Below, in pieces: positions 1 through 64,000 of a stretch of 64,000 nt of DNA. A model generated the notes under the pieces. That model had not been told where the DNA came from and did no database searches. It saw nothing but the letters and a program-made list of their open reading frames with translations. Each line of letters opens with the position of its first letter. The stretch's first letter is position 1. The DNA comes from Accumulibacter sp. (GTDB lineage: Bacteria > Pseudomonadota > Gammaproteobacteria > Burkholderiales > Rhodocyclaceae), in assembly GCF_029255285.1 (NCBI RefSeq), contig NZ_JAPUVI010000108.1, forward strand, positions 36,317-100,316, given 5' to 3'. The position numbers and the translations under genes were made by a program.

Positions 1-904
1 TGCGCTGGGCTTCGACGAGTCGATTCTCGCTGTGAAAAAAGGCGATACGCTCGGAGAGTTCCCGTTTGATCGCTTCGATCGCTCGCAGGACGGTTTGACG
101 TGGCGTGACGTAATGCGACGAGGGGAAGACGGTGAAACGCAGTAGTCGGTTTTGCAGATGCCCGGTCAGGGGATCGAAGAGTTGCAGGCCTTCGATCTCG
201 TCGTCGAACAGCGAGATGCGGATCGCCTGTTCGGCATGTTCGGCCGGAAAGACGTCGATGACGTCACCGCGCACGCGAAACGTGCCGCGCCGAAAGTCGG
301 TTTCGTTGCGTTCGTACTGCATTTCGGTCAGGCGCTTGATGATTTCGCGCTGGCCGACGTGGTCTCCGACGCGCATGGTGAGGATCATCTTGTGGTATTC
401 GTCGCGATCTCCGATCCCGTAAATGCATGAGACGGTGGCGACGATCACGCAATCGCGTCGTTCGAGCAGGCTCTTGGTTGCCGAGAGACGCATTTGCTCG
501 ATATGCTCGTTGATCGACGAATCCTTTTCGATGTACAGGTCGCGCGCCGGCACGTACGCTTCGGGTTGATAGTAGTCGTAGTAGGAGACGAAGTACTCTA
601 CTGCGTTGTCGGGAAAGAACTCCCGAAACTCGGCGTAGAGTTGCGCGGCCAGCGTCTTGTTCGGTGCCAGGACCAACGCCGGACGCCCGGTGCGAGCGAT
701 CACGTTGGCCATCGTATAGGTTTTCCCCGAGCCCGTCACTCCGAGCAGGGTCTGAAACGAGAGACCATCGGCCAGCCCCTCGACCAGTGCCGCAATCGCT
801 GCCGGTTGATCGCCGGCCGGCTCGAAGGGTTGCGCGAGGTGAAACGGACTGCCCTCGAAAACGATGGGGGGCGGTCTTTCGGGCGAACGCGAGCGATCTG
901 ACAT
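1..904 (-). CDS. uvrB: UvrABC system protein B, N-terminal part (truncated by window edge)
   Basis: Damage-verification helicase-like subunit of nucleotide excision repair, which receives DNA from UvrA and recruits UvrC. Reading the minus strand from an ATG at 902-904 gives about 301 residues. Visible landmarks are the Walker A segment [10 protein letters not shown], the beta-hairpin region with [17 protein letters not shown], and VSCIYGIGD. Only the first 45 percent or so of a normal 670-residue protein is inside the window. The start lies beside a TAGAATTCTA palindrome (907-916). No convincing LexA box was found upstream. The identification is firm; the rest of the gene is outside the window. 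Confidence 0.96.
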
Positions 905-1084
905 GCTAGAATTCTACGTTGTTTTCTCGCCTGACCGCGGCTACAGTCGCTAGTCAGCGCAGCGACCGGTCGGTGGCGTGCGGTTGCCTGCCTGTCCCGT
1001 CCCGTCGTTGCCTGGCGGGTTGCCTGATCTGCCGGCCGGGCATGGGATGGCCGCCGCGCTTCACTGCTAACTTGGGATACACGT

Positions 1085-2287
1085 ATGACCACTTCTGTTT
1101 TCGCTGCCGTAGAAATGGCTCCGCGCGATCCGATTCTCGGCCTTACCGAGTCGTTCAATGCCGATCCGCGCAGTACCAAGGTTAACCTCGGGGTTGGCGT
1201 CTACTTCGACGATAGCGGCAAGATACCCTTGCTCGACGCGGTGCGGCGAGCCGAAAGACTACGCTTGGAAGCCATGCCTCCGCGCGGTTACCAGCCGATC
1301 GACGGGCAGGCTGGCTACAATCAGGCTGTCCAGAAGCTGTTGTTTGGCGAAGACTCCACTCTGCTTCAAGAGGGGCGTGTGCTGACCATCGAGGCGCTGG
1401 GTGGAACCGGCGCGCTCAAGGTTGGCGCCGACTACTTGAAGCGGCTGCTGCCCGAGGCGAAGGTTTTCATCAGTGACCCGAGCTGGGAGAACCACCGTGC
1501 GCTCTTCGAGTATGCCGGTTTTACGGTCAGTATTTATCCCTACTACGATTCCGCTACTCGTACCGTAAATTTTGAGGCCATGCTGGCGGGTTTGAACTCT
1601 TTGCCAGCGCGTTCTATCGTCGTTCTGCATGCCTGCTGTCACAACCCGACCGGTGCCGACCTCGATGAGCAGCAGTGGCGTGCCGTTGTCGATGCCATCG
1701 CGGCTCGCGAGTTGGTGGCTTTCATCGACATGGCTTATCAGGGATTCGCCGACGGCATCCGTGAAGACGCGCTGGCGCTCGACCTGTTTGCGGCGTCGGG
1801 GTTGCAGTTCCTGGTTGCCAGTTCGTTTTCCAAATCTTTCTCGCTCTATGGCGAGCGCGTTGGGGCGCTGTCGGTGGTGACCGCCAACCGGGACGAATCA
1901 GCGCGGGTGATGTCGCAGATCAAGCGCATCGTCAGAACCAACTATTCGAGTCCACCCACGCACGGCGGGGCAATGGTCGCCGCGATCCTGTCCAGCGCCG
2001 AGTTGCGCCGCCTCTGGGAAGGCGAGCTGAGCGAGATGCGCGGGCGCATCCGCACCATGCGACTCGACCTCGCCGACAAGCTGAGGGGCAAGGGAGGCAG
2101 ACCGGATTTCTCGTTCATTGTCAGGCAGCGCGGCATGTTCTCCTACACGGGTTTGACCGCCAGCCAGGTCGAACGTCTGCGCGACGACTTCGGCATTTAT
2201 GCGGTGAGTAGCGGTCGCATCTGCATTGCAGCTCTGAACACGCGCAACATCGACTATGTGGCCGAGGCGATTGCCTCCGTTCTCTAG
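1085..2287 (+). CDS. Aromatic/aspartate aminotransferase, class I
   Basis: PLP enzyme transferring amino groups between aspartate or aromatic amino acids and 2-oxo acids, cytoplasmic. The 400-aa product has the usual length. The PLP lysine is K250 in ASSFSKSFSLYGER. The substrate-binding HNPTG segment is near residue 187, and the carboxylate-binding arginine lies in SGRICIAALN near the C-terminus. It is divergent from uvrB, an arrangement common in betaproteobacteria. Family membership is certain. Whether it prefers tyrosine/phenylalanine (TyrB) or aspartate (AspC) cannot be read from the sequence, so no symbol is given. Confidence 0.93.
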   Translation: MTTSVFAAVEMAPRDPILGLTESFNADPRSTKVNLGVGVYFDDSGKIPLLDAVRRAERLRLEAMPPRGYQPIDGQAGYNQAVQKLLFGEDSTLLQEGRVLTIEALGGTGALKVGADYLKRLLPEAKVFISDPSWENHRALFEYAGFTVSIYPYYDSATRTVNFEAMLAGLNSLPARSIVVLHACCHNPTGADLDEQQWRAVVDAIAARELVAFIDMAYQGFADGIREDALALDLFAASGLQFLVASSFSKSFSLYGERVGALSVVTANRDESARVMSQIKRIVRTNYSSPPTHGGAMVAAILSSAELRRLWEGELSEMRGRIRTMRLDLADKLRGKGGRPDFSFIVRQRGMFSYTGLTASQVERLRDDFGIYAVSSGRICIAALNTRNIDYVAEAIASVL

Positions 2288-2369
2288 CCTCACGGCGTGA
2301 GCAATCATCTAGAAAGCGGTGGGCAACAATTTTGTGGGTTGCGGCGGGATCCGGCGGTGTGGGCGGCGC

Positions 2370-3008
2370 TCAGTGTCGCCAGGCGCGGCTGACGATCTCG
2401 CGGATGACGTGAAGACGACGGTGAAAAAAATGGTCGGCCCCGGGGACGACAATCACCGGTAGCTCAAGAGGTTTGGCCCACTCGATCACGTTGGCCAGCG
2501 GCACGGTGGTGTCTTCCGAGCCGTGGATAACGATGGTATCGCCGGGTACGGCCTTGGTCTGGTAACGGCGTGCTCCTTCGACGAAACCCGAGGCGGTGCC
2601 TACAAGAACCAGGCGCTGCGCCGGATGTCCCGCGCCGCGCAGCGCTTCGGCGACGCGTGTCTGGACATAAGCGCCGAAGGAGAAGCCGGCCAACGCGACT
2701 GGCAGGTCGCCGAAACGGCGCTTGGCCTCGGCTAGCACGGCCAGCAGATCGTCGGTCTCGCCCTGGCCGTCGTCGTGTTTTCCTTCGCTCAGACCGATGC
2801 CTCGGAAATTTGGACGTAGTGCCACATAGTCGAGATGGTTGAAAGTGCGTGCCAGCGTTTGCACCACCTTGTTGGTGTTGCCGCCGCCGAACAGCGGGTG
2901 GGGATGGCCGATCAGCGCGATGCCGCGCGGCGCACCGGGATTTTCGACGATCAGATCGATCTTGCCGACTGGTCCGTCGATCAGTAGGTGCTCGGCGTGC
3001 AGCCTCAT
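2370..3008 (-). CDS. Alpha/beta hydrolase (COG2945-like)
   Basis: Predicted cytoplasmic serine hydrolase of unknown substrate, 212 aa. The nucleophile elbow is GFSFGAY, with GSEDTTVPL and GADHFF supplying the acid and histidine. The N-terminus contains the HPHPLFGG segment typical of this small hydrolase family. The ATG at 3006-3008 overlaps the stop of the upstream ferredoxin gene by one base (TGATG), so the two are probably translated together. A longer frame runs upstream to 3401, but it passes through the ferredoxin gene and is not credible as coding. Confidence 0.88.
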   Translation of the reverse strand: MRLHAEHLLIDGPVGKIDLIVENPGAPRGIALIGHPHPLFGGGNTNKVVQTLARTFNHLDYVALRPNFRGIGLSEGKHDDGQGETDDLLAVLAEAKRRFGDLPVALAGFSFGAYVQTRVAEALRGAGHPAQRLVLVGTASGFVEGARRYQTKAVPGDTIVIHGSEDTTVPLANVIEWAKPLELPVIVVPGADHFFHRRLHVIREIVSRAWRH

Positions 3009-3316
3009 CAGATGCGCAGCCGCTCGACAGGACGCCCGTGCACCAGGTGCTCTTGAATGATTTCCTCGATGTCTTCGTTGTCTACGTAGCTGTACCAGAC
3101 CGCCTCGGGGTACACGACGAGAACCGGTCCGTTGTCGCAGCGGTCCATGCAGCCGGCTTTGTTTACCCGTACCTTGCCGGCACCCTTGAGCCGCAGTTCG
3201 CCAATTCGATCCTTGGCGTACGTCTGAGCAGCCGTCGCGCCCGCGTTGTTGCAGCAGGTTTCGCCCTCGCCGCGTTGGTTGCAGCAGAAAAAAACATGGT
3301 GCTTGAAGTAGCTCAT
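3008..3316 (-). CDS. Thioredoxin-like [2Fe-2S] ferredoxin
   Basis: Small 102-aa electron-transfer or Fe-S protein of the thioredoxin-fold ferredoxin family. Cysteines sit in FFCCNQRGEGETCCNN near the N-terminus and GCMDRCDNGP near residue 57. This matches the CX(n)C plus CX3C pattern that ligates a [2Fe-2S] cluster in related proteins, and the length is typical. It heads a two-gene operon with the downstream hydrolase. Its physiological partner is unknown. Confidence 0.88.
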   Translation of the reverse strand: MSYFKHHVFFCCNQRGEGETCCNNAGATAAQTYAKDRIGELRLKGAGKVRVNKAGCMDRCDNGPVLVVYPEAVWYSYVDNEDIEEIIQEHLVHGRPVERLRI

Positions 3317-3505
3317 GCGAAACGATCCTCCTGGTGATGGACGGGCTTCGGTACGCGATTGTAAACCCGGGACGGCTCGCGGTACGACGACGCTCCGGCA
3401 ATATTTTGTCGGGGCCGCGGAGCGATCAAGTAAAATTGCCTGTGCTGGCCTCTCGTTCTATCAATCCACACCTCGCTTCGTGCTGGTATCAGCCGTGATC
3501 ATTCC

Positions 3506-4522
3506 GTGACCAATTGCGACGATCCCTTCAGCGTTCTCGGCGTGCACCGCGAGGCGTCTCCCGAAGAAGTCCGGCGGGCGTATCGTCGGTTGGCTATGCA
3601 GTGGCATCCCGATCGCAATCCCTCGGACCGCGCCGAGGCAGAGTTCAAGCGGGTGCATGCGGCCTATCAATTGTTCCTCGATCCGCAACGTTTGGCGGAG
3701 TGGTTGCAGTCGCAACCGAACGAGACGAACGACGCGAGTCCTCCGGAAGACCTCTTGCAGCCGCTGACCTTGACGCTGGAGGAGGCGGCACAAGGCTGTC
3801 GCAAGACTGTCGACCTGGTGCACAGTGTCCTTTGCGCAAGCTGCGTTGGTGGCGGCAAGCGGCGCCACGACCATCTCGTTCCTTGCCCGCGTTGTAGCGG
3901 CTGCGGACGCGTAGTGCATGAGCGCGGCCGAACCAGTCGCTGTGACGTCTGTGCAGGGCGCGGTTATTTGCGCGAAACCGCGTGCGGGGATTGCGCCGGC
4001 AGCGGTTGGCATCAAGAAATGCGAACTCTCTCGGTGACCGTGCCGCCGGGGTTGGTTGAAGGCGAGCGTCTGCGCCTCGCCGGGCAGGCCCCGCGGCCGC
4101 CCGGCCACCAGGGTGCCAAAGCCGGCGACTTGTTCCTCGAAATCAGGCTGGAGCGGCACCCGCTATTCGTCCTGCGCGAGCGCGATGTGCATTGCGAGGT
4201 GCCAGTGAGCGTCTTCCGCTTGCTCTGCGGCGGTCGTGTCGAAGTGCCGACCCTCAGCGGTTCTGCCGTACTCGACCTGGACCCCTGTCCCCGACCTCCG
4301 CTCGAGTATCGATTGCCCGGACAAGGATTTCCAGACCAGCGTGGACGCGCTGCGGGTGATCTGGTCGTCCACCTGCAAGGGATATTCCCGCTCGGCGTCG
4401 AGACCGAGGAAACGGCGCTGCTCGAGTGGCTCGACCAACGTCTGGCTGGCGATCTGGATCGACGGGCGCCGTCGCTGGCGGCCTGGAAGGAGAAGATGCG
4501 ACAGCGCCGAGCGTCGTCCTGA
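3506..4522 (+). CDS. DnaJ-like co-chaperone (J domain plus zinc-finger plus substrate-binding domain)
   Basis: Predicted Hsp70 co-chaperone, 338 aa, starting with GTG. The J domain covers roughly residues 6-66 with the essential HPD in QWHPDRNPSD. Four cysteine repeats follow (CASCVGGG, CPRCSGCG, CDVCAGRG, CGDCAGSG) that would bind two zinc ions, then a C-terminal substrate-binding domain. The Gly/Phe-rich linker of true DnaJ is missing. The segment between J domain and zinc fingers is short and polar. It is therefore shorter than housekeeping DnaJ (about 375 aa) and is probably a specialised paralogue. No dnaK or grpE is nearby. Confidence 0.85.
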   Translation: MTNCDDPFSVLGVHREASPEEVRRAYRRLAMQWHPDRNPSDRAEAEFKRVHAAYQLFLDPQRLAEWLQSQPNETNDASPPEDLLQPLTLTLEEAAQGCRKTVDLVHSVLCASCVGGGKRRHDHLVPCPRCSGCGRVVHERGRTSRCDVCAGRGYLRETACGDCAGSGWHQEMRTLSVTVPPGLVEGERLRLAGQAPRPPGHQGAKAGDLFLEIRLERHPLFVLRERDVHCEVPVSVFRLLCGGRVEVPTLSGSAVLDLDPCPRPPLEYRLPGQGFPDQRGRAAGDLVVHLQGIFPLGVETEETALLEWLDQRLAGDLDRRAPSLAAWKEKMRQRRASS

Positions 4523-4534
4523 GCTGGCGATGAG

Positions 4535-5641
4535 CTACAGGCGGCGGCCGAGTGCCGTCAGGTAAGGCAGGGCGACGAACGGCCACAAACTGGCTACCCA
4601 GCGGGTCAGGCCGTTGAAGTTCAGGAAATGTCCTTGTCGCCAAGTGGTGAGCGCCGCTTCCGAGTAGGGATTGGGCGGCGTCAGGTTGACCAGTGCGGTG
4701 CCCGCCAGCAGGGCGACTCCGGCCAAAGCGATGCGGTAAGGTGCAGGCAGCAGCAACAGCACGAGGAGTAGCGCGCCGCCGATCAGCAAGCCGACCTGGG
4801 CGCCGGGCGTCAACCAGGCAAAAGCCTCTTGCGGCGCGACCAGGATGGCGGCCCCCAGCGTTCTGATCGCCAACGCCAGAACGAAGAAGCCGACCATGAC
4901 CACAGGCGGGTAGCTTCGCTCGCTCAGCAGCGTACGAGCGAATAGGCCGATGACGAGCGTATTGCAGGCGATGACGCCGGCCTCGAGGACAAAAAATGCC
5001 GAGGCTGCATAAGGTATAGCCGGGGTCAGGCCGAGCACCTCGCGCAGGTCGCCGGTTCCGAAAAGCAGCGTTTCCGGGGATAACTGGGTGAGCAACCATA
5101 AGCCGATGAGAACTAGGCCGAGGTCGGCATCGGGAATCGGGGCCAGCAGTTCCTGCTGGAACTGGCCGATACGTCTGAAGATGCGTTTGCCATTCCAAAC
5201 CGCGACCACGCTGCCGATGGCCGTCCCGGCGGTATTGCACGCCAGATCGACATTCGACGGCACGCGCGATGGCAACCAGGTTTGCATCATCTCGAGGCCC
5301 AGGCTGAGCAGGCTGCCGAGCAGCAGAGCGAGGATGGCCGCCGTCCATCCTCCGGGCAGGCGGCGAAGCGACAGCGTTAGCAGAAAGCCGAGCGGCACAT
5401 AGGCGACGACGTTGACCGAAAGATCGAAGGCCGTCCAGTAGCGCGGCCAGCCAGCGTCGAGGAAGGACAATGGCGAAAGGCCCACATCGCGCCAGTTGGC
5501 GAACGGGTAGAGACTCGCGTAGCCGATCAACACCACGTAAGCGAGGGCCAAGTAGAGTGGCAGAAGTGTTGGGCGTGGTAACGGCTGAGGGTCACTCGCC
5601 GTCTGCGCCGAGGCGGTCGTGCTTGGCCGGGCTTGCTCCAT
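4535..5641 (-). CDS. VanZ-family integral membrane protein
   Basis: The 368-aa polytopic membrane protein has an N-terminal VanZ-like half: YASLYPFANW, then DLSVNVVAYVPLGFLL, then SLGLEMMQTWLPSRVPSNVD and CNTAGTAIGS. These are the hallmark short motifs of the family. A second hydrophobic half of about six segments follows, so it is roughly twice the size of a minimal VanZ protein. VanZ in glycopeptide resistance lowers teicoplanin susceptibility, but most chromosomal homologues have no assigned function and no resistance genes are near. Transcribed convergently with the DnaJ-like gene, 12 bp apart. Confidence 0.85.
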   Translation of the reverse strand: MEQARPSTTASAQTASDPQPLPRPTLLPLYLALAYVVLIGYASLYPFANWRDVGLSPLSFLDAGWPRYWTAFDLSVNVVAYVPLGFLLTLSLRRLPGGWTAAILALLLGSLLSLGLEMMQTWLPSRVPSNVDLACNTAGTAIGSVVAVWNGKRIFRRIGQFQQELLAPIPDADLGLVLIGLWLLTQLSPETLLFGTGDLREVLGLTPAIPYAASAFFVLEAGVIACNTLVIGLFARTLLSERSYPPVVMVGFFVLALAIRTLGAAILVAPQEAFAWLTPGAQVGLLIGGALLLVLLLLPAPYRIALAGVALLAGTALVNLTPPNPYSEAALTTWRQGHFLNFNGLTRWVASLWPFVALPYLTALGRRL

Positions 5642-6053
5642 CAGGTAGGTGCCGAAGGATAGAATGTGAAATTCTAGCGCGCCGACCCGACAGTCCGGTG
5701 CCTTTCGCGTCGGGTCAGTCCTGACGCCTGATCGTGACCTTGCCGAGTGGGGCAGCTAGCCGATGCCTCCCTCTCCACCGAAACGGCCAGGATGGGTTGA
5801 CTGGCGACAAAGAAGCGCTTGCGGTGCGAGTGGTAGGCGGTCAGCCGATAGGATGCGACGGATCGTGGCCGTCGCGGGATGATCGCCAGGCAGCACTGTT
5901 TCCCCGGCGCACGTCGGGGCCAAGCTTGGCGGTGGCGCAAGAAATTGGGGGTGGCGGTAGGCGAACCGGCTTGCCCCCTTGCCTGGCGGTACACTTGCCT
6001 CTGGGCCGTTGGCGCGCCCGTCCCGTCGACGCGTGGCGCACCAAACGCGCTGC
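5642..6053. other. 412-bp stretch without a convincing gene
   Basis: Lies between two minus-strand genes. All six frames were considered. The available open frames give arginine- and tryptophan-rich translations with no recognisable motif and no good ribosome-binding site. The only structure noted is a small inverted repeat at 5660-5676, just upstream of the VanZ-family gene. The region probably contains that gene's promoter and the 3' end of the symporter transcript. Confidence 0.6.
5660..5676. promoter_or_regulatory. Inverted repeat upstream of VanZ-family gene
   Basis: TAGAAT, five bases, ATTCTA: perfect 6-bp arms 19 bp before the VanZ-family start codon. It could be a regulator site or part of a -10 region. 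Arms this short can arise by chance, so the assignment is weak. Confidence 0.25.
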
Positions 6054-7565
6054 TTACTTGCGTGCCGGTTCCTGGTGGTGGGTATGCAGCGCTTCCGCGT
6101 GGTGCGTGCGTGCTGCCGCGCGATGGTGTATTTCGGAGTGCTGATCGAGCGGCGGCGTTGGCCGGCCTATCCGTTGCGGTAGCAAGGAACCGGCAATCAT
6201 GCCCACGATGCTGACGCCCAGGCCGATCAGTTGAGGCGGTACCAGTGGCTCCGCGACCAGCGCTTCGATCAGAAGCCACGAGGAGAGGCCGCCAAAAATT
6301 GCCGCCAGCGCTCCCTGTGTCGTGGCGCGCCGCCAGTAGGCGCCGAAGAAGAGCGGCACGAAGGCGCCGGCCAGCGTCACCTTGTAAGCGTTTTCCACCA
6401 TTTTGAAGATTGACGCTTCGGAGTTGAGGGCAAAGGCGAGAACGATTGCCGTGAAGGTGACCAGCGTGAGGCGCATCATGCGCAGGAAGGCGCGGTCGCC
6501 GGCGCTCGGGAAAAAGCCGCGGACGACGTTCTCCGAAAACGCGACCGACGGCGCCAGCAGCGTTGCCGACGAGCAACTCATGATCGCCGAGAGGACGGCG
6601 CCGAAGAAGATTGCCTGCGCGAATACCGGCGTGTGCTCGAGCACCAGCGTCGGCAGCACGCGTTGCGAGTCGGTTTCGATCAGCGCATTGAACTGTTCCG
6701 GGCTGATCAGTGTTGCCGAGTAGGCAATGAACATCGGTACGAAGGTAAAGCAGAAGTACAGTCCGCCGCCGAGGATGGAGGCATAGATGGCGACCTTTGC
6801 GCTTTTGGCCGACGTTACGCGCTGGAAAACGTCCTGCTGAGGAACCGAACCGAGCATCATCGTTACCCAGGCTCCGATGAAGGTCAGCCACTCGGCTGTT
6901 CCGGCGCTGGGAAAGAAATCGAGTTTGCCGGCGGCCGACGCGTGGCTGACGACCACGTCGACCCCGCCAGTCAGTCCGGAGACCAGGTGGCCGATGTAAA
7001 GCATGCCGCCCATGACCACCCCCATCTGAACGAAGTCTAGGATCGCTACCGACAGCATGCCGCCGAAACTGGTGTAGGTAAGTACGACCAGCGCGCCGAT
7101 GACCATGCCGGCGGCCACGGGAATGGCGCCATCGGTGACGACGTTGAACACCAGGCCGAGCGCCTTGATCTGCGCCGACACCCAGCCGAGGTAAGAAGCG
7201 ACGATGCACACCGTGGTCAGGATCTCGACGCTTCGGTTGTAGCGCAGACGGAAGAAGTCCCCGAGGGTGAGGACATTGAGCCGGTACAGCTTGGTGCCGT
7301 AGAAAATCCCCGCAATGACCAGACAAAGGCTGGCTCCGAAAGGGTCGGCGACGACACCGCGCAGGCCGTCCTTGACGAAAGTGGCCGAAACGCCGAATAC
7401 CGCCTCGGCGCCGAACCAGGTCGCGAAGACGGTCGCCGTCACCACTGGCAGGGGCAGGCGGCGGCCGGCGACCGCGAAGTCCTTGGCGTTGTGTACGCGT
7501 GTTGCGGCGTAGAGACCGATGGCGATCGAAACGAGCAGGTAGATGACGACGAACCAGATCAACAT
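6054..7565 (-). CDS. Sodium:solute symporter (SSF family) with histidine-rich C-terminal tail
   Basis: Inner-membrane secondary transporter, about 503 aa, with roughly 13 hydrophobic segments. SSF hallmarks include the N-terminal RVHNAKDFAVAGRRLPLPV loop, ATWFGAEAVFGV, and SCSSATLLAPSVAFSENVVR in the region that binds sodium in this family. The ATG at 7563-7565 is preferred because GAGGA sits 8 nt upstream; an in-frame ATG at 7586 is also open. The last 30 residues carry eight histidines in the pattern H-HH-HH-H-HH, unusual for the family. The substrate cannot be predicted; pantothenate/proline-type members are the nearest well-known relatives. Confidence 0.88.
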   Translation of the reverse strand: MLIWFVVIYLLVSIAIGLYAATRVHNAKDFAVAGRRLPLPVVTATVFATWFGAEAVFGVSATFVKDGLRGVVADPFGASLCLVIAGIFYGTKLYRLNVLTLGDFFRLRYNRSVEILTTVCIVASYLGWVSAQIKALGLVFNVVTDGAIPVAAGMVIGALVVLTYTSFGGMLSVAILDFVQMGVVMGGMLYIGHLVSGLTGGVDVVVSHASAAGKLDFFPSAGTAEWLTFIGAWVTMMLGSVPQQDVFQRVTSAKSAKVAIYASILGGGLYFCFTFVPMFIAYSATLISPEQFNALIETDSQRVLPTLVLEHTPVFAQAIFFGAVLSAIMSCSSATLLAPSVAFSENVVRGFFPSAGDRAFLRMMRLTLVTFTAIVLAFALNSEASIFKMVENAYKVTLAGAFVPLFFGAYWRRATTQGALAAIFGGLSSWLLIEALVAEPLVPPQLIGLGVSIVGMIAGSLLPQRIGRPTPPLDQHSEIHHRAAARTHHAEALHTHHQEPARK

Positions 7566-7882
7566 CGCAGGATCCTCGGTGGACAATTTCCGCTATTCGC
7601 ACGGCACATCCCGCGGCGATCACCAGATCCCGGAGCCGTTGCCGGTGCCCGCGCCGGGCATTATGTCATGCCGTGCGGCGCCGGGTGAAGCGCGTCGGGA
7701 CGTCAGCCCGGGAGACGGTACGGAGGGCTAGGCGCAGCCGGCGATCCGCCGAGCGTTTGTTTGCCGACCGGTTCGGGAAAGAAGAATTTCCCCTGCGCGA
7801 GAAAACCATTCGACTCCGGCGCCCGGCGTTGCTATCCTGATCGGCGCGTCATCTTTTAAATCCTCAAACTGGAGTACTCAAC

Positions 7883-8206
7883 TTGGGCAAGAAGCTTTAC
7901 GTCGGCAACCTAGGCTACAACGTAGATTCGGGTGGCCTCGCAAAAATGTTTGCCGCACATGGCACAGTGGCGTCGGCGCAGGTGATCACCGACCGCGAAA
8001 CCGGGCGCTCGAAAGGCTTCGGCTTCGTCGAGATGGGCTCCGATCAGGAGGCACAGGCAGCTATCGCGGCGCTGGCCGGCAAGAGTCTGGACGGCCGCAA
8101 TCTGACGGTCAATGAAGCGCGGCCTCTCGAAAACCGGAACGCCGGCGGTTTCGGCGGCGTCCGGCGTGGGGGCGGTGGTGGCCGAGGGGGCGGGGGGCGC
8201 TACTGA
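7883..8206 (+). CDS. RRM-domain RNA-binding protein
   Basis: Small cytoplasmic RNA-binding protein, 107 aa, with one RNA recognition motif (residues 3-80). RNP2 is LYVGNL and RNP1 is KGFGFVEM. A Gly/Arg-rich tail follows, ending GGGGGRGGGGRY. It starts with TTG preceded by GGAG at 7871-7874. Related single-RRM proteins in cyanobacteria and proteobacteria are often cold-induced and act as RNA chaperones. The sequence itself gives no target. Confidence 0.9.
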   Translation: MGKKLYVGNLGYNVDSGGLAKMFAAHGTVASAQVITDRETGRSKGFGFVEMGSDQEAQAAIAALAGKSLDGRNLTVNEARPLENRNAGGFGGVRRGGGGGRGGGGRY

Positions 8207-8310
8207 TTACCGCGCTGCTTGACGGCGAGCGCCCTCGTTCGATGGATTGACCCGATAGTTTCCAACTTCCAACCAGTGTCGCCGCGACTGCGGCAATGAG
8301 AGGACAGACC

Positions 8311-8511
8311 TTGGCAAAACCCAACTACCAGTTTGAAAAACGGCAGAGAGAGCTGGAAAAGAAAAAGAAGCAGGAAGAGAAGCGGCAGCGGGATTCCGCT
8401 GCCAGAAATCAGCCTGGCGGCACTGCGGTCGACGCTTCCCCGGTGGCGACGGAGAGCGATCAAGCCGAGGCAACAGGCACCCCCGGCGCGACGGTGGCGG
8501 GCACCGGCTAG
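8311..8511 (+). CDS. Small charged conserved hypothetical protein
   Basis: A 66-aa protein whose N-terminal half is a highly basic, probably helical segment (AKPNYQFEKRQRELEKKKKQ), followed by a low-complexity Ala/Thr/Gly tail. The TTG at 8311 is preferred over the ATG at 8296 because GAGAGGA lies 7 nt before it and the protein then begins MAKPNYQFEKRQ, a start I recognise from small betaproteobacterial proteins. It follows the RRM gene by about 100 bp on the same strand, so an RNA-related role is possible but unproven. Confidence 0.75.
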   Translation: MAKPNYQFEKRQRELEKKKKQEEKRQRDSAARNQPGGTAVDASPVATESDQAEATGTPGATVAGTG

Positions 8512-8529
8512 GCACCTCCGGCGGGGGCC

Positions 8530-8564
8530 GCGCACCGGCTTGCGAACTGCTCCCGCCGGTGCGC
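8530..8564. terminator. Hairpin between convergent genes
   Basis: Perfect 10-bp arms GCGCACCGGC / GCCGGTGCGC with a 15-nt loop, located between the ends of the small charged protein gene and yebC. There is no T-run on either side, so it may act as a transcript-end stabiliser or a weak bidirectional terminator. Confidence 0.4.
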
Positions 8565-8611
8565 CGGAAAAGGGTCGAGAGGGGCGAGGAGCGGCGAGCG
8601 CGGCGCAAGCC

Positions 8612-9337
8612 TCAGTCGTCCAGCATGACGCTGGTATACACTTCCTGTACGTCGTCGAGGCTTTCGAGCGCGTCGATCAGCTTCTGCATGCGCTGCGCTT
8701 CGTCGCCGGCAAGCGGCGTCTCGTTTTCCGCCTTCATCGTCACGCCGCCGTATTCGGCCCGGAAACCGGCGGCGGCGAGTGCTTCCTTGACCGCCATGTA
8801 ATCGTTCGGCGCCGTGATGACTTCGACCGAACCATCCTCGTTGTTCAGAACATCGTCGGCCCCCGCTTCGATCGCCGCGTCCATCAGTGCGCCCTCGTCG
8901 GTGCCCGGGGCGAACAGCAGTTGGCCGCAATGCTTGAACTGGAAGGCAACACAGCCGTCGGTACCGAGGTTGCCGCCGTATTTGTTGAACGCATGGCGCA
9001 CGTCGGCAACGGTACGCGTCTTGTTGTCGGTCAGACAATCGACGATCACCGCGGCACCGCCGATACCGTAACCCTCATAGCGAACCTCGATGTAGTCGAC
9101 GCCTTCGAGCTCGCCGGTGCCCTTCTTGATCGCGTTGTCGATCTTGTCCTTGGGCATGTTGACGCCCTTGGCCTTGTCGATCGCCAGACGAAGACGCGGG
9201 TTGAAGGCCGCGTCGCCGCCGCCCATCTTGGCCGAGACGGTGATTTCCTTGGCAATCTTGGAGAACGATGCGCTGCGTTTTTCATCCTGACGGCCCTTAC
9301 GGTGCTGGATGTTGGCCCACTTGGAATGTCCTGCCAT
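8612..9337 (-). CDS. yebC: YebC/PmpR-family regulatory protein
   Basis: The 241-aa product starts with the invariant [18 protein letters not shown] and contains [19 protein letters not shown], diagnostic for the YebC/TACO1 family, and has the usual full length. Family members are described as transcriptional regulators and, more recently, as translation factors acting on proline-rich stalls. The sequence cannot separate these. The start is fixed by family conservation. Transcribed divergently from the HerA-like ATPase gene across about 140 bp. Confidence 0.95.
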
Positions 9338-9479
9338 GCTGACCTCATTTGAATGCGGTTCGCGAGCGGGGGCTGCCGAAGGCAACAAATCCGCTCGCAA
9401 ATGGTCGATAATCGAACCTGCCATTCTACCACTTCCTGCCATTCCCTTTCGTCGTACTACCTACTTTCCGGAGTCGATC

Positions 9480-11000
9480 ATGGTTCCTCCACTGGTCATC
9501 GCCAGACACCAAGATAGCGAACTGGCGCTGTTGCCGGCGCTTGCCAACCGTCATGGTCTGATCACCGGTGCCACCGGCACCGGCAAGACGATTACCCTGC
9601 AGTTGCTGGCCGAACGTTTTTCCGGAATCGGCGTGCCGGTCTTCATGGCCGATGTCAAAGGCGATCTCTCGGGGCTGGCAGCCGTTGGCAGCCTGACACC
9701 CAAGCTCGAGGCGCGTCTGAAAACGCTTCGCGTCGAGGATTTCGTGCCGGCGAGGTGTCCGGTGACCTTCTGGGACGTTTTCGGCGTGCAGGGGCATCCG
9801 GTGCGTGCGACGATTTCGGACATGGGCCCGGTCTTGCTGGCGCGGCTGCTCAATCTCAACGACACACAGGCAGGCGTGTTGCAACTGGTCTTCAAGATTG
9901 CCGACGACAACGGATTGTTGTTGCTCGACCTCAAGGATCTGCGGGCGATGATCCAGTACGTCGGTGAGAACGCCAAAACCTTCACCAACGAGTACGGCAA
10001 CGTTTCGGCTGCTTCGATCGGTGCCATCCAGCGTGGCTTGCTGACGCTCGGCGAACAGGGAGCCGAAGTGTTTTTCGGTGAACCAATGCTCGACGTCGCC
10101 GACCTGATGCAAACCGACAACGGCCAGGGAGTGGTCAATATTCTCGCGGGTGACAAACTGATGGCGTTGCCGCGCCTCTACTCGACTTTCCTGTTGTGGC
10201 TGCTTTCGGAGTTGTTCGAGCAGCTGCCGGAAGTCGGTGACCTCGACAAGCCAAAGCTGGTGTTTTTCTTCGACGAAGCGCACTTGCTGTTCAACGAAGC
10301 ACCGGCTGCCTTGCTCGAAAAGATCGAGCAGGTCGTTCGCCTGATCCGCTCCAAGGGTGTCGGCGTCTATTTCGTCACCCAGAATCCGCTTGATATTCCC
10401 GACACCGTTCTCGGACAGCTCGGCAATCGCGTCCAGCATGCCTTGCGCGCGTTCACGCCGCGCGACCAGAAGGCGGTAAGAGCGGCCGCGCAGACCTTGC
10501 GCGCCAACCCGAAGTTCGACGCCGAGACGGCGATCACCGAGCTCGGTGTCGGCGAGGCGCTGATTTCCTTTCTCGACGAGCAGGGCAGGCCGGGGGTTGT
10601 CGAGCGTGCCTTCATCCTGCCACCCGCTTCGCGCATCGGCCCGCAGACTGCCGAGGAGCGGCAGGCGGCGATCAAGGCGTCGCCGATCTATGGCCACTAC
10701 GAGCGAATGCTCGATCGCGAATCGGCCTACGAGAAGCTCAAGGGGTCGTCCGTTGCGGCCCAGCCGGGGGGTGGTTCTCCGGCGGTGGGCGGTGAGCCGC
10801 CGGCTGCCGGTGGCGGCTGGTTGAGTGGACTCGGTGACCTGTTCGGCGGCGGTTCCGGCGGTGGGCGGGCGCGTGGCGGCGATTCGGTCATCGAGACCGC
10901 CGCCAAGAGCGCAGCGCGCGCGATCGGCTCGCAGGTTGGCCGGGAGATCATCCGCGGTGTTCTTGGCTCGATCCTCGGCGGTGGTTCGCGCCGGCGCTGA
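9480..11000 (+). CDS. HerA-like P-loop ATPase (DUF853 / YjgR family)
   Basis: Predicted cytoplasmic ATPase of the HerA/FtsK superfamily, 506 aa. Walker A is TGATGTGKT near residue 29, Walker B is [13 protein letters not shown] near residue 260, and a conserved [13 protein letters not shown] segment follows. The C-terminal 80 residues are a Gly-rich linker and a short basic helix ending GGGSRRR. The ATG at 9480 has CCGGAG upstream; an open frame to 9309 would overlap yebC and is not used. Members resemble HerA-type DNA translocases, but no nuclease partner (NurA) is adjacent and the role is unknown. Confidence 0.9.
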
Positions 11001-11042
11001 CCGCCGGCGATAGCAGCGCGATTTGCCGCCGCTGGTCGCTGG

Positions 11043-11822
11043 TCAGAGAGTGATCACGGTTTCCATCACCGTTACGGCCGTGCCCGATAGAAGGACGCGC
11101 TCGCCCTGCATCACGCAGTCGATTCTGCCGCCGCGTTTCGAGACCTGCCGAGCGGTCAGAGTGTTCTTGCCGAGCTTTTCTGCCCAGTACGGTGCGAGCG
11201 TACAGTGTGCCGAACCGGTCACCGGATCCTCGGGGATGCCGTACTTCGGTGCAAAGAAGCGGCTGACGAAATCGACCTCGCTGCCTGGTGCCGTGACGAT
11301 GATGCCGCGCCGGTCGATCTGAGCGAGCGACTCCTGATTCGGCGTGATCGCGCGCACTTCCGCCTCGCTGGCGAATACGGCCAGGTAATCGTCACCGGCC
11401 AGCAATTCGAGCGGTGGCCGGCCGAGGCCGGTGATCAACTGCCCGGGGATGGCGCAGCTCCGCCCCGGGGTGGCGGGGAAGTCCATGGTCAGGAGGCGCC
11501 CATGGCGTTCGACGGAAAGTACACCGCTACGCGTCGTGAAAGCGATCGTCGGGCCGGCATGGCCGAGGATTTCGAACAGGACGTGCGCTGCCGCCAGCGT
11601 CGCGTGTCCGCATAGGTCGACCTCCGTGACCGGCGTGAACCAGCGCAGCTCGAAGCCGTCTTGCGACGGAAGCACAAAGGCGGTCTCCGAAAGGTTGTTC
11701 TCCTCGGCGATTGCCTGCATGATCCGGTCTTCGAGCCAGTGTTCAAGCGGGCAAACCGCTGCCGGGTTGCCTTCGAAGGCGCGCTCGGCAAAGGCATCGA
11801 TCTGATATTGCTTGAGTTTCAT
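11043..11822 (-). CDS. PhzF-family isomerase-like protein
   Basis: The 259-aa product of the phenazine biosynthesis PhzF / diaminopimelate epimerase-like fold has the catalytic glutamate region NLSETAF near residue 44 and DLCGHAT near residue 70. Near the C-terminus it has EDPVTGSAHC, all family signatures. No other phenazine genes are near, so this is one of the many orphan PhzF-like proteins, and the substrate is not predictable. Convergent with the HerA-like gene. Confidence 0.9.
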   Translation of the reverse strand: MKLKQYQIDAFAERAFEGNPAAVCPLEHWLEDRIMQAIAEENNLSETAFVLPSQDGFELRWFTPVTEVDLCGHATLAAAHVLFEILGHAGPTIAFTTRSGVLSVERHGRLLTMDFPATPGRSCAIPGQLITGLGRPPLELLAGDDYLAVFASEAEVRAITPNQESLAQIDRRGIIVTAPGSEVDFVSRFFAPKYGIPEDPVTGSAHCTLAPYWAEKLGKNTLTARQVSKRGGRIDCVMQGERVLLSGTAVTVMETVITL

Positions 11823-11995
11823 CCGGTTCTCCGGTGGCGGGTGAAGGAGGGACGTATCTTACGCCGGCGCCGGACGTTCCGCGACGGCTCTTTGCCGCTT
11901 TGGCGGTTTTTGTCCCGTGATTGTCCCGCAGCGCCCTCGTCGACCGTTTTGCCAGACTTTACGATGGCGGTTCGTTCACTCGAGGAGATCCAGAA

Positions 11996-12580
11996 ATGTC
12001 CGCCAATGGTGTCGTCCAAGTTTGTCCTGCCGCGCTCCTGGTGATCGATGTGCAGGAATCGTTTCGCCACATGCCTTTCTGGTCGGAAGCCGATCTCCCG
12101 GCTTTCCGGGAGGCTTTGCTCCGCCTCGACGCCGGCTGTCGACAACGCGGGGTGCCGGTGGTCCAGGTATTTCACGTTGGGCAGGCCGGGCCGTTTGCCG
12201 AGACGTCGGGCCATGTGCGTGCACTCGACTGGCTGCCGGGCGGGCCGGCCGCGACCTTCATCAAACACACGCACAACGCCTTTTCCGATACCGGCCTGGA
12301 CTTGTGGTTGCGCCGGAGTGGCATCGGGCGCCTGATCATTACCGGCATCCGCACCGAGCAATGCTGCGAGACGACGGCGCGCGTCGGCTCCGACATCGGC
12401 TACCAGGTCGATTTCGTCAGCGAAGCGACGCTGACCTTTGCGATGACGCATCCGGTCAGCGGACGCAGTTACTCGCCGGCAGAGATCAAGGAGTACACCG
12501 AACTCGTTCTGGCCGGGCGCTTCGCGCGCATCGTCGGCGTCGACGATTGCCTCGCCGTACTGGGAGAAGGGGATGCTTGA
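11996..12580 (+). CDS. Isochorismatase-family cysteine hydrolase
   Basis: The 194-aa cytoplasmic hydrolase has the triad of the cysteine hydrolase branch. Asp is in LLVIDVQESF, Lys in TFIKHTHNAF, and Cys in ITGIRTEQCCETTA. Substrates in this family include nicotinamide, biuret, ureidoacrylate and isochorismate, and none can be chosen from the sequence. The ATG at 11996 has GAGGAG about 9 nt upstream; an earlier open frame from 11921 lacks such a site. It heads a four-gene run with overlapping ends. Confidence 0.88.
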   Translation: MSANGVVQVCPAALLVIDVQESFRHMPFWSEADLPAFREALLRLDAGCRQRGVPVVQVFHVGQAGPFAETSGHVRALDWLPGGPAATFIKHTHNAFSDTGLDLWLRRSGIGRLIITGIRTEQCCETTARVGSDIGYQVDFVSEATLTFAMTHPVSGRSYSPAEIKEYTELVLAGRFARIVGVDDCLAVLGEGDA

Positions 12581-12848
12581 ACTGCGCCCGAACTGCGAAT
12601 GCTGCGATCGCGATCTGCCACCCGGATCGGCAGCGGCGATGATTTGTTCCTTCGAATGCACGTTTTGCGCCGAGTGTGTGGAGACCCGGCTCGCCGGGCG
12701 TTGTCCCAACTGCGGCGGCGAGTTGCTGCGCCGGCCGATACGTCCGGCGGACAAGCTGGCGCGCTACCCGGCGTCGACACAACGGGTCCGGAATTGCTGT
12801 GCTGGAGACGGGCAGCCCGTCCCTGCCGTGGCCCGGGCGCAGGCTTGA
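12573..12848 (+). CDS. DUF1272 zinc-ribbon-like protein
   Basis: A 91-aa protein with eight cysteines in the first 50 residues: CECCDRDLP, CSFECTFCAEC and CPNCGGELLRRP. This matches the DUF1272 pattern expected to bind zinc. It overlaps the preceding hydrolase gene by 8 bp. The last 30 residues (after RPADKL) extend past the usual domain end and look unstructured. Function unknown. Confidence 0.85.
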   Translation: MLELRPNCECCDRDLPPGSAAAMICSFECTFCAECVETRLAGRCPNCGGELLRRPIRPADKLARYPASTQRVRNCCAGDGQPVPAVARAQA

Positions 12849-12852
12849 GCGC

Positions 12853-13743
12853 GTGAGTCCGCGCGATCTCGCTCTCGCCCTGCTGGTGGTAGTCGTCTGG
12901 GGCGTGAACTTCGTGGTGATCAAGGCCGGCGTCGCTGAAGTGCCGCCGCTGCTGCTCGGCGCGCTACGCTTCCTGCTAGCCGCTTGCCCGGCGGTTTTTT
13001 TCCTGCGCGCACCAAGCGTGCCTTGGCGGCTTTACCTGGCCTACGGGATGACGATCTCGGTCGGGCAGTTCGCTTTCTTGTTTTCGGCGATCCACGTCGG
13101 CATGCCCTCGGGGCTCGCTTCCCTCGTGCTTCAGTCGCAGGCCTTTTTCACGATGCTCTTCGCCGCCCTGTGGCTCAAGGAAAGCTGGCGCACCAGTCAG
13201 CTCATCGGGTTGGTCATGGCGGCAGGCGGCCTGACGTTGATCGGTTCGACACATGGTGTGTCCATGCCGCTGCTCGGTTTCCTATTGACCGTCGCCGCGG
13301 CTTCGATGTGGGCGGCTGGCAATATCGTCACGCGTACGGTCGCCGCTTGCGGGCCGATCAATCAACTCGCTTTTGTCGTCTGGGCCAGTCTCGTTCCGCC
13401 GCTGCCTTTCCTTGTGCTGTCGCTGTGGATCGAGGGCGGCCCGACGATAATGGCGGCGCTGAGCAACTTCAGCCTGCGCTCCTTCGCCGCCGTGGCTTAT
13501 CTCGCCTGGGCGGCAACGCTGCTCGGCTACGGTTTGTGGACGCGACTGCTGTCGCGTTACCCGGCCAACCAGGTGGCGCCGTTCAGTCTGCTGGTGCCGG
13601 TCGTCGGGCTGGTTTCCGGCTGGCTGGCTTTCGACGAGGCGTTGCGGCCGGTGCATCTTGCCGGTGGGGCGCTGCTGATGCTCGGCCTGGCTGTCAACCT
13701 GCTGACGCCGCGTCTACTTGGCTGGGCGAGGGCCAGGCCGTGA
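12853..13743 (+). CDS. EamA-family drug/metabolite transporter
   Basis: Inner-membrane exporter of the ten-helix DMT superfamily, 296 aa, made of two EamA repeats (about residues 5-135 and 145-285). Typical segments are VWGVNFVVIKAGV at the start of repeat one and LSRYPANQVAPFSLLVPVVG in repeat two. The closest well-known relative in layout is the E. coli O-acetylserine/cysteine exporter EamA. The GTG at 12853 is chosen since it lies 4 bp after the DUF1272 stop and directly precedes the first membrane segment; the open frame to 12676 overlaps DUF1272. Confidence 0.87.
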   Translation: MSPRDLALALLVVVVWGVNFVVIKAGVAEVPPLLLGALRFLLAACPAVFFLRAPSVPWRLYLAYGMTISVGQFAFLFSAIHVGMPSGLASLVLQSQAFFTMLFAALWLKESWRTSQLIGLVMAAGGLTLIGSTHGVSMPLLGFLLTVAAASMWAAGNIVTRTVAACGPINQLAFVVWASLVPPLPFLVLSLWIEGGPTIMAALSNFSLRSFAAVAYLAWAATLLGYGLWTRLLSRYPANQVAPFSLLVPVVGLVSGWLAFDEALRPVHLAGGALLMLGLAVNLLTPRLLGWARARP

Positions 13744-14726
13744 CCTTGCCGATCTGGTTCGTCGTCACCCCCAATGTGCTGCTGCTCGATTATGCCGGCC
13801 CGGCCGAAGCGCTGCGCATGGCCGGCGAGATGGGGGCCGACATCTTGCTCCATACCTGTGCCCCGGTGCCCAATCTGCGCACATCGCTTGGCGTCGAATT
13901 GGCCGGCCTCGCGGCGCTGCCAGCGCGGTTACCTGCCGCGAGTCTGGTGATCGTTACCGGTAACGCTTGTGAGGCTGAGGATTACGCCCGTCCCGAAGCG
14001 CAGGCCGTCGTTGCTTGGCTGCGCAGCGCTTTGCCACCGGATACGCGACTCGCCAGCATCTGCTCGGGTGCTCTGCTGTTGGCCGCCGCCGGTTTGCTTG
14101 ACGGCCGGCGGTGCACGACGCACCACAGTCTGATCGAGGCATTGCGCATCGCCGCACCAACGGCGAAAGTCGAGGAGAATCGCGTCTTCATCGAGGACGG
14201 GCCGTTGCTGACCAGTGCCGGCATCACCACCGGCATCGACTTGGCGCTGTATCTGATCGAGCGGCACGCTGGCGCCGAACTCGCGGCGCGCGTCGCGCGT
14301 CGGCTGGTCGTCTACCAGCGCCGAGGAGGCAACGATCGGCAGCTCTCGCCTTGGCTGGCCCACCGCAACCACCTGCACCCGGCCGTCCATCGCGCGCAGG
14401 ACGCGATCGCGCAGGATCCCGCGCGCTCATGGTCGATCGACGAGCTTGCCATACAGGCCCATGTCAGCTCCCGTCATCTTACGCGCTTGTTTGCCGAACA
14501 TGCGGGGATCAGCGTCGTCGGCTATCAGCAGCGGCTGCGTGTGGCGCGGGCGAGCGAACTGCTCGCCGAGCGGCAACTGTCGATCGAGCGCGTCGCCGAA
14601 CTTGCCGGCTTCGCGTCGGCGCGAGACTTCCGGCGCGTCTGGCAACGCTACGAGGGCGGTACGCCGAGCCTCAGGCGAGCCGCCACCGGGCCGGGCCGCC
14701 CTGACAGTGGTCGGGGGTCTTTCTGA
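13740..14726 (+). CDS. GlxA-type transcriptional regulator (DJ-1/PfpI domain plus AraC HTH)
   Basis: Cytoplasmic DNA-binding regulator, 328 aa. Residues 1-175 form a class I glutamine amidotransferase-like sensor domain with the nucleophile-elbow-like RLASICSGALLLAAAGLLDG. Residues 220-315 carry two AraC-type helix-turn-helix motifs (WSIDELAIQAHVSSRHLTRLF and SIERVAELAGFASARDFRRV). It begins with GTG and overlaps the EamA gene by 4 bp (GTGA), which suggests it controls the transporter or its substrate. The effector is unknown. Confidence 0.9.
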   Translation: MTLPIWFVVTPNVLLLDYAGPAEALRMAGEMGADILLHTCAPVPNLRTSLGVELAGLAALPARLPAASLVIVTGNACEAEDYARPEAQAVVAWLRSALPPDTRLASICSGALLLAAAGLLDGRRCTTHHSLIEALRIAAPTAKVEENRVFIEDGPLLTSAGITTGIDLALYLIERHAGAELAARVARRLVVYQRRGGNDRQLSPWLAHRNHLHPAVHRAQDAIAQDPARSWSIDELAIQAHVSSRHLTRLFAEHAGISVVGYQQRLRVARASELLAERQLSIERVAELAGFASARDFRRVWQRYEGGTPSLRRAATGPGRPDSGRGSF

Positions 14727-14850
14727 AGTGCGTTTCACCGGCGCAGCGCCGGGCAATTCCATTACACTGCGTTCTGATCCCGCGCCGTCGGCGGACGCCG
14801 GGCGGTAAGGCCGGCGCAGCTGGCCACCCCGATACCTACTGGAGGAGCGC

Positions 14851-15678
14851 GTGAGTATTGCCACCCCGAAGCTGACGACCATCGCCCTTGATTTGAGCGA
14901 GAGTATTGCCGAGATTCGCCTGCATCGCCCTGAACGTTCGAACGCCATCAACGAGGCGATGTGGCAGGAACTGCGCGGCGCTTTCGATTGGGTAGACGCC
15001 ACGCCGGAAGCGCGAGTCGCGATTCTCAGTGGGGCAGGAAAAAATTTCTGTAGCGGGATCGACCTGTCGATGCTGGCGGATGTTGCCCGGACGGTTGCGC
15101 ACCGCGATCCGGCGCGCAGCCGCGAGGCGTTGCGACGCGTGATTCTCGACCTGCAGGACTGCCTGTCGGCCGTGGAACGTTGCCGTAAGCCGGTGTTGGC
15201 GGCGATTCAGGGAGCGTGTATCGGCGGTGCGGTCGATCTGGTGACCTGCTGCGATATGCGCTATGCGACAGCCGACGCCCAGTTTTCGGTGCGCGAGATC
15301 GACATCGGGATGACGGCTGATGTCGGTACCCTGCAGCGCCTGCCGCGGCTCGTTCCGGATGGCGTGGCGCGCGAAATGGCCTACACCGGCCGCCAGGTCG
15401 ACGGCGTCGAGGCGAAGCAGATCGGGCTCGTCAATCAGGTCTATGCGACGCCCGAAGCCTTGCTCGATGGCGTACGAGGGATCGCGCGCCGCATCGCCGC
15501 AAAATCGCCTCTGGCCATCCGCGGCAGCAAGGAGATGCTCAACTATGGCCGCGATCACTCCGTGGCCGACGGCCTGAACTATGTCGCGACCTGGAACGCG
15601 GCGATGCTGCTCTCGGCTGACCTCGACGAGACGATGGCGGCGCGGCGCGAGCAGCGCCCGCCAAAGTATTCCGACTGA
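14851..15678 (+). CDS. Crotonase-family protein, probable dienoyl-CoA isomerase / enoyl-CoA hydratase
   Basis: A 275-aa enzyme of the enoyl-CoA hydratase/isomerase fold, acting on CoA thioesters in fatty-acid or related degradation. The oxyanion-hole segments are GKNFCSGIDLSML near residue 65 and IQGACIGGAVDLVTCCDMRYA near residue 115. The SVREIDIGMTADVGTLQRLP stretch resembles delta(3,5)-delta(2,4)-dienoyl-CoA isomerases, with acidic residues in the expected places. GTG start with a strong GGAGGAG 3 nt upstream. No other beta-oxidation genes are adjacent. Confidence 0.88.
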   Translation: MSIATPKLTTIALDLSESIAEIRLHRPERSNAINEAMWQELRGAFDWVDATPEARVAILSGAGKNFCSGIDLSMLADVARTVAHRDPARSREALRRVILDLQDCLSAVERCRKPVLAAIQGACIGGAVDLVTCCDMRYATADAQFSVREIDIGMTADVGTLQRLPRLVPDGVAREMAYTGRQVDGVEAKQIGLVNQVYATPEALLDGVRGIARRIAAKSPLAIRGSKEMLNYGRDHSVADGLNYVATWNAAMLLSADLDETMAARREQRPPKYSD

Positions 15679-15683
15679 GCCCC

Positions 15684-16328
15684 TCAGCCGCCGTGGTTTT
15701 GGCCGGCAACGGCACGCAGGAATTCGTTCCGCAACTGTGGGGAGCACCCGAATTCGCCGCTGAAGGCCTGGGTGATGACGCGCTCGTCGCCGCGCCGGTC
15801 TTCGCCGAGCAGCAGGCACAATTGCTCCGCTTCGACCAGGCAGGCGGCGCCCCGAGCCCGGCCGTGCCGCATCAGCGCTTCGGCGATGTCGCGCGTCATC
15901 CATTCCTGGTAAGTGAAGCGGTGGCCGATGGCGTCGACCAGGCGCGCGATGCGGCCGAAGCCGTGTAGCCGCCCGCCGGGCAGGTAGGCGACGTGAGCCA
16001 GACCGCGGAACGGAACCAGATGGTGCGGACAGACGCCGTGCACGGCAATTCCTCGGACTACCACCATGTCGCTGCGGTGATCGGCAAATCCTTCGCCGAG
16101 CGCCTCCGCCGGGTCGAGCTCGTAGCCGCCGAGCAGGCGGCGTTGCCAGAGTTCGCGTACGCGTTGCGCGGTGCGTCCCATATGCACGGAGTCGGCAGCG
16201 ATTCCACAGGCGCCGAGCAGATCGCCGATCGCGCGCTCGAAAGCGACTGGGTCGAAAGCATGCTGGCGCGGGATGCCGACGTCGTTTGCCGGGGAAGAAG
16301 GGGGTTGGCGGCGGCTGCAGTCGGCCAT
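15684..16328 (-). CDS. Divergent GTP cyclohydrolase I homologue (FolE-like)
   Basis: A 214-aa protein with the overall FolE layout: VRGIAVHGVCPHHLVPFRG, HVAYLPGGRLHGFGRIARLVD and a C-terminal FSGEFGCSPQLRNEFLRAV. Zinc ligands correspond to C100, H103 and C171. Two positions conserved in canonical enzymes differ. The usual CEHH is CPHH (P101), and the usual HxC is Q169-L-C171, so the catalytic histidine equivalent to E. coli His179 is absent. The following ARG-type segment is also changed. It may be a FolE subgroup with different chemistry or a regulatory paralogue. Start ATG at 16326-16328. Confidence 0.82.
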   Translation of the reverse strand: MADCSRRQPPSSPANDVGIPRQHAFDPVAFERAIGDLLGACGIAADSVHMGRTAQRVRELWQRRLLGGYELDPAEALGEGFADHRSDMVVVRGIAVHGVCPHHLVPFRGLAHVAYLPGGRLHGFGRIARLVDAIGHRFTYQEWMTRDIAEALMRHGRARGAACLVEAEQLCLLLGEDRRGDERVITQAFSGEFGCSPQLRNEFLRAVAGQNHGG

Positions 16329-16561
16329 GGAGAATCTCTCGCTGATGTCGTCAGTAGGCCCCATGATACACGTGCTGGCTAAGCGGACGAGCTGGCCGCG
16401 ATTCCGTTCGAGATCTACCACGATAGCCTCGCGAGCGGCGATTTCCCTGCGCGCAGCAAGCCATGCACGCACGTGATGAGCGATAATGCGGCACTTGGGC
16501 GATCGCGGTGATCACCCGTCGGGTGGGCTGAGGAAGCTGGCTCGGGTCGGGAAGGGCATGG

Positions 16562-17809
16562 ATGAAGCGCGTTGATGATTTCCGTCTGCAGTTCGGCAGG
16601 AAGCAACTGGTACCGATCGTTATCGGCGGCATGGGTGTCGATATCTCGACGGCCGAACTGGCGCTCGAGGCGGCTCGTCTCGGCGGGATCGGGCATATCT
16701 CCGACGCCATGGTCAACACCGTTGCCGATCGTCGTTTCAACGCCAAGTTCGTCAAGGACAAACTCAGGCAGTACAAATTCAACGTCGCCAATACCGACAA
16801 GTCGATGGTTCGATTTGATCTTGGGCAACTTGCCGAAGCGACCGCCATGCACGTCGGCAAGACCATGGAGGCCAAGCGTGGCGATGGCCTGATCTTTGTC
16901 AACTGCATGGAAAAGCTGACCATGAACGCGCCGCGCGAGACGCTGCGCGTGCGCATGTCGGCGGCGCTCGACGCCGGCATCGATGGCATCACTCTGGCGG
17001 CCGGTCTACATCTCGGCTCGTTTGCCCTGATCGAAGACCATCCGCGCTTTCGCGATGCGAAGCTGGGGATCATCGTTTCTTCCTTGCGCGCTCTGCAGTT
17101 GTTTTTGCGCAAGACGGCGCGCTGCAACCGGCTGCCCGACTATGTCGTGGTGGAAGGGCCTCTGGCCGGCGGACACCTGGGCTTTGGCATGGACTGGGCG
17201 CAATATGACTTGGCGACAATCTTTGCCGAGATCCATGCCTATCTGCAGGCCGAAAAACTGGCCATTCCCTTGATTCCGGCCGGCGGCATCTTCACCGGCA
17301 GCGACGCCGTAAACTTTCTCGAAAAAGGAGCGGGTGCCGTTCAGGTGGCCACCCGTTTCACGGTATCGCGCGAGTGTGGTCTGCCGGAAGACGTCAAGCA
17401 ACGCTATTTCGAAGCTACCGAAGACCAGATCGAGGTCAACCAGATTTCGCCGACCGGTTACCCGATGCGCATGCTAAGCAGCAGCCCGGCGATCGGTGAC
17501 GGGATACGGCCCAATTGCGAGGCCTATGGCTATCTGCTCGATAGTAGCGGCAATTGCTCCTACATCAGCGCCTACAACCGAGAGGTGGCGGCGAACCCCG
17601 GCGTCAAGCGCATTTCGGTCAAGGACAAGACCTGCCTGTGTACCCAGATGCGCAATTTCGACTGCTGGACCTGCGGTCACTACGCGTATCGCCTCAAGGA
17701 CACTTCACGTCGCTTGTCCGACGGAAGCTGGCAATTGCTCAGCGCCGAGCACATCTTTCGCGATTATCAGTTCAGTACCGACGGCCGTATCCAGCCGCCA
17801 CCGGACTAA
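16562..17809 (+). CDS. Nitronate monooxygenase-like flavoprotein with Cys-rich C-terminus
   Basis: A 415-aa FMN-dependent enzyme of the 2-nitropropane dioxygenase / nitronate monooxygenase family, TIM-barrel fold. Signatures are the N-terminal IVIGGMGVDISTAELA, the phosphate-binding VVEGPLAGGHLGFG near residue 200, PAGGIFTGSDAVNFLEKGA and VQVATRFTVSRECG. The last 100 residues carry a compact cysteine cluster, CLCTQMRNFDCWTCG, which is not part of the barrel and might bind metal or an Fe-S centre. The physiological substrate is unknown. Confidence 0.85.
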   Translation: MKRVDDFRLQFGRKQLVPIVIGGMGVDISTAELALEAARLGGIGHISDAMVNTVADRRFNAKFVKDKLRQYKFNVANTDKSMVRFDLGQLAEATAMHVGKTMEAKRGDGLIFVNCMEKLTMNAPRETLRVRMSAALDAGIDGITLAAGLHLGSFALIEDHPRFRDAKLGIIVSSLRALQLFLRKTARCNRLPDYVVVEGPLAGGHLGFGMDWAQYDLATIFAEIHAYLQAEKLAIPLIPAGGIFTGSDAVNFLEKGAGAVQVATRFTVSRECGLPEDVKQRYFEATEDQIEVNQISPTGYPMRMLSSSPAIGDGIRPNCEAYGYLLDSSGNCSYISAYNREVAANPGVKRISVKDKTCLCTQMRNFDCWTCGHYAYRLKDTSRRLSDGSWQLLSAEHIFRDYQFSTDGRIQPPPD

Positions 17810-17854
17810 CGCGCTGACCGCCGTTGTCGGCCGCGTACGCCACGAAAGCCAACG

Positions 17855-18697
17855 ATGCTGAGCTACCGTCACGCCTTTCATGCCGGCAATCAGGCCGACG
17901 TTTTCAAACATGTGGTGCTCGTTCAGCTCACGCGCTACCTGGGTCAGAAGGACAAAGCCTTTTGCTACATCGACACGCACGCCGGCGCCGGCCATTACGC
18001 GCTGGATTCGGTGCAGGCGCTGAAGCTGGGCGAGTACAGGGAAGGTATCGGCCGCCTGTGGGGACGCCGCGAGCTGCCGCCAGCGATCGTCGACTATGTT
18101 GACTTGGTGCGCCGGAGTAATCCCGACGGCCGCCTGCAAAATTACCCGGGTTCACCCTGCCTGGCGTTGGCGACTCTGCGGAGCAACGACCGCTTGCATC
18201 TGTTCGAGTTGCATAGCCGCGACGTACTCCGCCTGCGAGCGAATTTTGCCGCTGCCGGCCGACAGGTAATCATCCACCAAAGCGACGGTTTCGCCGCGCT
18301 TAAAGCCTTGCTGCCTCCTCCGCCAAGGCGCGCGTTGGTACTCATCGATCCGGCCTACGAGGAGAAGCGTGATTACGAACGCGTCGTCGTTTCGCTCAAG
18401 GAGTGTCTGCGGCGTTTCCCGAGTGGTACTTATTTGTTGTGGTATCCCCAGTTGACCAGGCTGGAGGCACATGACTTGCCGGCGCGCCTCAAGCGCCTCC
18501 CGGCCAAGGATTGGCTGCACGCTACATTGCGCGTCAGGACGCCGGCCGGGGACGGCCTGGGGATGCACGGCAGCGGGCTGTTCGTTGTCAATCCGCCGTG
18601 GACCTTGCGGGCCACCTTGGAGGAGGTGATGCCGTGCTTGGTTGACGTGCTCCGCGTTGATCGGGGCGCAGGCTTCACGCTCGAGACGCCACCCTGA
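17855..18697 (+). CDS. rlmJ: 23S rRNA (adenine(2030)-N(6))-methyltransferase
   Basis: SAM-dependent methyltransferase that modifies A2030 of 23S rRNA in E. coli; 280 aa, the usual length. The start MLSYRHAFHAGNQADVFKH is diagnostic for RlmJ. The catalytic motif IV reads LIDPAYEEK where the family usually has DPPYE, a single-residue variation. Encoded 46 bp after the flavoprotein gene on the same strand. Confidence 0.93.
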   Translation: MLSYRHAFHAGNQADVFKHVVLVQLTRYLGQKDKAFCYIDTHAGAGHYALDSVQALKLGEYREGIGRLWGRRELPPAIVDYVDLVRRSNPDGRLQNYPGSPCLALATLRSNDRLHLFELHSRDVLRLRANFAAAGRQVIIHQSDGFAALKALLPPPPRRALVLIDPAYEEKRDYERVVVSLKECLRRFPSGTYLLWYPQLTRLEAHDLPARLKRLPAKDWLHATLRVRTPAGDGLGMHGSGLFVVNPPWTLRATLEEVMPCLVDVLRVDRGAGFTLETPP

Positions 18698-18729
18698 AGC
18701 CGAGCCGCGCAGTCCAATCGTCGAAGGAC

Positions 18730-19110
18730 TCAGACTTTGTCGCGGCACTCAGCGGCAGGCGCCTGCGAGTACTTGCGGCTGGACCCGTAGCTGATATCGA
18801 CCGGGTACTTGACGGCATTCTTCGCCAGTTTCAACCGCGTAGCTTCTGCGAGGTCGATGCCGGCCTGCTCGGCAATCAGCAACAGATAGATCAGGACGTC
18901 GGCACATTCGTCGCGTAACGCTTCGCGTGCGTCAGCTTGGTCAAGCAGCCCCGCCATTTCGGTGTCGCTCTTCCATTGCGTCAATTCGAGCAATTCGCCG
19001 GCCTCGAGATTCAGCGACACGATCAGGTTGCGCAAACTGTGGAACTGCGCCCAGTTGCGCTCGTCCCGGAACTCGAGAACCTTGGCGGTCAGTTCCGACA
19101 GCGGGCTCAT
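18730..19110 (-). CDS. MazG-like nucleotide pyrophosphohydrolase
   Basis: A 126-aa all-alpha NTP pyrophosphohydrolase related to RS21-C6/DCTPP1 and MazG. The magnesium-binding acidic residues are in NLEAGELLELTQW and RDECADVLIYLLLIAEQAG. This is the compact single-domain form that hydrolyses non-canonical or excess dNTPs in characterised relatives. The C-terminus ends in a short tail with KYSQAPAAE. Located convergently with rlmJ. Confidence 0.88.
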   Translation of the reverse strand: MSPLSELTAKVLEFRDERNWAQFHSLRNLIVSLNLEAGELLELTQWKSDTEMAGLLDQADAREALRDECADVLIYLLLIAEQAGIDLAEATRLKLAKNAVKYPVDISYGSSRKYSQAPAAECRDKV

Positions 19111-19276
19111 GGTGCCGAAAGTGACGCCCGTTGATGGGCCACTACCGGCTTCGCGGCGCTAGGCACGGCTGAGGGCATCCGGTGGGCAGAAGGAAATTGA
19201 CGACGTAGTCAATTCGAGATTGCCTTGGGCGACGAAAGGAACGCATTCTAGCGCATGAGAATCGGCGCTCGCGGAG

Positions 19277-19301
19277 AAAAAAGCCGCGGACCAGCCGCGG
19301 C
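19277..19301 (-). terminator. Rho-independent terminator of mdh
   Basis: On the minus strand a GCCGCGG stem with a 5-nt loop and perfect CCGCGGC partner is followed by six T residues. It lies 27 bp downstream of the mdh stop codon. Confidence 0.85.
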
Positions 19302-19327
19302 CTTGGCAGGGGGAAGCGCCGATTCGA

Positions 19328-20314
19328 CTAAAGCATGTGCTTGACGGCATCCTGCTCGTCGGTCAACTCCTTGAGCGTCTTGTTGATCTTATCGCGCGAA
19401 TAGTCGTCGATCTCGATCCCTTGGATGATCTTGAAGTCTCCGCCCTTGCACTCGCACGGAAAACCGAAAACGATGCCGGCGGGTATGCCGTAAGAACCGT
19501 CGGAGGGCACACCCATGGTGACCCATTCCTCGGAACCGAGGACCCAGTCGCGCATATGATCGATCGCCGCATTGGCGGCCGAAGCGGCAGATGAGAGGCC
19601 GCGCGCGTCGATGATCGCGGCCCCGCGCTTGCCGACGGTCGGCAAGAAAGTGTCGTTGTTCCACACCGGATCATTGATCAGCGCTTTAACGTTGTCGCCA
19701 TTCGACGTGCAGTTACGGTAGTCGGCGTACATCGATGGCGAGTGGTTGCCCCAGACAACGAGTTGCTTGAAACTTGCCACCGGCCGGCCGGTCTTGGCCG
19801 CGAGTTGCGAAAGCGCACGATTGTGGTCGAGGCGAAGCATCCCATGGTAGTTGTTCGGATTGGTCCGGCCAACCTTGCGGGCGGCGGAGCCGGCGATCAG
19901 GGCGTTGGTATTGCAGGGGTTGCCGACGACCAGGACGCGGACGTCTTCGTTGGCGTTTTCGGCAATTGCCTTGCCCTGCACGGTAAAGATCGCCCCGTTG
20001 GCGGTCAGCAGGTCGGCGCGCTCCATTCCCGGGCCGCGTGGACGTGCTCCGACCAGCAGGCAGAGATCGGCTTCCTTGAAGGCGAGGTTAGGATCGTCGG
20101 TGGCGAACATGCCGGCGAGCAGCGGAAAGGCGCAGTCTTCGAGTTCCATCATGACGCCTTGGCAAGCCTTTTGGGCTTGCGGCAGGTCGAGCAACTGAAG
20201 GATGACCGGCTGATCACGGCCGAGCATTTCTCCGGAGGCGATCCGGAAGAGCAGGCTGTAACCGATTTGACCGGCAGCGCCGGTGACCGCGACGCGCATG
20301 GGGGCTTTGGACAT
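19328..20314 (-). CDS. mdh: Malate dehydrogenase
   Basis: NAD-dependent oxidation of malate to oxaloacetate in the TCA cycle; 328 aa, the size of the group-2 bacterial enzyme. The Rossmann motif is [20 protein letters not shown], the substrate arginines lie in [15 protein letters not shown], and the catalytic histidine is in [14 protein letters not shown]. The ATG at 20312-20314 has AGGAG 8 nt upstream and gives the family-typical [12 protein letters not shown] start; an open frame extending to 20527 is a poor fit. Divergent from the GntR regulator, with a strong terminator downstream. Confidence 0.97.
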
Positions 20315-20461
20315 GATGCGGCTCCTGTCGTGTGATAGTGGTTGGTGATGAGCAAGAAGATGGAACTCGATCGGCGTTGCCCTGCGATGCGTACTCGGAG
20401 GGGACGGCAAATCGGAAGAATGATAAAAGCGAAAGCCGGAAAGTGTCAAATCTAACTTATG

Positions 20462-20473
20462 TCTTATATATGA
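20462..20473. promoter_or_regulatory. AT-rich imperfect palindrome in the mdh / gntR divergent promoter
   Basis: TCTTATATATGA is symmetric at 10 of 12 positions and stands out as AT-rich in otherwise GC-rich DNA. It lies 148 bp upstream of mdh and 58 bp upstream of the GntR-family gene. GntR regulators commonly bind short palindromes of this type and autoregulate, so it is a candidate operator for the neighbouring regulator. Not proven. Confidence 0.45.
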
Positions 20474-20530
20474 TATTTTTGAGTGAAACGGGATGGACGC
20501 GGGCGTGAAACTGTGCTGAAATGACATTCC

Positions 20531-21268
20531 ATGAACCGGCCCACGTCATTGCATTCTCCGACCTTCAGCCCGCTCTATCGGCAGATCAAGGATTTGATCC
20601 TGCGCCACTTGGAATCCGGCGAGTGGGGGCCCGGTGACCCGATACCGAGCGAATCGGAACTGGCCGGCCGCTTCGGTGTAAGTCAGGGAACCGTACGCAA
20701 GGCGGTAGACGAGATGGCCGCCCAGCATCTGCTGGTTCGCCAGCAGGGCAAAGGTACCTTCGTCGCGACGCACCGGGATCCCGGCTCCTATTTCCGCTTC
20801 CTGCGCCTGGTCCCGAACGATGGCGAACCTCGGCCTTCCCAGAGTATTCCTTTGGAATGTTGGCGCGCCAAAGCCGGTACCGATGTCGCACGAACCCTCG
20901 GGCTTGAAGCCGGTGCGCCGATCACCATCGTTCGCCGCTTGCTGAAGCTGGGTGAAGAGCCGGTGGTGTTCGATGAAATCTATCTGCCGAGCGAACTCTT
21001 CCCTGACTTGTCGCTGGACGTTCTGAGGTCCGGCGAGTCGCTGTACAGTCTGTTCGAAACGCGCTATGGCGTACGCATGATCCGCGCCGACGAGCGGTTG
21101 CGTGCGATCTCGGCTGACCGGGTGAGCGCCGAACTGCTGCAAATCGCCGAGGGGAGCCCGCTGTTGCTCGTCGAACGCGTTACCTTCACGTATGGCAACA
21201 AGCCGGTGGAATGGCGCCGCGGCTTCTATGCGACACGCAACTATCATTATCACAATCAACTGGGCTGA
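20531..21268 (+). CDS. GntR-family transcriptional regulator (HutC/UTRA type)
   Basis: The 245-aa regulator has an N-terminal winged helix (residues 12-75) with [22 protein letters not shown] as recognition region, and a C-terminal UTRA ligand-binding domain ending [14 protein letters not shown]. It sits between mdh and sdhC, divergent from the former and upstream of the latter. This strongly suggests that it controls TCA-cycle genes in response to a carboxylate or related metabolite. That role is inferred from position only. Confidence 0.9.
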
Positions 21269-21302
21269 AACTCCGGAGGAGGCGTCGCAGGCAAGTTAGG
21301 GG

Positions 21303-21327
21303 CGTTCGATTGGTTTATAATCGAACG
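21303..21327. promoter_or_regulatory. Inverted repeat overlapping a -10 element upstream of sdhC
   Basis: Perfect 8-bp arms CGTTCGAT / ATCGAACG are separated by 9 nt. A consensus TATAAT (21316-21321) lies across the loop and right arm, 67 bp before the sdhC start. No good -35 hexamer is visible at the right spacing (aagtta). This is the layout of a repressor operator sitting on a promoter for the sdh operon. Confidence 0.55.
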
Positions 21328-21387
21328 TGGTTTTGCAGGGGTCGGGCGGCACGGATTCGGCCGCATTACACTTGAAGGATGACGTTC

Positions 21388-21780
21388 ATGGCAGAGATGG
21401 CAATCAAGAAAAGGCGTCCAAAGAACTTGGATTTGCCGACTATCAGGCTACCCCTTCCGGGTATCCTGTCAATCCTCCACCGGATCAGCGGGGCAGCGAT
21501 TTTCCTGCTGCTGCCATTTCTGCTATGGCTGCTTCAGGCCAGCCTGACTTCTGGTGAGACCTTCGCCAGCGCCAAGGCGGTGGTCGCTCATCCGCTGGCC
21601 AAGATCATCCTGCTGGGGCTGATTTGGTTCTACATGCATCACTTCTGTGCCGGTATCCGCTATCTGCTGCTTGACCTGCACAAGGGCGTCGAGCTCGAGG
21701 CAGCGCGCTTGTCGAGCAAGATCGTTTTCGTGGTCAGCATCGCGCTGACCCTGATCATCGGAGCCAAAGTGCTATGGTAA
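21388..21780 (+). CDS. sdhC: Succinate dehydrogenase cytochrome b556 subunit
   Basis: Membrane anchor of complex II, 130 aa with three transmembrane helices. It contains RLPLPGILSILHRISGA and the haem-ligand region FYMHHFCAGIRYLLLDLHKG. The ATG at 21388 is chosen because GAAGGA lies 8 nt upstream; ATGs at 21379 and 21397 are also in frame. First gene of sdhCDAB. Its 3' end overlaps sdhD by 7 bp. Confidence 0.94.
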   Translation: MAEMAIKKRRPKNLDLPTIRLPLPGILSILHRISGAAIFLLLPFLLWLLQASLTSGETFASAKAVVAHPLAKIILLGLIWFYMHHFCAGIRYLLLDLHKGVELEAARLSSKIVFVVSIALTLIIGAKVLW

Positions 21781-22121
21781 ATCGTGTTCTCGTGGGGGCG
21801 CATTACGGCCTCAAGGACTGGATCATCCAGCGTGCGACCGCCGTCATCATGGCGGTTTATACGGTCGTCTTTCTGGTCGTCGTCGGTGCCGTCGGTCCTG
21901 ACTCCTTCGAAGCCTGGCGCGGCATTTTTGCCAACGGCTTCATGAAGTTTGCCACTTTCCTGTTTCTCGTCAGCCTCTTCTATCATGCCTGGATTGGCGT
22001 GCGGGACATCTGGATGGACTATGTCAAACCCGATGGCTTGCGTCTACTGATGATGATTGCAACGGCGGCGGTGCTCGTCGGCTACGCCGGCTGGGCGGTT
22101 CAGATCCTGTGGAGAATGTAA
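21774..22121 (+). CDS. sdhD: Succinate dehydrogenase hydrophobic membrane anchor
   Basis: The 115-aa second membrane subunit of complex II has three predicted transmembrane helices. It begins NRVLVGAHYGLKDWIIQRATA and contains LFYHAWIGVRDIWMDYVKP, which carries the quinone-site region. It overlaps sdhC, and sdhA starts immediately after its stop codon, so the subunits are translationally linked. Confidence 0.93.
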   Translation: MVNRVLVGAHYGLKDWIIQRATAVIMAVYTVVFLVVVGAVGPDSFEAWRGIFANGFMKFATFLFLVSLFYHAWIGVRDIWMDYVKPDGLRLLMMIATAAVLVGYAGWAVQILWRM

Positions 22122-23906
22122 GTGAGCAAGCTAACCATTCCAGTACGTAAGTTCGATGCCGTGATCGTCGGCGCCGGCGGCTCGGGTCTGCGGGCAGCGA
22201 TTCAATTGTCGGAAGCCGGCCTGAAAACAGCGGTTCTTTCGAAGGTCTTTCCGACTCGATCGCACACCGTCGCCGCGCAGGGCGGCGTGTCGGCTTCGCT
22301 CGGCAACTCCGAGGACGATCACTGGCATTGGCACATGTACGATACGGTCAAGGGTTCCGACTGGCTCGGCGATCAGGATGCCATCGAGTACATGTGTCGC
22401 AAGGCGCCGGAGGTGGTCGTCGAACTCGAGCATTTCGGCATGCCGTTCGACCGAACCGACGAAGGCAAGATCTATCAACGCCCGTTCGGCGGGCACATGT
22501 CGAACTTTGGCGAAAAGCCGGTTCGCCGCGCCTGCGCGGCGGCCGACCGCACCGGCCACGCCATGCTGCACGCGCTGTACCAGCGCAACGTGCGTGCCAA
22601 TACGCAGTTCTTTGTCGAGTGGATGGCGCTCGACCTGATGCGCGACGATTCGGGTCAGGTGCTCGGGGTCATCGCTCTCGAGATGGAAACCGGTGAAGTG
22701 GTCGCTTTTCACAGCAAAGCGACCGTCTTTGCCACCGGTGGCGCCGGGCGCATCTTTTATTCTTCGACCAACGCCTTCATCAATACCGGCGACGGTCTCG
22801 GAATGGCCGCGCGCGCGGGTGTCCCGCTCGAGGACATGGAGTTCTGGCAGTTCCATCCGACCGGCGTTGCCGGTGCCGGTGTTCTGATCACCGAAGGCGT
22901 GCGTGGTGAGGGCGGCATCCTGCGCAACTCGACCAACGAGCGCTTTATGGAGCGTTACGCGCCGAATGCCAAGGATCTGGCGTCGCGCGATGTCGTTTCC
23001 CGGGCCATGGTCACCGAGATCAACGAGGGCCGCGGTTGCGGACCGAACAAGGATTTCGTCCTGCTCGACATCACGCACCTCGACCCGGCGACGATCATGA
23101 AGCGCCTGCCGGGAATACGCGAGATATCGATCCAGTTTGCCGGTATCGACCCGATCAAGGCGCCGATTCCGGTTGTGCCGACTTGTCACTATCAGATGGG
23201 CGGTGTACCGACCAACTACAAGGGGCAGGTCGTCTCCGACGACGGGACGCCGATCAAGGGCTTCTATGCGGCTGGCGAAGTGGCTTGTGCCTCGGTGCAT
23301 GGCGCCAACCGGCTGGGGACCAACTCGCTGCTGGATCTGCTGGTTTTCGGCAAAGCCTCCGGCGATTCGGTGATTGCCGACATCAAATCGGGTGAGATCG
23401 GGCTCAAGGAACTGCCGGCGAATTTTGCCGATTTTACCTTGGCGCGACTGAACCGACTCAACACGCAGACTGGTGGCGCCAACGTCAACGAAACTCGTCT
23501 TGAGTTGCAGCGGACGATGCAGAAGCACTGTGGCGTCTTCCGCTTCAAGGATATGCTGGTCGAAGGTGTGGCGAAGATTCTCGACATCGAGAAAGCGGTT
23601 GCCATGACCGAAATCAAGGACAAGTCTCAGGTCTGGAACACGGCGCGCGTGGAAGCGCTCGAACTCGACAACCTGATCGAGGTGGCCAAGGCGACGATGG
23701 TTTCCGCTGAGGCGCGCAAGGAGTCGCGCGGCGCCCATGTGCGTGACGACGCGCCGGACACGGCCGCCAATCCGAATGGGCGTGACGACGTCAACTGGCA
23801 CAAGCACACGCTTTGGCATCGCGCTAGCAATGCCTTGAGCTACAAGCCGGTGATCATGACCCCGTTGTCCGTCGAAACCATCGCGCTGAAGACGCGCTCC
23901 TACTGA
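22122..23906 (+). CDS. sdhA: Succinate dehydrogenase flavoprotein subunit
   Basis: Catalytic subunit with covalently bound FAD, 594 aa. The FAD-binding VIVGAGGSGLRAAIQLSEAG and the flavinylation histidine in TRSHTVAAQGGVSASLG are present. The active-site region HPTGVAGAGVLITEGVRGEGG and the C-terminal ARKESRGAHVRDDAPD also match. Starts with GTG directly abutting the sdhD stop, with GGAGA upstream. Confidence 0.97.
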   Translation: MSKLTIPVRKFDAVIVGAGGSGLRAAIQLSEAGLKTAVLSKVFPTRSHTVAAQGGVSASLGNSEDDHWHWHMYDTVKGSDWLGDQDAIEYMCRKAPEVVVELEHFGMPFDRTDEGKIYQRPFGGHMSNFGEKPVRRACAAADRTGHAMLHALYQRNVRANTQFFVEWMALDLMRDDSGQVLGVIALEMETGEVVAFHSKATVFATGGAGRIFYSSTNAFINTGDGLGMAARAGVPLEDMEFWQFHPTGVAGAGVLITEGVRGEGGILRNSTNERFMERYAPNAKDLASRDVVSRAMVTEINEGRGCGPNKDFVLLDITHLDPATIMKRLPGIREISIQFAGIDPIKAPIPVVPTCHYQMGGVPTNYKGQVVSDDGTPIKGFYAAGEVACASVHGANRLGTNSLLDLLVFGKASGDSVIADIKSGEIGLKELPANFADFTLARLNRLNTQTGGANVNETRLELQRTMQKHCGVFRFKDMLVEGVAKILDIEKAVAMTEIKDKSQVWNTARVEALELDNLIEVAKATMVSAEARKESRGAHVRDDAPDTAANPNGRDDVNWHKHTLWHRASNALSYKPVIMTPLSVETIALKTRSY

Positions 23907-23924
23907 TCGTGCGTTGAGGAGTCA

Positions 23925-24644
23925 ATGAAAATGGCCACCAGTACCATGCAGTTCAAGATTTATCGCTACGATCCCGACAAGGACAACGCGCCCTATATGC
24001 AGGACATCTCGGTCGAGGTCGATTTCGCGATCGATCGCAAGTTGTTGGACATCCTGACCCGGCTCAAGGCGAAGGACGATACGCTGTCCTATCGCCGCTC
24101 GTGCCGCGAAGGCATCTGCGGTTCGGACGCGATGAACATCAACGGCAAGAACGGTCTCGCCTGCCTGACGGAAATCAAGGATCTGAAGCAGCCGGTCGTC
24201 CTGCGGCCCTTGCCCGGCTTGCCGGTGATCCGTGACCTGATCGTCGACATGACGCAGTTCTTCAAGCAGTACCACTCGATCAAGCCCTACCTGATCAACG
24301 AGGGGCCTCGGCCCGACCGTGAGCGCCTGCAATCGCCAGAAGAACGCGAAGAGCTCAACGGTCTCTACGAGTGCATTCTTTGTGCCTGTTGCTCGACCTC
24401 GTGCCCGTCCTTCTGGTGGAATCCGGACAAGTTCGTCGGCCCGGCCGGCCTGCTCAACGCCTACCGCTTCATCGCCGACACCAGGGACGCCGCGACCAAT
24501 GAACGTCTGGACGATCTCGAGGATCCTTACCGGCTTTTCCGCTGCCACACGATCATGAATTGCGTCGACGTCTGTCCGAAGGGCCTCAACCCGACCCGGG
24601 CAATCGGCAAGATCAAAGAGCTGATGGTCCGTCGTGCGATCTGA
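23925..24644 (+). CDS. sdhB: Succinate dehydrogenase iron-sulfur subunit
   Basis: The 239-aa electron-transfer subunit has all three cluster motifs: [2Fe-2S] in CREGICGSDAMNINGKNGLAC, [4Fe-4S] in CILCACCSTSC, and [3Fe-4S] in CHTIMNCVDVCPKGLNP. Two starts are possible: the ATG at 23925, 4 nt from GAGGA, and the ATG at 23931, 10 nt from it. Position 23925 is given, but 23931 is equally acceptable. Confidence 0.97.
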   Translation: MKMATSTMQFKIYRYDPDKDNAPYMQDISVEVDFAIDRKLLDILTRLKAKDDTLSYRRSCREGICGSDAMNINGKNGLACLTEIKDLKQPVVLRPLPGLPVIRDLIVDMTQFFKQYHSIKPYLINEGPRPDRERLQSPEEREELNGLYECILCACCSTSCPSFWWNPDKFVGPAGLLNAYRFIADTRDAATNERLDDLEDPYRLFRCHTIMNCVDVCPKGLNPTRAIGKIKELMVRRAI

Positions 24645-24898
24645 TGGAGGAAAGGGAAAAGATCAACCGCCTGCGCTGGCGCTGCACACGTCGCGCCATG
24701 CTGGAAATGGACCTGCTGCTCGGGGAGTTTCTCGACCGGATCTATCCGGCGCTGACCCCCGAGCAGGCGGATGCCTTTGTGATCCTGGCCGACATGGAGG
24801 ATCTTGAGCTGTGGCCGCTGGTGAATGGCAGCCGAGAATGCCCGGATCCCGTCCAGGCCGAAGTCCTTGCGCTGTTGCGCAACGTAAGAGTTAAGTAA
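24644..24898 (+). CDS. sdhE: FAD assembly factor for succinate dehydrogenase
   Basis: Small 84-aa chaperone that promotes covalent FAD attachment to SdhA. The family signature appears as INRLRWRCTRRAMLEMDLLL, followed by the conserved acidic LADMEDLELWPLV. The ATG at 24644 shares its A with the sdhB stop codon (TGATG). A longer frame from 24560 lies inside sdhB and is rejected. Position directly after sdhB is typical of betaproteobacteria. Confidence 0.93.
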   Translation: MEEREKINRLRWRCTRRAMLEMDLLLGEFLDRIYPALTPEQADAFVILADMEDLELWPLVNGSRECPDPVQAEVLALLRNVRVK

Positions 24899-24967
24899 GG
24901 AAGCTCCCATAGTCTGGCAGCTTTCTGTTGGCAGCTGTGACCTCAACACCTGAACGGGGATATATCA

Positions 24968-26263
24968 ATGACGACGGAACGTAAAGCAACTCTCATCATC
25001 GACGGCCGGGCCCCTGTCGAGTTTCCAATCATGACGCCGACACACGGCAATGATTGCATCGACATCCGTACGCTGGGCGCCAAGACGGGCCTGTTCACTT
25101 ACGACTCCGGCTACTTGTCTACCGCCAGCTGCCGATCGACGGTCACTTTTATCGACGGCGACAAGGGCGAGTTGCTGTATCGCGGCTATCCCATCGAGCA
25201 ACTTGCCGAGCAGTGCAACTTTCTCGAGGTGGCCTACCTGTTGTGGCATGGCGAGTTGCCGAGCGCGACGGAGAAGACCAAGTTCGAGCGAAACATCAAA
25301 GAACACACGATGGTCCACGAACAACTCGTGAAGTTCTATCAGGGTTTTCGTCGGGATGCGCACCCCATGGCGGTACTGGTCGGCGTCGTCGGTGCCTTGT
25401 CGGCGTTCTACCATGAAGCCGAGGACTTTTCCGATCTCGAGCATCAGAACATCAGCTTCAACCGCATCGTCGCCAAGTTGCCGACCATTGTCGCGATGGC
25501 CTACAAATACCACCGCGGCGAGCCGTTCATCTATCCGCGCAACGACCTCGACTATACGGCCAACTTCATGCACATGATGTTCGGCACGCCGTGCGAAGAG
25601 TACAAGCCGAATCCCGTTCTGGTGCACGCTCTCGACACCATCTTCACCTTGCATGCCGACCACGAACAGAATGCCTCGACGTCGACCGTGCGTCTGTCGG
25701 GATCGTCGGGAGCCAACCCCTATGCCTGCATTTCGGCCGGTATCGCTTGCTTGTGGGGGCCGGCGCACGGCGGCGCCAATGAAGCCTGCCTGCAGATGCT
25801 CGAAGAAATCCACGACGTGTCGCGCGTTGGCAAGTACATTGCCCGTGCCAAGGACAAGGACGACGACTTCAAGCTGATGGGCTTCGGACATCGCGTCTAC
25901 AAGAACTTCGATCCGCGCGCCAAGTTGATGCGGCAGGTCTGCAACGACGTTCTCAAGGAACTCGGTCTGGAGAACGATCGTCTATTCAAGCTGGCGCTGG
26001 AGCTCGAGAAGATTGCCCTCGAGGACGACTACTTCATCGAGAAGAAGCTTTATCCCAACGTCGACTTCTATTCAGGCATCGTTCAGAAAGCACTCGGTAT
26101 TCCGACCTCGATGTTTACCTGCATCTTCGCTCTCGCCCGGACGGTCGGCTGGATGACGCAGTGGGAGGAAATGATCAACGATCCGGAGTACAAGATTGGT
26201 CGCCCGCGTCAGCTCTATGTCGGCGCGGCCAGGCGCGATGTGATTCCGGTCGACCAGCGATAG
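24968..26263 (+). CDS. gltA: Citrate synthase (type II)
   Basis: Condenses acetyl-CoA and oxaloacetate, the entry step of the TCA cycle. The 431-aa protein has the bacterial type II N-terminal domain. Catalytic residues are in [15 protein letters not shown] (His), [13 protein letters not shown] (His) and [15 protein letters not shown] (Asp). Preceded by a 69-bp gap after sdhE and followed by a strong terminator, so it likely ends the sdh transcript. Confidence 0.97.
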
Positions 26264-26275
26264 GCGGACGGAGTC

Positions 26276-26307
26276 AAAAGGGCGGCAGACGGTGGCCGCC
26301 CTTTTTT
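26276..26307 (+). terminator. Rho-independent terminator after gltA
   Basis: A GGGCGGC stem, 8-nt loop and perfect GCCGCCC partner are followed by six T residues, with four A residues on the upstream side. Located 13 bp after the gltA stop codon. It separates the sdh-gltA unit from sucA. Confidence 0.9.
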
Positions 26308-26377
26308 CATTCTGTGGCCCTGTGTGGCTACGGGTTTTCTTTGATTCGAACCAGGACCGTGACGACAGGTAACTGCC

Positions 26378-29218
26378 ATGATGAATCAGCTTTTTGGTAA
26401 CTCCCTCCTCTTTGGTGGCAATGCGCCCTTTGTCGAGGAGTTGTACGAAAATTATCTCGACAATCCCGGTTCGGTTTCCGAACAATGGCGAGACTATTTC
26501 GACAAGCTGGCGCAACTGCCGGGTTACGTGGCTCGCGATGTGCCGCATCTGCCGGTGATCAACGCCTTTGCCGAACAGGCGAGGAAGGGTGGTTACCGCG
26601 CTGCCGCCGTGGCGCCGGTGGACGACAGGAAACAGGTGGGCATTCTGCAGATGATCACGTCCTACCGTTTCATCGGCGATCGCTGGGCCAACCTCGACCC
26701 GCTGAAGCGCACACCGCGTCCGGACGTGCCACAGCTCGACCCGACGTACTACGGTCTCACCGATGCCGACCTGAATACCGTGTTCAACGCGGGCTCTTTC
26801 AAGGGAACACCCGATCACGCCACCTTTGGCCAGATCTACGACGCCCTGAAGGCGACCTACTGCGGATCGATTGGCGTCGAGTACATGTATATCAGCACGG
26901 TCGCCGAAAAGCGATGGATCCAGGACCGTCTCGAACGCATCCATTCAAAGCCGAGCTACACCGCTGAAGAACGCACGCGGATGCTTGAGCGGCTCACCGC
27001 TGCCGAGACGCTCGAGCGCTATCTGCACACACGCTATGTCGGCCAGAAGCGCTTCTCGCTCGAAGGCGGGGAATCGTTGATCGTTTCCATGGATGAGCTG
27101 ATTCGCGTTGCCGGTGCCGGTGGGGTCGACGAGATCGTTGTCGGCATGGCACATCGAGGGCGCCTCAACGTTCTGGTCAATACGCTCGGCAAAGAGCCGG
27201 CGATGCTGTTCGACGAATTCGAAGGCAAGAAGGCGCAGGATCTGACGGCCGGCGACGTCAAGTATCACATGGGCTATTCGTCCGATGTGTCCACGCCGGG
27301 CGGGCCTTGCCATCTGACTCTGGCCTTCAACCCCTCGCACCTCGAAATCGTCAACCCGGTGGTGGTCGGCTCGGTCTACTCTCGGCAGCGGCGTCGCGGC
27401 GAAAAGGGCAAGGACAAGGTGCTGGCTGTCCTGATTCACGGCGATGCAGCAGTCGCCGGTCAGGGGGTCAACCAGGAAACACTCAATTTCGGGCAGACGC
27501 GTGGCTACGGCGTCGGCGGGACCGTGCATATCGTGGTCAATAACCAGATCGGCTTCACCACTTCCGATCCGCGCGACTACCGCTCTTCGTTGTACTGCAC
27601 GGACATCTTCAAGATGGCCGAAGCGCCGATCTTTCACGTCAATGGCGACGACCCGGAAGCGGTCGCGCTGGTGACCAGCATCGCTGTCGACTATCGCCGG
27701 ACGTTCAAGAAGGATGTGGTGGTCGATATTGTCTGCTATCGCAAACTCGGCCACAACGAGCAGGACGAGCCGATGGTCACCCAGCCGCTGATGTACAAGA
27801 AGATTCAGCAACATCCGGGAACGCGCAAACTTTACGCCGACAAGCTGGTTGCCGAGGGCATCCTTTCGGTAGATGGGCCGGACCAGATCATCGCGGACTA
27901 CCGGGCCCATCTCGATCGCGGCGAACTGCTGTATAACCCGGTGCTTGCCGGCTACAAGCACCCGATGACTATCGATTGGACTCCCTTCCTTTCGCCGACC
28001 TACATCGAGACTTGCGACACCAAGGTGCCGATCGCGGAGTTGCAGCGTCTGGCCGAGCGGCTGACGGCGATTCCTCCGAACTTCACGCTGCATAGCCGGG
28101 TCAGAAAGATCATCGACGATCGTCGGCAAATGGGTGAGGGCAAGCTCCCGGTCGACTGGGGAATGGCGGAAAACCTGGCCTACGCCTCGCTTCTCGTTTC
28201 CGGCTACGGGGTTCGCGTTTCGGGTGAGGATGTGGGTCGCAGCACTTTCTTCCATCGCCATGCGGCGCTGCACGACCAGAACCGAGAGCATTGGGACCAG
28301 GGAACCTATTACCCACTGGCGCATCTGCAGGAACGGCAGGGGGGGTTCCAGTGCTTCGACTCGGTGTTGTCGGAGGAAGCGGTTCTTGCCTTCGAGTATG
28401 GCTACACTTCGGCCAATCCCCACGAACTGGTCGTCTGGGAAGCGCAGTTCGGCGATTTCGCCAACGGTGCGCAGGTCGTCATCGACCAGTTCATTGCCTC
28501 GGGTGAGGCCAAGTGGGGTCGCGCCAGCGGACTGGTACTGCTGCTGCCGCACGGCTACGAAGGACAGGGGCCCGAGCACTCGTCGGCGCGCATCGAGCGT
28601 TACATGCAGTTGTGCGCCGAAATGAACATGGAGGTCTGCCAACCGTCGACGCCGGCGCAGGTCTTCCACATGCTGCGCCGCCAGGCGGTGCGCAATCAAC
28701 GCAAGCCCTTGATCGTCTTTTCGCCGAAGTCGTTGCTGCGCCACAAAGATGCGACGTCGACGCTGGAAGAACTGAGCGAAGGCGAGTTTCGGCGCGTCAT
28801 CGGCGAAGTCGATCCGATCAATGCGAAGAAAGTGACCCGTGTGATCTTCTGCTCCGGCAAGGTCTACTACGAACTGATCGCGGCGCGGCAGGAGAAAAAG
28901 GTTTCGCACATTGCGATCGCCCGTCTCGAGCAGTTCTATCCGTTCCCGCAGGAGTCTTTCCAGGAAGAGCTGGCGAAGTACCCGAAGGCGACCGAGGTCG
29001 TCTGGTGCCAGGAAGAACCGCGCAATCAGGGGGCTTGGTACTGGATCGCCTCGCGCCAGCACCTCTCGCGCTCGCTCAGCGACAAGCAGCATCTGCTGCT
29101 CGTCTCGCGGCCGGCGTCGGCTTCCCCGGCTGTCGGCTATTACAGCAAGCACAATGCCCAACAGAAGGCTCTGATCGACTCCGCGTTCGGTGAGATCGAG
29201 TACTACAAACCAGCCTAG
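26378..29218 (+). CDS. sucA: 2-oxoglutarate dehydrogenase E1 component
   Basis: Thiamine-diphosphate-dependent decarboxylase subunit of the 2-oxoglutarate dehydrogenase complex, 946 aa and full length. Recognisable segments are the N-terminal FVEELYENYLDNPGSV, the active-site VVGMAHRGRLNVLVNTLGK and the TPP-binding VLIHGDAAVAGQGVNQETLN. HSSARIERYMQLCAEMNM follows near residue 735. It follows the gltA terminator by about 70 bp, so it must have its own promoter or depend on read-through. Confidence 0.97.
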   Translation: MMNQLFGNSLLFGGNAPFVEELYENYLDNPGSVSEQWRDYFDKLAQLPGYVARDVPHLPVINAFAEQARKGGYRAAAVAPVDDRKQVGILQMITSYRFIGDRWANLDPLKRTPRPDVPQLDPTYYGLTDADLNTVFNAGSFKGTPDHATFGQIYDALKATYCGSIGVEYMYISTVAEKRWIQDRLERIHSKPSYTAEERTRMLERLTAAETLERYLHTRYVGQKRFSLEGGESLIVSMDELIRVAGAGGVDEIVVGMAHRGRLNVLVNTLGKEPAMLFDEFEGKKAQDLTAGDVKYHMGYSSDVSTPGGPCHLTLAFNPSHLEIVNPVVVGSVYSRQRRRGEKGKDKVLAVLIHGDAAVAGQGVNQETLNFGQTRGYGVGGTVHIVVNNQIGFTTSDPRDYRSSLYCTDIFKMAEAPIFHVNGDDPEAVALVTSIAVDYRRTFKKDVVVDIVCYRKLGHNEQDEPMVTQPLMYKKIQQHPGTRKLYADKLVAEGILSVDGPDQIIADYRAHLDRGELLYNPVLAGYKHPMTIDWTPFLSPTYIETCDTKVPIAELQRLAERLTAIPPNFTLHSRVRKIIDDRRQMGEGKLPVDWGMAENLAYASLLVSGYGVRVSGEDVGRSTFFHRHAALHDQNREHWDQGTYYPLAHLQERQGGFQCFDSVLSEEAVLAFEYGYTSANPHELVVWEAQFGDFANGAQVVIDQFIASGEAKWGRASGLVLLLPHGYEGQGPEHSSARIERYMQLCAEMNMEVCQPSTPAQVFHMLRRQAVRNQRKPLIVFSPKSLLRHKDATSTLEELSEGEFRRVIGEVDPINAKKVTRVIFCSGKVYYELIAARQEKKVSHIAIARLEQFYPFPQESFQEELAKYPKATEVVWCQEEPRNQGAWYWIASRQHLSRSLSDKQHLLLVSRPASASPAVGYYSKHNAQQKALIDSAFGEIEYYKPA

Positions 29219-29230
29219 AACGGAGTGAAC

Positions 29231-30475
29231 ATGATCATCGACGTCAAAGTTCCACAGCTTTCCGAATCGGTCGCCGAAGCGACCCTGGTCTCGTGGCACA
29301 AACAGGCTGGCCAAGCCGTGGCGCGGGATGAAAACCTGATCGACATCGAGACCGACAAGGTCGTCCTCGAACTGCCTGCGCCGGATGCCGGTGTGCTGGT
29401 GGAAATCGTCAAGGGTGACGGTGATACGGTCGTCTCGGGTGAGGTCATCGCGCGCATCGACACCGCGGCGCAGGCCGGTGCCGTCGCCGCGCCGCCGGCC
29501 AAGCCGGCCATCGCGAAAGCGGAAGGCGTGGTGGCAGCGGCCGCCACGGCCGGCGCTTTTGCCCTGCCGGCGGCGCGCAAGATCCTTGAGGAGAAAGGCG
29601 TTGCCGTCACCGATGTGGTCGGCAGTGGCCGTGGTGGCCGGGTCACCAAGTCCGATGCGCTGGCGGCACAGCCGCCGGTTGCCAAACCGGCGGCTGCGGC
29701 GCCGGTCGTCGCGCCGCCGGTGGCGGGGCAGCCGGCGCTGGCGCCGGCGCCGGCCGTTGCGGTGCCCTTGGGCGATCGTCCGGAACAGCGTGTGCCGATG
29801 TCACGCTTGCGCGCCCGTGTCGCCGAACGGCTGTTGCAGTCGCAGGCGACCAATGCGATCCTGACCACTTTCAACGAAGTGAACATGGGCCCGATCATGG
29901 CGCTGCGTAAGCAGTACGCCGAACGCTTCGAGAAGGCGCACGGTGTTCGCCTCGGTTTCATGGGCTTCTTCGTCAAGGCGGCCGTGGCTGCCTTGCAGAA
30001 GTTTCCGGTGATCAACGCTTCGGTCGACGGCAATGACATCGTGTATCACGGCTACATCGACATCGGGATTGCCGTCGGCAGTCCGCGCGGCTTGGTCGTG
30101 CCCATCCTGCGCGATGCCGACCAGATGAGCATCGCCGACATCGAGAAGAAGATCGGCGAATTCGGCGCCAAAGCCAAGGACGGCAAGCTGTCGATGGAGG
30201 AGCTGACTGGCGGCACATTTTCGATCTCGAACGGCGGCGTTTTCGGTTCGATGTTGTCAACGCCGATCATCAACCCGCCGCAGTCGGCGATTCTCGGCAT
30301 CCACGCCACCAAGGACCGGCCGGTGGTCGAAAATGGCCAGATCGTCATCCGTCCGATCAACTACCTGGCAATGTCCTACGACCACCGCATCATCGACGGT
30401 CGCGAGGCGGTACTCGGCCTGGTGACGATGAAAGAGGCGCTGGAAGATCCGGCCCGCCTCCTGCTCGGCGTTTAA
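29231..30475 (+). CDS. sucB: Dihydrolipoyl succinyltransferase (E2 of 2-oxoglutarate dehydrogenase)
   Basis: The 414-aa core enzyme carries one lipoyl domain (residues 1-75, modified lysine in [12 protein letters not shown]). A peripheral subunit-binding domain follows (about 105-145, [14 protein letters not shown]), then an Ala/Pro-rich flexible linker and the C-terminal catalytic domain with [13 protein letters not shown]. The ATG at 29231 is preferred over the GTG at 29225, which lies inside the GGAG site. Starts 12 bp after sucA. Confidence 0.96.
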
Positions 30476-30567
30476 CCACTCGGATCCGAGGCACGGAGAC
30501 GTGGAGGATTCGTTCCGTGAGAGATCCGGGTCTGCGTGTCTCTGCGGTCAGAAAGGGAAGAAATATC

Positions 30568-32004
30568 ATGTCCAAGCAATTTGACGTTCTCGTTGTCGGA
30601 GCCGGCCCAGGTGGCTATGTCGCGGCCATCCGGGCGGCGCAACTCGGGTTTCAGGTCGCCTGCTGCGAATCGAACCCTTACGCCGACCCCAAAGGCGAAC
30701 CGCGTCTCGGCGGCACCTGTCTCAACGTCGGTTGCATTCCTTCGAAGGCATTGCTGCACACCTCGCATCTCTTCGAGGAAGTGGGGCACAATTTTGCCGA
30801 ACAGGGGATTTGTGTCGGTGCTCCGATCATCGATGTGGCGCGGATGACCGGCCGCAAGAACGCCATCGTCAAGCAGTTGACCAGCGGCATCAAGAGCCTG
30901 TTCAAGAAGAACAAGATCACCCTGCTCAACGGGCACGGCGCCTTCGTCGGCCGCAAGAGTTCCGGCGAAGGCGAGGTGTGGCAGTTCCGAGTCGGCCAGG
31001 AACTTGTCGAGGCGAAGCAAGTGATTGTCGCTACTGGCTCGAAGGCGCGTCACCTGCCCGGTGTGCCGGTGGACAACGAGATCGTTTGTGACAACGTCGG
31101 TGCGCTGGACATCGACGCGGTACCGAAAAGACTTGCCGTCATCGGTGCCGGCGTCATTGGTCTCGAAATGGGTAGCGTCTGGCGTCGCCTGGGTTCCGAA
31201 GTGACGATTCTCGAGGCTCTGCCGGAGTTTCTTTCGGTGGCCGATGTCGATGTCGCCAAGGAGGCGGCCAAGGTATTCGCCAAGCAGGGACTGAAGATCA
31301 TCACCGGTATCGAAATCGGCGACGTCAAAGTTTCCCAGAAAGGCGTCTCGATCGACTACGCCGACAAGGACGGCAACCCGCAGAAGCTCGATGCCGATCG
31401 TCTGATCGTCTCGATCGGTCGCATCCCGAACACCGATGGCCTGAATGCCGACAAAGTCGGCCTGCAGCTCAACGAGCGCGGGCAGATCGAGGTCGATGCG
31501 CATTGCCGGACCAACCTGCCTGGCGTGTGGGCGGTCGGCGATGTCGTGGCCGGGCCGATGCTGGCGCACAAAGCGATGGAGGAAGGCGTGATGGTTGCCG
31601 AAATGATGGCTGGCCAGTCCGGTCATTGCAACTTCGACACCATTCCCTGGGTGATCTATACCAGTCCCGAGATTGCCTGGGTGGGCAAGACCGAGCAACA
31701 ACTGAAGTCAGCCGGTGTCGCCTACAAGGTTGGCAAGATTCCTTTCGCCGCCAATGGCCGCGCTCTGGGCATGGGCGACCCGACCGGCTTCGTCAAGCTG
31801 CTGGCCTGCGCCGAAACCGACCGCATTCTCGGCCTGCACATCATCGGCGCCAACGCCTCGGAACTGATCTCGGAAGGGGTGGTGGCGATGGAGTTCGGTG
31901 CCGCTTCCGAAGATCTGGCGCGTATCTGCCACGCGCACCCGACGCTCTCGGAAGTCGTCCATGAAGCGGCTCTGGCCTGCGACAAGCGGCCCCTGCACTT
32001 CTAG
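30568..32004 (+). CDS. lpd: Dihydrolipoyl dehydrogenase (E3)
   Basis: FAD- and NAD-dependent reoxidation of the lipoyl group of the E2 subunit; 478 aa. The FAD motif is [19 protein letters not shown], the redox-active disulfide is in [19 protein letters not shown], and the C-terminal catalytic histidine is in [16 protein letters not shown]. The ATG at 30568 is chosen from protein conservation; an open frame from 30517 adds 17 atypical residues. Third gene of sucA-sucB-lpd. Confidence 0.96.
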
Positions 32005-32274
32005 GCGGCGAGCCCACCGCAAGACGCCGGCTGTTGAATTCGAGTTGGATCGGACGCCGGCGGACGACTCACGTCAGAGCGGCGGCATGACGAGTGAGCC
32101 GTCAATCTTTCTGGCTGGAAACAGTCAGCCCCTGGGCGGCGCCCGCTGGACCCGGGGGAAAGGTTTTCAGCGGACGTCGCTGCGCCCGACAAGGACGACG
32201 GTTTTGCATTTTGCCGGTGACTTGTCGATGGCCGCTCGCGCCGATCTCAGCCGACGGCGCGCCTTTTCGCCACG

Positions 32275-32907
32275 CTAGTCGCCGCAGAAAGGGTTGCTGC
32301 GGCGCTCGGCACCGAAGGTCGACATCGGCCCGTGGCCGGGAATGAAGGCGACATCGCTGCCGAGTGGCCAGAGGCGTTGCTGGATAGACGAAATCAGCGT
32401 GTCGAAGTCGCCCTTGGGGAAGTCGGTGCGGCCGATCGAGCCCTGAAACAGGACATCGCCGACGACCGCCAAGCGCCCCGGCTGGTAGAAGAACACCACG
32501 TGCCCCGGCGTATGCCCGGGGCAGTGCAGGACGTCCAGTTCGACCTTGCCGAAACTCACCTTGTCGCCTTGCTCAAGCCAACGGTCGGGAGTGAAAGCGC
32601 GCACGTTGGCGAAGCCGAACATCTTGCTCTGTGCCGGCATCCCGTCGATCCAGAATTTGTCCTCGCGCTGTGGGCCTTCGATCGGCAGCGACAGGCGTTC
32701 AGCCAGGTCGGCGACTGCACCGGCATGGTCGATATGCCCGTGGGTAACCAGGATCTTCTCCAATGTCACCCCGTTCGCTTCGACCACGCGCAGGATGCGC
32801 GACAGGTCGCCGCCGGGATCGACGACCGCACCGAGCCGGCTCTGTTCGCACCACAGCAGGCTGCAGTTCTGTTCGAAGGGTGTGACCGGGATGATCTGGT
32901 ATTTCAT
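32275..32907 (-). CDS. MBL-fold metallo-hydrolase (glyoxalase II-like, YcbL type)
   Basis: The 210-aa predicted dinuclear metal hydrolase has the HxHxDH motif in [12 protein letters not shown]. Other metal ligands are in [29 protein letters not shown] and [18 protein letters not shown]. The last is characteristic of the small glyoxalase II subgroup represented by Salmonella/E. coli YcbL. It may hydrolyse S-lactoylglutathione or a related thioester; substrate unproven. Convergent with lpd across about 270 bp in which no credible gene was seen. Confidence 0.9.
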
Positions 32908-33071
32908 GGTTTGCGTTTCGGCCGGGGTCGATTCGGAAGAGCCCGAAGTATAACAGAGCGGCGCCGTCGACCACCGCCGCGGGTGTCGGAGCAAATCCCG
33001 GCCTCCCCGCGGTGGCCGGCCAGCGGATCATGGGGCGTCCGGCGGCGGCCGCCTTTCCCGACGCTGCGGGG

Positions 33072-33305
33072 TCACTTCAGCGCCGACAGAGGTGCCCCAT
33101 AGTTGATGTGAAAGGCCTGACCGTCAACGACCAGCGCGGGAACGGACTGGACGCCGAGTCTTTCGGCCTCGGCCACGCGTGCCGTATCTTGCCCCAGGTG
33201 GACCACTTCGACCTCGTAGCGCGCGGGATCGAGAGCCCCGATAAACTGCTGCTCGGCAGCGACACAGACCGGGCAACCGGCATGAAAGAAAATGGCTTGG
33301 CTCAT
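33072..33305 (-). CDS. Small thioredoxin/glutaredoxin-like protein
   Basis: A 77-aa thioredoxin-fold protein with an N-terminal redox pair in FFHAGCPVCVAAEQQF and a cis-proline context in LGVQSVPALVVDG. It is shorter than thioredoxin, close to glutaredoxin size. AAAGGAG lies about 6 nt upstream of the ATG. It is divergent from a cysteine-containing MarR regulator, with a perfect palindrome between them, which points to redox- or thiol-linked control. Confidence 0.85.
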   Translation of the reverse strand: MSQAIFFHAGCPVCVAAEQQFIGALDPARYEVEVVHLGQDTARVAEAERLGVQSVPALVVDGQAFHINYGAPLSALK

Positions 33306-33329
33306 GGCGTTCTCCTTTGAGTAAATGAG

Positions 33330-33356
33330 CTATATGTATCGAGTCGATACATATAG
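33330..33356. promoter_or_regulatory. 27-bp perfect palindrome between trx-like gene and MarR regulator
   Basis: The arms are CTATATGTATCGA and its exact reverse complement TCGATACATATAG around a single central G. The site lies 25 bp upstream of the thioredoxin-like start and 61 bp upstream of the MarR start. An additional half-site-like CGATACAT occurs at 33402-33409. MarR dimers bind palindromes of this kind and usually autoregulate, so this is a strong operator candidate for the adjacent regulator. Confidence 0.75.
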
Positions 33357-33416
33357 AACTGTAGCGCTTGGCCGACCGGCTTGTCAAGGCACGCTTCGAG
33401 ACGATACATTAGCGTT

Positions 33417-33995
33417 ATGACTCCGACCGTGTTCGTCTTCGAACGTCTGGCCGCGCTGATCCACCAACTGGTGCGCGACGACGCGGCACATCACGGGTTA
33501 CTGCCGGTGCATCGGCAAGTCCTCGGCTATCTGGCGCAGGCCAATCGTTACAGTGACCTCCCGATCGCCGTGGCGGACTACCTTGGCATCACCCGCGGGA
33601 CCGTTTCTCAAACGCTGGCTGTTCTCGAACGGAAAGGGCTGATCGTCAGAAAAGCCGACGAGCGGCACGGCAAGCGCGTTCACCTCCGTCTGAGTGCGGC
33701 CGGCGAAGCGGTTTTGCAGGCCGGTTGGCCGTGCCGGCTCGAACAGGTTCTGGCGGCGTCCGGGGTAGACCCGCAGACCTTCGAAAAGGAACTGCGCGGA
33801 GTGCTGAATGCTTTGCAGCGTTTGAACGGCAATCAGGCTTTCGGGCAGTGCCGGTACTGCGCACATTTTCTCGCGGCCGACGGTGAGCAGCACTGCGGAC
33901 TGACGGGCGAAACCCTGGCCACCGAGCAGACGATCAAGATCTGTCGCGAATGGACCGCGCCCCAGACCGCGGCCGGCATCACCGTAGACACCTGA
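33417..33995 (+). CDS. MarR-family transcriptional regulator with C-terminal cysteine cluster
   Basis: The 192-aa regulator has a winged helix (about residues 25-110; IAVADYLGITRGTVSQTLAVL is the recognition region and DERHGKRVHLRL the wing). The last 50 residues hold four cysteines (QCRYC, QHCGLTG, IKICREW), an arrangement suited to metal binding or thiol sensing. The ATG at 33417 gives a typical start; an in-frame codon at 33381 would lie close to the operator. Divergent from the thioredoxin-like gene. Confidence 0.88.
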   Translation: MTPTVFVFERLAALIHQLVRDDAAHHGLLPVHRQVLGYLAQANRYSDLPIAVADYLGITRGTVSQTLAVLERKGLIVRKADERHGKRVHLRLSAAGEAVLQAGWPCRLEQVLAASGVDPQTFEKELRGVLNALQRLNGNQAFGQCRYCAHFLAADGEQHCGLTGETLATEQTIKICREWTAPQTAAGITVDT

Positions 33996-34003
33996 GGCCA
34001 CGC

Positions 34004-34636
34004 ATGTCGGCCGAGTCCCGTGGCGGCGCGCGTCGGTGCCTTCCGTTGGCCGCCCTTCTGGCCTTGAGCCTCGCCAATGGCGCTGCTGCGCAGAGCCCAG
34101 GGCAGGTCGAAGTAGTGCTCGACGGCGAACTTTATGTCGTACGTGCCAGCGCACAGGTGGCAGCCGACCAGCGCGTCGTCTGGGAGACCTTGACCGATTA
34201 TGGGCGTTTGCGAGAGTTCGTCCCCGGCGTGACGCAGGCACGTGTTCTTTGGCGCAGCGGCAACCATCTCACGATCGAGCAGATTGGCGTGTTTTCGGTG
34301 GTCGTGCTGGACCTTCCGGTCAAGCTTCGCCTGGCCGTCCAGCACACACCCTATACCAATGTCCTGGCACGTCTGGTAACGGCGCCGCTGGAGGTTGGCG
34401 AGTCGACGCTGCGCAGCTTTACCGGTCGCTACAGTCTGACCCCGATCATTCTGCCGCAGGGTCCCGGGGTGCGCCTGGACTACGACGCGAGCTTCGCGTT
34501 GGCGCAGCCGCTGCCGCCGATCATCGGTTCCCTGTTCGGCATCCATGCCGTGCGGCGCACCATGCACGAACAGTTCGGTGCCATGCTGCGCGAGATCGAG
34601 CGGCGCCAGGCGGCGGCCGGAGAGCGCGACGGGTGA
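34004..34636 (+). CDS. Exported SRPBCC (START-like) domain protein
   Basis: A 210-aa protein with an N-terminal signal peptide (basic start, then LPLAALLALSLANGAAAQ with cleavage probably after AAA). The rest is a polyketide-cyclase/START-like ligand-binding fold, with VWETLTDYGRLREFVPGV near residue 60 and a C-terminal amphipathic helix. Such proteins bind lipids or small hydrophobic molecules; the ligand is unknown. It overlaps the following lipoprotein gene by 4 bp, so the two probably work together in the periplasm. Confidence 0.85.
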   Translation: MSAESRGGARRCLPLAALLALSLANGAAAQSPGQVEVVLDGELYVVRASAQVAADQRVVWETLTDYGRLREFVPGVTQARVLWRSGNHLTIEQIGVFSVVVLDLPVKLRLAVQHTPYTNVLARLVTAPLEVGESTLRSFTGRYSLTPIILPQGPGVRLDYDASFALAQPLPPIIGSLFGIHAVRRTMHEQFGAMLREIERRQAAAGERDG

Positions 34637-36087
34637 GGCGCTGGTGGTCGCCGCTGCTCACCTGCCTGGCACTCGCCGGCTGCCTCGCTATGGATCCCTA
34701 TGCGGCGTTGCCCATTGCCCAGTACCTGCCACGTGACGACCCGGTCGGCGATTGCGCGCGCTTGTTTCGGCACAGCGACGCGCTGATTGAGGCGGCTGAC
34801 ACGCGCGACGTCCAAACGCCGCGCGTGTCGGGTTTTCCCTATCTGCGCGTCGATCGCACGTTGGCTGCCCTGGCGCCGCAAACGGCTGTCGAGCCGCACC
34901 AGGCAGCGGCCTGGCGGGACGCGTTGGCGGCGCTTGACGAGTCGTCGCGGCGCCTCGAGTTGCGAAACGCCGGTCACGAAGACGCGGCCACTGGCCAGGC
35001 GCTGGACGATTGCCGGCGCCGACTGGCGACAGCCGATCTCCAACAACTGCCGGTGCTACGCGACGCCGCGCAGGTGCCCGACGACTACTCGTTGACGGCA
35101 CGCGTGCTGGGTCTCTATCCGCTGACCCGTTACGTCTTTGCGGCCGGAATCCGGCGTTGGCAGCACGGCACGCTGGCCGACTTCGTTGCCCATTCCGATG
35201 CCGATCCATGGGCCGATCGGCGACGCCGGCGCTACGTCGCCGGTCCGTCGCCGGCCACCCTGCCGACGCCGGGCAGCGCGCCGGAACTGGGTCTGCCGGA
35301 TGTTGCACCGGCTGACCTGGCCGCTCTGCTTACCCGCCACGCGCCCGTCCTGGCGATCGAAACCGCCAGCGACGACGATCGGCCGGGGGCGCTCGTCTGG
35401 CGACCGGAAGCGGGACGCTTGCGGATCGATGTTGCCGTCGACCGGCCGGTGCTCTACGTGCGCCGCGGCTACACCCGCATCGGGGAGCGCTGGCTGCTGC
35501 AGCTCAGCTACACCACCTGGTTTGCCGCCCGCCCGTCGATGTCGCCGATCGACCTCCTCGCCGGTCGGCTCGACGGACTGCTGTGGCGTGTCACTTTGGC
35601 CGAAGATGGCAGTGCGCTGGTCTACGATACGATCCATCCCTGTGGCTGTTATCATCTCTTCCTGCCGACTGAGCGACTGTCGGTGCGGCGACAGCCCGAA
35701 ACCCTGGACGAAGGTCTTTTCGTGCCGCAGACGATGCGTTCGCCGGCGGCCGATGAACGCATCGTCCTGAAAGTCGCCGCCGGGTCGCATTACCTCCAGC
35801 GAGTGGATATCGAGACCGCGCCTGGCAATGAGTCTCTCGCGCTGGAATTGCGCGACGACGATGAACTGCGTTCTCTGCCGCTGCCCGGTGGCGGACGGCG
35901 AAGCGCTTTCGGGGCGGATGGGTTGATCGCCGGCAGTGAGCGCCTCGAGCGTTATTTCTTCTGGCCGATGGGTATTGCCAGTGCCGGCCAGATGCGACAA
36001 TGGGGGCGCCACGCGACAGCATTTGTCGGGCGGCGCCATTTCGACGACCCGTTGCTTTTCGATCGCTACTTCCAGCTTCCGCCGTGA
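34633..36087 (+). CDS. Large predicted lipoprotein of unknown function
   Basis: The 484-aa product starts with GTG inside the SRPBCC gene stop (GTGA overlap). The N-terminus is a lipoprotein signal with lipobox LAGC (residues 14-17). No known domain was recognised. Notable segments are VDRPVLYVRRGYTRIGERW, QLSYTTWFAARP, YDTIHPCGCYHLFLPTE and RYFFWPMGIASAGQMRQWGR, which look like conserved catalytic or binding motifs rather than repeats. Function cannot be named. Confidence 0.8.
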   Translation: MRRWWSPLLTCLALAGCLAMDPYAALPIAQYLPRDDPVGDCARLFRHSDALIEAADTRDVQTPRVSGFPYLRVDRTLAALAPQTAVEPHQAAAWRDALAALDESSRRLELRNAGHEDAATGQALDDCRRRLATADLQQLPVLRDAAQVPDDYSLTARVLGLYPLTRYVFAAGIRRWQHGTLADFVAHSDADPWADRRRRRYVAGPSPATLPTPGSAPELGLPDVAPADLAALLTRHAPVLAIETASDDDRPGALVWRPEAGRLRIDVAVDRPVLYVRRGYTRIGERWLLQLSYTTWFAARPSMSPIDLLAGRLDGLLWRVTLAEDGSALVYDTIHPCGCYHLFLPTERLSVRRQPETLDEGLFVPQTMRSPAADERIVLKVAAGSHYLQRVDIETAPGNESLALELRDDDELRSLPLPGGGRRSAFGADGLIAGSERLERYFFWPMGIASAGQMRQWGRHATAFVGRRHFDDPLLFDRYFQLPP

Positions 36088-36121
36088 ATCGCCAGCCAGC
36101 CGCCAACCGCCCGACTTCCCC

Positions 36122-37000
36122 ATGAAGCTCCGGGTTGCCACCTACAACATTCACAAAGGCGTCACCGGCATTCGCGGGCGGCCACGCATCCACGACGTTC
36201 GCCTGGCGCTCGATGCGATCGACGCCGACATCGTCTTTCTGCAGGAAGTCCAGGACCGCAACGAGCGGCTCGCCCATCACCCTGGCTACCCCTTCGGCAC
36301 GCAGCTCGACTTTCTGGCCAGCGGCGCTTACGCCCATCGCGCCTATGGCATGAACGCGGTCTACCCGCACGGCCATCACGGCAACGCGATCCTTTCGCGG
36401 CACCGCATCACTGGTTCGACCAATCACGACATCTCGGACCATGCGCTCGAAAAGCGTGGCCTGCTGCACGCGGTGACGCATCTCGGGCGCGGCCGCGGTA
36501 GAGAGGTGCACCTGATCTGTGTGCATCTTGGGCTGATCAAGCGCAGCCGTGTCCGTCAGGCGACCTTCCTCGCCGAATTCGTCCAGCGCGAGGTGCCGGC
36601 CAGCGCACCGCTGATCATTGCCGGCGATTTCAACGATTGGCAGCAGCGCGTCGATGGCCTGTTGCGCGACCGGCTCGGCGTCGAGGAAGTTGCCGTCGCC
36701 GCCAGTTCGGCACCTGCCGAAGGCGGTCTGCTCGATCGCCTGCTGTCCTGGCGGCCGGCCGGTAATGGACAATCCGGTGTCTCGCGTACCTTCCCGAGCT
36801 TCGCTCCTTGGTTGACGCTTGACCGCATCTATGTGCGTGGATTTACGGTGCTCGATATGCAGGTGCCGCAGGGTCTGGCCTGGGCGCGCTGCTCCGACCA
36901 CGCGCCGCTGATCGCCGAACTGGAACTGGGCGCCGCGCCGCGCCGCGCGCGAAGCAAGCTCCGGGCAACGACTACAGACGGCACGCCACCCACCGCCTGA
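36122..37000 (+). CDS. Endonuclease/exonuclease/phosphatase (EEP) family protein
   Basis: The 292-aa predicted metal-dependent phosphodiesterase has family motifs VATYNIHKGV near residue 5, IVFLQEVQD near residue 38, IIAGDFNDW near residue 165 and the terminal CSDHAPLIAEL. Substrates in the family range from DNA to phospholipids and none can be assigned. The ATG at 36122 is 34 bp after the lipoprotein gene, suggesting a three-gene operon. The last 25 residues are basic and low complexity. Confidence 0.88.
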   Translation: MKLRVATYNIHKGVTGIRGRPRIHDVRLALDAIDADIVFLQEVQDRNERLAHHPGYPFGTQLDFLASGAYAHRAYGMNAVYPHGHHGNAILSRHRITGSTNHDISDHALEKRGLLHAVTHLGRGRGREVHLICVHLGLIKRSRVRQATFLAEFVQREVPASAPLIIAGDFNDWQQRVDGLLRDRLGVEEVAVAASSAPAEGGLLDRLLSWRPAGNGQSGVSRTFPSFAPWLTLDRIYVRGFTVLDMQVPQGLAWARCSDHAPLIAELELGAAPRRARSKLRATTTDGTPPTA

Positions 37001-37235
37001 TCGGCGGCTCGAGGCGGCGTCGCGCCCAGCCGCTACACCGCGTCCGCCTTTCGGTCAGTGCTCGCGGGCGATCGGCGGGTACGGTTGCGTCGTCGATCAT
37101 CGACCCGGTGGGCGGCCGGAAGCGCTTTATAATGATGGTCAGCGCCGCGTCGTAGCGGCGGCACTTCGGTCGGCGGACTTGCGGCCGTTTTTCTCTGACC
37201 CGGCACCCCAACGGCACCATCATTGAGTTTCCTTC

Positions 37236-38129
37236 TTGACCCCTGATCCGCTTGCGCGTGCACGCGCCATCGGCTTCGTCTGCATCGTCGCCTCGGCAGC
37301 AGGTTTTGGTGCCATGCCGATCTTTGCCAAACTGGCCTACGCCGAAGGGGTCGACCTGCCCAGCATGCTGTTCCTGCGCTTCGCTCTGGCCGGCGGGACG
37401 ATGGCCGTGGTCATGCAATGGCGCGCCATGCCGTGGCCGCGCGGCGGCAACCTGCTTGCCCTGGTGGCGATGGGCGGGGTGGGCTATCTCGGACAGTCGT
37501 TCTGCTATTTCGCGTCGCTGCAGCACGCGACCGCGGGTTTGACGGCGCTGCTGCTCTATCTGTATCCGGCGATCGTCACCGTGCTCTCTGCCGCCCTGGC
37601 GCGCCGGCGGCTGTCAGCGCTGCGCCTGTTGGCCGTCGCGGCCGCGTTGCTGGGCACCGGGCTGGCCGTCGGCGGCAGTCTCGAGGGCAGCGCACTCGGC
37701 ATTCTGTTCGGCGTTTGTGCGGCGCTGATCTACTCGATCTACATTCTGGTCGGCGAGCGCGTCACGCCGATTGCCGGGGCGATACCGTCGGCGACGGTGA
37801 TCATGCTCTCGGCGGCGCTCTCCTACGGCTTGATCGTTCTCTGGCGGGGGCCGGCTTTCCCGGGGTCGCCGGCGGCCTGGGCGGCGGTCGGCGGCATCGC
37901 GCTGTTTTCGACCGTGGTTGCCATGATCACCTTCTTTGCCGGTATGGCGCGCCTCGGCGCGGCTGACGCAGCGACCCTGTCGACCCTCGAACCGGTGGTG
38001 ACCGTCGTGCTGGCGGCGGTTTTTCTCACCGAGGCGGTCGGTGGCTGGCAGATCGCCGGCGGCGTGATCATTCTCGCTGCCGTGATCGTGCTGGCGCGCT
38101 CCGGCGAGGTCAGGAAGCCGGACGGCTGA
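37236..38129 (+). CDS. EamA-family drug/metabolite transporter
   Basis: A second DMT-superfamily exporter, 297 aa with ten predicted membrane helices in two EamA repeats. Examples are AGFGAMPIFAKLAYAEGVD in the first and LSTLEPVVTVVLAAVFLTEA in the second. It starts with TTG at 37236; the ribosome-binding site is weak. Its last 20 bp overlap the end of the convergent alpha/beta hydrolase gene. Substrate unknown. It is not closely similar to the EamA protein at 12.9 kb. Confidence 0.85.
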   Translation: MTPDPLARARAIGFVCIVASAAGFGAMPIFAKLAYAEGVDLPSMLFLRFALAGGTMAVVMQWRAMPWPRGGNLLALVAMGGVGYLGQSFCYFASLQHATAGLTALLLYLYPAIVTVLSAALARRRLSALRLLAVAAALLGTGLAVGGSLEGSALGILFGVCAALIYSIYILVGERVTPIAGAIPSATVIMLSAALSYGLIVLWRGPAFPGSPAAWAAVGGIALFSTVVAMITFFAGMARLGAADAATLSTLEPVVTVVLAAVFLTEAVGGWQIAGGVIILAAVIVLARSGEVRKPDG

Positions 38130-38940
38130 GTCCAGCCACGCTCGCCAGCGCAAACTTCAAGAGTTCCTCGACCACCGCCTGCGGCTGCTCGTTCATCATC
38201 GCATGGCCGCAGTCGTCGATGTCGACCCGCTGTACCTGACGCAGCGCCGACTGCAGCGGCGGCAGATTGCGGCGCGGCGTCATCCGATCGCGGCGAGCGA
38301 CCAGCAACAGCGTCGGGCAGGCCACCGCGGCCGCGGCGGCCAGGCCGTTCTGGTAGTGCTGGCAATTGGCCAGATCGATCGCCAGCACGCCGGGCGGGCT
38401 GCGGCGCATGATGGCCAGCGTCAGTCCCGGACCCCAGATGCCGTGCCCGCCGCCGCCGGTGAGCTGGAAGCGCGGTGTCAGCGAGTATTCCGTCATCAGC
38501 CGCAGGACGCTGTCCGGATCGTTGCTGGCCCGGCCGAGCAGGGTATCGGCCACCGGCATCGGCACCGACGAGCCGAGCAGCGCCAGCCCGCCGACGCGTT
38601 GTGGGTGGCGCGCCGCGCACTCCAGAGTGACCAGCGAACCCATCGAGTGGCCGACCAGCAGAGCCTGCTCGACGCCGAGCGCGTCGAGCAGCGACGGCAG
38701 CCAGTCGGCGATCGCCTCGATGCTGCGCAAGGCCGGTCCGCCCGAGAGGCCGTGGCCGGGCAGGTCGGGTACCAGAGCGGCGGCGCCCGTGGCGCGCAAA
38801 CTGCCGGCGACCGTCAGCCAGGCGTCGCCGTCATTGGCGGCGCCGTGTACCAGAACGAACGGCAGACGCGAGGTGGAGGGAGCGAAGCTCCGGCCGCCGC
38901 AGGCGATGTGGCAGCGCTGCCCGGCCACCGTCAATTCCAT
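38110..38940 (-). CDS. Alpha/beta hydrolase
   Basis: The 276-aa serine hydrolase has FVLVHGAANDGDAWL as oxyanion region and GHSMGSLVTLE as nucleophile elbow. Aspartate is in VARRDRMTPRRN and histidine in DDCGHAMMNEQPQ. It resembles esterases and dehalogenase-like hydrolases but no substrate can be predicted. The start MELTVAGQ at 38940 is preferred; an ATG at 38976 is also open and would shorten the gap to the upstream gene. Confidence 0.88.
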   Translation of the reverse strand: MELTVAGQRCHIACGGRSFAPSTSRLPFVLVHGAANDGDAWLTVAGSLRATGAAALVPDLPGHGLSGGPALRSIEAIADWLPSLLDALGVEQALLVGHSMGSLVTLECAARHPQRVGGLALLGSSVPMPVADTLLGRASNDPDSVLRLMTEYSLTPRFQLTGGGGHGIWGPGLTLAIMRRSPPGVLAIDLANCQHYQNGLAAAAAVACPTLLLVARRDRMTPRRNLPPLQSALRQVQRVDIDDCGHAMMNEQPQAVVEELLKFALASVAGLSRPAS

Positions 38941-38976
38941 GGCTTGCCTTGGTTTGTCGCCATGCGTTGCCGACAA

Positions 38977-39186
38977 TCAGGCCAGGACATCGGGTGCGAG
39001 CAAGTGCTCGAGGTGGGCGATACGATCCTTGAGCAACAGTTTGCGCTTCTTGAGCCGGCGAATCAGAAGGTCGTCGGGCGGTGGGTTGATGAGCAGGTGA
39101 TCGATCACCTGATCGAGGTCGCGGTGCTCGATGTGCAACTCGTAAAGGGTGGCACGGGTGTCGGCGATCTGTTCTTCGGTGAGCAT
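38977..39186 (-). CDS. YdcH-family (DUF465) small protein
   Basis: A 69-aa helical protein with ELHIEHRDLDQVIDHLL and LLIRRLKKRKLLLKDRIAHL, the two-helix pattern of DUF465/YdcH. The function is unknown in all bacteria. Same strand as the hydrolase downstream. Confidence 0.85.
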   Translation of the reverse strand: MLTEEQIADTRATLYELHIEHRDLDQVIDHLLINPPPDDLLIRRLKKRKLLLKDRIAHLEHLLAPDVLA

Positions 39187-39216
39187 GATTGGCGATATCC
39201 ACAGGTTGTGATCCGG

Positions 39217-39552
39217 CTAGCCGAGCAGGGATTGCAATCCCCACAGAGCCAGCATGCCCAGTACAACGGTCAACAGGGTGCTGCGCGACCGCCAGGCAAC
39301 CCAGGCCGCCAGCGTGGCGGCGGCGAGGCGTGGCAGTTCGGGTTCTATGGTAGGCGTGCCACCGACAAAAAACAACGGCGGCGCGATGATGGCCGCCATC
39401 ACGGCCGTTGGCACAAAACGCAAGGAGCGTTTGAGCCAGCCCGGCAGTTCGAGACGGGCGAGCAGGGCGATGGGAACGAAGCGGATCAGGAAAGTGGCGA
39501 CGCCGATGCCGACGATCATCGACCAGACGAAAAGCGCGTCGTCGCCGCTCAC
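39217..39552 (-). CDS. azlD: AzlD-family branched-chain amino acid export subunit
   Basis: The 111-aa membrane protein has about four hydrophobic segments (VWSMIVGIGVATFLIRFVPI, then FVPTAVMAAIIAPPLFFVGG). It is the small partner of AzlC in exporters of branched-chain amino acids. It begins with GTG overlapping the azlC stop (GTGA), so the stoichiometric pair is translationally coupled. Confidence 0.85.
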   Translation of the reverse strand: MSGDDALFVWSMIVGIGVATFLIRFVPIALLARLELPGWLKRSLRFVPTAVMAAIIAPPLFFVGGTPTIEPELPRLAAATLAAWVAWRSRSTLLTVVLGMLALWGLQSLLG

Positions 39553-40247
39553 GGCCGGCTCGGCGGTTTTTCGGCGAGCAGACCGACGGCGACGCCGATC
39601 AGCGCGGCGGCGATCATGTTCAGCTTCAACGGCAGGACCAGAAGCACCGATGCGGCGCCGCCGGCGAGCGCTGCCAGCACCGTTGCGCGGTCGGTGAGCA
39701 GCGGCACGAGCATCGCGATGAAGGTCAGCGGCACAATGAAGTCGAGCGACCAGTTTGCCGGAACGAGGCTGCCGAGCAGGATCCCGACCATCGACGCGCT
39801 CTGCCAGCAAAGCCAGGTGGCGGTACCGAGTCCGAAATAGAAACAATGCAGGAACTTGCGCGGCGCGTCTCGTGCGCTGCGCACGATGGTCAGTGCGTAG
39901 GCCTGATCGGTCAGCAGATAGGCGATCAGCGCCTGCCGGCGGCGATCGAGGGCGCCGAAATGCTGCGCCAGCGAGGCGCCGTACATCAGGAAGCGCAGGT
40001 TGATGATGGTCGCCGTCGCCAGGATGACGAGCAGCGGCGCGCCGCTGGCGAAAAGCTGGGTCGCCGCAATCTGCGCCGAGCCGGCGAAAATCATCCAGCT
40101 CATCGCCAGTGCCTGTGCCGGCGTCATTCCCGCGCCGCTCGCGGCGGCACCGCAAACCATGCCGAACGGGATGATGCTCATGCTCATCGGAGCAAAGGCC
40201 CGCAGGCCGGCAATAAACTCGGCGCGCGCGCTCGGGACTTGCGGCAT
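39549..40247 (-). CDS. azlC: AzlC-family branched-chain amino acid permease
   Basis: The 232-aa membrane protein matches the AzlC family: AFAPMSMSIIPFGMVCGAAA, SWMIFAGSAQIAATQLFASG and NLRFLMYGASLAQHFG are typical. Characterised homologues (E. coli YgaZ, Bacillus AzlC) export valine, isoleucine, leucine or their analogues. The ATG at 40245-40247 gives the family-typical N-terminus; the open frame to 40742 runs through other genes. Confidence 0.9.
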   Translation of the reverse strand: MPQVPSARAEFIAGLRAFAPMSMSIIPFGMVCGAAASGAGMTPAQALAMSWMIFAGSAQIAATQLFASGAPLLVILATATIINLRFLMYGASLAQHFGALDRRRQALIAYLLTDQAYALTIVRSARDAPRKFLHCFYFGLGTATWLCWQSASMVGILLGSLVPANWSLDFIVPLTFIAMLVPLLTDRATVLAALAGGAASVLLVLPLKLNMIAAALIGVAVGLLAEKPPSRP

Positions 40248-40328
40248 GGGGCGCTTTTGCGAATAGAATAGAGGGTGCAATTGTAGCCTTGAGACAGCTA
40301 ACCTTGAGACAGCGCCGGGAGGAGGCAG

Positions 40329-40649
40329 ATGGTTTATCACATTATCGTTTCGTTTGGGCGGGAGAGGCAGTACGAGTTCAAGTTCTCGCACACGGAACTT
40401 GCTGCAGGTTCTCCCGAAGAAGCGCGCCGCTGGTTTGACAAGGAGTTTGCCGATCTCGAATGCGAACCGAGCAATCCGATGGGCAAGGTGTTGATCATCG
40501 ACAAGATTCTCAATGTCGCCCGCTACGGTGGTGAGCAGCGCTTCATCGACGGCAAGGACTGGGCGATGCGCTTCGCCCGCTACACCGCGCTGGCACTCGG
40601 ACGCGACACGGTGCGTATCGACGTGGCGGCCTTCAATATCGGCTATTAG
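40329..40649 (+). CDS. Conserved hypothetical protein, 106 aa
   Basis: Soluble, mixed-charge protein with GGGAGGAG just upstream of the ATG. Segments such as VSFGRERQYEFKFSHTELA and GKVLIIDKILNVARYGG suggest an alpha/beta fold, but I recognise no family. It precedes greB by about 110 bp on the same strand and is divergent from azlCD. A real gene by codon usage and ribosome-binding site, function unknown. Confidence 0.7.
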   Translation: MVYHIIVSFGRERQYEFKFSHTELAAGSPEEARRWFDKEFADLECEPSNPMGKVLIIDKILNVARYGGEQRFIDGKDWAMRFARYTALALGRDTVRIDVAAFNIGY

Positions 40650-40761
40650 GCGGACAGCCGGGCGCAGTGCGGCGTGGGCTGACGGGTCCGCGCCGTTTCT
40701 TTTTTGGACAGAGCGCGGCGCCGGTCGACCGCCGGCCGCCAACTATCCCGATCGACAGGCG

Positions 40762-41328
40762 ATGAACGAGGCATTGACCAGCGAACCGACAGGCGAGGAC
40801 GATGCGGACGACGATCTCGATCCGGCCGTCCGGCTGCCGCCGGGGACACGCAACTACATCACGCCGGGTGGCCACGCGCGCATCAAGTCCGAGCTGGATC
40901 ATCTGTTGCGCGTCGAACGGCCGCAGGTCGTCGGCGTCGTCCAGTGGGCGGCGTCGAACGGCGACCGCTCCGAAAACGCCGACTATCTCTATGGCAAGCG
41001 ACGGCTGCGCGAAATCGATCGGCGCATCCGCTTTCTCACCAAACGACTCGATCTGGCGGAAATCGTCGATCCGGCGCGACGCGAGGGTACCGAGCAGGCT
41101 TTCTTCGGCGCGACGGTGACCATCGGCGACGAGCAGGGGCGAGAAAGCACCTACCAGATCGTCGGTGTAGACGAAACCGACCTGGCGCGCGGACGCATCA
41201 GCTGGGTGTCGCCGCTGGCGCGCGCGCTGCTCAAGTCGCGGGCCGGCGACAGCGTGCGTTTCCAGAGTCCGGCCGGCTGGCGGCAGGTCGAAGTGCTGGC
41301 CGTCGAATACCGCTGCCTCGACCCGTGA
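40762..41328 (+). CDS. greB: Transcription elongation factor GreB
   Basis: Stimulates cleavage of backtracked RNA by RNA polymerase. The 188-aa protein has an N-terminal acidic extension (GEDDADDDLDPAVRLPPG). The coiled-coil domain follows with the DRSENADYLYGKRRLREIDR tip region, whose acidic residues are essential, then a C-terminal FKBP-like domain with DETDLARGRISWVSPLARAL. The GDRSENADY..GKRRLREID pattern fits GreB rather than GreA. The ATG at 40762 is used. Confidence 0.92.
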   Translation: MNEALTSEPTGEDDADDDLDPAVRLPPGTRNYITPGGHARIKSELDHLLRVERPQVVGVVQWAASNGDRSENADYLYGKRRLREIDRRIRFLTKRLDLAEIVDPARREGTEQAFFGATVTIGDEQGRESTYQIVGVDETDLARGRISWVSPLARALLKSRAGDSVRFQSPAGWRQVEVLAVEYRCLDP

Positions 41329-41482
41329 GCCTGGTCGTCCCGGCGCCTCGGGACGACGGCGGAGAGGGCTTGAAATGGCCGCGAAAGACCCCATCTGAGG
41401 CGCCATTGTCGGCAGCGCGCCGCGTTGGCGGATTTTGCGCTGCCGCCGCCGCTTCTCATCAACGCTTTGCATGGAGTTCTCA

Positions 41483-43402
41483 ATGGGCGCCCAAAAGGAA
41501 ACACTCGGTTTTCAGGCAGAAGTCAAGCAACTGCTCAACCTGATGATCCACTCGCTGTACAGCAACAAGGAAATCTTCCTCCGCGAACTGATCTCCAACG
41601 CCTCCGACGCCTGTGACCGGCTGCGCTTCGAGGCGCTGAACAACGCCGCGCTGTACGGCGACGACGGCGAACTGCAGATCCGGGTCGCTTTCGACAAGGA
41701 AGCGAGAACGCTGACCGTCAGCGACAACGGCATCGGCCTGTCGCGCGACGAAGCGATCGAGCACCTCGGAACGATCGCCAAGTCGGGAACCCGCGAGTTC
41801 TTCTCAGCGCTGACCGGCGATCAGGCCAAGGACGCGCACCTGATCGGCCAGTTCGGCGTCGGTTTCTATTCGTCGTACATCGTCGCGGACAAGGTGACTG
41901 TCGTCTCGCGGCGCGCCGGCCTCGAAAACAACCAGGCGATCCGCTGGGAGTCGGCGGGCGAGGGCGATTTCACGATCGAGATGATCGAGCGCCCGCAGCG
42001 CGGCACCGAGGTCACGCTGCACTTGCGCGAAGGTGAAGACGAATTCCTGTCGAGCTGGAAGCTGCGCCAGACGATCCGCAAGTACTCCGACCACATCACG
42101 CTGCCGATCGTGATGAAGAAGGAGGAATGGAACGAGGAGAAGAAGGAGCAGGTCGTCACCGACCAGGACGAGACCGTGAACCAGGCTTCGGCGCTGTGGA
42201 CCCGTCCCAAGTCGGAAATCAGCGACGAACAGTACACCGAGTTCTACAAGCATATCGCGCACGACTTCACCGACCCGCTGGCGCACGTCCATGCCCGTGT
42301 CGAAGGCAAGCAGGAATACACGCAACTGCTCTACATCCCGTCGAAAGCGCCGTTCGACCTCTTCGACCGCACCTCGCGCCACGGTATCAAGCTCTATGTG
42401 CGCCGCGTCTTCATCATGGACGATGCCGAGCAACTGATGCCGCTCTACCTGCGCTTCGTGCGCGGTGTCGTCGATTCGAACGACCTGCCGCTCAATGTCT
42501 CGCGCGAGATCCTGCAGCAGTCGCGCGATATCGAGGCGATTCGCGGCGGTTGCGTCAAAAAGGTTCTCGGCATGCTCGAAGGACTGGCCGACAGCGACGA
42601 CGCGGCCGACAAGGAGAAGTACGCGACTTTCTGGAAGGAATTCGGCCGTGTCCTCAAGGAAGGTGTCGGCGAAGACTTCGCCAACAAGGAGCGGATCGCC
42701 AAACTGCTGCGTTTCGCCTCGACGCACGCCGATACGGCCGAGGAAAACGTCGCCCTGGCCGACTACGTGGCACGCATGAAGGAGGGACAGGAAAAGATCT
42801 ACTACGTTACCGCCGAGACCTTCACCGCCGCCAAGAACAGCCCGCACCTGGAAATCTTCCGCAAGAAGGGAATCGAGGTCCTGCTGCTCTCCGACCGCGT
42901 CGACGAATGGGTCTCCGGCCACCTCACCGAGTTCGACGGCAAGCCTCTGCAGTCGGTGGCCAAGGGCGGGCTCGATCTCGGCAAGCTGGAGGATGCGGCC
43001 GAGAAGGAAGAGGCGGAGAAAGCCGCCGACGAGTACAAGGATCTGCTCGACAAGGTGAAAAAGACGCTGGGCGACAAGGTCAAGGACGTTCGCGTGACGC
43101 ATCGCCTGACCGACTCGCCGTCGTGCATCGTCGCCGACGAGTACGACATCGGCGGCAACCTGCAGCGCATCCTCAAGGCGGCCGGGCAGCAGGCGCCGGC
43201 GAGCAAGCCGATCCTCGAGATCAACCCGCGGCACCCGGCGGTGCAGCGCCTCAAGTACGAAGAGGCGCGCTTCGACGACTGGGCCAATCTGCTGCTCGAG
43301 CAGGCGACGCTGGCCGAAGGCGGATCGCTCGACGATCCGGCGGGTTTCGTCAAGCGCATCAACGACCTCATGCTGGCGCTCTCGCTGGGTAGCGGCCGCT
43401 GA
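41483..43402 (+). CDS. htpG: Chaperone protein HtpG (Hsp90)
   Basis: The 639-aa cytosolic ATP-dependent chaperone has GHKL ATP-binding motifs [39 protein letters not shown] and [17 protein letters not shown] in the first 140 residues. Middle-domain [13 protein letters not shown] and the C-terminal dimerisation domain follow. The ATG at 41483 has GGAG 6 nt upstream and the expected [16 protein letters not shown] start; an ATG at 41471 is less likely. Confidence 0.97.
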
Positions 43403-43905
43403 TGGACGACGGCGGGCGAGAGCGACTTCTCGGCCTGCCGCCGATTCTCGACGCCGGAATCACGACGCTGATTCTCGGAAGTTTTCCCTCGCCGGCCTCG
43501 CTCGCCGCCGGGCACTACTACGCGCACCGCCAGAACCAGTTCTGGCGGCTGCTCGGCGCCTTGCTCGGCGAACCGCTGCCGGAAATCGAATTTGCCGAAA
43601 AACGGCGACGCCTGTTGCATCACCGGATCGGCGTCTGGGACGTCTATCGCTGTTGTCATCGACGCGGCGCGCTCGACTCGGCGATCGAGTCGGCCGAACC
43701 GAACGATTTCTCGCGGCTGCCGGGCGAGGCGCCGCAACTCGTCAGCGTCTGCTTCAACGGTCAGACGGCCGGCAAGTTCGCCGCCGATTTCGCGTCGCTC
43801 GGCTACCGGACGCAGGTGCTGCCGTCGAGCAGCCCGGCCTACACCCTGGCCTTCGAGCGCAAGCTGGCGCTCTGGCGCGCCGCCGGGCTGTCGCGCGTCG
43901 ACTGA
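43402..43905 (+). CDS. DNA-deoxyinosine glycosylase (uracil-DNA glycosylase superfamily)
   Basis: The 167-aa predicted base-excision repair enzyme removing hypoxanthine has the UDG-superfamily family 6 pattern: LILGSFPSPASLAAGHYYAH, NQFWRLLGALL, GVWDVYRCCHRRGALDSAI and the C-terminal VLPSSSPAYT. The ATG overlaps the htpG stop by one base (TGATG), so it is translated with the chaperone. Confidence 0.88.
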   Translation: MDDGGRERLLGLPPILDAGITTLILGSFPSPASLAAGHYYAHRQNQFWRLLGALLGEPLPEIEFAEKRRRLLHHRIGVWDVYRCCHRRGALDSAIESAEPNDFSRLPGEAPQLVSVCFNGQTAGKFAADFASLGYRTQVLPSSSPAYTLAFERKLALWRAAGLSRVD

Positions 43906-43929
43906 GTGGCGCGCCTGATCGGCCGGCGC

Positions 43930-44163
43930 GGTGGCGACCGATTCAGGTTGCCCGAAGGCGTAGCGGCGATGTGCTTGGCCGATTGCTTCTACCCCTCGGT
44001 GGCCTTGTTCGAGTAACTAATCGCGGCGGGCTGGCGGTACCGGCTGCGCTTGAAGGACAAGCTGGCGGTCGATGTCGGCCGGGTGGGCATCGACGCTACC
44101 GGCGCCCAGGCGGCAGGCGGCGGCGAGCGGTACGAGCCGCATTCCCGGCTGTTCATGGCCCCG
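43930..44163 (+). pseudogene. Remnant of an IS4-type transposase
   Basis: One frame reads MCLADCFYPSVALFE, then a TAA stop (44014-44016), then LIAAGWRYRLRLKDKLAVD and later GGERYEPHSRLF. This closely resembles the central part of IS4-family DDE transposases (DRFYPSxALFxW...GWxYRLRLKGNLxVD...ERYxPxxRLF). Both ends of the gene are missing, an in-frame stop interrupts it, and similarity fades after about 44163. No terminal inverted repeats were identified. Assigned from remembered family pattern, so moderate confidence. Confidence 0.5.
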
Positions 44164-44316
44164 GCTATCTCTGAAGCGTTTGCAAAGCCCAACGCCGCCC
44201 GGTTCGCACGCGGCATTCGTCTGCGTCTTGAGATGTGCGGCCAGCGCGCTACCTCTACCCAGCTTCCTGGTCGGAAGCGAGACGTGACAGGTGGCGAGGA
44301 CCGACCGCCGCCGACA

Positions 44317-44346
44317 TTGAGCCGCGTCAGCGATGTCCGGTATAGT
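44317..44346 (+). promoter_or_regulatory. Sigma70-type promoter of the GspE-like gene
   Basis: TTGAGC (44317-44322), an 18-bp spacer and TATAGT (44341-44346) lie 29 bp before the ATG. The spacing and hexamers fit a housekeeping promoter, and it is independent of the htpG operon upstream. Confidence 0.5.
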
Positions 44347-44375
44347 GCCCTATTCGTCGTCCTGAAAGCCCGCCG

Positions 44376-46169
<1,794 letters not shown>

Positions 46170-46211
46170 GCGCCGCCGCGGCTTTGCCGTCCCGCACTCG
46201 GTCTGTGGAGA

Positions 46212-46228
46212 ATGTCGGAAAATTTTAC
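46212..46228 (+). promoter_or_regulatory. Element shared by both PEP-CTERM genes (copy 1)
   Basis: TGTCGGAAAATTTTACA, 193 bp before the start of the PEP-CTERM protein gene. It matches at 16 of 17 positions the element at 60591-60607 upstream of the other PEP-CTERM gene. A likely activator-binding site for coordinated expression. Confidence 0.6.
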
Positions 46229-46420
46229 AACGACCCTTCTCTGGCCATGGCATGTAACTTTTAACTAACTGGTTTAATGTGAAAAAAAGTTTTCGGTATG
46301 GTTCATGCTTGCGCTTGTTTACGGTCGCCTCGGTGGCCAGCCAGGAGTTGTCGGCCGCTCTTTTTTCGCCTTTACGGGTTGGGCGGTCAAGCGAATCGTC
46401 TGAAATCTAGGGAGCTTGTC

Positions 46421-47761
46421 ATGAGTCAGCAAGGAAATTTCGCCGCCCGTCTCGGCCTGTGCCTGGCGCTGCTGGCGCTGCCGGGGCTGTCGCCTTGTCA
46501 CGCCTTCAGCGTCACTTTCGACCAGGTCGACTGGTCGGCCGAGGGCGGCGGCTACACGGCGCAAAACTCCGAGTGGGGACAGGCGAACATCCAGTTTTCG
46601 GCTGGCGACGCCAGTTCGTTTGTTCCGCTCGCCGGCGGCTTCGTCGGTTTCGTCAATATCGTGACGCGCCTTCCGGCAAGCACGGCGGCAGACAACTGGG
46701 CGGTGCAGAACCTGCCCGTTTACTTCAGCAGTGCGGCCGAGCTCGACGGGCGACTGCCGGAAAGCGTCTGGTTCGACCTCGGCATCACGCGCGGGACGGA
46801 GGACGTTCGCAGCTTGGACTATTCGGCCAGCCTGACCAGCTTCGTGCTGCCGACGCAGCCGGTCGGACCGATGCTTCGTTTCGACGGCGTCGCCGATCGC
46901 AGCGTCCTGCTCGGCGGCGTGTCCGATCCCGACGCCTACACGTCGGCTTCGGCGTCGACCGGCCAGGCGGCGCCGCCGGCGGCACGCAACTTCGAAGGGC
47001 TGAAGGCCGGCGAGAAGGTCGGCACGGTAGGCAGCATCCTGGTGGACGAGAAGAAGATCGCCTTCGTTCAGGAGGATCTCAACGGTTGCGCGCCGGCTTC
47101 CAAGGCGCGCTCGCTGAAGTACCTTGCCGAACTCGGCGCGATCACGCTGGCCGATAGTGCGGGGACAATCTATGGCGACCTGAAGACGGACATGAAGACC
47201 GAAGTCGGCGCCGGCAAGAAGGGAACGACGATCAATCCGTCCGACGACTTCAAGAAGGGAGCCGACGCTTACGCGCAGCGCAAGAAGATCGACGTCAAGA
47301 CGAAGCGCGTGCGTGACGTCGAGGAGGTCAAGAAGCTGATGAAGGCCGGCGCTGATGTCGAGCTGGCGGTTTTCTGGGGCAAGCGGAAGGTCATCGATCC
47401 AGCCACCGGCAAGGAGGTCGAGGAGTCACTGGGCGGCCACGCGGCCTTCGTGTCGCAGATCATCGACATCGTCGACAAGGACGGCAAGGCGGTCGGCTAC
47501 ACGGTGCGCATTATCGACGATGACCAGACGAACAGTGGCGACACGGCGAACCGGACGCACACGCTGAAGTTCGACCAGAACGGCCAACTGATCTGGACCA
47601 ACGACGTCGTGTTCGGCAGCAGCGCCCGAATGCTCTATTTCTACGTCGAGCAGGTTCCCGAGCCGGCGTCGCTGGCGCTCTTCCTGGCCGCTCTCGGGCT
47701 GCTGGCCGACAGGCGGCGGCGCCACGCCGGCGGCCAGCTCGTCCGACGCCGGGCGGGCTGA
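46421..47761 (+). CDS. PEP-CTERM exported protein with papain/C39-like cysteine peptidase-like core
   Basis: A 446-aa secreted protein. It has a signal peptide (LGLCLALLALPGLSPCHA) and a C-terminal PEP-CTERM sorting signal, VPEPASLALFLAALGLLA plus RRRR, processed by exosortase in this system. Between them, Q217, C223 (VQEDLNGCAPASKARSL), H340 (GGHAAFV) and D366 (RIIDDDQ) follow the order and the Gln-to-Cys spacing of papain-type peptidases. Catalysis is inference. The ATG at 46421 has AGGGAG upstream; an open frame to 46298 would disrupt the signal peptide. Confidence 0.85.
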   Translation: MSQQGNFAARLGLCLALLALPGLSPCHAFSVTFDQVDWSAEGGGYTAQNSEWGQANIQFSAGDASSFVPLAGGFVGFVNIVTRLPASTAADNWAVQNLPVYFSSAAELDGRLPESVWFDLGITRGTEDVRSLDYSASLTSFVLPTQPVGPMLRFDGVADRSVLLGGVSDPDAYTSASASTGQAAPPAARNFEGLKAGEKVGTVGSILVDEKKIAFVQEDLNGCAPASKARSLKYLAELGAITLADSAGTIYGDLKTDMKTEVGAGKKGTTINPSDDFKKGADAYAQRKKIDVKTKRVRDVEEVKKLMKAGADVELAVFWGKRKVIDPATGKEVEESLGGHAAFVSQIIDIVDKDGKAVGYTVRIIDDDQTNSGDTANRTHTLKFDQNGQLIWTNDVVFGSSARMLYFYVEQVPEPASLALFLAALGLLADRRRRHAGGQLVRRRAG

Positions 47762-47786
47762 GACGGGCGTCTACACACGCCGGCGA

Positions 47787-49367
47787 GTGCCAGGCCGACT
47801 CGTCGGAGCCATGCCACGGCGGCTTGCTGGCGCTGCTCGCCCGGCGCGCCGGCCGACGCTTGTCGCGCCTCTTCTTTTCGTCGTCGGACTCCTGGCGCTG
47901 CTCCAGGTGGGCTGTTCGGTCGATGACGGACTTGCCGGCAGCGAAGAACACCTGCTCGGTGAGATTCCGGCCAGTCAGTGGCTGCCTGGGTCTTTCGTGG
48001 CGAGTGCCGATGGCGCCACGTTCGCCTACGTTCTGCAAACCGGCGAGCGCCACACCGTCGTCGTCAACGGCCGCAGCGTCGGTACGCACGAAGCGGTTTT
48101 CGCCGGTACGCCGCGGCTCAGCCCCGATGGCCGGCACGTCTTCTACGTCGCGCAGGACGGCGAGCGGCAGTTTGTCGTGCGTGACGGGCTCCGACAGCCG
48201 GACTTCGACGCTGTCGTCCAGGGCTCGCCGGTGTGGAGCGGCGACGGTCGGCGGCTGGCTTACGTCGTCCGCCAGAATGGGCAGCCCTGCGTCGTGGTCG
48301 ACGATGCGCCGCCGCGTTGCCATCAGGAGGTGCTGCGCCACTCGCTGCGCTTCAGCCCGGACGGCGCGCGGCTGGCCTACCTGGCGGCGGACGGCAAGCG
48401 GCTGTTCGTCGTCGATGGCGAGCACGAGGGACGGCGCTACGAGGGGATCGTCGAAGGCAGCCTCGGCTTCGCTCCGGATGGCCGACAACTGGTCTATGGC
48501 GCCGAGGCGGATGGTGCGGCCTTCGTCGTCGTCGACGGTGTCGAGCGGAAGCGTTACCTGGGATTGATGGCCGGCGGGATGGCCTTCTCGGGCGACGGGA
48601 GGCATCTGGCCTACGGGGCGCTGACCGAGCGCGGCTGGGTGGTGGCCGAAAACGACCGGGAGTCGCCGCCTTACCCGAGCCTGCTGGCCGATACCTTGCG
48701 CTATCCGCCGCGTGCGGTGCGACCGGTCTATGGCGTCGCCGAGGCGGGCGAGCAGTGGTTGGTCAACGCTGACCGCGCGGAGCCGCGTTTCGCGGCGATA
48801 CAGAAAGGCAGCCTGTCCTTCAGTCCCGACGGGCGCCACGCGGGTTACCTGGCGCAGGACGGCGAGCGCTCGGCGGTAGTGGTCGATGGCCAGGTGCGAT
48901 CCCGTCACGCGTCGGTCGTCGGACCGCTGGTCTTTGCCGCCAACGGGCGATACGCCGTGATTGCCCGCACGGGGACGCAGGAGCGGGTGATCGTCGAGCG
49001 CTCCGAACAGCCGCTCTTCGATCACATTCTGCGCGACACCCTGTCGTTCAATGCCGACGGCTCGCGTTTCGCTTATGCGGCCCAGCGACAGGATTCGGTG
49101 GTGGTCGTCATCGACGGCCGCGAGGAGGGGCCCTACGACGCGCTGCTCGACCATACGCTGGGCTTCAGCGACGACGGCCGCTTTCTGGCTTACGCCGTGC
49201 GCCGAGGCGGCGAGTACTTTGCCGTCGTCAATGGTCGTGCCGGGCCCCCATTCGACGCCGTGATCACACGCGGCGGCGCCCGCCTGCGGATCGACAGCCA
49301 GGGCCGGGCGCATTTCCTGGCGACGCGCGGCAAGCGTCTGCTGCGGGTCACGCAAGCCGTACCCTGA
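47787..49367 (+). CDS. Beta-propeller lipoprotein with about 12 WD40/TolB-like repeats
   Basis: The protein of about 526 aa has a basic, hydrophobic N-terminus ending LLALLQVGC, a lipoprotein-type signal. It then has about 12 tandem repeats of roughly 39 residues with consensus FSPDGRxLAYxA...VVVDG. One repeat (YPPRAVRPVYG) is degenerate. It is probably an envelope-anchored scaffold or binding protein. The start is uncertain: GTG at 47787 or ATG at 47811. It follows the PEP-CTERM gene by 25 bp on the same strand. Confidence 0.82.
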   Translation: MPGRLVGAMPRRLAGAARPARRPTLVAPLLFVVGLLALLQVGCSVDDGLAGSEEHLLGEIPASQWLPGSFVASADGATFAYVLQTGERHTVVVNGRSVGTHEAVFAGTPRLSPDGRHVFYVAQDGERQFVVRDGLRQPDFDAVVQGSPVWSGDGRRLAYVVRQNGQPCVVVDDAPPRCHQEVLRHSLRFSPDGARLAYLAADGKRLFVVDGEHEGRRYEGIVEGSLGFAPDGRQLVYGAEADGAAFVVVDGVERKRYLGLMAGGMAFSGDGRHLAYGALTERGWVVAENDRESPPYPSLLADTLRYPPRAVRPVYGVAEAGEQWLVNADRAEPRFAAIQKGSLSFSPDGRHAGYLAQDGERSAVVVDGQVRSRHASVVGPLVFAANGRYAVIARTGTQERVIVERSEQPLFDHILRDTLSFNADGSRFAYAAQRQDSVVVVIDGREEGPYDALLDHTLGFSDDGRFLAYAVRRGGEYFAVVNGRAGPPFDAVITRGGARLRIDSQGRAHFLATRGKRLLRVTQAVP

Positions 49368-49378
49368 ACGCCGCTGGC

Positions 49379-49418
49379 GGCGCCCGCCCGCCGTCGGCGA
49401 CGACGACGGGTGGGCGCC
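49379..49418. terminator. Long hairpin between convergent genes
   Basis: Eighteen-base arms GGCGCCCGCCCGCCGTCG and CGACGACGGGTGGGCGCC pair at 16 of 18 positions around a 4-nt loop. It lies between the ends of the propeller gene and katA. No T-run is present on either strand; it probably serves as a bidirectional transcript-end structure. Confidence 0.5.
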
Positions 49419-49425
49419 GGTCGGC

Positions 49426-50880
49426 TCAGGTCCCGGCTTGATCGAGCGCGATGCCGAGCGCCAGCGCCACTCCCGCACCGTACGCGGGGTCGGCTTTCAG
49501 GCAATGGGCGATGTGGCGGCGCTTGATCTCCTCGGGGGCGTCGCCCATGGCGCGCGCCGTGTTGCCGAACAGCGCCTGCCGCTGCTCGAGGTTCATCAGG
49601 CGGAACAGATCGCCGGCCTGCGAGAAGTAGTCCTCGTCGACGCGGTGGTTCCAGTGGTCGGCCGCCCCGTCGAGCGACAACGGCGGTTCGCGGAAGTCGG
49701 GCTGCTCCAGCCATTCGCCGCGGCTGTTGGGCTGGTAGCCGATGCGTCCGCCGTAATTGCCGTCCACCCGCATGGCGCCGTCGCGGTGGTAGCTGTGCAC
49801 CGGGCAGCGCGGCGCGTTGACCGGGATCTGGTGATGATTGACGCCGAGTCGGTAGCGCTGCGCGTCACCGTAGGAAAAGAGGCGTGCCTGCAGCATCTTG
49901 TCCGGCGAGAAGCCGATGCCGGGAACGACGGCGGCCGGGTTGAACGCCGACTGCTCGACTTCGGCGAAGAAGTTTTGCGGGTTGCGGTTCAGTTCCATGA
50001 CGCCGACTTCGATCAGCGGGTAGTCCTTGTGCGGCCAGACCTTGGTCAGGTCGAAGGGATTGTAGGGAACGCGCGCCGCGTCCTGCTCGGGCATGATCTG
50101 GACGAACAGCGTCCATTTCGGGAAGTCTCCCTGCTCGATGCTCTCGAAGAGGTCACGCTGATGGCTCTCGCGGTCCTTGCCGATCAGCGCTTCGGCTTCC
50201 GCGTCGCTGAGATTGCGGATTCCCTGCTGGCTGCGGAAGTGGAACTTGACCCAATGGCGCTCGTTGGCGGCGTTGATGAAGCTGAAGGTATGCGAGCCGA
50301 AGCCGTGCATGTGCCGATAGCTGGCCGGAATGCCGCGCTCGCTCATGACGATGGTGATCTGGTGCAGGGCTTCGGGGAGCGCAGTCCAGAAATCCCAGTT
50401 GTTGGTCGCGCTGCGCAGGTTGCTGCGCGGATCGCGCTTCACGGCGTGGTTGAGATCCGGGAACTTGAGCGGGTCGCGCAGGAAGAAAACCGGCGTGTTG
50501 TTGCCGACCAGGTCCCAGTTGCCTTCTTCGGTGTAGAACTTGACCGCGAAGCCGCGGATGTCGCGCTCGGCGTCGGCCGCCCCGCGCTCGCCGGCGACCG
50601 TGGTGAAGCGGGCGAACAATTCGGTCTGCTTGCCGACCGCCGAGAAGAGGCGGGCGCGCGTGTAGCGGCTGATGTCGCGGGTGACGGTGAACGTGCCGTA
50701 GGCACCCGATCCTTTGGCGTGCATGCGGCGCTCGGGGATCACTTCGCGGTCGAAATGGGCGAGTTTCTCGAGCAGCCAGATGTCCTGCATCAGCACCGGG
50801 CCGCGCGGGCCGGCGGTCAGCGTGTTCTGGTTGTCGACTACCGGCGCGCCGGCGGCGGTGGTGAGTTTCCTGTCGTTCAT
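49426..50880 (-). CDS. katA: Monofunctional haem catalase (small-subunit type)
   Basis: Decomposes hydrogen peroxide; 484 aa, the clade 3 length. Catalytic histidine is in [16 protein letters not shown], the distal asparagine in [16 protein letters not shown], and the proximal haem tyrosine in [21 protein letters not shown]. The start codon overlaps the stop of a 39-aa upstream ORF (ATGA), so its translation may depend on that ORF. Confidence 0.96.
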
Positions 50881-50996
50881 GAGTGTTTCTCCTCGAGTTC
50901 GGGTGAGTGATGGCCAGCCAGTGCGGCGAGATGGTCGCGGCAGATTTCCCAGGCGAAACGGTCTGCGCCGAGAATCCGCGCCAGTCGGACAATCAT
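50877..50996 (-). CDS. 39-aa upstream ORF coupled to katA
   Basis: Minus-strand ORF beginning [18 protein letters not shown] and ending ELEEKHS, with AAGGAG 7 nt upstream of its ATG. Its TGA overlaps the katA ATG (ATGA), so ribosomes finishing it could reinitiate on katA. The peptide is amphipathic and not a signal peptide. The good ribosome-binding site and the coupling argue that it is translated. It may be a regulatory leader or a small protein partner. No homologue is known to me. Confidence 0.6.
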
Positions 50997-51302
50997 CTTT
51001 GTCTCCTTGGTGAATCGGTTCATCGGTTTGCCGGATGGTCTTGCAGGCGTCCGATGGGTGAATTCTAGGAGCGCTTGATCGATAGGTCCAATCGATTATG
51101 GATATTAACTCGATTGCTATTGGCTATTGCTCGCCGGGATGATCGCTGTCTCGGGGCGGCCCGAGCCGCGTCTGCGGATTCGGTGTGCGTGCTTCCGGCA
51201 GAGCGCCCGGGCGTCTGCCGGGGCCGTCCGCATGCTCCATCCGAGGCGGGCGGCGGTTGAGGGGGGCGCCGAACCGGCATCGATCAGCCGGCGGCGACCG
51301 GT
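50997..51302. other. 306-bp intergenic region with no further gene seen
   Basis: Sits upstream of the katA unit, with the small membrane-protein gene behind it on the same strand. It contains an AT-rich stretch at about 51075-51125 within GC-rich DNA, including the OxyR-like half-site, and is probably the katA promoter region. Other open frames here look random. Confidence 0.5.
51082..51096. promoter_or_regulatory. Possible OxyR half-site upstream of the katA operon
   Basis: The ATAG-N7-CGAT element also carries the conserved inner T and A positions of one OxyR dimer half (ATAGnTnnnAnCTAT, one mismatch). It lies about 90 bp upstream of the 39-aa ORF. The second half-site 22 bp away matches poorly. 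Control of catalase by OxyR is common, but this site is only suggestive. Confidence 0.35.
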
Positions 51303-51470
51303 TCAGGGTTCCTCGTCCTGACGATCGGATTCGATGGCGGCTTCGAGACTCTTCAGATCCCGCTTGTTCTGGCGCAGGAAGAAGACCAGGCCGCAGGCCA
51401 GGCCCAGCGCGATGAGCGCCATCAGCGCCACGACGCCCCAGTCGATACTGGCCAGCGATCCGCTTTCCAT
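51303..51470 (-). CDS. Small single-span membrane protein, 55 aa
   Basis: Minus-strand ORF MESGSLASIDWGVVAL and onward, with one transmembrane segment (VVALMALIALGLACGLVFFL) and a charged cytoplasmic tail (RQNKRDLKSLEAAIESDRQ). AGGAGA lies 8 nt before the ATG. It follows recD on the same strand after 68 bp and precedes the katA unit. The topology resembles small respiratory or regulatory membrane proteins. Function unknown. Confidence 0.7.
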   Translation of the reverse strand: MESGSLASIDWGVVALMALIALGLACGLVFFLRQNKRDLKSLEAAIESDRQDEEP

Positions 51471-51538
51471 GGTCTTCTCCTGTGCATGACTATGGCCATT
51501 ATGCCACCAGTGGCGTGGCGTGGCAGATGGGCAAAGCG

Positions 51539-53401
51539 CTACGCCACGCTTTCAGCGAGCCTGGCGAGCAGGCCCGAGTTGCGGCGTGTGCGCCTGGCGC
51601 AGGCGTCGATCAGGACGTCGCGGCGGCCGGCGATGCCGACTTCGTGCGCGGCCCGTGTGACGCCGGTGTAAAGCAGCTCGCGCGTCAACAGACGGTGACT
51701 CCGCTCGGGGAGCAGGAGGAGCACCGAGGCGAATTCCGAGCCCTGCGCCTTGTGTACCGTCATGGCAAAAGCGGTGTCGTGTTCCGGCACGCGGATCGGC
51801 GGCAGCGGCCGCAAGGCGCCTCCCGCTCCGGCGAACCAGACCATTGCTTCGCCGTCGTCGTCGGGCAGGCAGATGCCGATGTCGCCATTGAAGAGCTGCA
51901 GCAGGTAGTCGTTCCTGAGGACCATCACCGGTCGGCCGAAGTACCACGGGGAGCGGCCGGTCGACGGGAGTACGTCGCCCGAGGCCTGCTGCAGCGGCCG
52001 GGCGGCGAGCTCGTTGATCGCCTGCACGCCGCGTGCCGTGTCGTGCAGCGCACAGAGGACACGGAAACGATCGAAAGCGGCAAACACTTCGCGCCGCCAC
52101 TTCTCGGCATCGTCGGACGGTTGCGCCAGGGCTTCGCGGTAGTGGGCGTAACCGTCGAGCACCGCCTGCCGCGTCGCCGGGGCCAGGTCGGAGCCGTCGT
52201 CGGCCAGCCAGCGCAGCGATCGGTCGGAACCGTCGGCCAGCCAGTCGCAGGCTTCGCTGCCGCGACCGGCATTGATCTCGGCGGCCAGGCGACCGATTCC
52301 GGAGTGGCTGGCGAAGCGGTGGCTCTCGGTGAACCAGACGACGCAGTCCCTGAGCGGGCTGGCGGCGATCGCGGCCGGCGGCCGGATGGCCTCGGCCGGC
52401 GTTGCCGTGAGCGACGCCAACTCGGCGATGCCGTCCGCCGTCAGCGTCGGGTCGGACGAGATTTCGGCAAAGACGGCTCCCGCCTCGACCGCCGACAACT
52501 GGTTCCGGTCGCCGAGCAGGATCAGCCGGGCGTCGTCGGGAACGGCTTCGCACAGCCGGCAGGCGAGCGCCAGGTCGAGCATCGACGCCTCGTCCACGAC
52601 CAGCACGTCGAGCGGCAGCGGATTGCCGGCATGGTGACGGAAGCGGCCGGCTTCCGGCGTGACGCCGAGCAGCCGGTGCAGCGTGTAGGACTCGCGCGGC
52701 AGTCGCGCCTGCAGTTCGTCCGGCAGCTCGCCCGCCCGTCGGCGCAGCGCTTCCAGCAAGCGCGCCGCGGCCTTGCCGGTGGGCGCCGCGAGAGCCACCC
52801 GCAGGCCGGCGTCTTCGGCCAGAAGGCAGGCCAGCAGGGCGACGACGGTGGTCGTCTTGCCGCTTCCCGGGCCGCCGCTGACGATCGTCAGGCGGCCACG
52901 CCAGGCGAGGGCGGCGGCGAGTTTCTGCCAGTCGGCACGCGGGCCGAGGCGCTGCGCGTTGTCGGCGAACAGCGAGTTCAACTGTTGCCGCAAGGCGTCG
53001 CCCGGCACGCCGATGCGCCGACCGGCGCGCCGCCGCAGATTGGCCGCCAGGCGGCGTTCGTAGGCGAAGTAGCGGTACAGGTAGAGCCGCCCGTCACCGT
53101 CGAGGAGCAAGGGCAGGGGTTCTCCGTCGCCGCTCGCGGCGACCATCCGGCTGGCCAGCAGGCATTGCGCCAGCTCGGCCGGCGAGCGATCGGGAAAAAA
53201 GGCGGCCAGTTCGGCCAGCGGCAGGCAGACGTCGCCGCCCTGGGTGGCCAGGCTGAGCTGCCGGCCGGCTACCGCGAGTACGGCCAGCGCGGCCGGTGCG
53301 GCGCCGGCGTCTGCCGCCCACTGGCACAAGTGGGCGGCGAAGCCGTCGGCGAGGTCGTTCTCGGCCGGCTGGTCGACGAGAGTCGCGGCTCGGGAACTCA
53401 T
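51539..53401 (-). CDS. recD: Exodeoxyribonuclease V alpha subunit
   Basis: The fast 5'-3' helicase of RecBCD, 620 aa. Walker A is TIVSGGPGSGKTTTVVALL, then LVVDEASMLDLALACRL (Walker B), ILLGDRNQLSAVEAGAVF, and near the C-terminus FAMTVHKAQGSEFASVLLLLP and YTGVTRA. The ATG overlaps the recB stop (ATGA), so recB and recD are translationally coupled. Longer open frames run into recB and are not used. Confidence 0.93.
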   Translation of the reverse strand: MSSRAATLVDQPAENDLADGFAAHLCQWAADAGAAPAALAVLAVAGRQLSLATQGGDVCLPLAELAAFFPDRSPAELAQCLLASRMVAASGDGEPLPLLLDGDGRLYLYRYFAYERRLAANLRRRAGRRIGVPGDALRQQLNSLFADNAQRLGPRADWQKLAAALAWRGRLTIVSGGPGSGKTTTVVALLACLLAEDAGLRVALAAPTGKAAARLLEALRRRAGELPDELQARLPRESYTLHRLLGVTPEAGRFRHHAGNPLPLDVLVVDEASMLDLALACRLCEAVPDDARLILLGDRNQLSAVEAGAVFAEISSDPTLTADGIAELASLTATPAEAIRPPAAIAASPLRDCVVWFTESHRFASHSGIGRLAAEINAGRGSEACDWLADGSDRSLRWLADDGSDLAPATRQAVLDGYAHYREALAQPSDDAEKWRREVFAAFDRFRVLCALHDTARGVQAINELAARPLQQASGDVLPSTGRSPWYFGRPVMVLRNDYLLQLFNGDIGICLPDDDGEAMVWFAGAGGALRPLPPIRVPEHDTAFAMTVHKAQGSEFASVLLLLPERSHRLLTRELLYTGVTRAAHEVGIAGRRDVLIDACARRTRRNSGLLARLAESVA

Positions 53402-56400
53402 GCGGCGACTCCCGGGGACGGCGGTGCGAGCAGCGCGTCGAAGGCGTCGAGAGTCGCCTTCGACGGGCGATGCGAATAGACGCCGCAGGCCAGGCGCTGG
53501 CCGCCGGCGGTCGCCTCGTACCAGGCGGGGCGTACGCCGCGCACGAACAGGTAATACACGCCGCCGAAATGGCGTTCGTAGTCGTAGTCGGCGATGCGGC
53601 GCCGCAGGTAGCGCTGCAGCGCGACGCTGTAGATCAGATGCTGCAAGTGATAGCCGTGTTCGGCCATGGCGCTCGCCAGCCGTCGTTGACCGTAGTCGCC
53701 GGCGCTGAAACCGAGATGGTTCGATTTCCAGTCGAGGATGTGATAGCGGCCGGCGTGTTCGAAAACGAGATCGATGAAACCTTTCAGATAGCCGTCGAGC
53801 GCCGCGCAAGCGAGCCGCGGCAGCGGGTAGCCGTGGGCGGCCAACCAGCCGTTGAGCCGCGCTGCCGTGAGCCCGGCGGCGGGCAGGTGGAAAGCGAGTT
53901 CGACCAGGCGTTGCCGGGGCCTCAGCGTGGCCAGGACGACGTCGCCCGGTAGCCGAGTGTTCAGCACATCGTCGAGCAGTCGGTGCAGCATCGACGCCGC
54001 ACGCCGGGCGGCGTCGGCGTCCGGCCGTGCCGGCGAAGGCGGGTGGCTGGCCAGCACCTGGTCGATGATTGCCGGCCAGTGCGCCGGATGGCTGAAGTCG
54101 ACGCGCTCGAACAGCGCGTGCACGCAGTCGCCGGCCGCCGCTCCGCGCGGAAACAGGAGGATGTCGTCCGGCGCGAGGTCGGCTGCCGGGACGGTCTCGG
54201 CCGATGCTCGTCCGGCGAGCACGCGAGCGTCGTGATCGCTCGCCGCCGCCTCGCTGTCGGCGCCGTGCTGCAGGCTGCTGAAGCTGCCTATCCGCCAGCC
54301 GGCGGCGATCCTGGCGGGTGCCGGCAGCGCGGCGAGGCTGGCCGGCGAGCGGTCGGTGCCGGCCAGCGGCGGTGGGCTGTCGACTGGCAGGTCACGCAGC
54401 GAGAGGGCCGGCCCGGCGGCTTCGGCCAGCGCCCGCCAGGCTTGCTCGATTTCCTCCTCCGGGCGCTGGTGGGTCAGCCATTCGGCGTGCGACAGGCCCT
54501 TGCCGGCGACCAGCCAGTTGAGCAGGCTGCGCCTGCTCTGGGCGGTCGACGTTCGGCCGAAGGCCAGCGTCGAGTAGCACCCGGCAACCAGGTAGCAGCG
54601 CTGCGCCGCCCGCGTCAGGGCGACGTAGAGCAGGCGCATGAATTCGGCGTCCTTCTCGGCGCGCCGCCGTCGCGCGATGTCGTTCACGGTTGCGGTATCG
54701 GTATCGGGACGGAAGTCGATCACCGGCCGGCCGTCGTCGTCGTGATAGTCGCGCCCTTCGTCCTGGCCGAAATTCGACGGCTGGCCATCCCACAAAAAAG
54801 GACAGAAGACGACGGCATACTCGAGTCCCTTCGCCTTGTGGATGGTGACGACCTGCACCAGGTTGCGGTCCGACTCGAGACGCAACTGGGAATCCTCGTC
54901 GGCCACCGCTTCGCGCCGCCGGCCGGCGAGCCAGCGGAGAAGCGATTCCGGCGCCCGATGCTCGGCGTCGGCCTGCTGCAACAGTTCGCCGAGGTGGAGC
55001 AGGTTGGTCAGCCGCCGTTCGCCGTCGCGTCGCGCCAGCAGGCGGCGGGCGACCGCTTCGCCGTCGATCCAGGCGCGCAGCATGACGCCGAAGCCGCGCC
55101 GCAACCAGGTCTCGCGATAAGCGCCGAAGCGCGCCATGCTCTCCATGAGGCGTCGCTCGTCGGCCGCCAGCGCGGCGAGCGCGCTGGCGTCGAAGCCCAT
55201 CAGCTCGGTGGACAGCGCGCCGTAGAGCAGCGCCGGGCGGCCCGCTTCGGCGATGGCCAACAGGATGCGTTCGAGTTCCTCGGCGTCGGGGGTCTGGAAA
55301 ATACTGTTCTGCGACAGCTCGACGCTGCCGACGCCGACTCGCCGCAGCGCCTCGCGGATGCGCTGCCCCTGCGCGTGGCTTCTGACCAGAATGGCGATGT
55401 CGGCGGGCGCCAGAGCGCGTTCGCCGAGCGTCACCAGGCCGCCGGTCGCTGCGGCGAGCAGGCGTGCGACTTCGCCGGCGGTGGCCTGCGACGCCAAGCG
55501 AGTGGCCTCGGCGCGCGGCAGGTAGCCGCCGTCGGGAGTCGGCAGTCGCCAGACGCGCATGGCCGCCGACGTCGTTTCGCCTTGCTCGGCCAGCCGCGGG
55601 CGTGGCCGGTCGCCGGCGGTCACCGGCGTGTAGTTCAGACCGGCGAGGATGAAGGCCGCCGGGTTGGCGGCAAACAGTGCGTTGCAGGCGGCAATCAGCT
55701 CGGCCGTCGAGCGCTGGTTGTGGCGTAGCGTGTACGGCGTCCCGGCCGCGTGCCGGGCGGCGAGGTAAGTGTGCAGATCGGCATTGCGGAAGCTGTAGAT
55801 CGCCTGCTTGGGATCGCCGACGAGAAAGAGCGGCGCCGCCGGACGCTCGCCAGTGGCGCCGTAGATGCGTTGGAAGATCGCGTACTGCAGCGGGTCCGTG
55901 TCCTGGAACTCGTCGATCAAGGCGACCGGATAGCGGCGGCGCAGCGAGTCGGCGAGCCAGGGGTAGTCGCCCGAAGTCAGCGCGGCGTCCAGACCGTGCA
56001 GCATGTCGTCGAAGGACTGCACGCGTTGCCGCCGCTTCTCTTCGCGCAAGGCGCCGCCGCATTCATCGAGCATGCGGCGCAAGAGGTGCAGGCGGGCGAG
56101 CCGCAGGGCATTCGTCAGCGTCGCGTGCCGGGCCAGCAGGTCGTCGGCGGCGGCGAAGAACGGGTGCCTGGGCGGCGTCTGGCGCGCTTTCGTGCGCTGG
56201 GCGATGAACCGGGCCGTGAACAGGCGCGCCTTGCTCGTCTCCGGGTCGGGAAGGGCCAGGGCGTCGCCGCGCCGAAAAGTGTCGGTCCACTCGCGGGCGC
56301 CGGCGTGCACGCTTTCGGCCCGGTACGAGTTGGCGTTGAGTGCCGCGAGACCGGCCAGCAACGCGTCGCTCGCTGCGGCGCCGGCGTCACCCCAGAGTCG

Positions 56401-57126
56401 GCGGGCCGTTGCGAAGGCGTCGACGAGTGGCGACGGGTCGATCGCCTCGTTCGCCTCCGGCGTGTCGTCGGGCCAGATGAGCCGCGCGCGGGGTCTGGCG
56501 ATTCGCCGGCCGAGCAGCCGCGCCCAGGTTTCCGGCCGGTCGCGCTGGCGCAGGAGCGCGTCGGCCAGCGCCGGCGCGATCGCTCCGCTCGCCACGTGTC
56601 GCCGCCAGAAGTCGTTGACCGCCTCGAGGCGCAGTGCGCTGTCGTCCGGCAGCAGTTCGAGCTGGAACGGCAGGCCGGCGGCAAACGGTGTGTCGGACAG
56701 CGCGCGCTGGCAGAAGCCGTGAATCGTGTACACCGCGGCTTCGTCGAAGGTCTGCAAAGCGGCTTCGAGACGCAGGCGCAAGTCGCGGCGATCGACGCCG
56801 CTCCGCTCCTCGGCGGCAGCGACCAGCCGGTCGACGAATGGGTCGGCCGCCGGGCCGGCCTGGCTGGCGCCGCGCTGCAAGTAGCCGAGGACATCGACGA
56901 TGCGGCGGCGGATACGCGTGCGCAACTCGGCGGTAGCCGCGTTGGTGAAGGTGACGACCAGAATGCCGGGTGCTTCGACGCCCTTTTCGAGCAGCAGGCG
57001 CAGGTAGAGGCCGCAGATGTTCCAGGTCTTGCCGGTGCCGGCCGACGCTTCGATCAGGCGCAGGCCGTCGAGCGGGCAGGCCAGCAGGTCGAGATCCATG
57101 GTTGCCGCGCCGTGGCCGGCGTTCAT
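53398..57126 (-). CDS. recB: Exodeoxyribonuclease V beta subunit
   Basis: The 1242-aa slow 3'-5' helicase plus nuclease of RecBCD. Walker A is EASAGTGKTWN (residues 26-36). UvrD-type motifs include DEFQDTDPLQYAIFQRIYG and LVQVVTIHKAKGLEYAVVF. The C-terminal nuclease domain has GFIDLVFEHAGRYHILDWKSN. The ATG at 57124-57126 overlaps the recC stop (ATGA). The open frame continues upstream to 57990 inside recC, but that part has no RecB similarity. Confidence 0.94.
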   Translation of the reverse strand: MNAGHGAATMDLDLLACPLDGLRLIEASAGTGKTWNICGLYLRLLLEKGVEAPGILVVTFTNAATAELRTRIRRRIVDVLGYLQRGASQAGPAADPFVDRLVAAAEERSGVDRRDLRLRLEAALQTFDEAAVYTIHGFCQRALSDTPFAAGLPFQLELLPDDSALRLEAVNDFWRRHVASGAIAPALADALLRQRDRPETWARLLGRRIARPRARLIWPDDTPEANEAIDPSPLVDAFATARRLWGDAGAAASDALLAGLAALNANSYRAESVHAGAREWTDTFRRGDALALPDPETSKARLFTARFIAQRTKARQTPPRHPFFAAADDLLARHATLTNALRLARLHLLRRMLDECGGALREEKRRQRVQSFDDMLHGLDAALTSGDYPWLADSLRRRYPVALIDEFQDTDPLQYAIFQRIYGATGERPAAPLFLVGDPKQAIYSFRNADLHTYLAARHAAGTPYTLRHNQRSTAELIAACNALFAANPAAFILAGLNYTPVTAGDRPRPRLAEQGETTSAAMRVWRLPTPDGGYLPRAEATRLASQATAGEVARLLAAATGGLVTLGERALAPADIAILVRSHAQGQRIREALRRVGVGSVELSQNSIFQTPDAEELERILLAIAEAGRPALLYGALSTELMGFDASALAALAADERRLMESMARFGAYRETWLRRGFGVMLRAWIDGEAVARRLLARRDGERRLTNLLHLGELLQQADAEHRAPESLLRWLAGRRREAVADEDSQLRLESDRNLVQVVTIHKAKGLEYAVVFCPFLWDGQPSNFGQDEGRDYHDDDGRPVIDFRPDTDTATVNDIARRRRAEKDAEFMRLLYVALTRAAQRCYLVAGCYSTLAFGRTSTAQSRRSLLNWLVAGKGLSHAEWLTHQRPEEEIEQAWRALAEAAGPALSLRDLPVDSPPPLAGTDRSPASLAALPAPARIAAGWRIGSFSSLQHGADSEAAASDHDARVLAGRASAETVPAADLAPDDILLFPRGAAAGDCVHALFERVDFSHPAHWPAIIDQVLASHPPSPARPDADAARRAASMLHRLLDDVLNTRLPGDVVLATLRPRQRLVELAFHLPAAGLTAARLNGWLAAHGYPLPRLACAALDGYLKGFIDLVFEHAGRYHILDWKSNHLGFSAGDYGQRRLASAMAEHGYHLQHLIYSVALQRYLRRRIADYDYERHFGGVYYLFVRGVRPAWYEATAGGQRLACGVYSHRPSKATLDAFDALLAPPSPGVAA

Positions 57127-60100
57127 CGGGGCGATTCCTCGAGGTGGTCGAGCAGCGGGCCGAAAACGGCGCTCGCGCAACGCTCGAAGTCTTCGTCGAG
57201 CGGCGCGTCGACGCCACGTAGCGCGAGCCGGTAGGCCGGATCGGCGCTTTCGCCCCAGCTCGCGTCGCGCGCCCCCGACCACCGCTGGCGGGCGGCGCTC
57301 GCGCCCTTGGTGGCGTAGGCCCAGGAGCTCTTGGGGAAAAAATGCATTGGCGCCGAGAGACCGAGGCGGTAAAGGCGAAGCAGTTCGCCGAGTTGGGCAC
57401 GGGCGCTGTCCGGGTCGCAGGGCCGCAGGCCGTAGTTGGCGTCGCGCGCGTACCAGACGGTCCGCCGGTCGGCTGCCGCCGGCGCCGCAGCGCAGAGGAA
57501 GAGGTGGGCGATCCAGCCGGCCAGGTAGTCGGCGGGCTGCAATTCGTCGTAGCGATAGCGCACGAGTCCGGCGCGCCGCAGATCGCCGAGCGATCCGGCA
57601 AGCCGCCACGGCTCGCCGTCGAGCAGGTAGTCGAAGCTGGCGTGCACCGCCGGCAGCGGCGTGGCGGCGAGCTGCGGCGCCAACTCGGCGGCAAAAGCGC
57701 GCAGGCGCGCGACTTCGTCGGCGACCAGCCGTTCGCCGAACGGTCCGCTCGGGAACTCGTTGCCGGCCAGCGCCAGGGCCAGCGCCCGCTCGTCGGAACA
57801 GCCGGCAAGCAGCACCGGCAGGAGGCGCCGGGCGAGCGCCTGCCGGCCGGAGTAGTCGGGGAGGAAGGGCTCGTCGTCGGGCAGTTCGTCGTCCGCCGCG
57901 GCCAGCGCGATGTTCAGCCGCCGAGTGAGCAGGTTGCGGCTGGGTTGCCGGAAGAAGTTGAGCAGTTCTTCGAGGCGGACTTGCCGCCATTCCGCCGGCG
58001 CTGCCGGCAGGGGATCGGTGAAGAAGGGAAGCCTGGCGCCGTCGCGTATCGCTTGGGCGCCGTCTTCAAGCGCCTCGCCGTCCTCGCCATCATCGTCTTC
58101 CGGGCAGGTGGCGGCCAGGCCGGCGCTTTCCTGCCGCAGCGCGGCGCAGTACTCGGCGTTGAAGCTGCGCCGGCGGCGATCGCCGCCGACCAGGAAATAC
58201 TCGCTCGAGAAGGCCTGCAGCGGATGGTCGACGGTCAGGCGCCGCCGCGCCGCGTCGATACTCGTCGCGTTGGCCGGATCGTCGGCGCAGGCGATAGCGA
58301 GATAGTCGATCAGCTCGGCGAGCAGGACCGACGGTGCGACGACGCTGTTGTCGCGGCTGCTGCGCCCGCTATAGCTCAGGTAGAGGCGTTGCCGAGCGGC
58401 GAGGAGGATGTCCAGGAAGAGGTTGCGTTCGTCGAGCCGTCGCTGCCGGTCACCGGCTTGCGGCCGTCGCGCCATCAAATCGAACTCGGCCGGCCGGTCG
58501 GCGCCCGGAAAAGCGCCGTCGTTCATGCCGAGCAGGCAGACGACGCGGTAGGGCAGGGCGCGCAGACTGCTCAGGGAGGAAAAGGTCAGTCCGCCGCCCG
58601 GTACGCCGCCGCGTCCCGGGTCGTCGAGCCGCGCGCTCAAGGCGCTATGCACCACGGCCAGCGGGAGCGGTGAACGGGCGCCGCCGCGCCGCATGTCCGA
58701 GTGCAGTTCGTCGATCGTCGCCTGCATGGCGCGCAGATCGTCGATCAGCTCGCCATCGGCGCGCACGAAGCGGCTCAAGGCCTCGCTCAGCGAACGCTGC
58801 CAGGCGTTGGCGTCGCGCGCTTGCGACCAGTCCTCGCGCAGCGCTTCGAGAGCGCGCAGGAAACGCCACCAACGGCCGAGCGTCACCGCGTCGCCGCCTT
58901 CCGGATTGCCCGCCGCGATGCGCCCGGCGACGACGGTATTCCTGGCCGTCGGCTCGCCGCCGAGCGCGTAGGCGAGAAACAGCCGGTGCAGGCCATCGGC
59001 GAAGCTGTGCCGCTCGGTGACCGGCAGGTTCAGGCGGCGACGGCTGTCGGCGTCGAGCCCCCAGCGCATGCCAGCGTCGCCCATCCAGCCGTGGATGCGC
59101 TCCAGGTCGTCGGCTTGCAGCCCGAACCTGGCCGCGACCGGAGGCTGTAGGAGCAGGTCGAAAACGCGGCTCGCCGTGAAGCGGCTGCCGCACAGGGCGA
59201 GCAAAGCGTCCAGGGTGCGCGCGACCGGGTTGACGCGAGCGGGCGGCAAGCCGGTGATGGTGTAAGGGATTCGGCGTGAGGCGGGAACCGTTCCGAATAC
59301 CGCCTCGATCAGCGGCGCCGCCGATTTCAGGTCGGGCAGCAGGACGACGATCTGCTCCGGCGCCGGCGGATCGCGGTCGGCGAACATCGCCAGCAACTGG
59401 TCATGCAGAACTTCGAGTTCGCGCGTCAGCGAATGACAGACATGTAGCTCGATGCTGCGGTCTTCGTCGGCGAGTTCGACGCTGCCGGGCGGCAGCTCTT
59501 CGAGGTCGAGGATCGCATTCTGCAGTCTGGCCAGCAGGTGCTCTCCGCCGGCCGGCAGGAAGACGCTGCCTTCCTCGACGAGCTCGGTGTCGTCGGCCAG
59601 GAGCATTTCGATAGCCGTCTGCGTTTGTTTTCCCCAGGCGGCGAGCAAGCCGTTGCCCACCTCATGATGCGCGTCCTGATGACGCGCGGCGAGATAGCTC
59701 AGGCGCTTGCGGTCGACGATGTCGAACCAGTACTCGCGGCAGGGGTTGAGGGCGTAGACGCGGATGTCCATCCAGCGCGACAACTGACGCAGGATGTCGA
59801 GGTAGAGCGGTGGCAGCGTGTGCAGGCAGAAGACGCTGGCGGCGGCGGGTAGCCCGGCTGGCATCGGCGAGCCACGGTCGCCTTGTTCGATTCTCTGGAA
59901 AAAGGCCGTTGCCGGGTGTTGCCGGTGCAGACCCAGTTCGCTGGTGATGCGCTGCCAGAGCGCCGCCTGCCAGAGCTCGTCGGCGGCGCTCTCGGCGTCG
60001 AGCCCCGGAATTCCCGCCGGCCGGCCGTCCGACCAGGCGGCCAGCCACCTTGAACGGTAGGTGCTGTAGTGCTCGATCAGGATCGCGCAGCGCTGTGCCA

Positions 60101-60470
60101 GTTCGAGGCGCATCACCGGGTCGGCGTCGCGCAGGTAGCGCGACAGGCGCGTGTGAGCGTCGGTGAAGCGACGCTCGCCAAGCACCTCGAAAACCCGCCA
60201 GATCAGCCGCTGCGGAGCGAAGGGGGACTCCTCATCGACTTCGACCAGTTGGCCGATTTGCCGCCACAGCCACTCGGCGAGGTAGGAGAAGTCGATGTTG
60301 GCGCAGATTCCGTGGCGGTCGGCGCAGGCCAGCTCGATGCGGCGGCGCAGCGCCGTACTCGGAACGATCACCTGCTGCGCGGCGAGCGGCGAGACGCTTT
60401 CTTCCGCCAGATGAGCGAGCAGTTGTTCGAGCAGGACTTCGAAGCGGTTGGACAGGGTCAGCCGAAGCAT
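57123..60470 (-). CDS. recC: Exodeoxyribonuclease V gamma subunit
   Basis: The 1115-aa subunit that senses Chi in E. coli and splits the duplex. It starts MLRLTLSNRFEVLLEQLLAH and contains AQQVIVPSTALRRRIELACA, LPDLKSAAPLIEAVFG and RALPYRVVCLLGMNDGAFPG, all typical of RecC. It is the first gene of recC-recB-recD. The Chi sequence of this organism cannot be inferred here. Confidence 0.94.
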   Translation of the reverse strand: MLRLTLSNRFEVLLEQLLAHLAEESVSPLAAQQVIVPSTALRRRIELACADRHGICANIDFSYLAEWLWRQIGQLVEVDEESPFAPQRLIWRVFEVLGERRFTDAHTRLSRYLRDADPVMRLELAQRCAILIEHYSTYRSRWLAAWSDGRPAGIPGLDAESAADELWQAALWQRITSELGLHRQHPATAFFQRIEQGDRGSPMPAGLPAAASVFCLHTLPPLYLDILRQLSRWMDIRVYALNPCREYWFDIVDRKRLSYLAARHQDAHHEVGNGLLAAWGKQTQTAIEMLLADDTELVEEGSVFLPAGGEHLLARLQNAILDLEELPPGSVELADEDRSIELHVCHSLTRELEVLHDQLLAMFADRDPPAPEQIVVLLPDLKSAAPLIEAVFGTVPASRRIPYTITGLPPARVNPVARTLDALLALCGSRFTASRVFDLLLQPPVAARFGLQADDLERIHGWMGDAGMRWGLDADSRRRLNLPVTERHSFADGLHRLFLAYALGGEPTARNTVVAGRIAAGNPEGGDAVTLGRWWRFLRALEALREDWSQARDANAWQRSLSEALSRFVRADGELIDDLRAMQATIDELHSDMRRGGARSPLPLAVVHSALSARLDDPGRGGVPGGGLTFSSLSSLRALPYRVVCLLGMNDGAFPGADRPAEFDLMARRPQAGDRQRRLDERNLFLDILLAARQRLYLSYSGRSSRDNSVVAPSVLLAELIDYLAIACADDPANATSIDAARRRLTVDHPLQAFSSEYFLVGGDRRRRSFNAEYCAALRQESAGLAATCPEDDDGEDGEALEDGAQAIRDGARLPFFTDPLPAAPAEWRQVRLEELLNFFRQPSRNLLTRRLNIALAAADDELPDDEPFLPDYSGRQALARRLLPVLLAGCSDERALALALAGNEFPSGPFGERLVADEVARLRAFAAELAPQLAATPLPAVHASFDYLLDGEPWRLAGSLGDLRRAGLVRYRYDELQPADYLAGWIAHLFLCAAAPAAADRRTVWYARDANYGLRPCDPDSARAQLGELLRLYRLGLSAPMHFFPKSSWAYATKGASAARQRWSGARDASWGESADPAYRLALRGVDAPLDEDFERCASAVFGPLLDHLEESPR

Positions 60471-60590
60471 GGTGCCGGCACGCGGGTTGGCGAAAACAAG
60501 CGATTATCGCATCGGCCGGCGCCGATTCCGCCATGCCGGGCGACGGCGAAAAGAAGTGGGCCGACGCCGCTGCGCCCACTTCGTCCAATG

Positions 60591-60607
60591 TGTCGAAAAA
60601 TTTTACA
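60591..60607 (+). promoter_or_regulatory. Element shared by both PEP-CTERM genes (copy 2)
   Basis: TGTCGAAAAATTTTACA, 141 bp upstream of the CHRD-domain PEP-CTERM gene. It differs from the copy at 46212-46228 only at position 6. Downstream of both copies, a further GCTTGTTT occurs 93 to 101 bp from the element start, suggesting a common promoter plan. The 277-bp recC/CHRD interval holds no gene. Confidence 0.6.
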
Positions 60608-60747
60608 GTCGGCGCAGGGAAAGGTCGGCCGGAGACGGCAAATTGTTGATCGATATGGTCAAGTTTTTTCAGGCGCAAATCGTGCTTGTTTTTTGGCTGG
60701 GCGACTTTGCGCCAATCCAGCCGTATCCGATTCGAACGGAGAAAACC

Positions 60748-61353
60748 ATGACCAGGAAATCCATGTGCGCTTCCATGGCTGCTGCGGGAGCCGTCGCAAT
60801 GACGGTTCTCGGTGCTGTCGGGCCGGCGTCGGCCGCGCCGATCACCCTGTATGCCACACTTACCGGAGCGGCGGAATCCCCGCCCAACGCGTCGCCGGGG
60901 AGCGGCGAGGCGGTGGTGACTTTCGACGACGAAGCCGATACGCTACGGGTGCGGGTGAGCTTCCGCGGCCTGCTGGCTCCCGTGACGGCGTCGCACATTC
61001 ACTGCTGCACGGCGGTGGCGGGCGAGGGTACGGCAGGGGTGGCGACGCAGACACCGACTTTCACGGGCTTTCCGAGCGGTGTATTGGCGGGCGAGTATGA
61101 TCGCACCTTCGATCTCGGTTCGCTGCTCTCGTATCGGCCGGGTTTCGTGACGGCGAACGGCGGCTCCGCCGCCAGTGCCGAAGCGGCGCTGGGCCTCGGA
61201 TTGGTGAGCGGTGGAGCGTATTTGAACATCCATACCTCGCTCTTCCCGGGCGGCGAGATCCGGGGTTTCCTGGTTCCCGAGCCCGCCTCCTTCGCGCTGT
61301 TCGGCGCCGGGCTCGCCGGGCTCGCCGCGTTGCGCAGGCGCCGCGCCGCTTGA
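60748..61353 (+). CDS. CHRD-domain PEP-CTERM exported protein
   Basis: The 201-aa secreted protein has a signal peptide (AAAGAVAMTVLGAVGPASA) and a CHRD (chordin-like) domain from about residue 30 (LYATLTGAAESPPNASPGSG, ASHIHCC, YLNIHTSLFPGGEIRGFL). A C-terminal PEP-CTERM signal follows (VPEPASFALFGAGLAGLAAL then RRRR). Exosortase targets of this kind are linked to the exopolysaccharide matrix and floc formation in related bacteria. ACGGAG precedes the ATG. Confidence 0.9.
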   Translation: MTRKSMCASMAAAGAVAMTVLGAVGPASAAPITLYATLTGAAESPPNASPGSGEAVVTFDDEADTLRVRVSFRGLLAPVTASHIHCCTAVAGEGTAGVATQTPTFTGFPSGVLAGEYDRTFDLGSLLSYRPGFVTANGGSAASAEAALGLGLVSGGAYLNIHTSLFPGGEIRGFLVPEPASFALFGAGLAGLAALRRRRAA

Positions 61354-61423
61354 GCTAGCCGCGGCACGGAGGTCTTGTGCCGGCCAGCCGCCTGGACGGC
61401 GGGCGTCGCGCGGCGCCCGTCGG

Positions 61424-62230
61424 CTAGCCGTAGCGACCCTCGATGTAGTCCGCGGTTTCCCGATGTGCCGGCGTGACGAACATTTCGTCGGTGCGCGCGT
61501 GTTCGACGACTTTGCCCATCAGCATGAAGACGCATTCCTCGCTGGCCCGCCTCGCCTGGGCCATGTTGTGCGTGACGATGAGGATCGTGTACTGGCCGCG
61601 CAGTTCCCAGAGCAGTTCCTCGACCGCTTCCGTACCCTTGGGGTCGAGCGCCGAACACGGTTCATCCATCAGAAGCATTTTCGGTTTGACCGGCAGCAGG
61701 CGGGCGATGCAGAGCTTTTGCTGTTCTTCCAGAGAGAGTTCGGTCGCCTTGCGCGTCAGCCGATCCTTCACCTGATCCCACAGCAGCACCTGGCGCAGCG
61801 ACTGTTCGACGATCTCGTCGGGAGTGCCCTGGTGTACGTCGCCGCCGCCCTTGGCATGCAAGCGGTGGCTGAAGAGGATGTTGTCGCGGATCGAAATGGG
61901 CAGCGGGTTTGGGCGCTGAAAGACCATGCCGACCTGTTTGCGTACCTGCACCAGTTCGACCTGCGGATCGTAGATGTTCTCGCCCATGACGTGGATGCTG
62001 CCCTCGATGCGGACGTAGCCGAGGCGTTCGTTGATCCGGTTGACGCTGCGCAGGAAGGTGCTCTTGCCGCATCCCGAAGGCCCGATCATCGAAGTGATCA
62101 GGCCTTGCCGGATGCGTAGATCGACGTCGTAGAGCGCCTGAAACGTTCCGTACCACAGGTTCAGTCGCTGGCTGTCGATTGCGTACTCGGGTGTCGCTTG
62201 GAGAAGCGCCGCCGTCTGGTGGGTATTCAT
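61424..62230 (-). CDS. pstB: Phosphate ABC transporter ATP-binding protein, signature-degenerate paralogue
   Basis: A 268-aa PstB-type ATPase. Walker A GPSGCGKS (50-57), Q-loop VFQRPNPLP (Q105), Walker B LLMDEPCSALDP (D189, E190) and H-loop VTHNMAQ (H221) are intact. The ABC signature is LSLEEQQKL (165-173) instead of LSGGQQQ. Together with the adjacent second PstB, which has the reverse pattern of losses, it probably forms a heterodimer on PstCA. Separated by 65 bp from that gene. Confidence 0.9.
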   Translation of the reverse strand: MNTHQTAALLQATPEYAIDSQRLNLWYGTFQALYDVDLRIRQGLITSMIGPSGCGKSTFLRSVNRINERLGYVRIEGSIHVMGENIYDPQVELVQVRKQVGMVFQRPNPLPISIRDNILFSHRLHAKGGGDVHQGTPDEIVEQSLRQVLLWDQVKDRLTRKATELSLEEQQKLCIARLLPVKPKMLLMDEPCSALDPKGTEAVEELLWELRGQYTILIVTHNMAQARRASEECVFMLMGKVVEHARTDEMFVTPAHRETADYIEGRYG

Positions 62231-62295
62231 CGTGGTTCGTGTCCTTGATAGACCATTCTGTGAAACGGCCGGCGGCCGGCCGCGCGGGCGCTTGT

Positions 62296-63108
62296 CTAAC
62301 CGAATCGTCCCTCGACGTAGTCGCGTGTGCGCGGGTCTTTCACCTCGCCGGTGAACAGGTCTTCGGTGATGCCGACTTCGACGCATTCGCCGTTGAGAAA
62401 GAAGGCCGTTCGATCGGCCAGACGGCGCGCTTGCTGCACCAGGTTGGTGACCAGAAGAATGGTCACTTCCTGGCGCAGTTCCTTGAGAACGTCCTCGATG
62501 CGCATCGTGGTGACCGGATCGACGGCGATCGAGAACTCGTCGAGCATCAGGAGATCCGGCTCTTGCGAAAGCGCTCTGGCGATCGTCAGGCGTTGTTGCT
62601 GACCGCCGGACAGCAGGCTGCCGAGGGCGTTCAGGCGATCCTTGACCTCGTCCCAGAGGGCCGCGCGCGTCAGGCAGCGCTGCACGATGACGTCCAGGTC
62701 GGCCTTGTTGTTGATCCCACGCAGGCGAGGCGAGAGGGCCACGTTGTCGTATACCGTCATCGGCAGACCGACCGGCAGCGGAAAGACGACACCAATGCGG
62801 CTGCGCAGGGCATAGACGTTGCTCAGCCGACTCGTATCGCGACCGTTGAAACGGATCTCCCCGTCCACCTTCATCCCCGGCGTGAAGACATTCATCCGGT
62901 TGATGGCCTTGAGCAGCGAGGTCTTGCCGGCGTTGGCCGGGCCGATGATGCCGAAGATCTCATGCTCGCGAACGGCCAGGCTGACTCCTCGCAGCGCCGT
63001 CGTGTTGCCATAGCGGATGCTCAGGTTCTTGATCTCGAGCTTGCTCGGAAAATTGTCGATGGGTGCCACGGTGTCGCTGGCCACCGCCGCTGCGCCGGGA
63101 TTCACCAT
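62296..63108 (-). CDS. Second phosphate ABC transporter ATP-binding protein, Q-loop/H-loop-degenerate paralogue
   Basis: The 270-aa PstB-like ATPase keeps Walker A (GPANAGKT, 56-63) and an intact signature LSGGQQQRL (166-174). The Q-loop glutamine is proline (VVFPLPVGLP, P110), the H-loop histidine is asparagine (VTNLVQQ, N222), and Walker B is followed by Phe (LDEFSIAVDP). It overlaps pstA by 7 bp. These changes would make one of the two composite ATP sites non-canonical when paired with the other PstB. Confidence 0.87.
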   Translation of the reverse strand: MVNPGAAAVASDTVAPIDNFPSKLEIKNLSIRYGNTTALRGVSLAVREHEIFGIIGPANAGKTSLLKAINRMNVFTPGMKVDGEIRFNGRDTSRLSNVYALRSRIGVVFPLPVGLPMTVYDNVALSPRLRGINNKADLDVIVQRCLTRAALWDEVKDRLNALGSLLSGGQQQRLTIARALSQEPDLLMLDEFSIAVDPVTTMRIEDVLKELRQEVTILLVTNLVQQARRLADRTAFFLNGECVEVGITEDLFTGEVKDPRTRDYVEGRFG

Positions 63109-63992
63109 TTCTTTCTCCCTCTCAGCCACATGCGGAAAGCGATCGAGAGACTGTTCATGGTCAGCACCAGGCCAATCAGCACCAACGCGACGCCGAAGGG
63201 GACTTCGTCGGCGATTCCCGGCACCTGCGTCGCCGCGACGAACAAGTGTAGCGACAGCGCCATCGTCTGATCGAAAACGCTTTGCGGCAAGAACGGCGTA
63301 AAGAAGACGGCGCCGGTGAACATGATCGGAGCCGTTTCGCCGGCCGTTCGCGAAACCTCGAGAATGACCCCGGTGAGGATGCCGGTGATCGAGTTCGGCA
63401 GGACCACGCGGCGGATCGTCTGCCAGCGCGTCGCGCCCATGTTCCAGCAAGCCTCGCGGAAGGCCAGCGGCACCGCCTGCAGCGACTCGCGCGTGGCGAC
63501 GATGACCACCGGCATGGTCATCACCGCCAGCGTCAGGCTGGCGGCAAGAATGCTGGTACCGAACTTGAAGAAGAGGACGAAGGCGCCGAGCCCGAACAGC
63601 GCATGGACGATCGACGGAACGCCGGCGAGATTGATGATGGCCAGATTGATCGTCCGCGTAAACCAGTTGTCACCGGCGTACTCGCTGAGGTAGATGGCGG
63701 CGAAGATGCCGATCGGCACCGACAGGAGCAGCGCGACGGTCACCAGCCAGATGGTCCCGAGCAGCGCCGGAAAGACGCCGCCGGTGCGCATGCCGTCTGT
63801 CGGCGCCGTCAGCAGGAACTCCCAGGACATCGCGGCGCCGCCCTTCACCACCAGGGTGCCGAGGATGAGCAGCACCGGCGTGATCAGAAGCAGGGTCATC
63901 AGCCCGAAGAGCAGGCGGTAGCGTCGTTGCACACGAGCGTTGTGCTGGTTCAGGTTGCTGGCCTGAAACATCGTTGGATTGGCGGTGGCCAT
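63102..63992 (-). CDS. pstA: Phosphate ABC transporter permease PstA
   Basis: The 296-aa inner-membrane permease has six predicted helices. The typical EAA loop is ESLQAVPLAFREACWNMGATRWQTI, and the conserved AGVPSIVHALFGLGAF and VILEVSRTAGETAPIMFTGA stretches are also present. With PstC (expected just beyond the window end) it would form the phosphate channel. The start at 63992 is 8 bp from the window edge, where a TTA (63996-63998) could be the stop codon of pstC on the minus strand. Confidence 0.93.
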   Translation of the reverse strand: MATANPTMFQASNLNQHNARVQRRYRLLFGLMTLLLITPVLLILGTLVVKGGAAMSWEFLLTAPTDGMRTGGVFPALLGTIWLVTVALLLSVPIGIFAAIYLSEYAGDNWFTRTINLAIINLAGVPSIVHALFGLGAFVLFFKFGTSILAASLTLAVMTMPVVIVATRESLQAVPLAFREACWNMGATRWQTIRRVVLPNSITGILTGVILEVSRTAGETAPIMFTGAVFFTPFLPQSVFDQTMALSLHLFVAATQVPGIADEVPFGVALVLIGLVLTMNSLSIAFRMWLRGRKKW

Positions 63993-64000
63993 GGCTTACC

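Follow-up and report, generated by a model that had tools for sequence, protein, structure and literature searches.

The analysed stretch (hereafter, the window) comprises 64,000 nucleotides of an Accumulibacter contig and carries three consecutive genes of the phosphate-specific transport (Pst) type:

63992-63102, minus strand: pstA permease, first of the three in reading order (TIGR00974, 256.7 bits against a cut-off of 193.45)
63108-62296, minus strand: PstB-2 (P0003, 270 aa), a PstB-type ATPase that keeps LSGGQ, with Pro for the Q-loop Gln and Asn for the H-loop His
62230-61424, minus strand: PstB-1 (P0002, 268 aa), a PstB-type ATPase that keeps Gln and His, with the signature LSLEE

pstA and PstB-2 share 7 bases where they meet, and 65 bases separate PstB-2 from PstB-1. 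Reading of the frames confirmed the coordinates that an earlier sequence-only reading had given for the two PstB ORFs (61424-62230 and 62296-63108) and added the strand, which it had left unstated; both lie on the minus strand, and the plus-strand frames there encode other sequence. The contig ends next to pstA, so pst genes upstream of it are out of view in this assembly. Downstream of the pair, a plus-strand ORF (60448-61353) looks by eye as if it encodes a secreted protein whose tail resembles PEP-CTERM.

The functional motifs of the two ATPases are distributed as follows:

PstB-1 (P0002), Walker A GPSGCGKST: intact
PstB-1 (P0002), Q-loop Gln105 in VFQRPNP: kept
PstB-1, residues 165-169, codons 61738-61724, minus strand: signature LSLEE, replacing LSGGQ
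PstB-1 (P0002), catalytic Glu in MLLMDE: kept
PstB-1 (P0002), H-loop His221 in VTHNM: kept
PstB-2 (P0003), Walker A GPANAGKTS: intact
PstB-2, 62781-62779, minus strand: Pro110 at the Q position in VFPLPVG, Gln lost
PstB-2, residues 166-170, codons 62613-62599, minus strand: signature LSGGQ, kept
PstB-2 (P0003), catalytic Glu in LLMLDE: kept
PstB-2, 62445-62443, minus strand: Asn222 at the H position in VTNLV, His lost

The sequence-only reading had described PstB-1 as intact in Walker A, Q-loop, Walker B and H-loop and deprived of LSGGQ, and PstB-2 as retaining LSGGQ with Gln replaced by Pro in the Q-loop and His by Asn in the H-loop. Both descriptions were borne out by alignment to the solved PstB chain of PDB entry 9k3x, in which Pro110 falls on Gln, Asn222 on His and LSLEE on LSGGQ. 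It had further predicted one composite site without Q, H and LSGGQ; the residue losses stand, but PstB-2 still has its Walker A Lys and its catalytic Glu, and its own site is therefore not wholly stripped. The two proteins are about 36-37% identical, and neither has the full set of Walker A, Q, LSGGQ, Walker B and H motifs that would allow a symmetric homodimer. The PstB model is the best-scoring model for both, and both score below the cut-off of TIGR00972, the NCBIfam PstB equivalog (316.4 bits for PstB-1 and 275.7 for PstB-2 against 343.2).

The conservation of these complementary losses was assessed across 273 loci, collapsing rows that share a PstB-2 end (last 150 residues) into one and requiring at least 230 residues in both genes. 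Eleven pairs of the window's kind (T) and one of a diverged kind (D) were excluded beforehand for a cut or broken gene, and the D pairs were drawn from samples of Planctomycetota and Verrucomicrobiota. Complementary losses characterise every complete, non-redundant pair (99 of 99), 87 of them T and 12 D; the latter number is a lower bound (at least 12), the loci having come from the best 30 matches of the D-type search. Every T-kind PstB-2 has Pro, Asn and LSGGQ at the respective positions (87/87 each). Their PstB-1 partners keep Gln in 87/87 and His in 86, with a single Tyr (L261), and have lost the signature in 87/87, showing LSLEE in 55 cases, LQLEQ in 14, LSLEQ in 12 and six other variants once each. 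The D-kind second subunit has Ala at the Q position, Asn at the H position and an intact LSGGQ (12/12 each), and the first subunit keeps Gln and His and lacks the signature (again 12/12 each), reading LSAEQ (5), LLPDE (2), LPMDQ (2), LSLEQ, LSPEQ or LSGEA. With the exception of the Tyr-for-His replacement in L261, the non-canonical residues all map to one composite site of the presumed mixed dimer in 99/99 pairs. The agreement of all 99 pairs rules out chance or an assembly artefact as the source of the pattern.

None of the 198 proteins in these pairs has lost the Walker A Lys or the catalytic Glu, so that the Glu of PstB-2 is kept rather than replaced in 99/99. Replacement of the catalytic Glu at the degenerate site of asymmetric ABC transporters is common, not universal.

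As a control, the other PstB-like proteins of the same loci were inspected, dropping 11 matches below 190 bits and omitting D-kind rows by design; Gln, [LMI]SGGQ and His are kept in 97 of the 98. The single exception (L082:8483-9280, Poribacteria) has Arg at the Q position, LSIGQ and Asn for His, and is the third PstB-like gene of its locus, lying between a weak pstA match and phoU. Three of the dropped matches exceeded 140 bits, two of them being one odd Acidobacteria gene (LTTSM, Asn for His) found in two loci. This gene (L086:7402-8286, equal to L257:1-843) directly follows PstB-1 as a third PstB-like gene; it also has Thr at the Q position, and its Lys and Glu are kept. Four Paenibacillus proteins that had been typed as PstB-1 (T1) by identity proved by their motifs to be canonical PstBs. 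Among the best 80 matches listed, T loci occur in Accumulibacter, Chromatiaceae, Magnetococcales, Gammaproteobacteria, Nitrospirales, Planctomycetota, Rhodothermales, Rhodothermia, Acidobacteria, Deltaproteobacteria, Verrucomicrobia, Poribacteria and Bacteriovoracaceae. A search of plasmids returned 208 records, every one below 60% identity.

The two types also travel together. Searching 398 genomes of the window's phylum with PstB-2 gave 33 passes, of which 24 are PstB-2 (68-100% identity) and nine proved to be canonical PstBs at 45-47% identity. PstB-1 (at least 67% identity) is present in 23 of these 24 genomes and in no other genome of the sample; the 24th (G228, locus L037) has a PstB-1 fragment at a contig end, bringing joint occurrence to 24/24. 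Among 246 Planctomycetota, PstB-2 was found in 21 genomes and PstB-1 (at least 60%) in the same 21. PstB-1 was scored beside PstB-2 loci, rather than by a separate search, in Acidobacteriota, where 19 of 149 genomes have PstB-2 with PstB-1 adjoining in 19/19 (one a fragment, L262), and in Verrucomicrobiota, where the five PstB-2 loci in 145 genomes are all paired, three as T and two as D. Within the genus, PstB-2 occurs in 19 and PstB-1 in 20 of 28 genomes, the PstB-1 gene of the extra genome (G003) starting 322 bases into its contig with the PstB-2 side cut off. The co-occurrence that the sequence-only reading had suggested examining thus holds, in that both types are found in the same genomes wherever both were searched and are nearly always adjacent; it had named frequent lone subtypes as evidence against its interpretation, and in the samples searched for both types neither was found apart from the other.

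Adjacency is close, with at most 150 bases between the genes in 96 of 100 measured pairs. PstB-2 rows without a neighbour are L218 and L084, both at contig ends, L218 being also the sole D-kind row outside a pair, and one gene of G204 that is present as both L052 and L271. In G204 the two genes sit on separate contigs, and the 2.09 kb that follow PstB-2 contain no PstB-1; this is the one exception to adjacency that a contig end does not explain, and reflects a rearrangement or an assembly error (L271, L272). A further 55 weaker PstB-1-like places were inspected (48-54% identity; 41 from the 398-genome search and 14 from Planctomycetota), and 53 are ordinary PstBs with Gln, SGGQ and His. Of the remaining two, L299 has Gln and LSGGQ and a stop before His, and L301 (G094:C75:68072-68824), 51% identical to PstB-1, has Ala at the Q position, LTDEE and Ser at the H position; its genome also has a PstB-1/PstB-2 pair. 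PstB-1 matches were read to 1e-78 in the 398-genome sample and to 1e-80 in Planctomycetota; a lone copy that has diverged very far could have escaped this reading. G009 has a second, broken PstB-1 copy (C1:4280131-4280923; two pieces, with an internal TAG), with the intact pair about 17 kb away.

These distributions bear on whether each PstB might homodimerise for a separate task, or pair with a canonical PstB encoded elsewhere. The window's genome does encode an additional canonical PstB with its own pstA (G000:C22; TIGR00972, 381.8 bits), a point in favour of such arrangements. Yet 12 of 27 named genomes and, in a separate count within the genus, 4 of the 20 that carry the pair (G001, G014, G018, G022) yielded no PstB besides it, each single absence being weak evidence because most of the genomes are drafts; the types were never found apart in the samples searched for both; and either homodimer would carry two broken sites. 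Both arrangements therefore appear very improbable. One genome of the same genus given as 100% complete (G007) yielded no PstB at E 1e-38.

The genomic context of the pair was compared in 31 loci, some genomes being represented twice. All 31 contain pstC, pstA and PstB-2. In 23, phoU lies before or among the pst genes (in 18 before pstC, and after pstS where this is visible; in five before pstS), and in the other eight (L077-L079, L082, L084, L086, L088 and L089) it is not upstream. Relatives thus show pstS, pstC and pstA as neighbours with phoU nearby, and the window shows pstA only. A Pst-like importer for a substrate other than phosphate would be in keeping with the sub-threshold TIGR00972 scores of both PstBs and with a binding protein that passes the broad PstS-family model TIGR02136 while matching the E. 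coli-type TIGR00975 weakly in L070 (68.8 against 205 bits) and, at E 1e-20, not at all in L147. We regard such a substrate as improbable, since PstA and PstC pass phosphate-specific cut-offs, phoU belongs to the operon at those 23 loci, and some genomes have no other PstB that we could find.

The PhoU proteins of these operons frequently carry a C-terminal tail of about 130 residues (23 of 27 PhoU rows read; examples in T-type operons are L147:6176-7333 and L070:3103-4188). A profile built from 21 tailed PhoUs matches PhoU structures, and its tail matches arsenate reductases (1jl3, E 5e-17); one of two tailed PhoUs tested reaches the Pfam LMWPc model (23.8 bits against a cut-off of 23.2). By eye, the Cys of the phosphate-binding loop is absent from 22 of 23 tails (Asp in 20, Gly in 2), L080 being the only tail that keeps it, together with Arg. 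The tail may be a dead phosphatase serving as a phosphate sensor. Within the genus, tailed PhoU occurs in 18 of 28 genomes, comprising 17 of the 20 pair-bearing genomes and G027, where the contig stops 351 bases past the gene; in the three pair-bearing genomes where it was not seen (G000, G002 and G003) the pair lies at a contig end. A search for tailed PhoU in the whole assembly to which the window belongs found none. The two D operons examined encode a tail-less PhoU, located after the pair.

Both genes are under purifying selection, with a median dN/dS within the genus of 0.073 for PstB-1 and 0.142 for PstB-2 (17 sequences each), and these low values rule out the decay of a duplicate gene. 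The approximately twofold faster evolution of PstB-2 would fit a mainly regulatory, non-catalytic partner whose site responds to ATP/ADP or passes phosphate status on to the unusual PhoU, with little role in the transport stroke; so would the change at its Q position, a motor-channel contact, and the pseudo-phosphatase-like PhoU tail that operons of the window's kind often encode. We nevertheless consider this role for PstB-2 unlikely, because none of the 99 pairs shows a change in its LSGGQ, Walker A Lys or catalytic Glu, and because the D operons examined show the same asymmetry with a tail-less PhoU. An invariant LSGGQ in a subunit whose own site is broken is as expected of a motif that serves the partner's catalytic site.

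A tree with three further ABC ATPases from the genome as its root resolves PstB-1 (T1) and PstB-2 (T2) as one group each (SH-aLRT 95 and 99, respectively). When the D lineage is added and all columns are used, D1 groups with T1 (97) and D2 with T2 (99); after removal of the motif columns D1 still groups with T1 (92), and the union of D2 and T2 is unsupported. One old split with early asymmetry, common to T and D, is thus favoured over two origins, though not proved. Distances among PstB-1 and PstB-2 proteins correlate (Mantel r 0.945 over the 99 pairs; 0 of 999 permutations as high), indicating joint inheritance, which is no proof of contact.

At each ATP site of an ABC transporter, the Walker A/B, Q and H elements of one subunit meet the signature contributed by its partner, the roles of the motifs being described in the accessible text of PMC7756269. 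The comparative evidence lends support to the asymmetric heterodimer first proposed from the window, and we estimate a probability of about 0.83 that PstB-1 and PstB-2 form an obligate heterodimer with one canonical, hydrolysing site and one degenerate ATP site. The heterodimer would power the PstC-PstA channel of a phosphate importer, with both ATP sites situated between the subunits. Site 1, assembled from Walker A/B, Gln and His of PstB-1 and LSGGQ of PstB-2, would be canonical and hydrolyse ATP. At site 2 the broken PstB-1 signature would meet the Walker A and catalytic Glu of PstB-2, whose Gln and His positions are occupied by Pro and Asn; this site would bind ATP with slow or absent hydrolysis. 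By analogy with asymmetric ABC exporters, ATP at site 2 would hold the motors together while site 1 fires, for a stoichiometry of approximately one ATP per cycle. The sequences, their motifs, linkage, co-occurrence, conservation and selection were observed directly; pairing, site chemistry, stoichiometry and phosphate substrate are what we infer from comparison of the proteins and their loci.

That ATP is bound and little hydrolysed at the degenerate site is probable, with less assurance than the pairing itself: site 2 might still hydrolyse, given that Lys and Glu are intact throughout, and in MRP1, according to the available part of PMC7756269, transport stayed like that of the wild type with an Asn in the H-loop at the catalytic site, a tolerance that weakens this portion of the argument. 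A doubtful extension is that this widespread second form of Pst would be an obligate single-fire importer in which the silent site and the dead-phosphatase-fold PhoU act as a built-in energy and phosphate gauge; if true, uptake would cost about one ATP per phosphate, and the phosphate pump of polyphosphate hoarders would have its own control logic.

Pst is among the best-studied bacterial importers. The genome-level comparison supports reading the pair as a whole family, present in Pseudomonadota, Planctomycetota, Acidobacteriota, Verrucomicrobiota and others, in which the ATPase is split into two apparently interdependent halves. The role of a degenerate ATP site thereby becomes testable in an importer with separate small motor proteins, for which a symmetric homologue in the same genus is an available control, and the arrangement bears on phosphate uptake by Accumulibacter, used for phosphorus removal from wastewater.

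The canonical Pst importer (PDB 9k3s, 9k3x and 9k3y) shares the gene set and the ATPase family and is the best solved-structure match for both proteins; each entry holds two identical PstB chains, whereas here two different PstBs, both under the PstB cut-off, each lack motifs that the other keeps. Adjacent pstB1 and pstB2 genes in one pst operon are also known from Enterococcus faecalis (PMC12096839), where the roles are unequal, pstB2 being required and pstB1 accessory. As described in the portion of that article available, both E. faecalis proteins retain LSGGQ, the H-loop and the two Walker motifs and share 60% identity, in contrast to the much lower identity and complementary losses found here. 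Since those intact-motif genes have unequal roles, adjacent pstB genes do not by themselves imply obligate pairing; the same portion states that no earlier publication, for any microbe, had compared what tandem pstB paralogues each contribute. Mixed pairing of two tandem PstBs is an idea already known from Bacillus subtilis, whose PstBA and PstBB were modelled as a mixed pair (PMC11466899); a mixed complex is proposed there as here, and motif loss is not reported for that pair in the accessible text, the comparison being by description only. A literature search, with most subscription journals outside its reach, returned nothing on complementary motif loss in PstB.

Outside the Pst family, the asymmetric ABC exporters TAP1/TAP2, TM287/288 and BmrCD (PMC7756269, from the text accessible) resemble the proposed heterodimer in having one canonical and one degenerate composite site, with the losses gathered on one site; in those exporters the motor is fused to the channel, whereas here a binding-protein-dependent importer has separate motor genes and keeps the catalytic Glu. 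RbsA and NupO, in the accessible account of PMC11466899, are likewise ABC importers with one degenerate ATP site, each a single fused chain whose second Walker A Lys is lost; here, by contrast, there are two chains, Lys and Glu are kept, and it is Gln, His and the partner's signature that have been lost.
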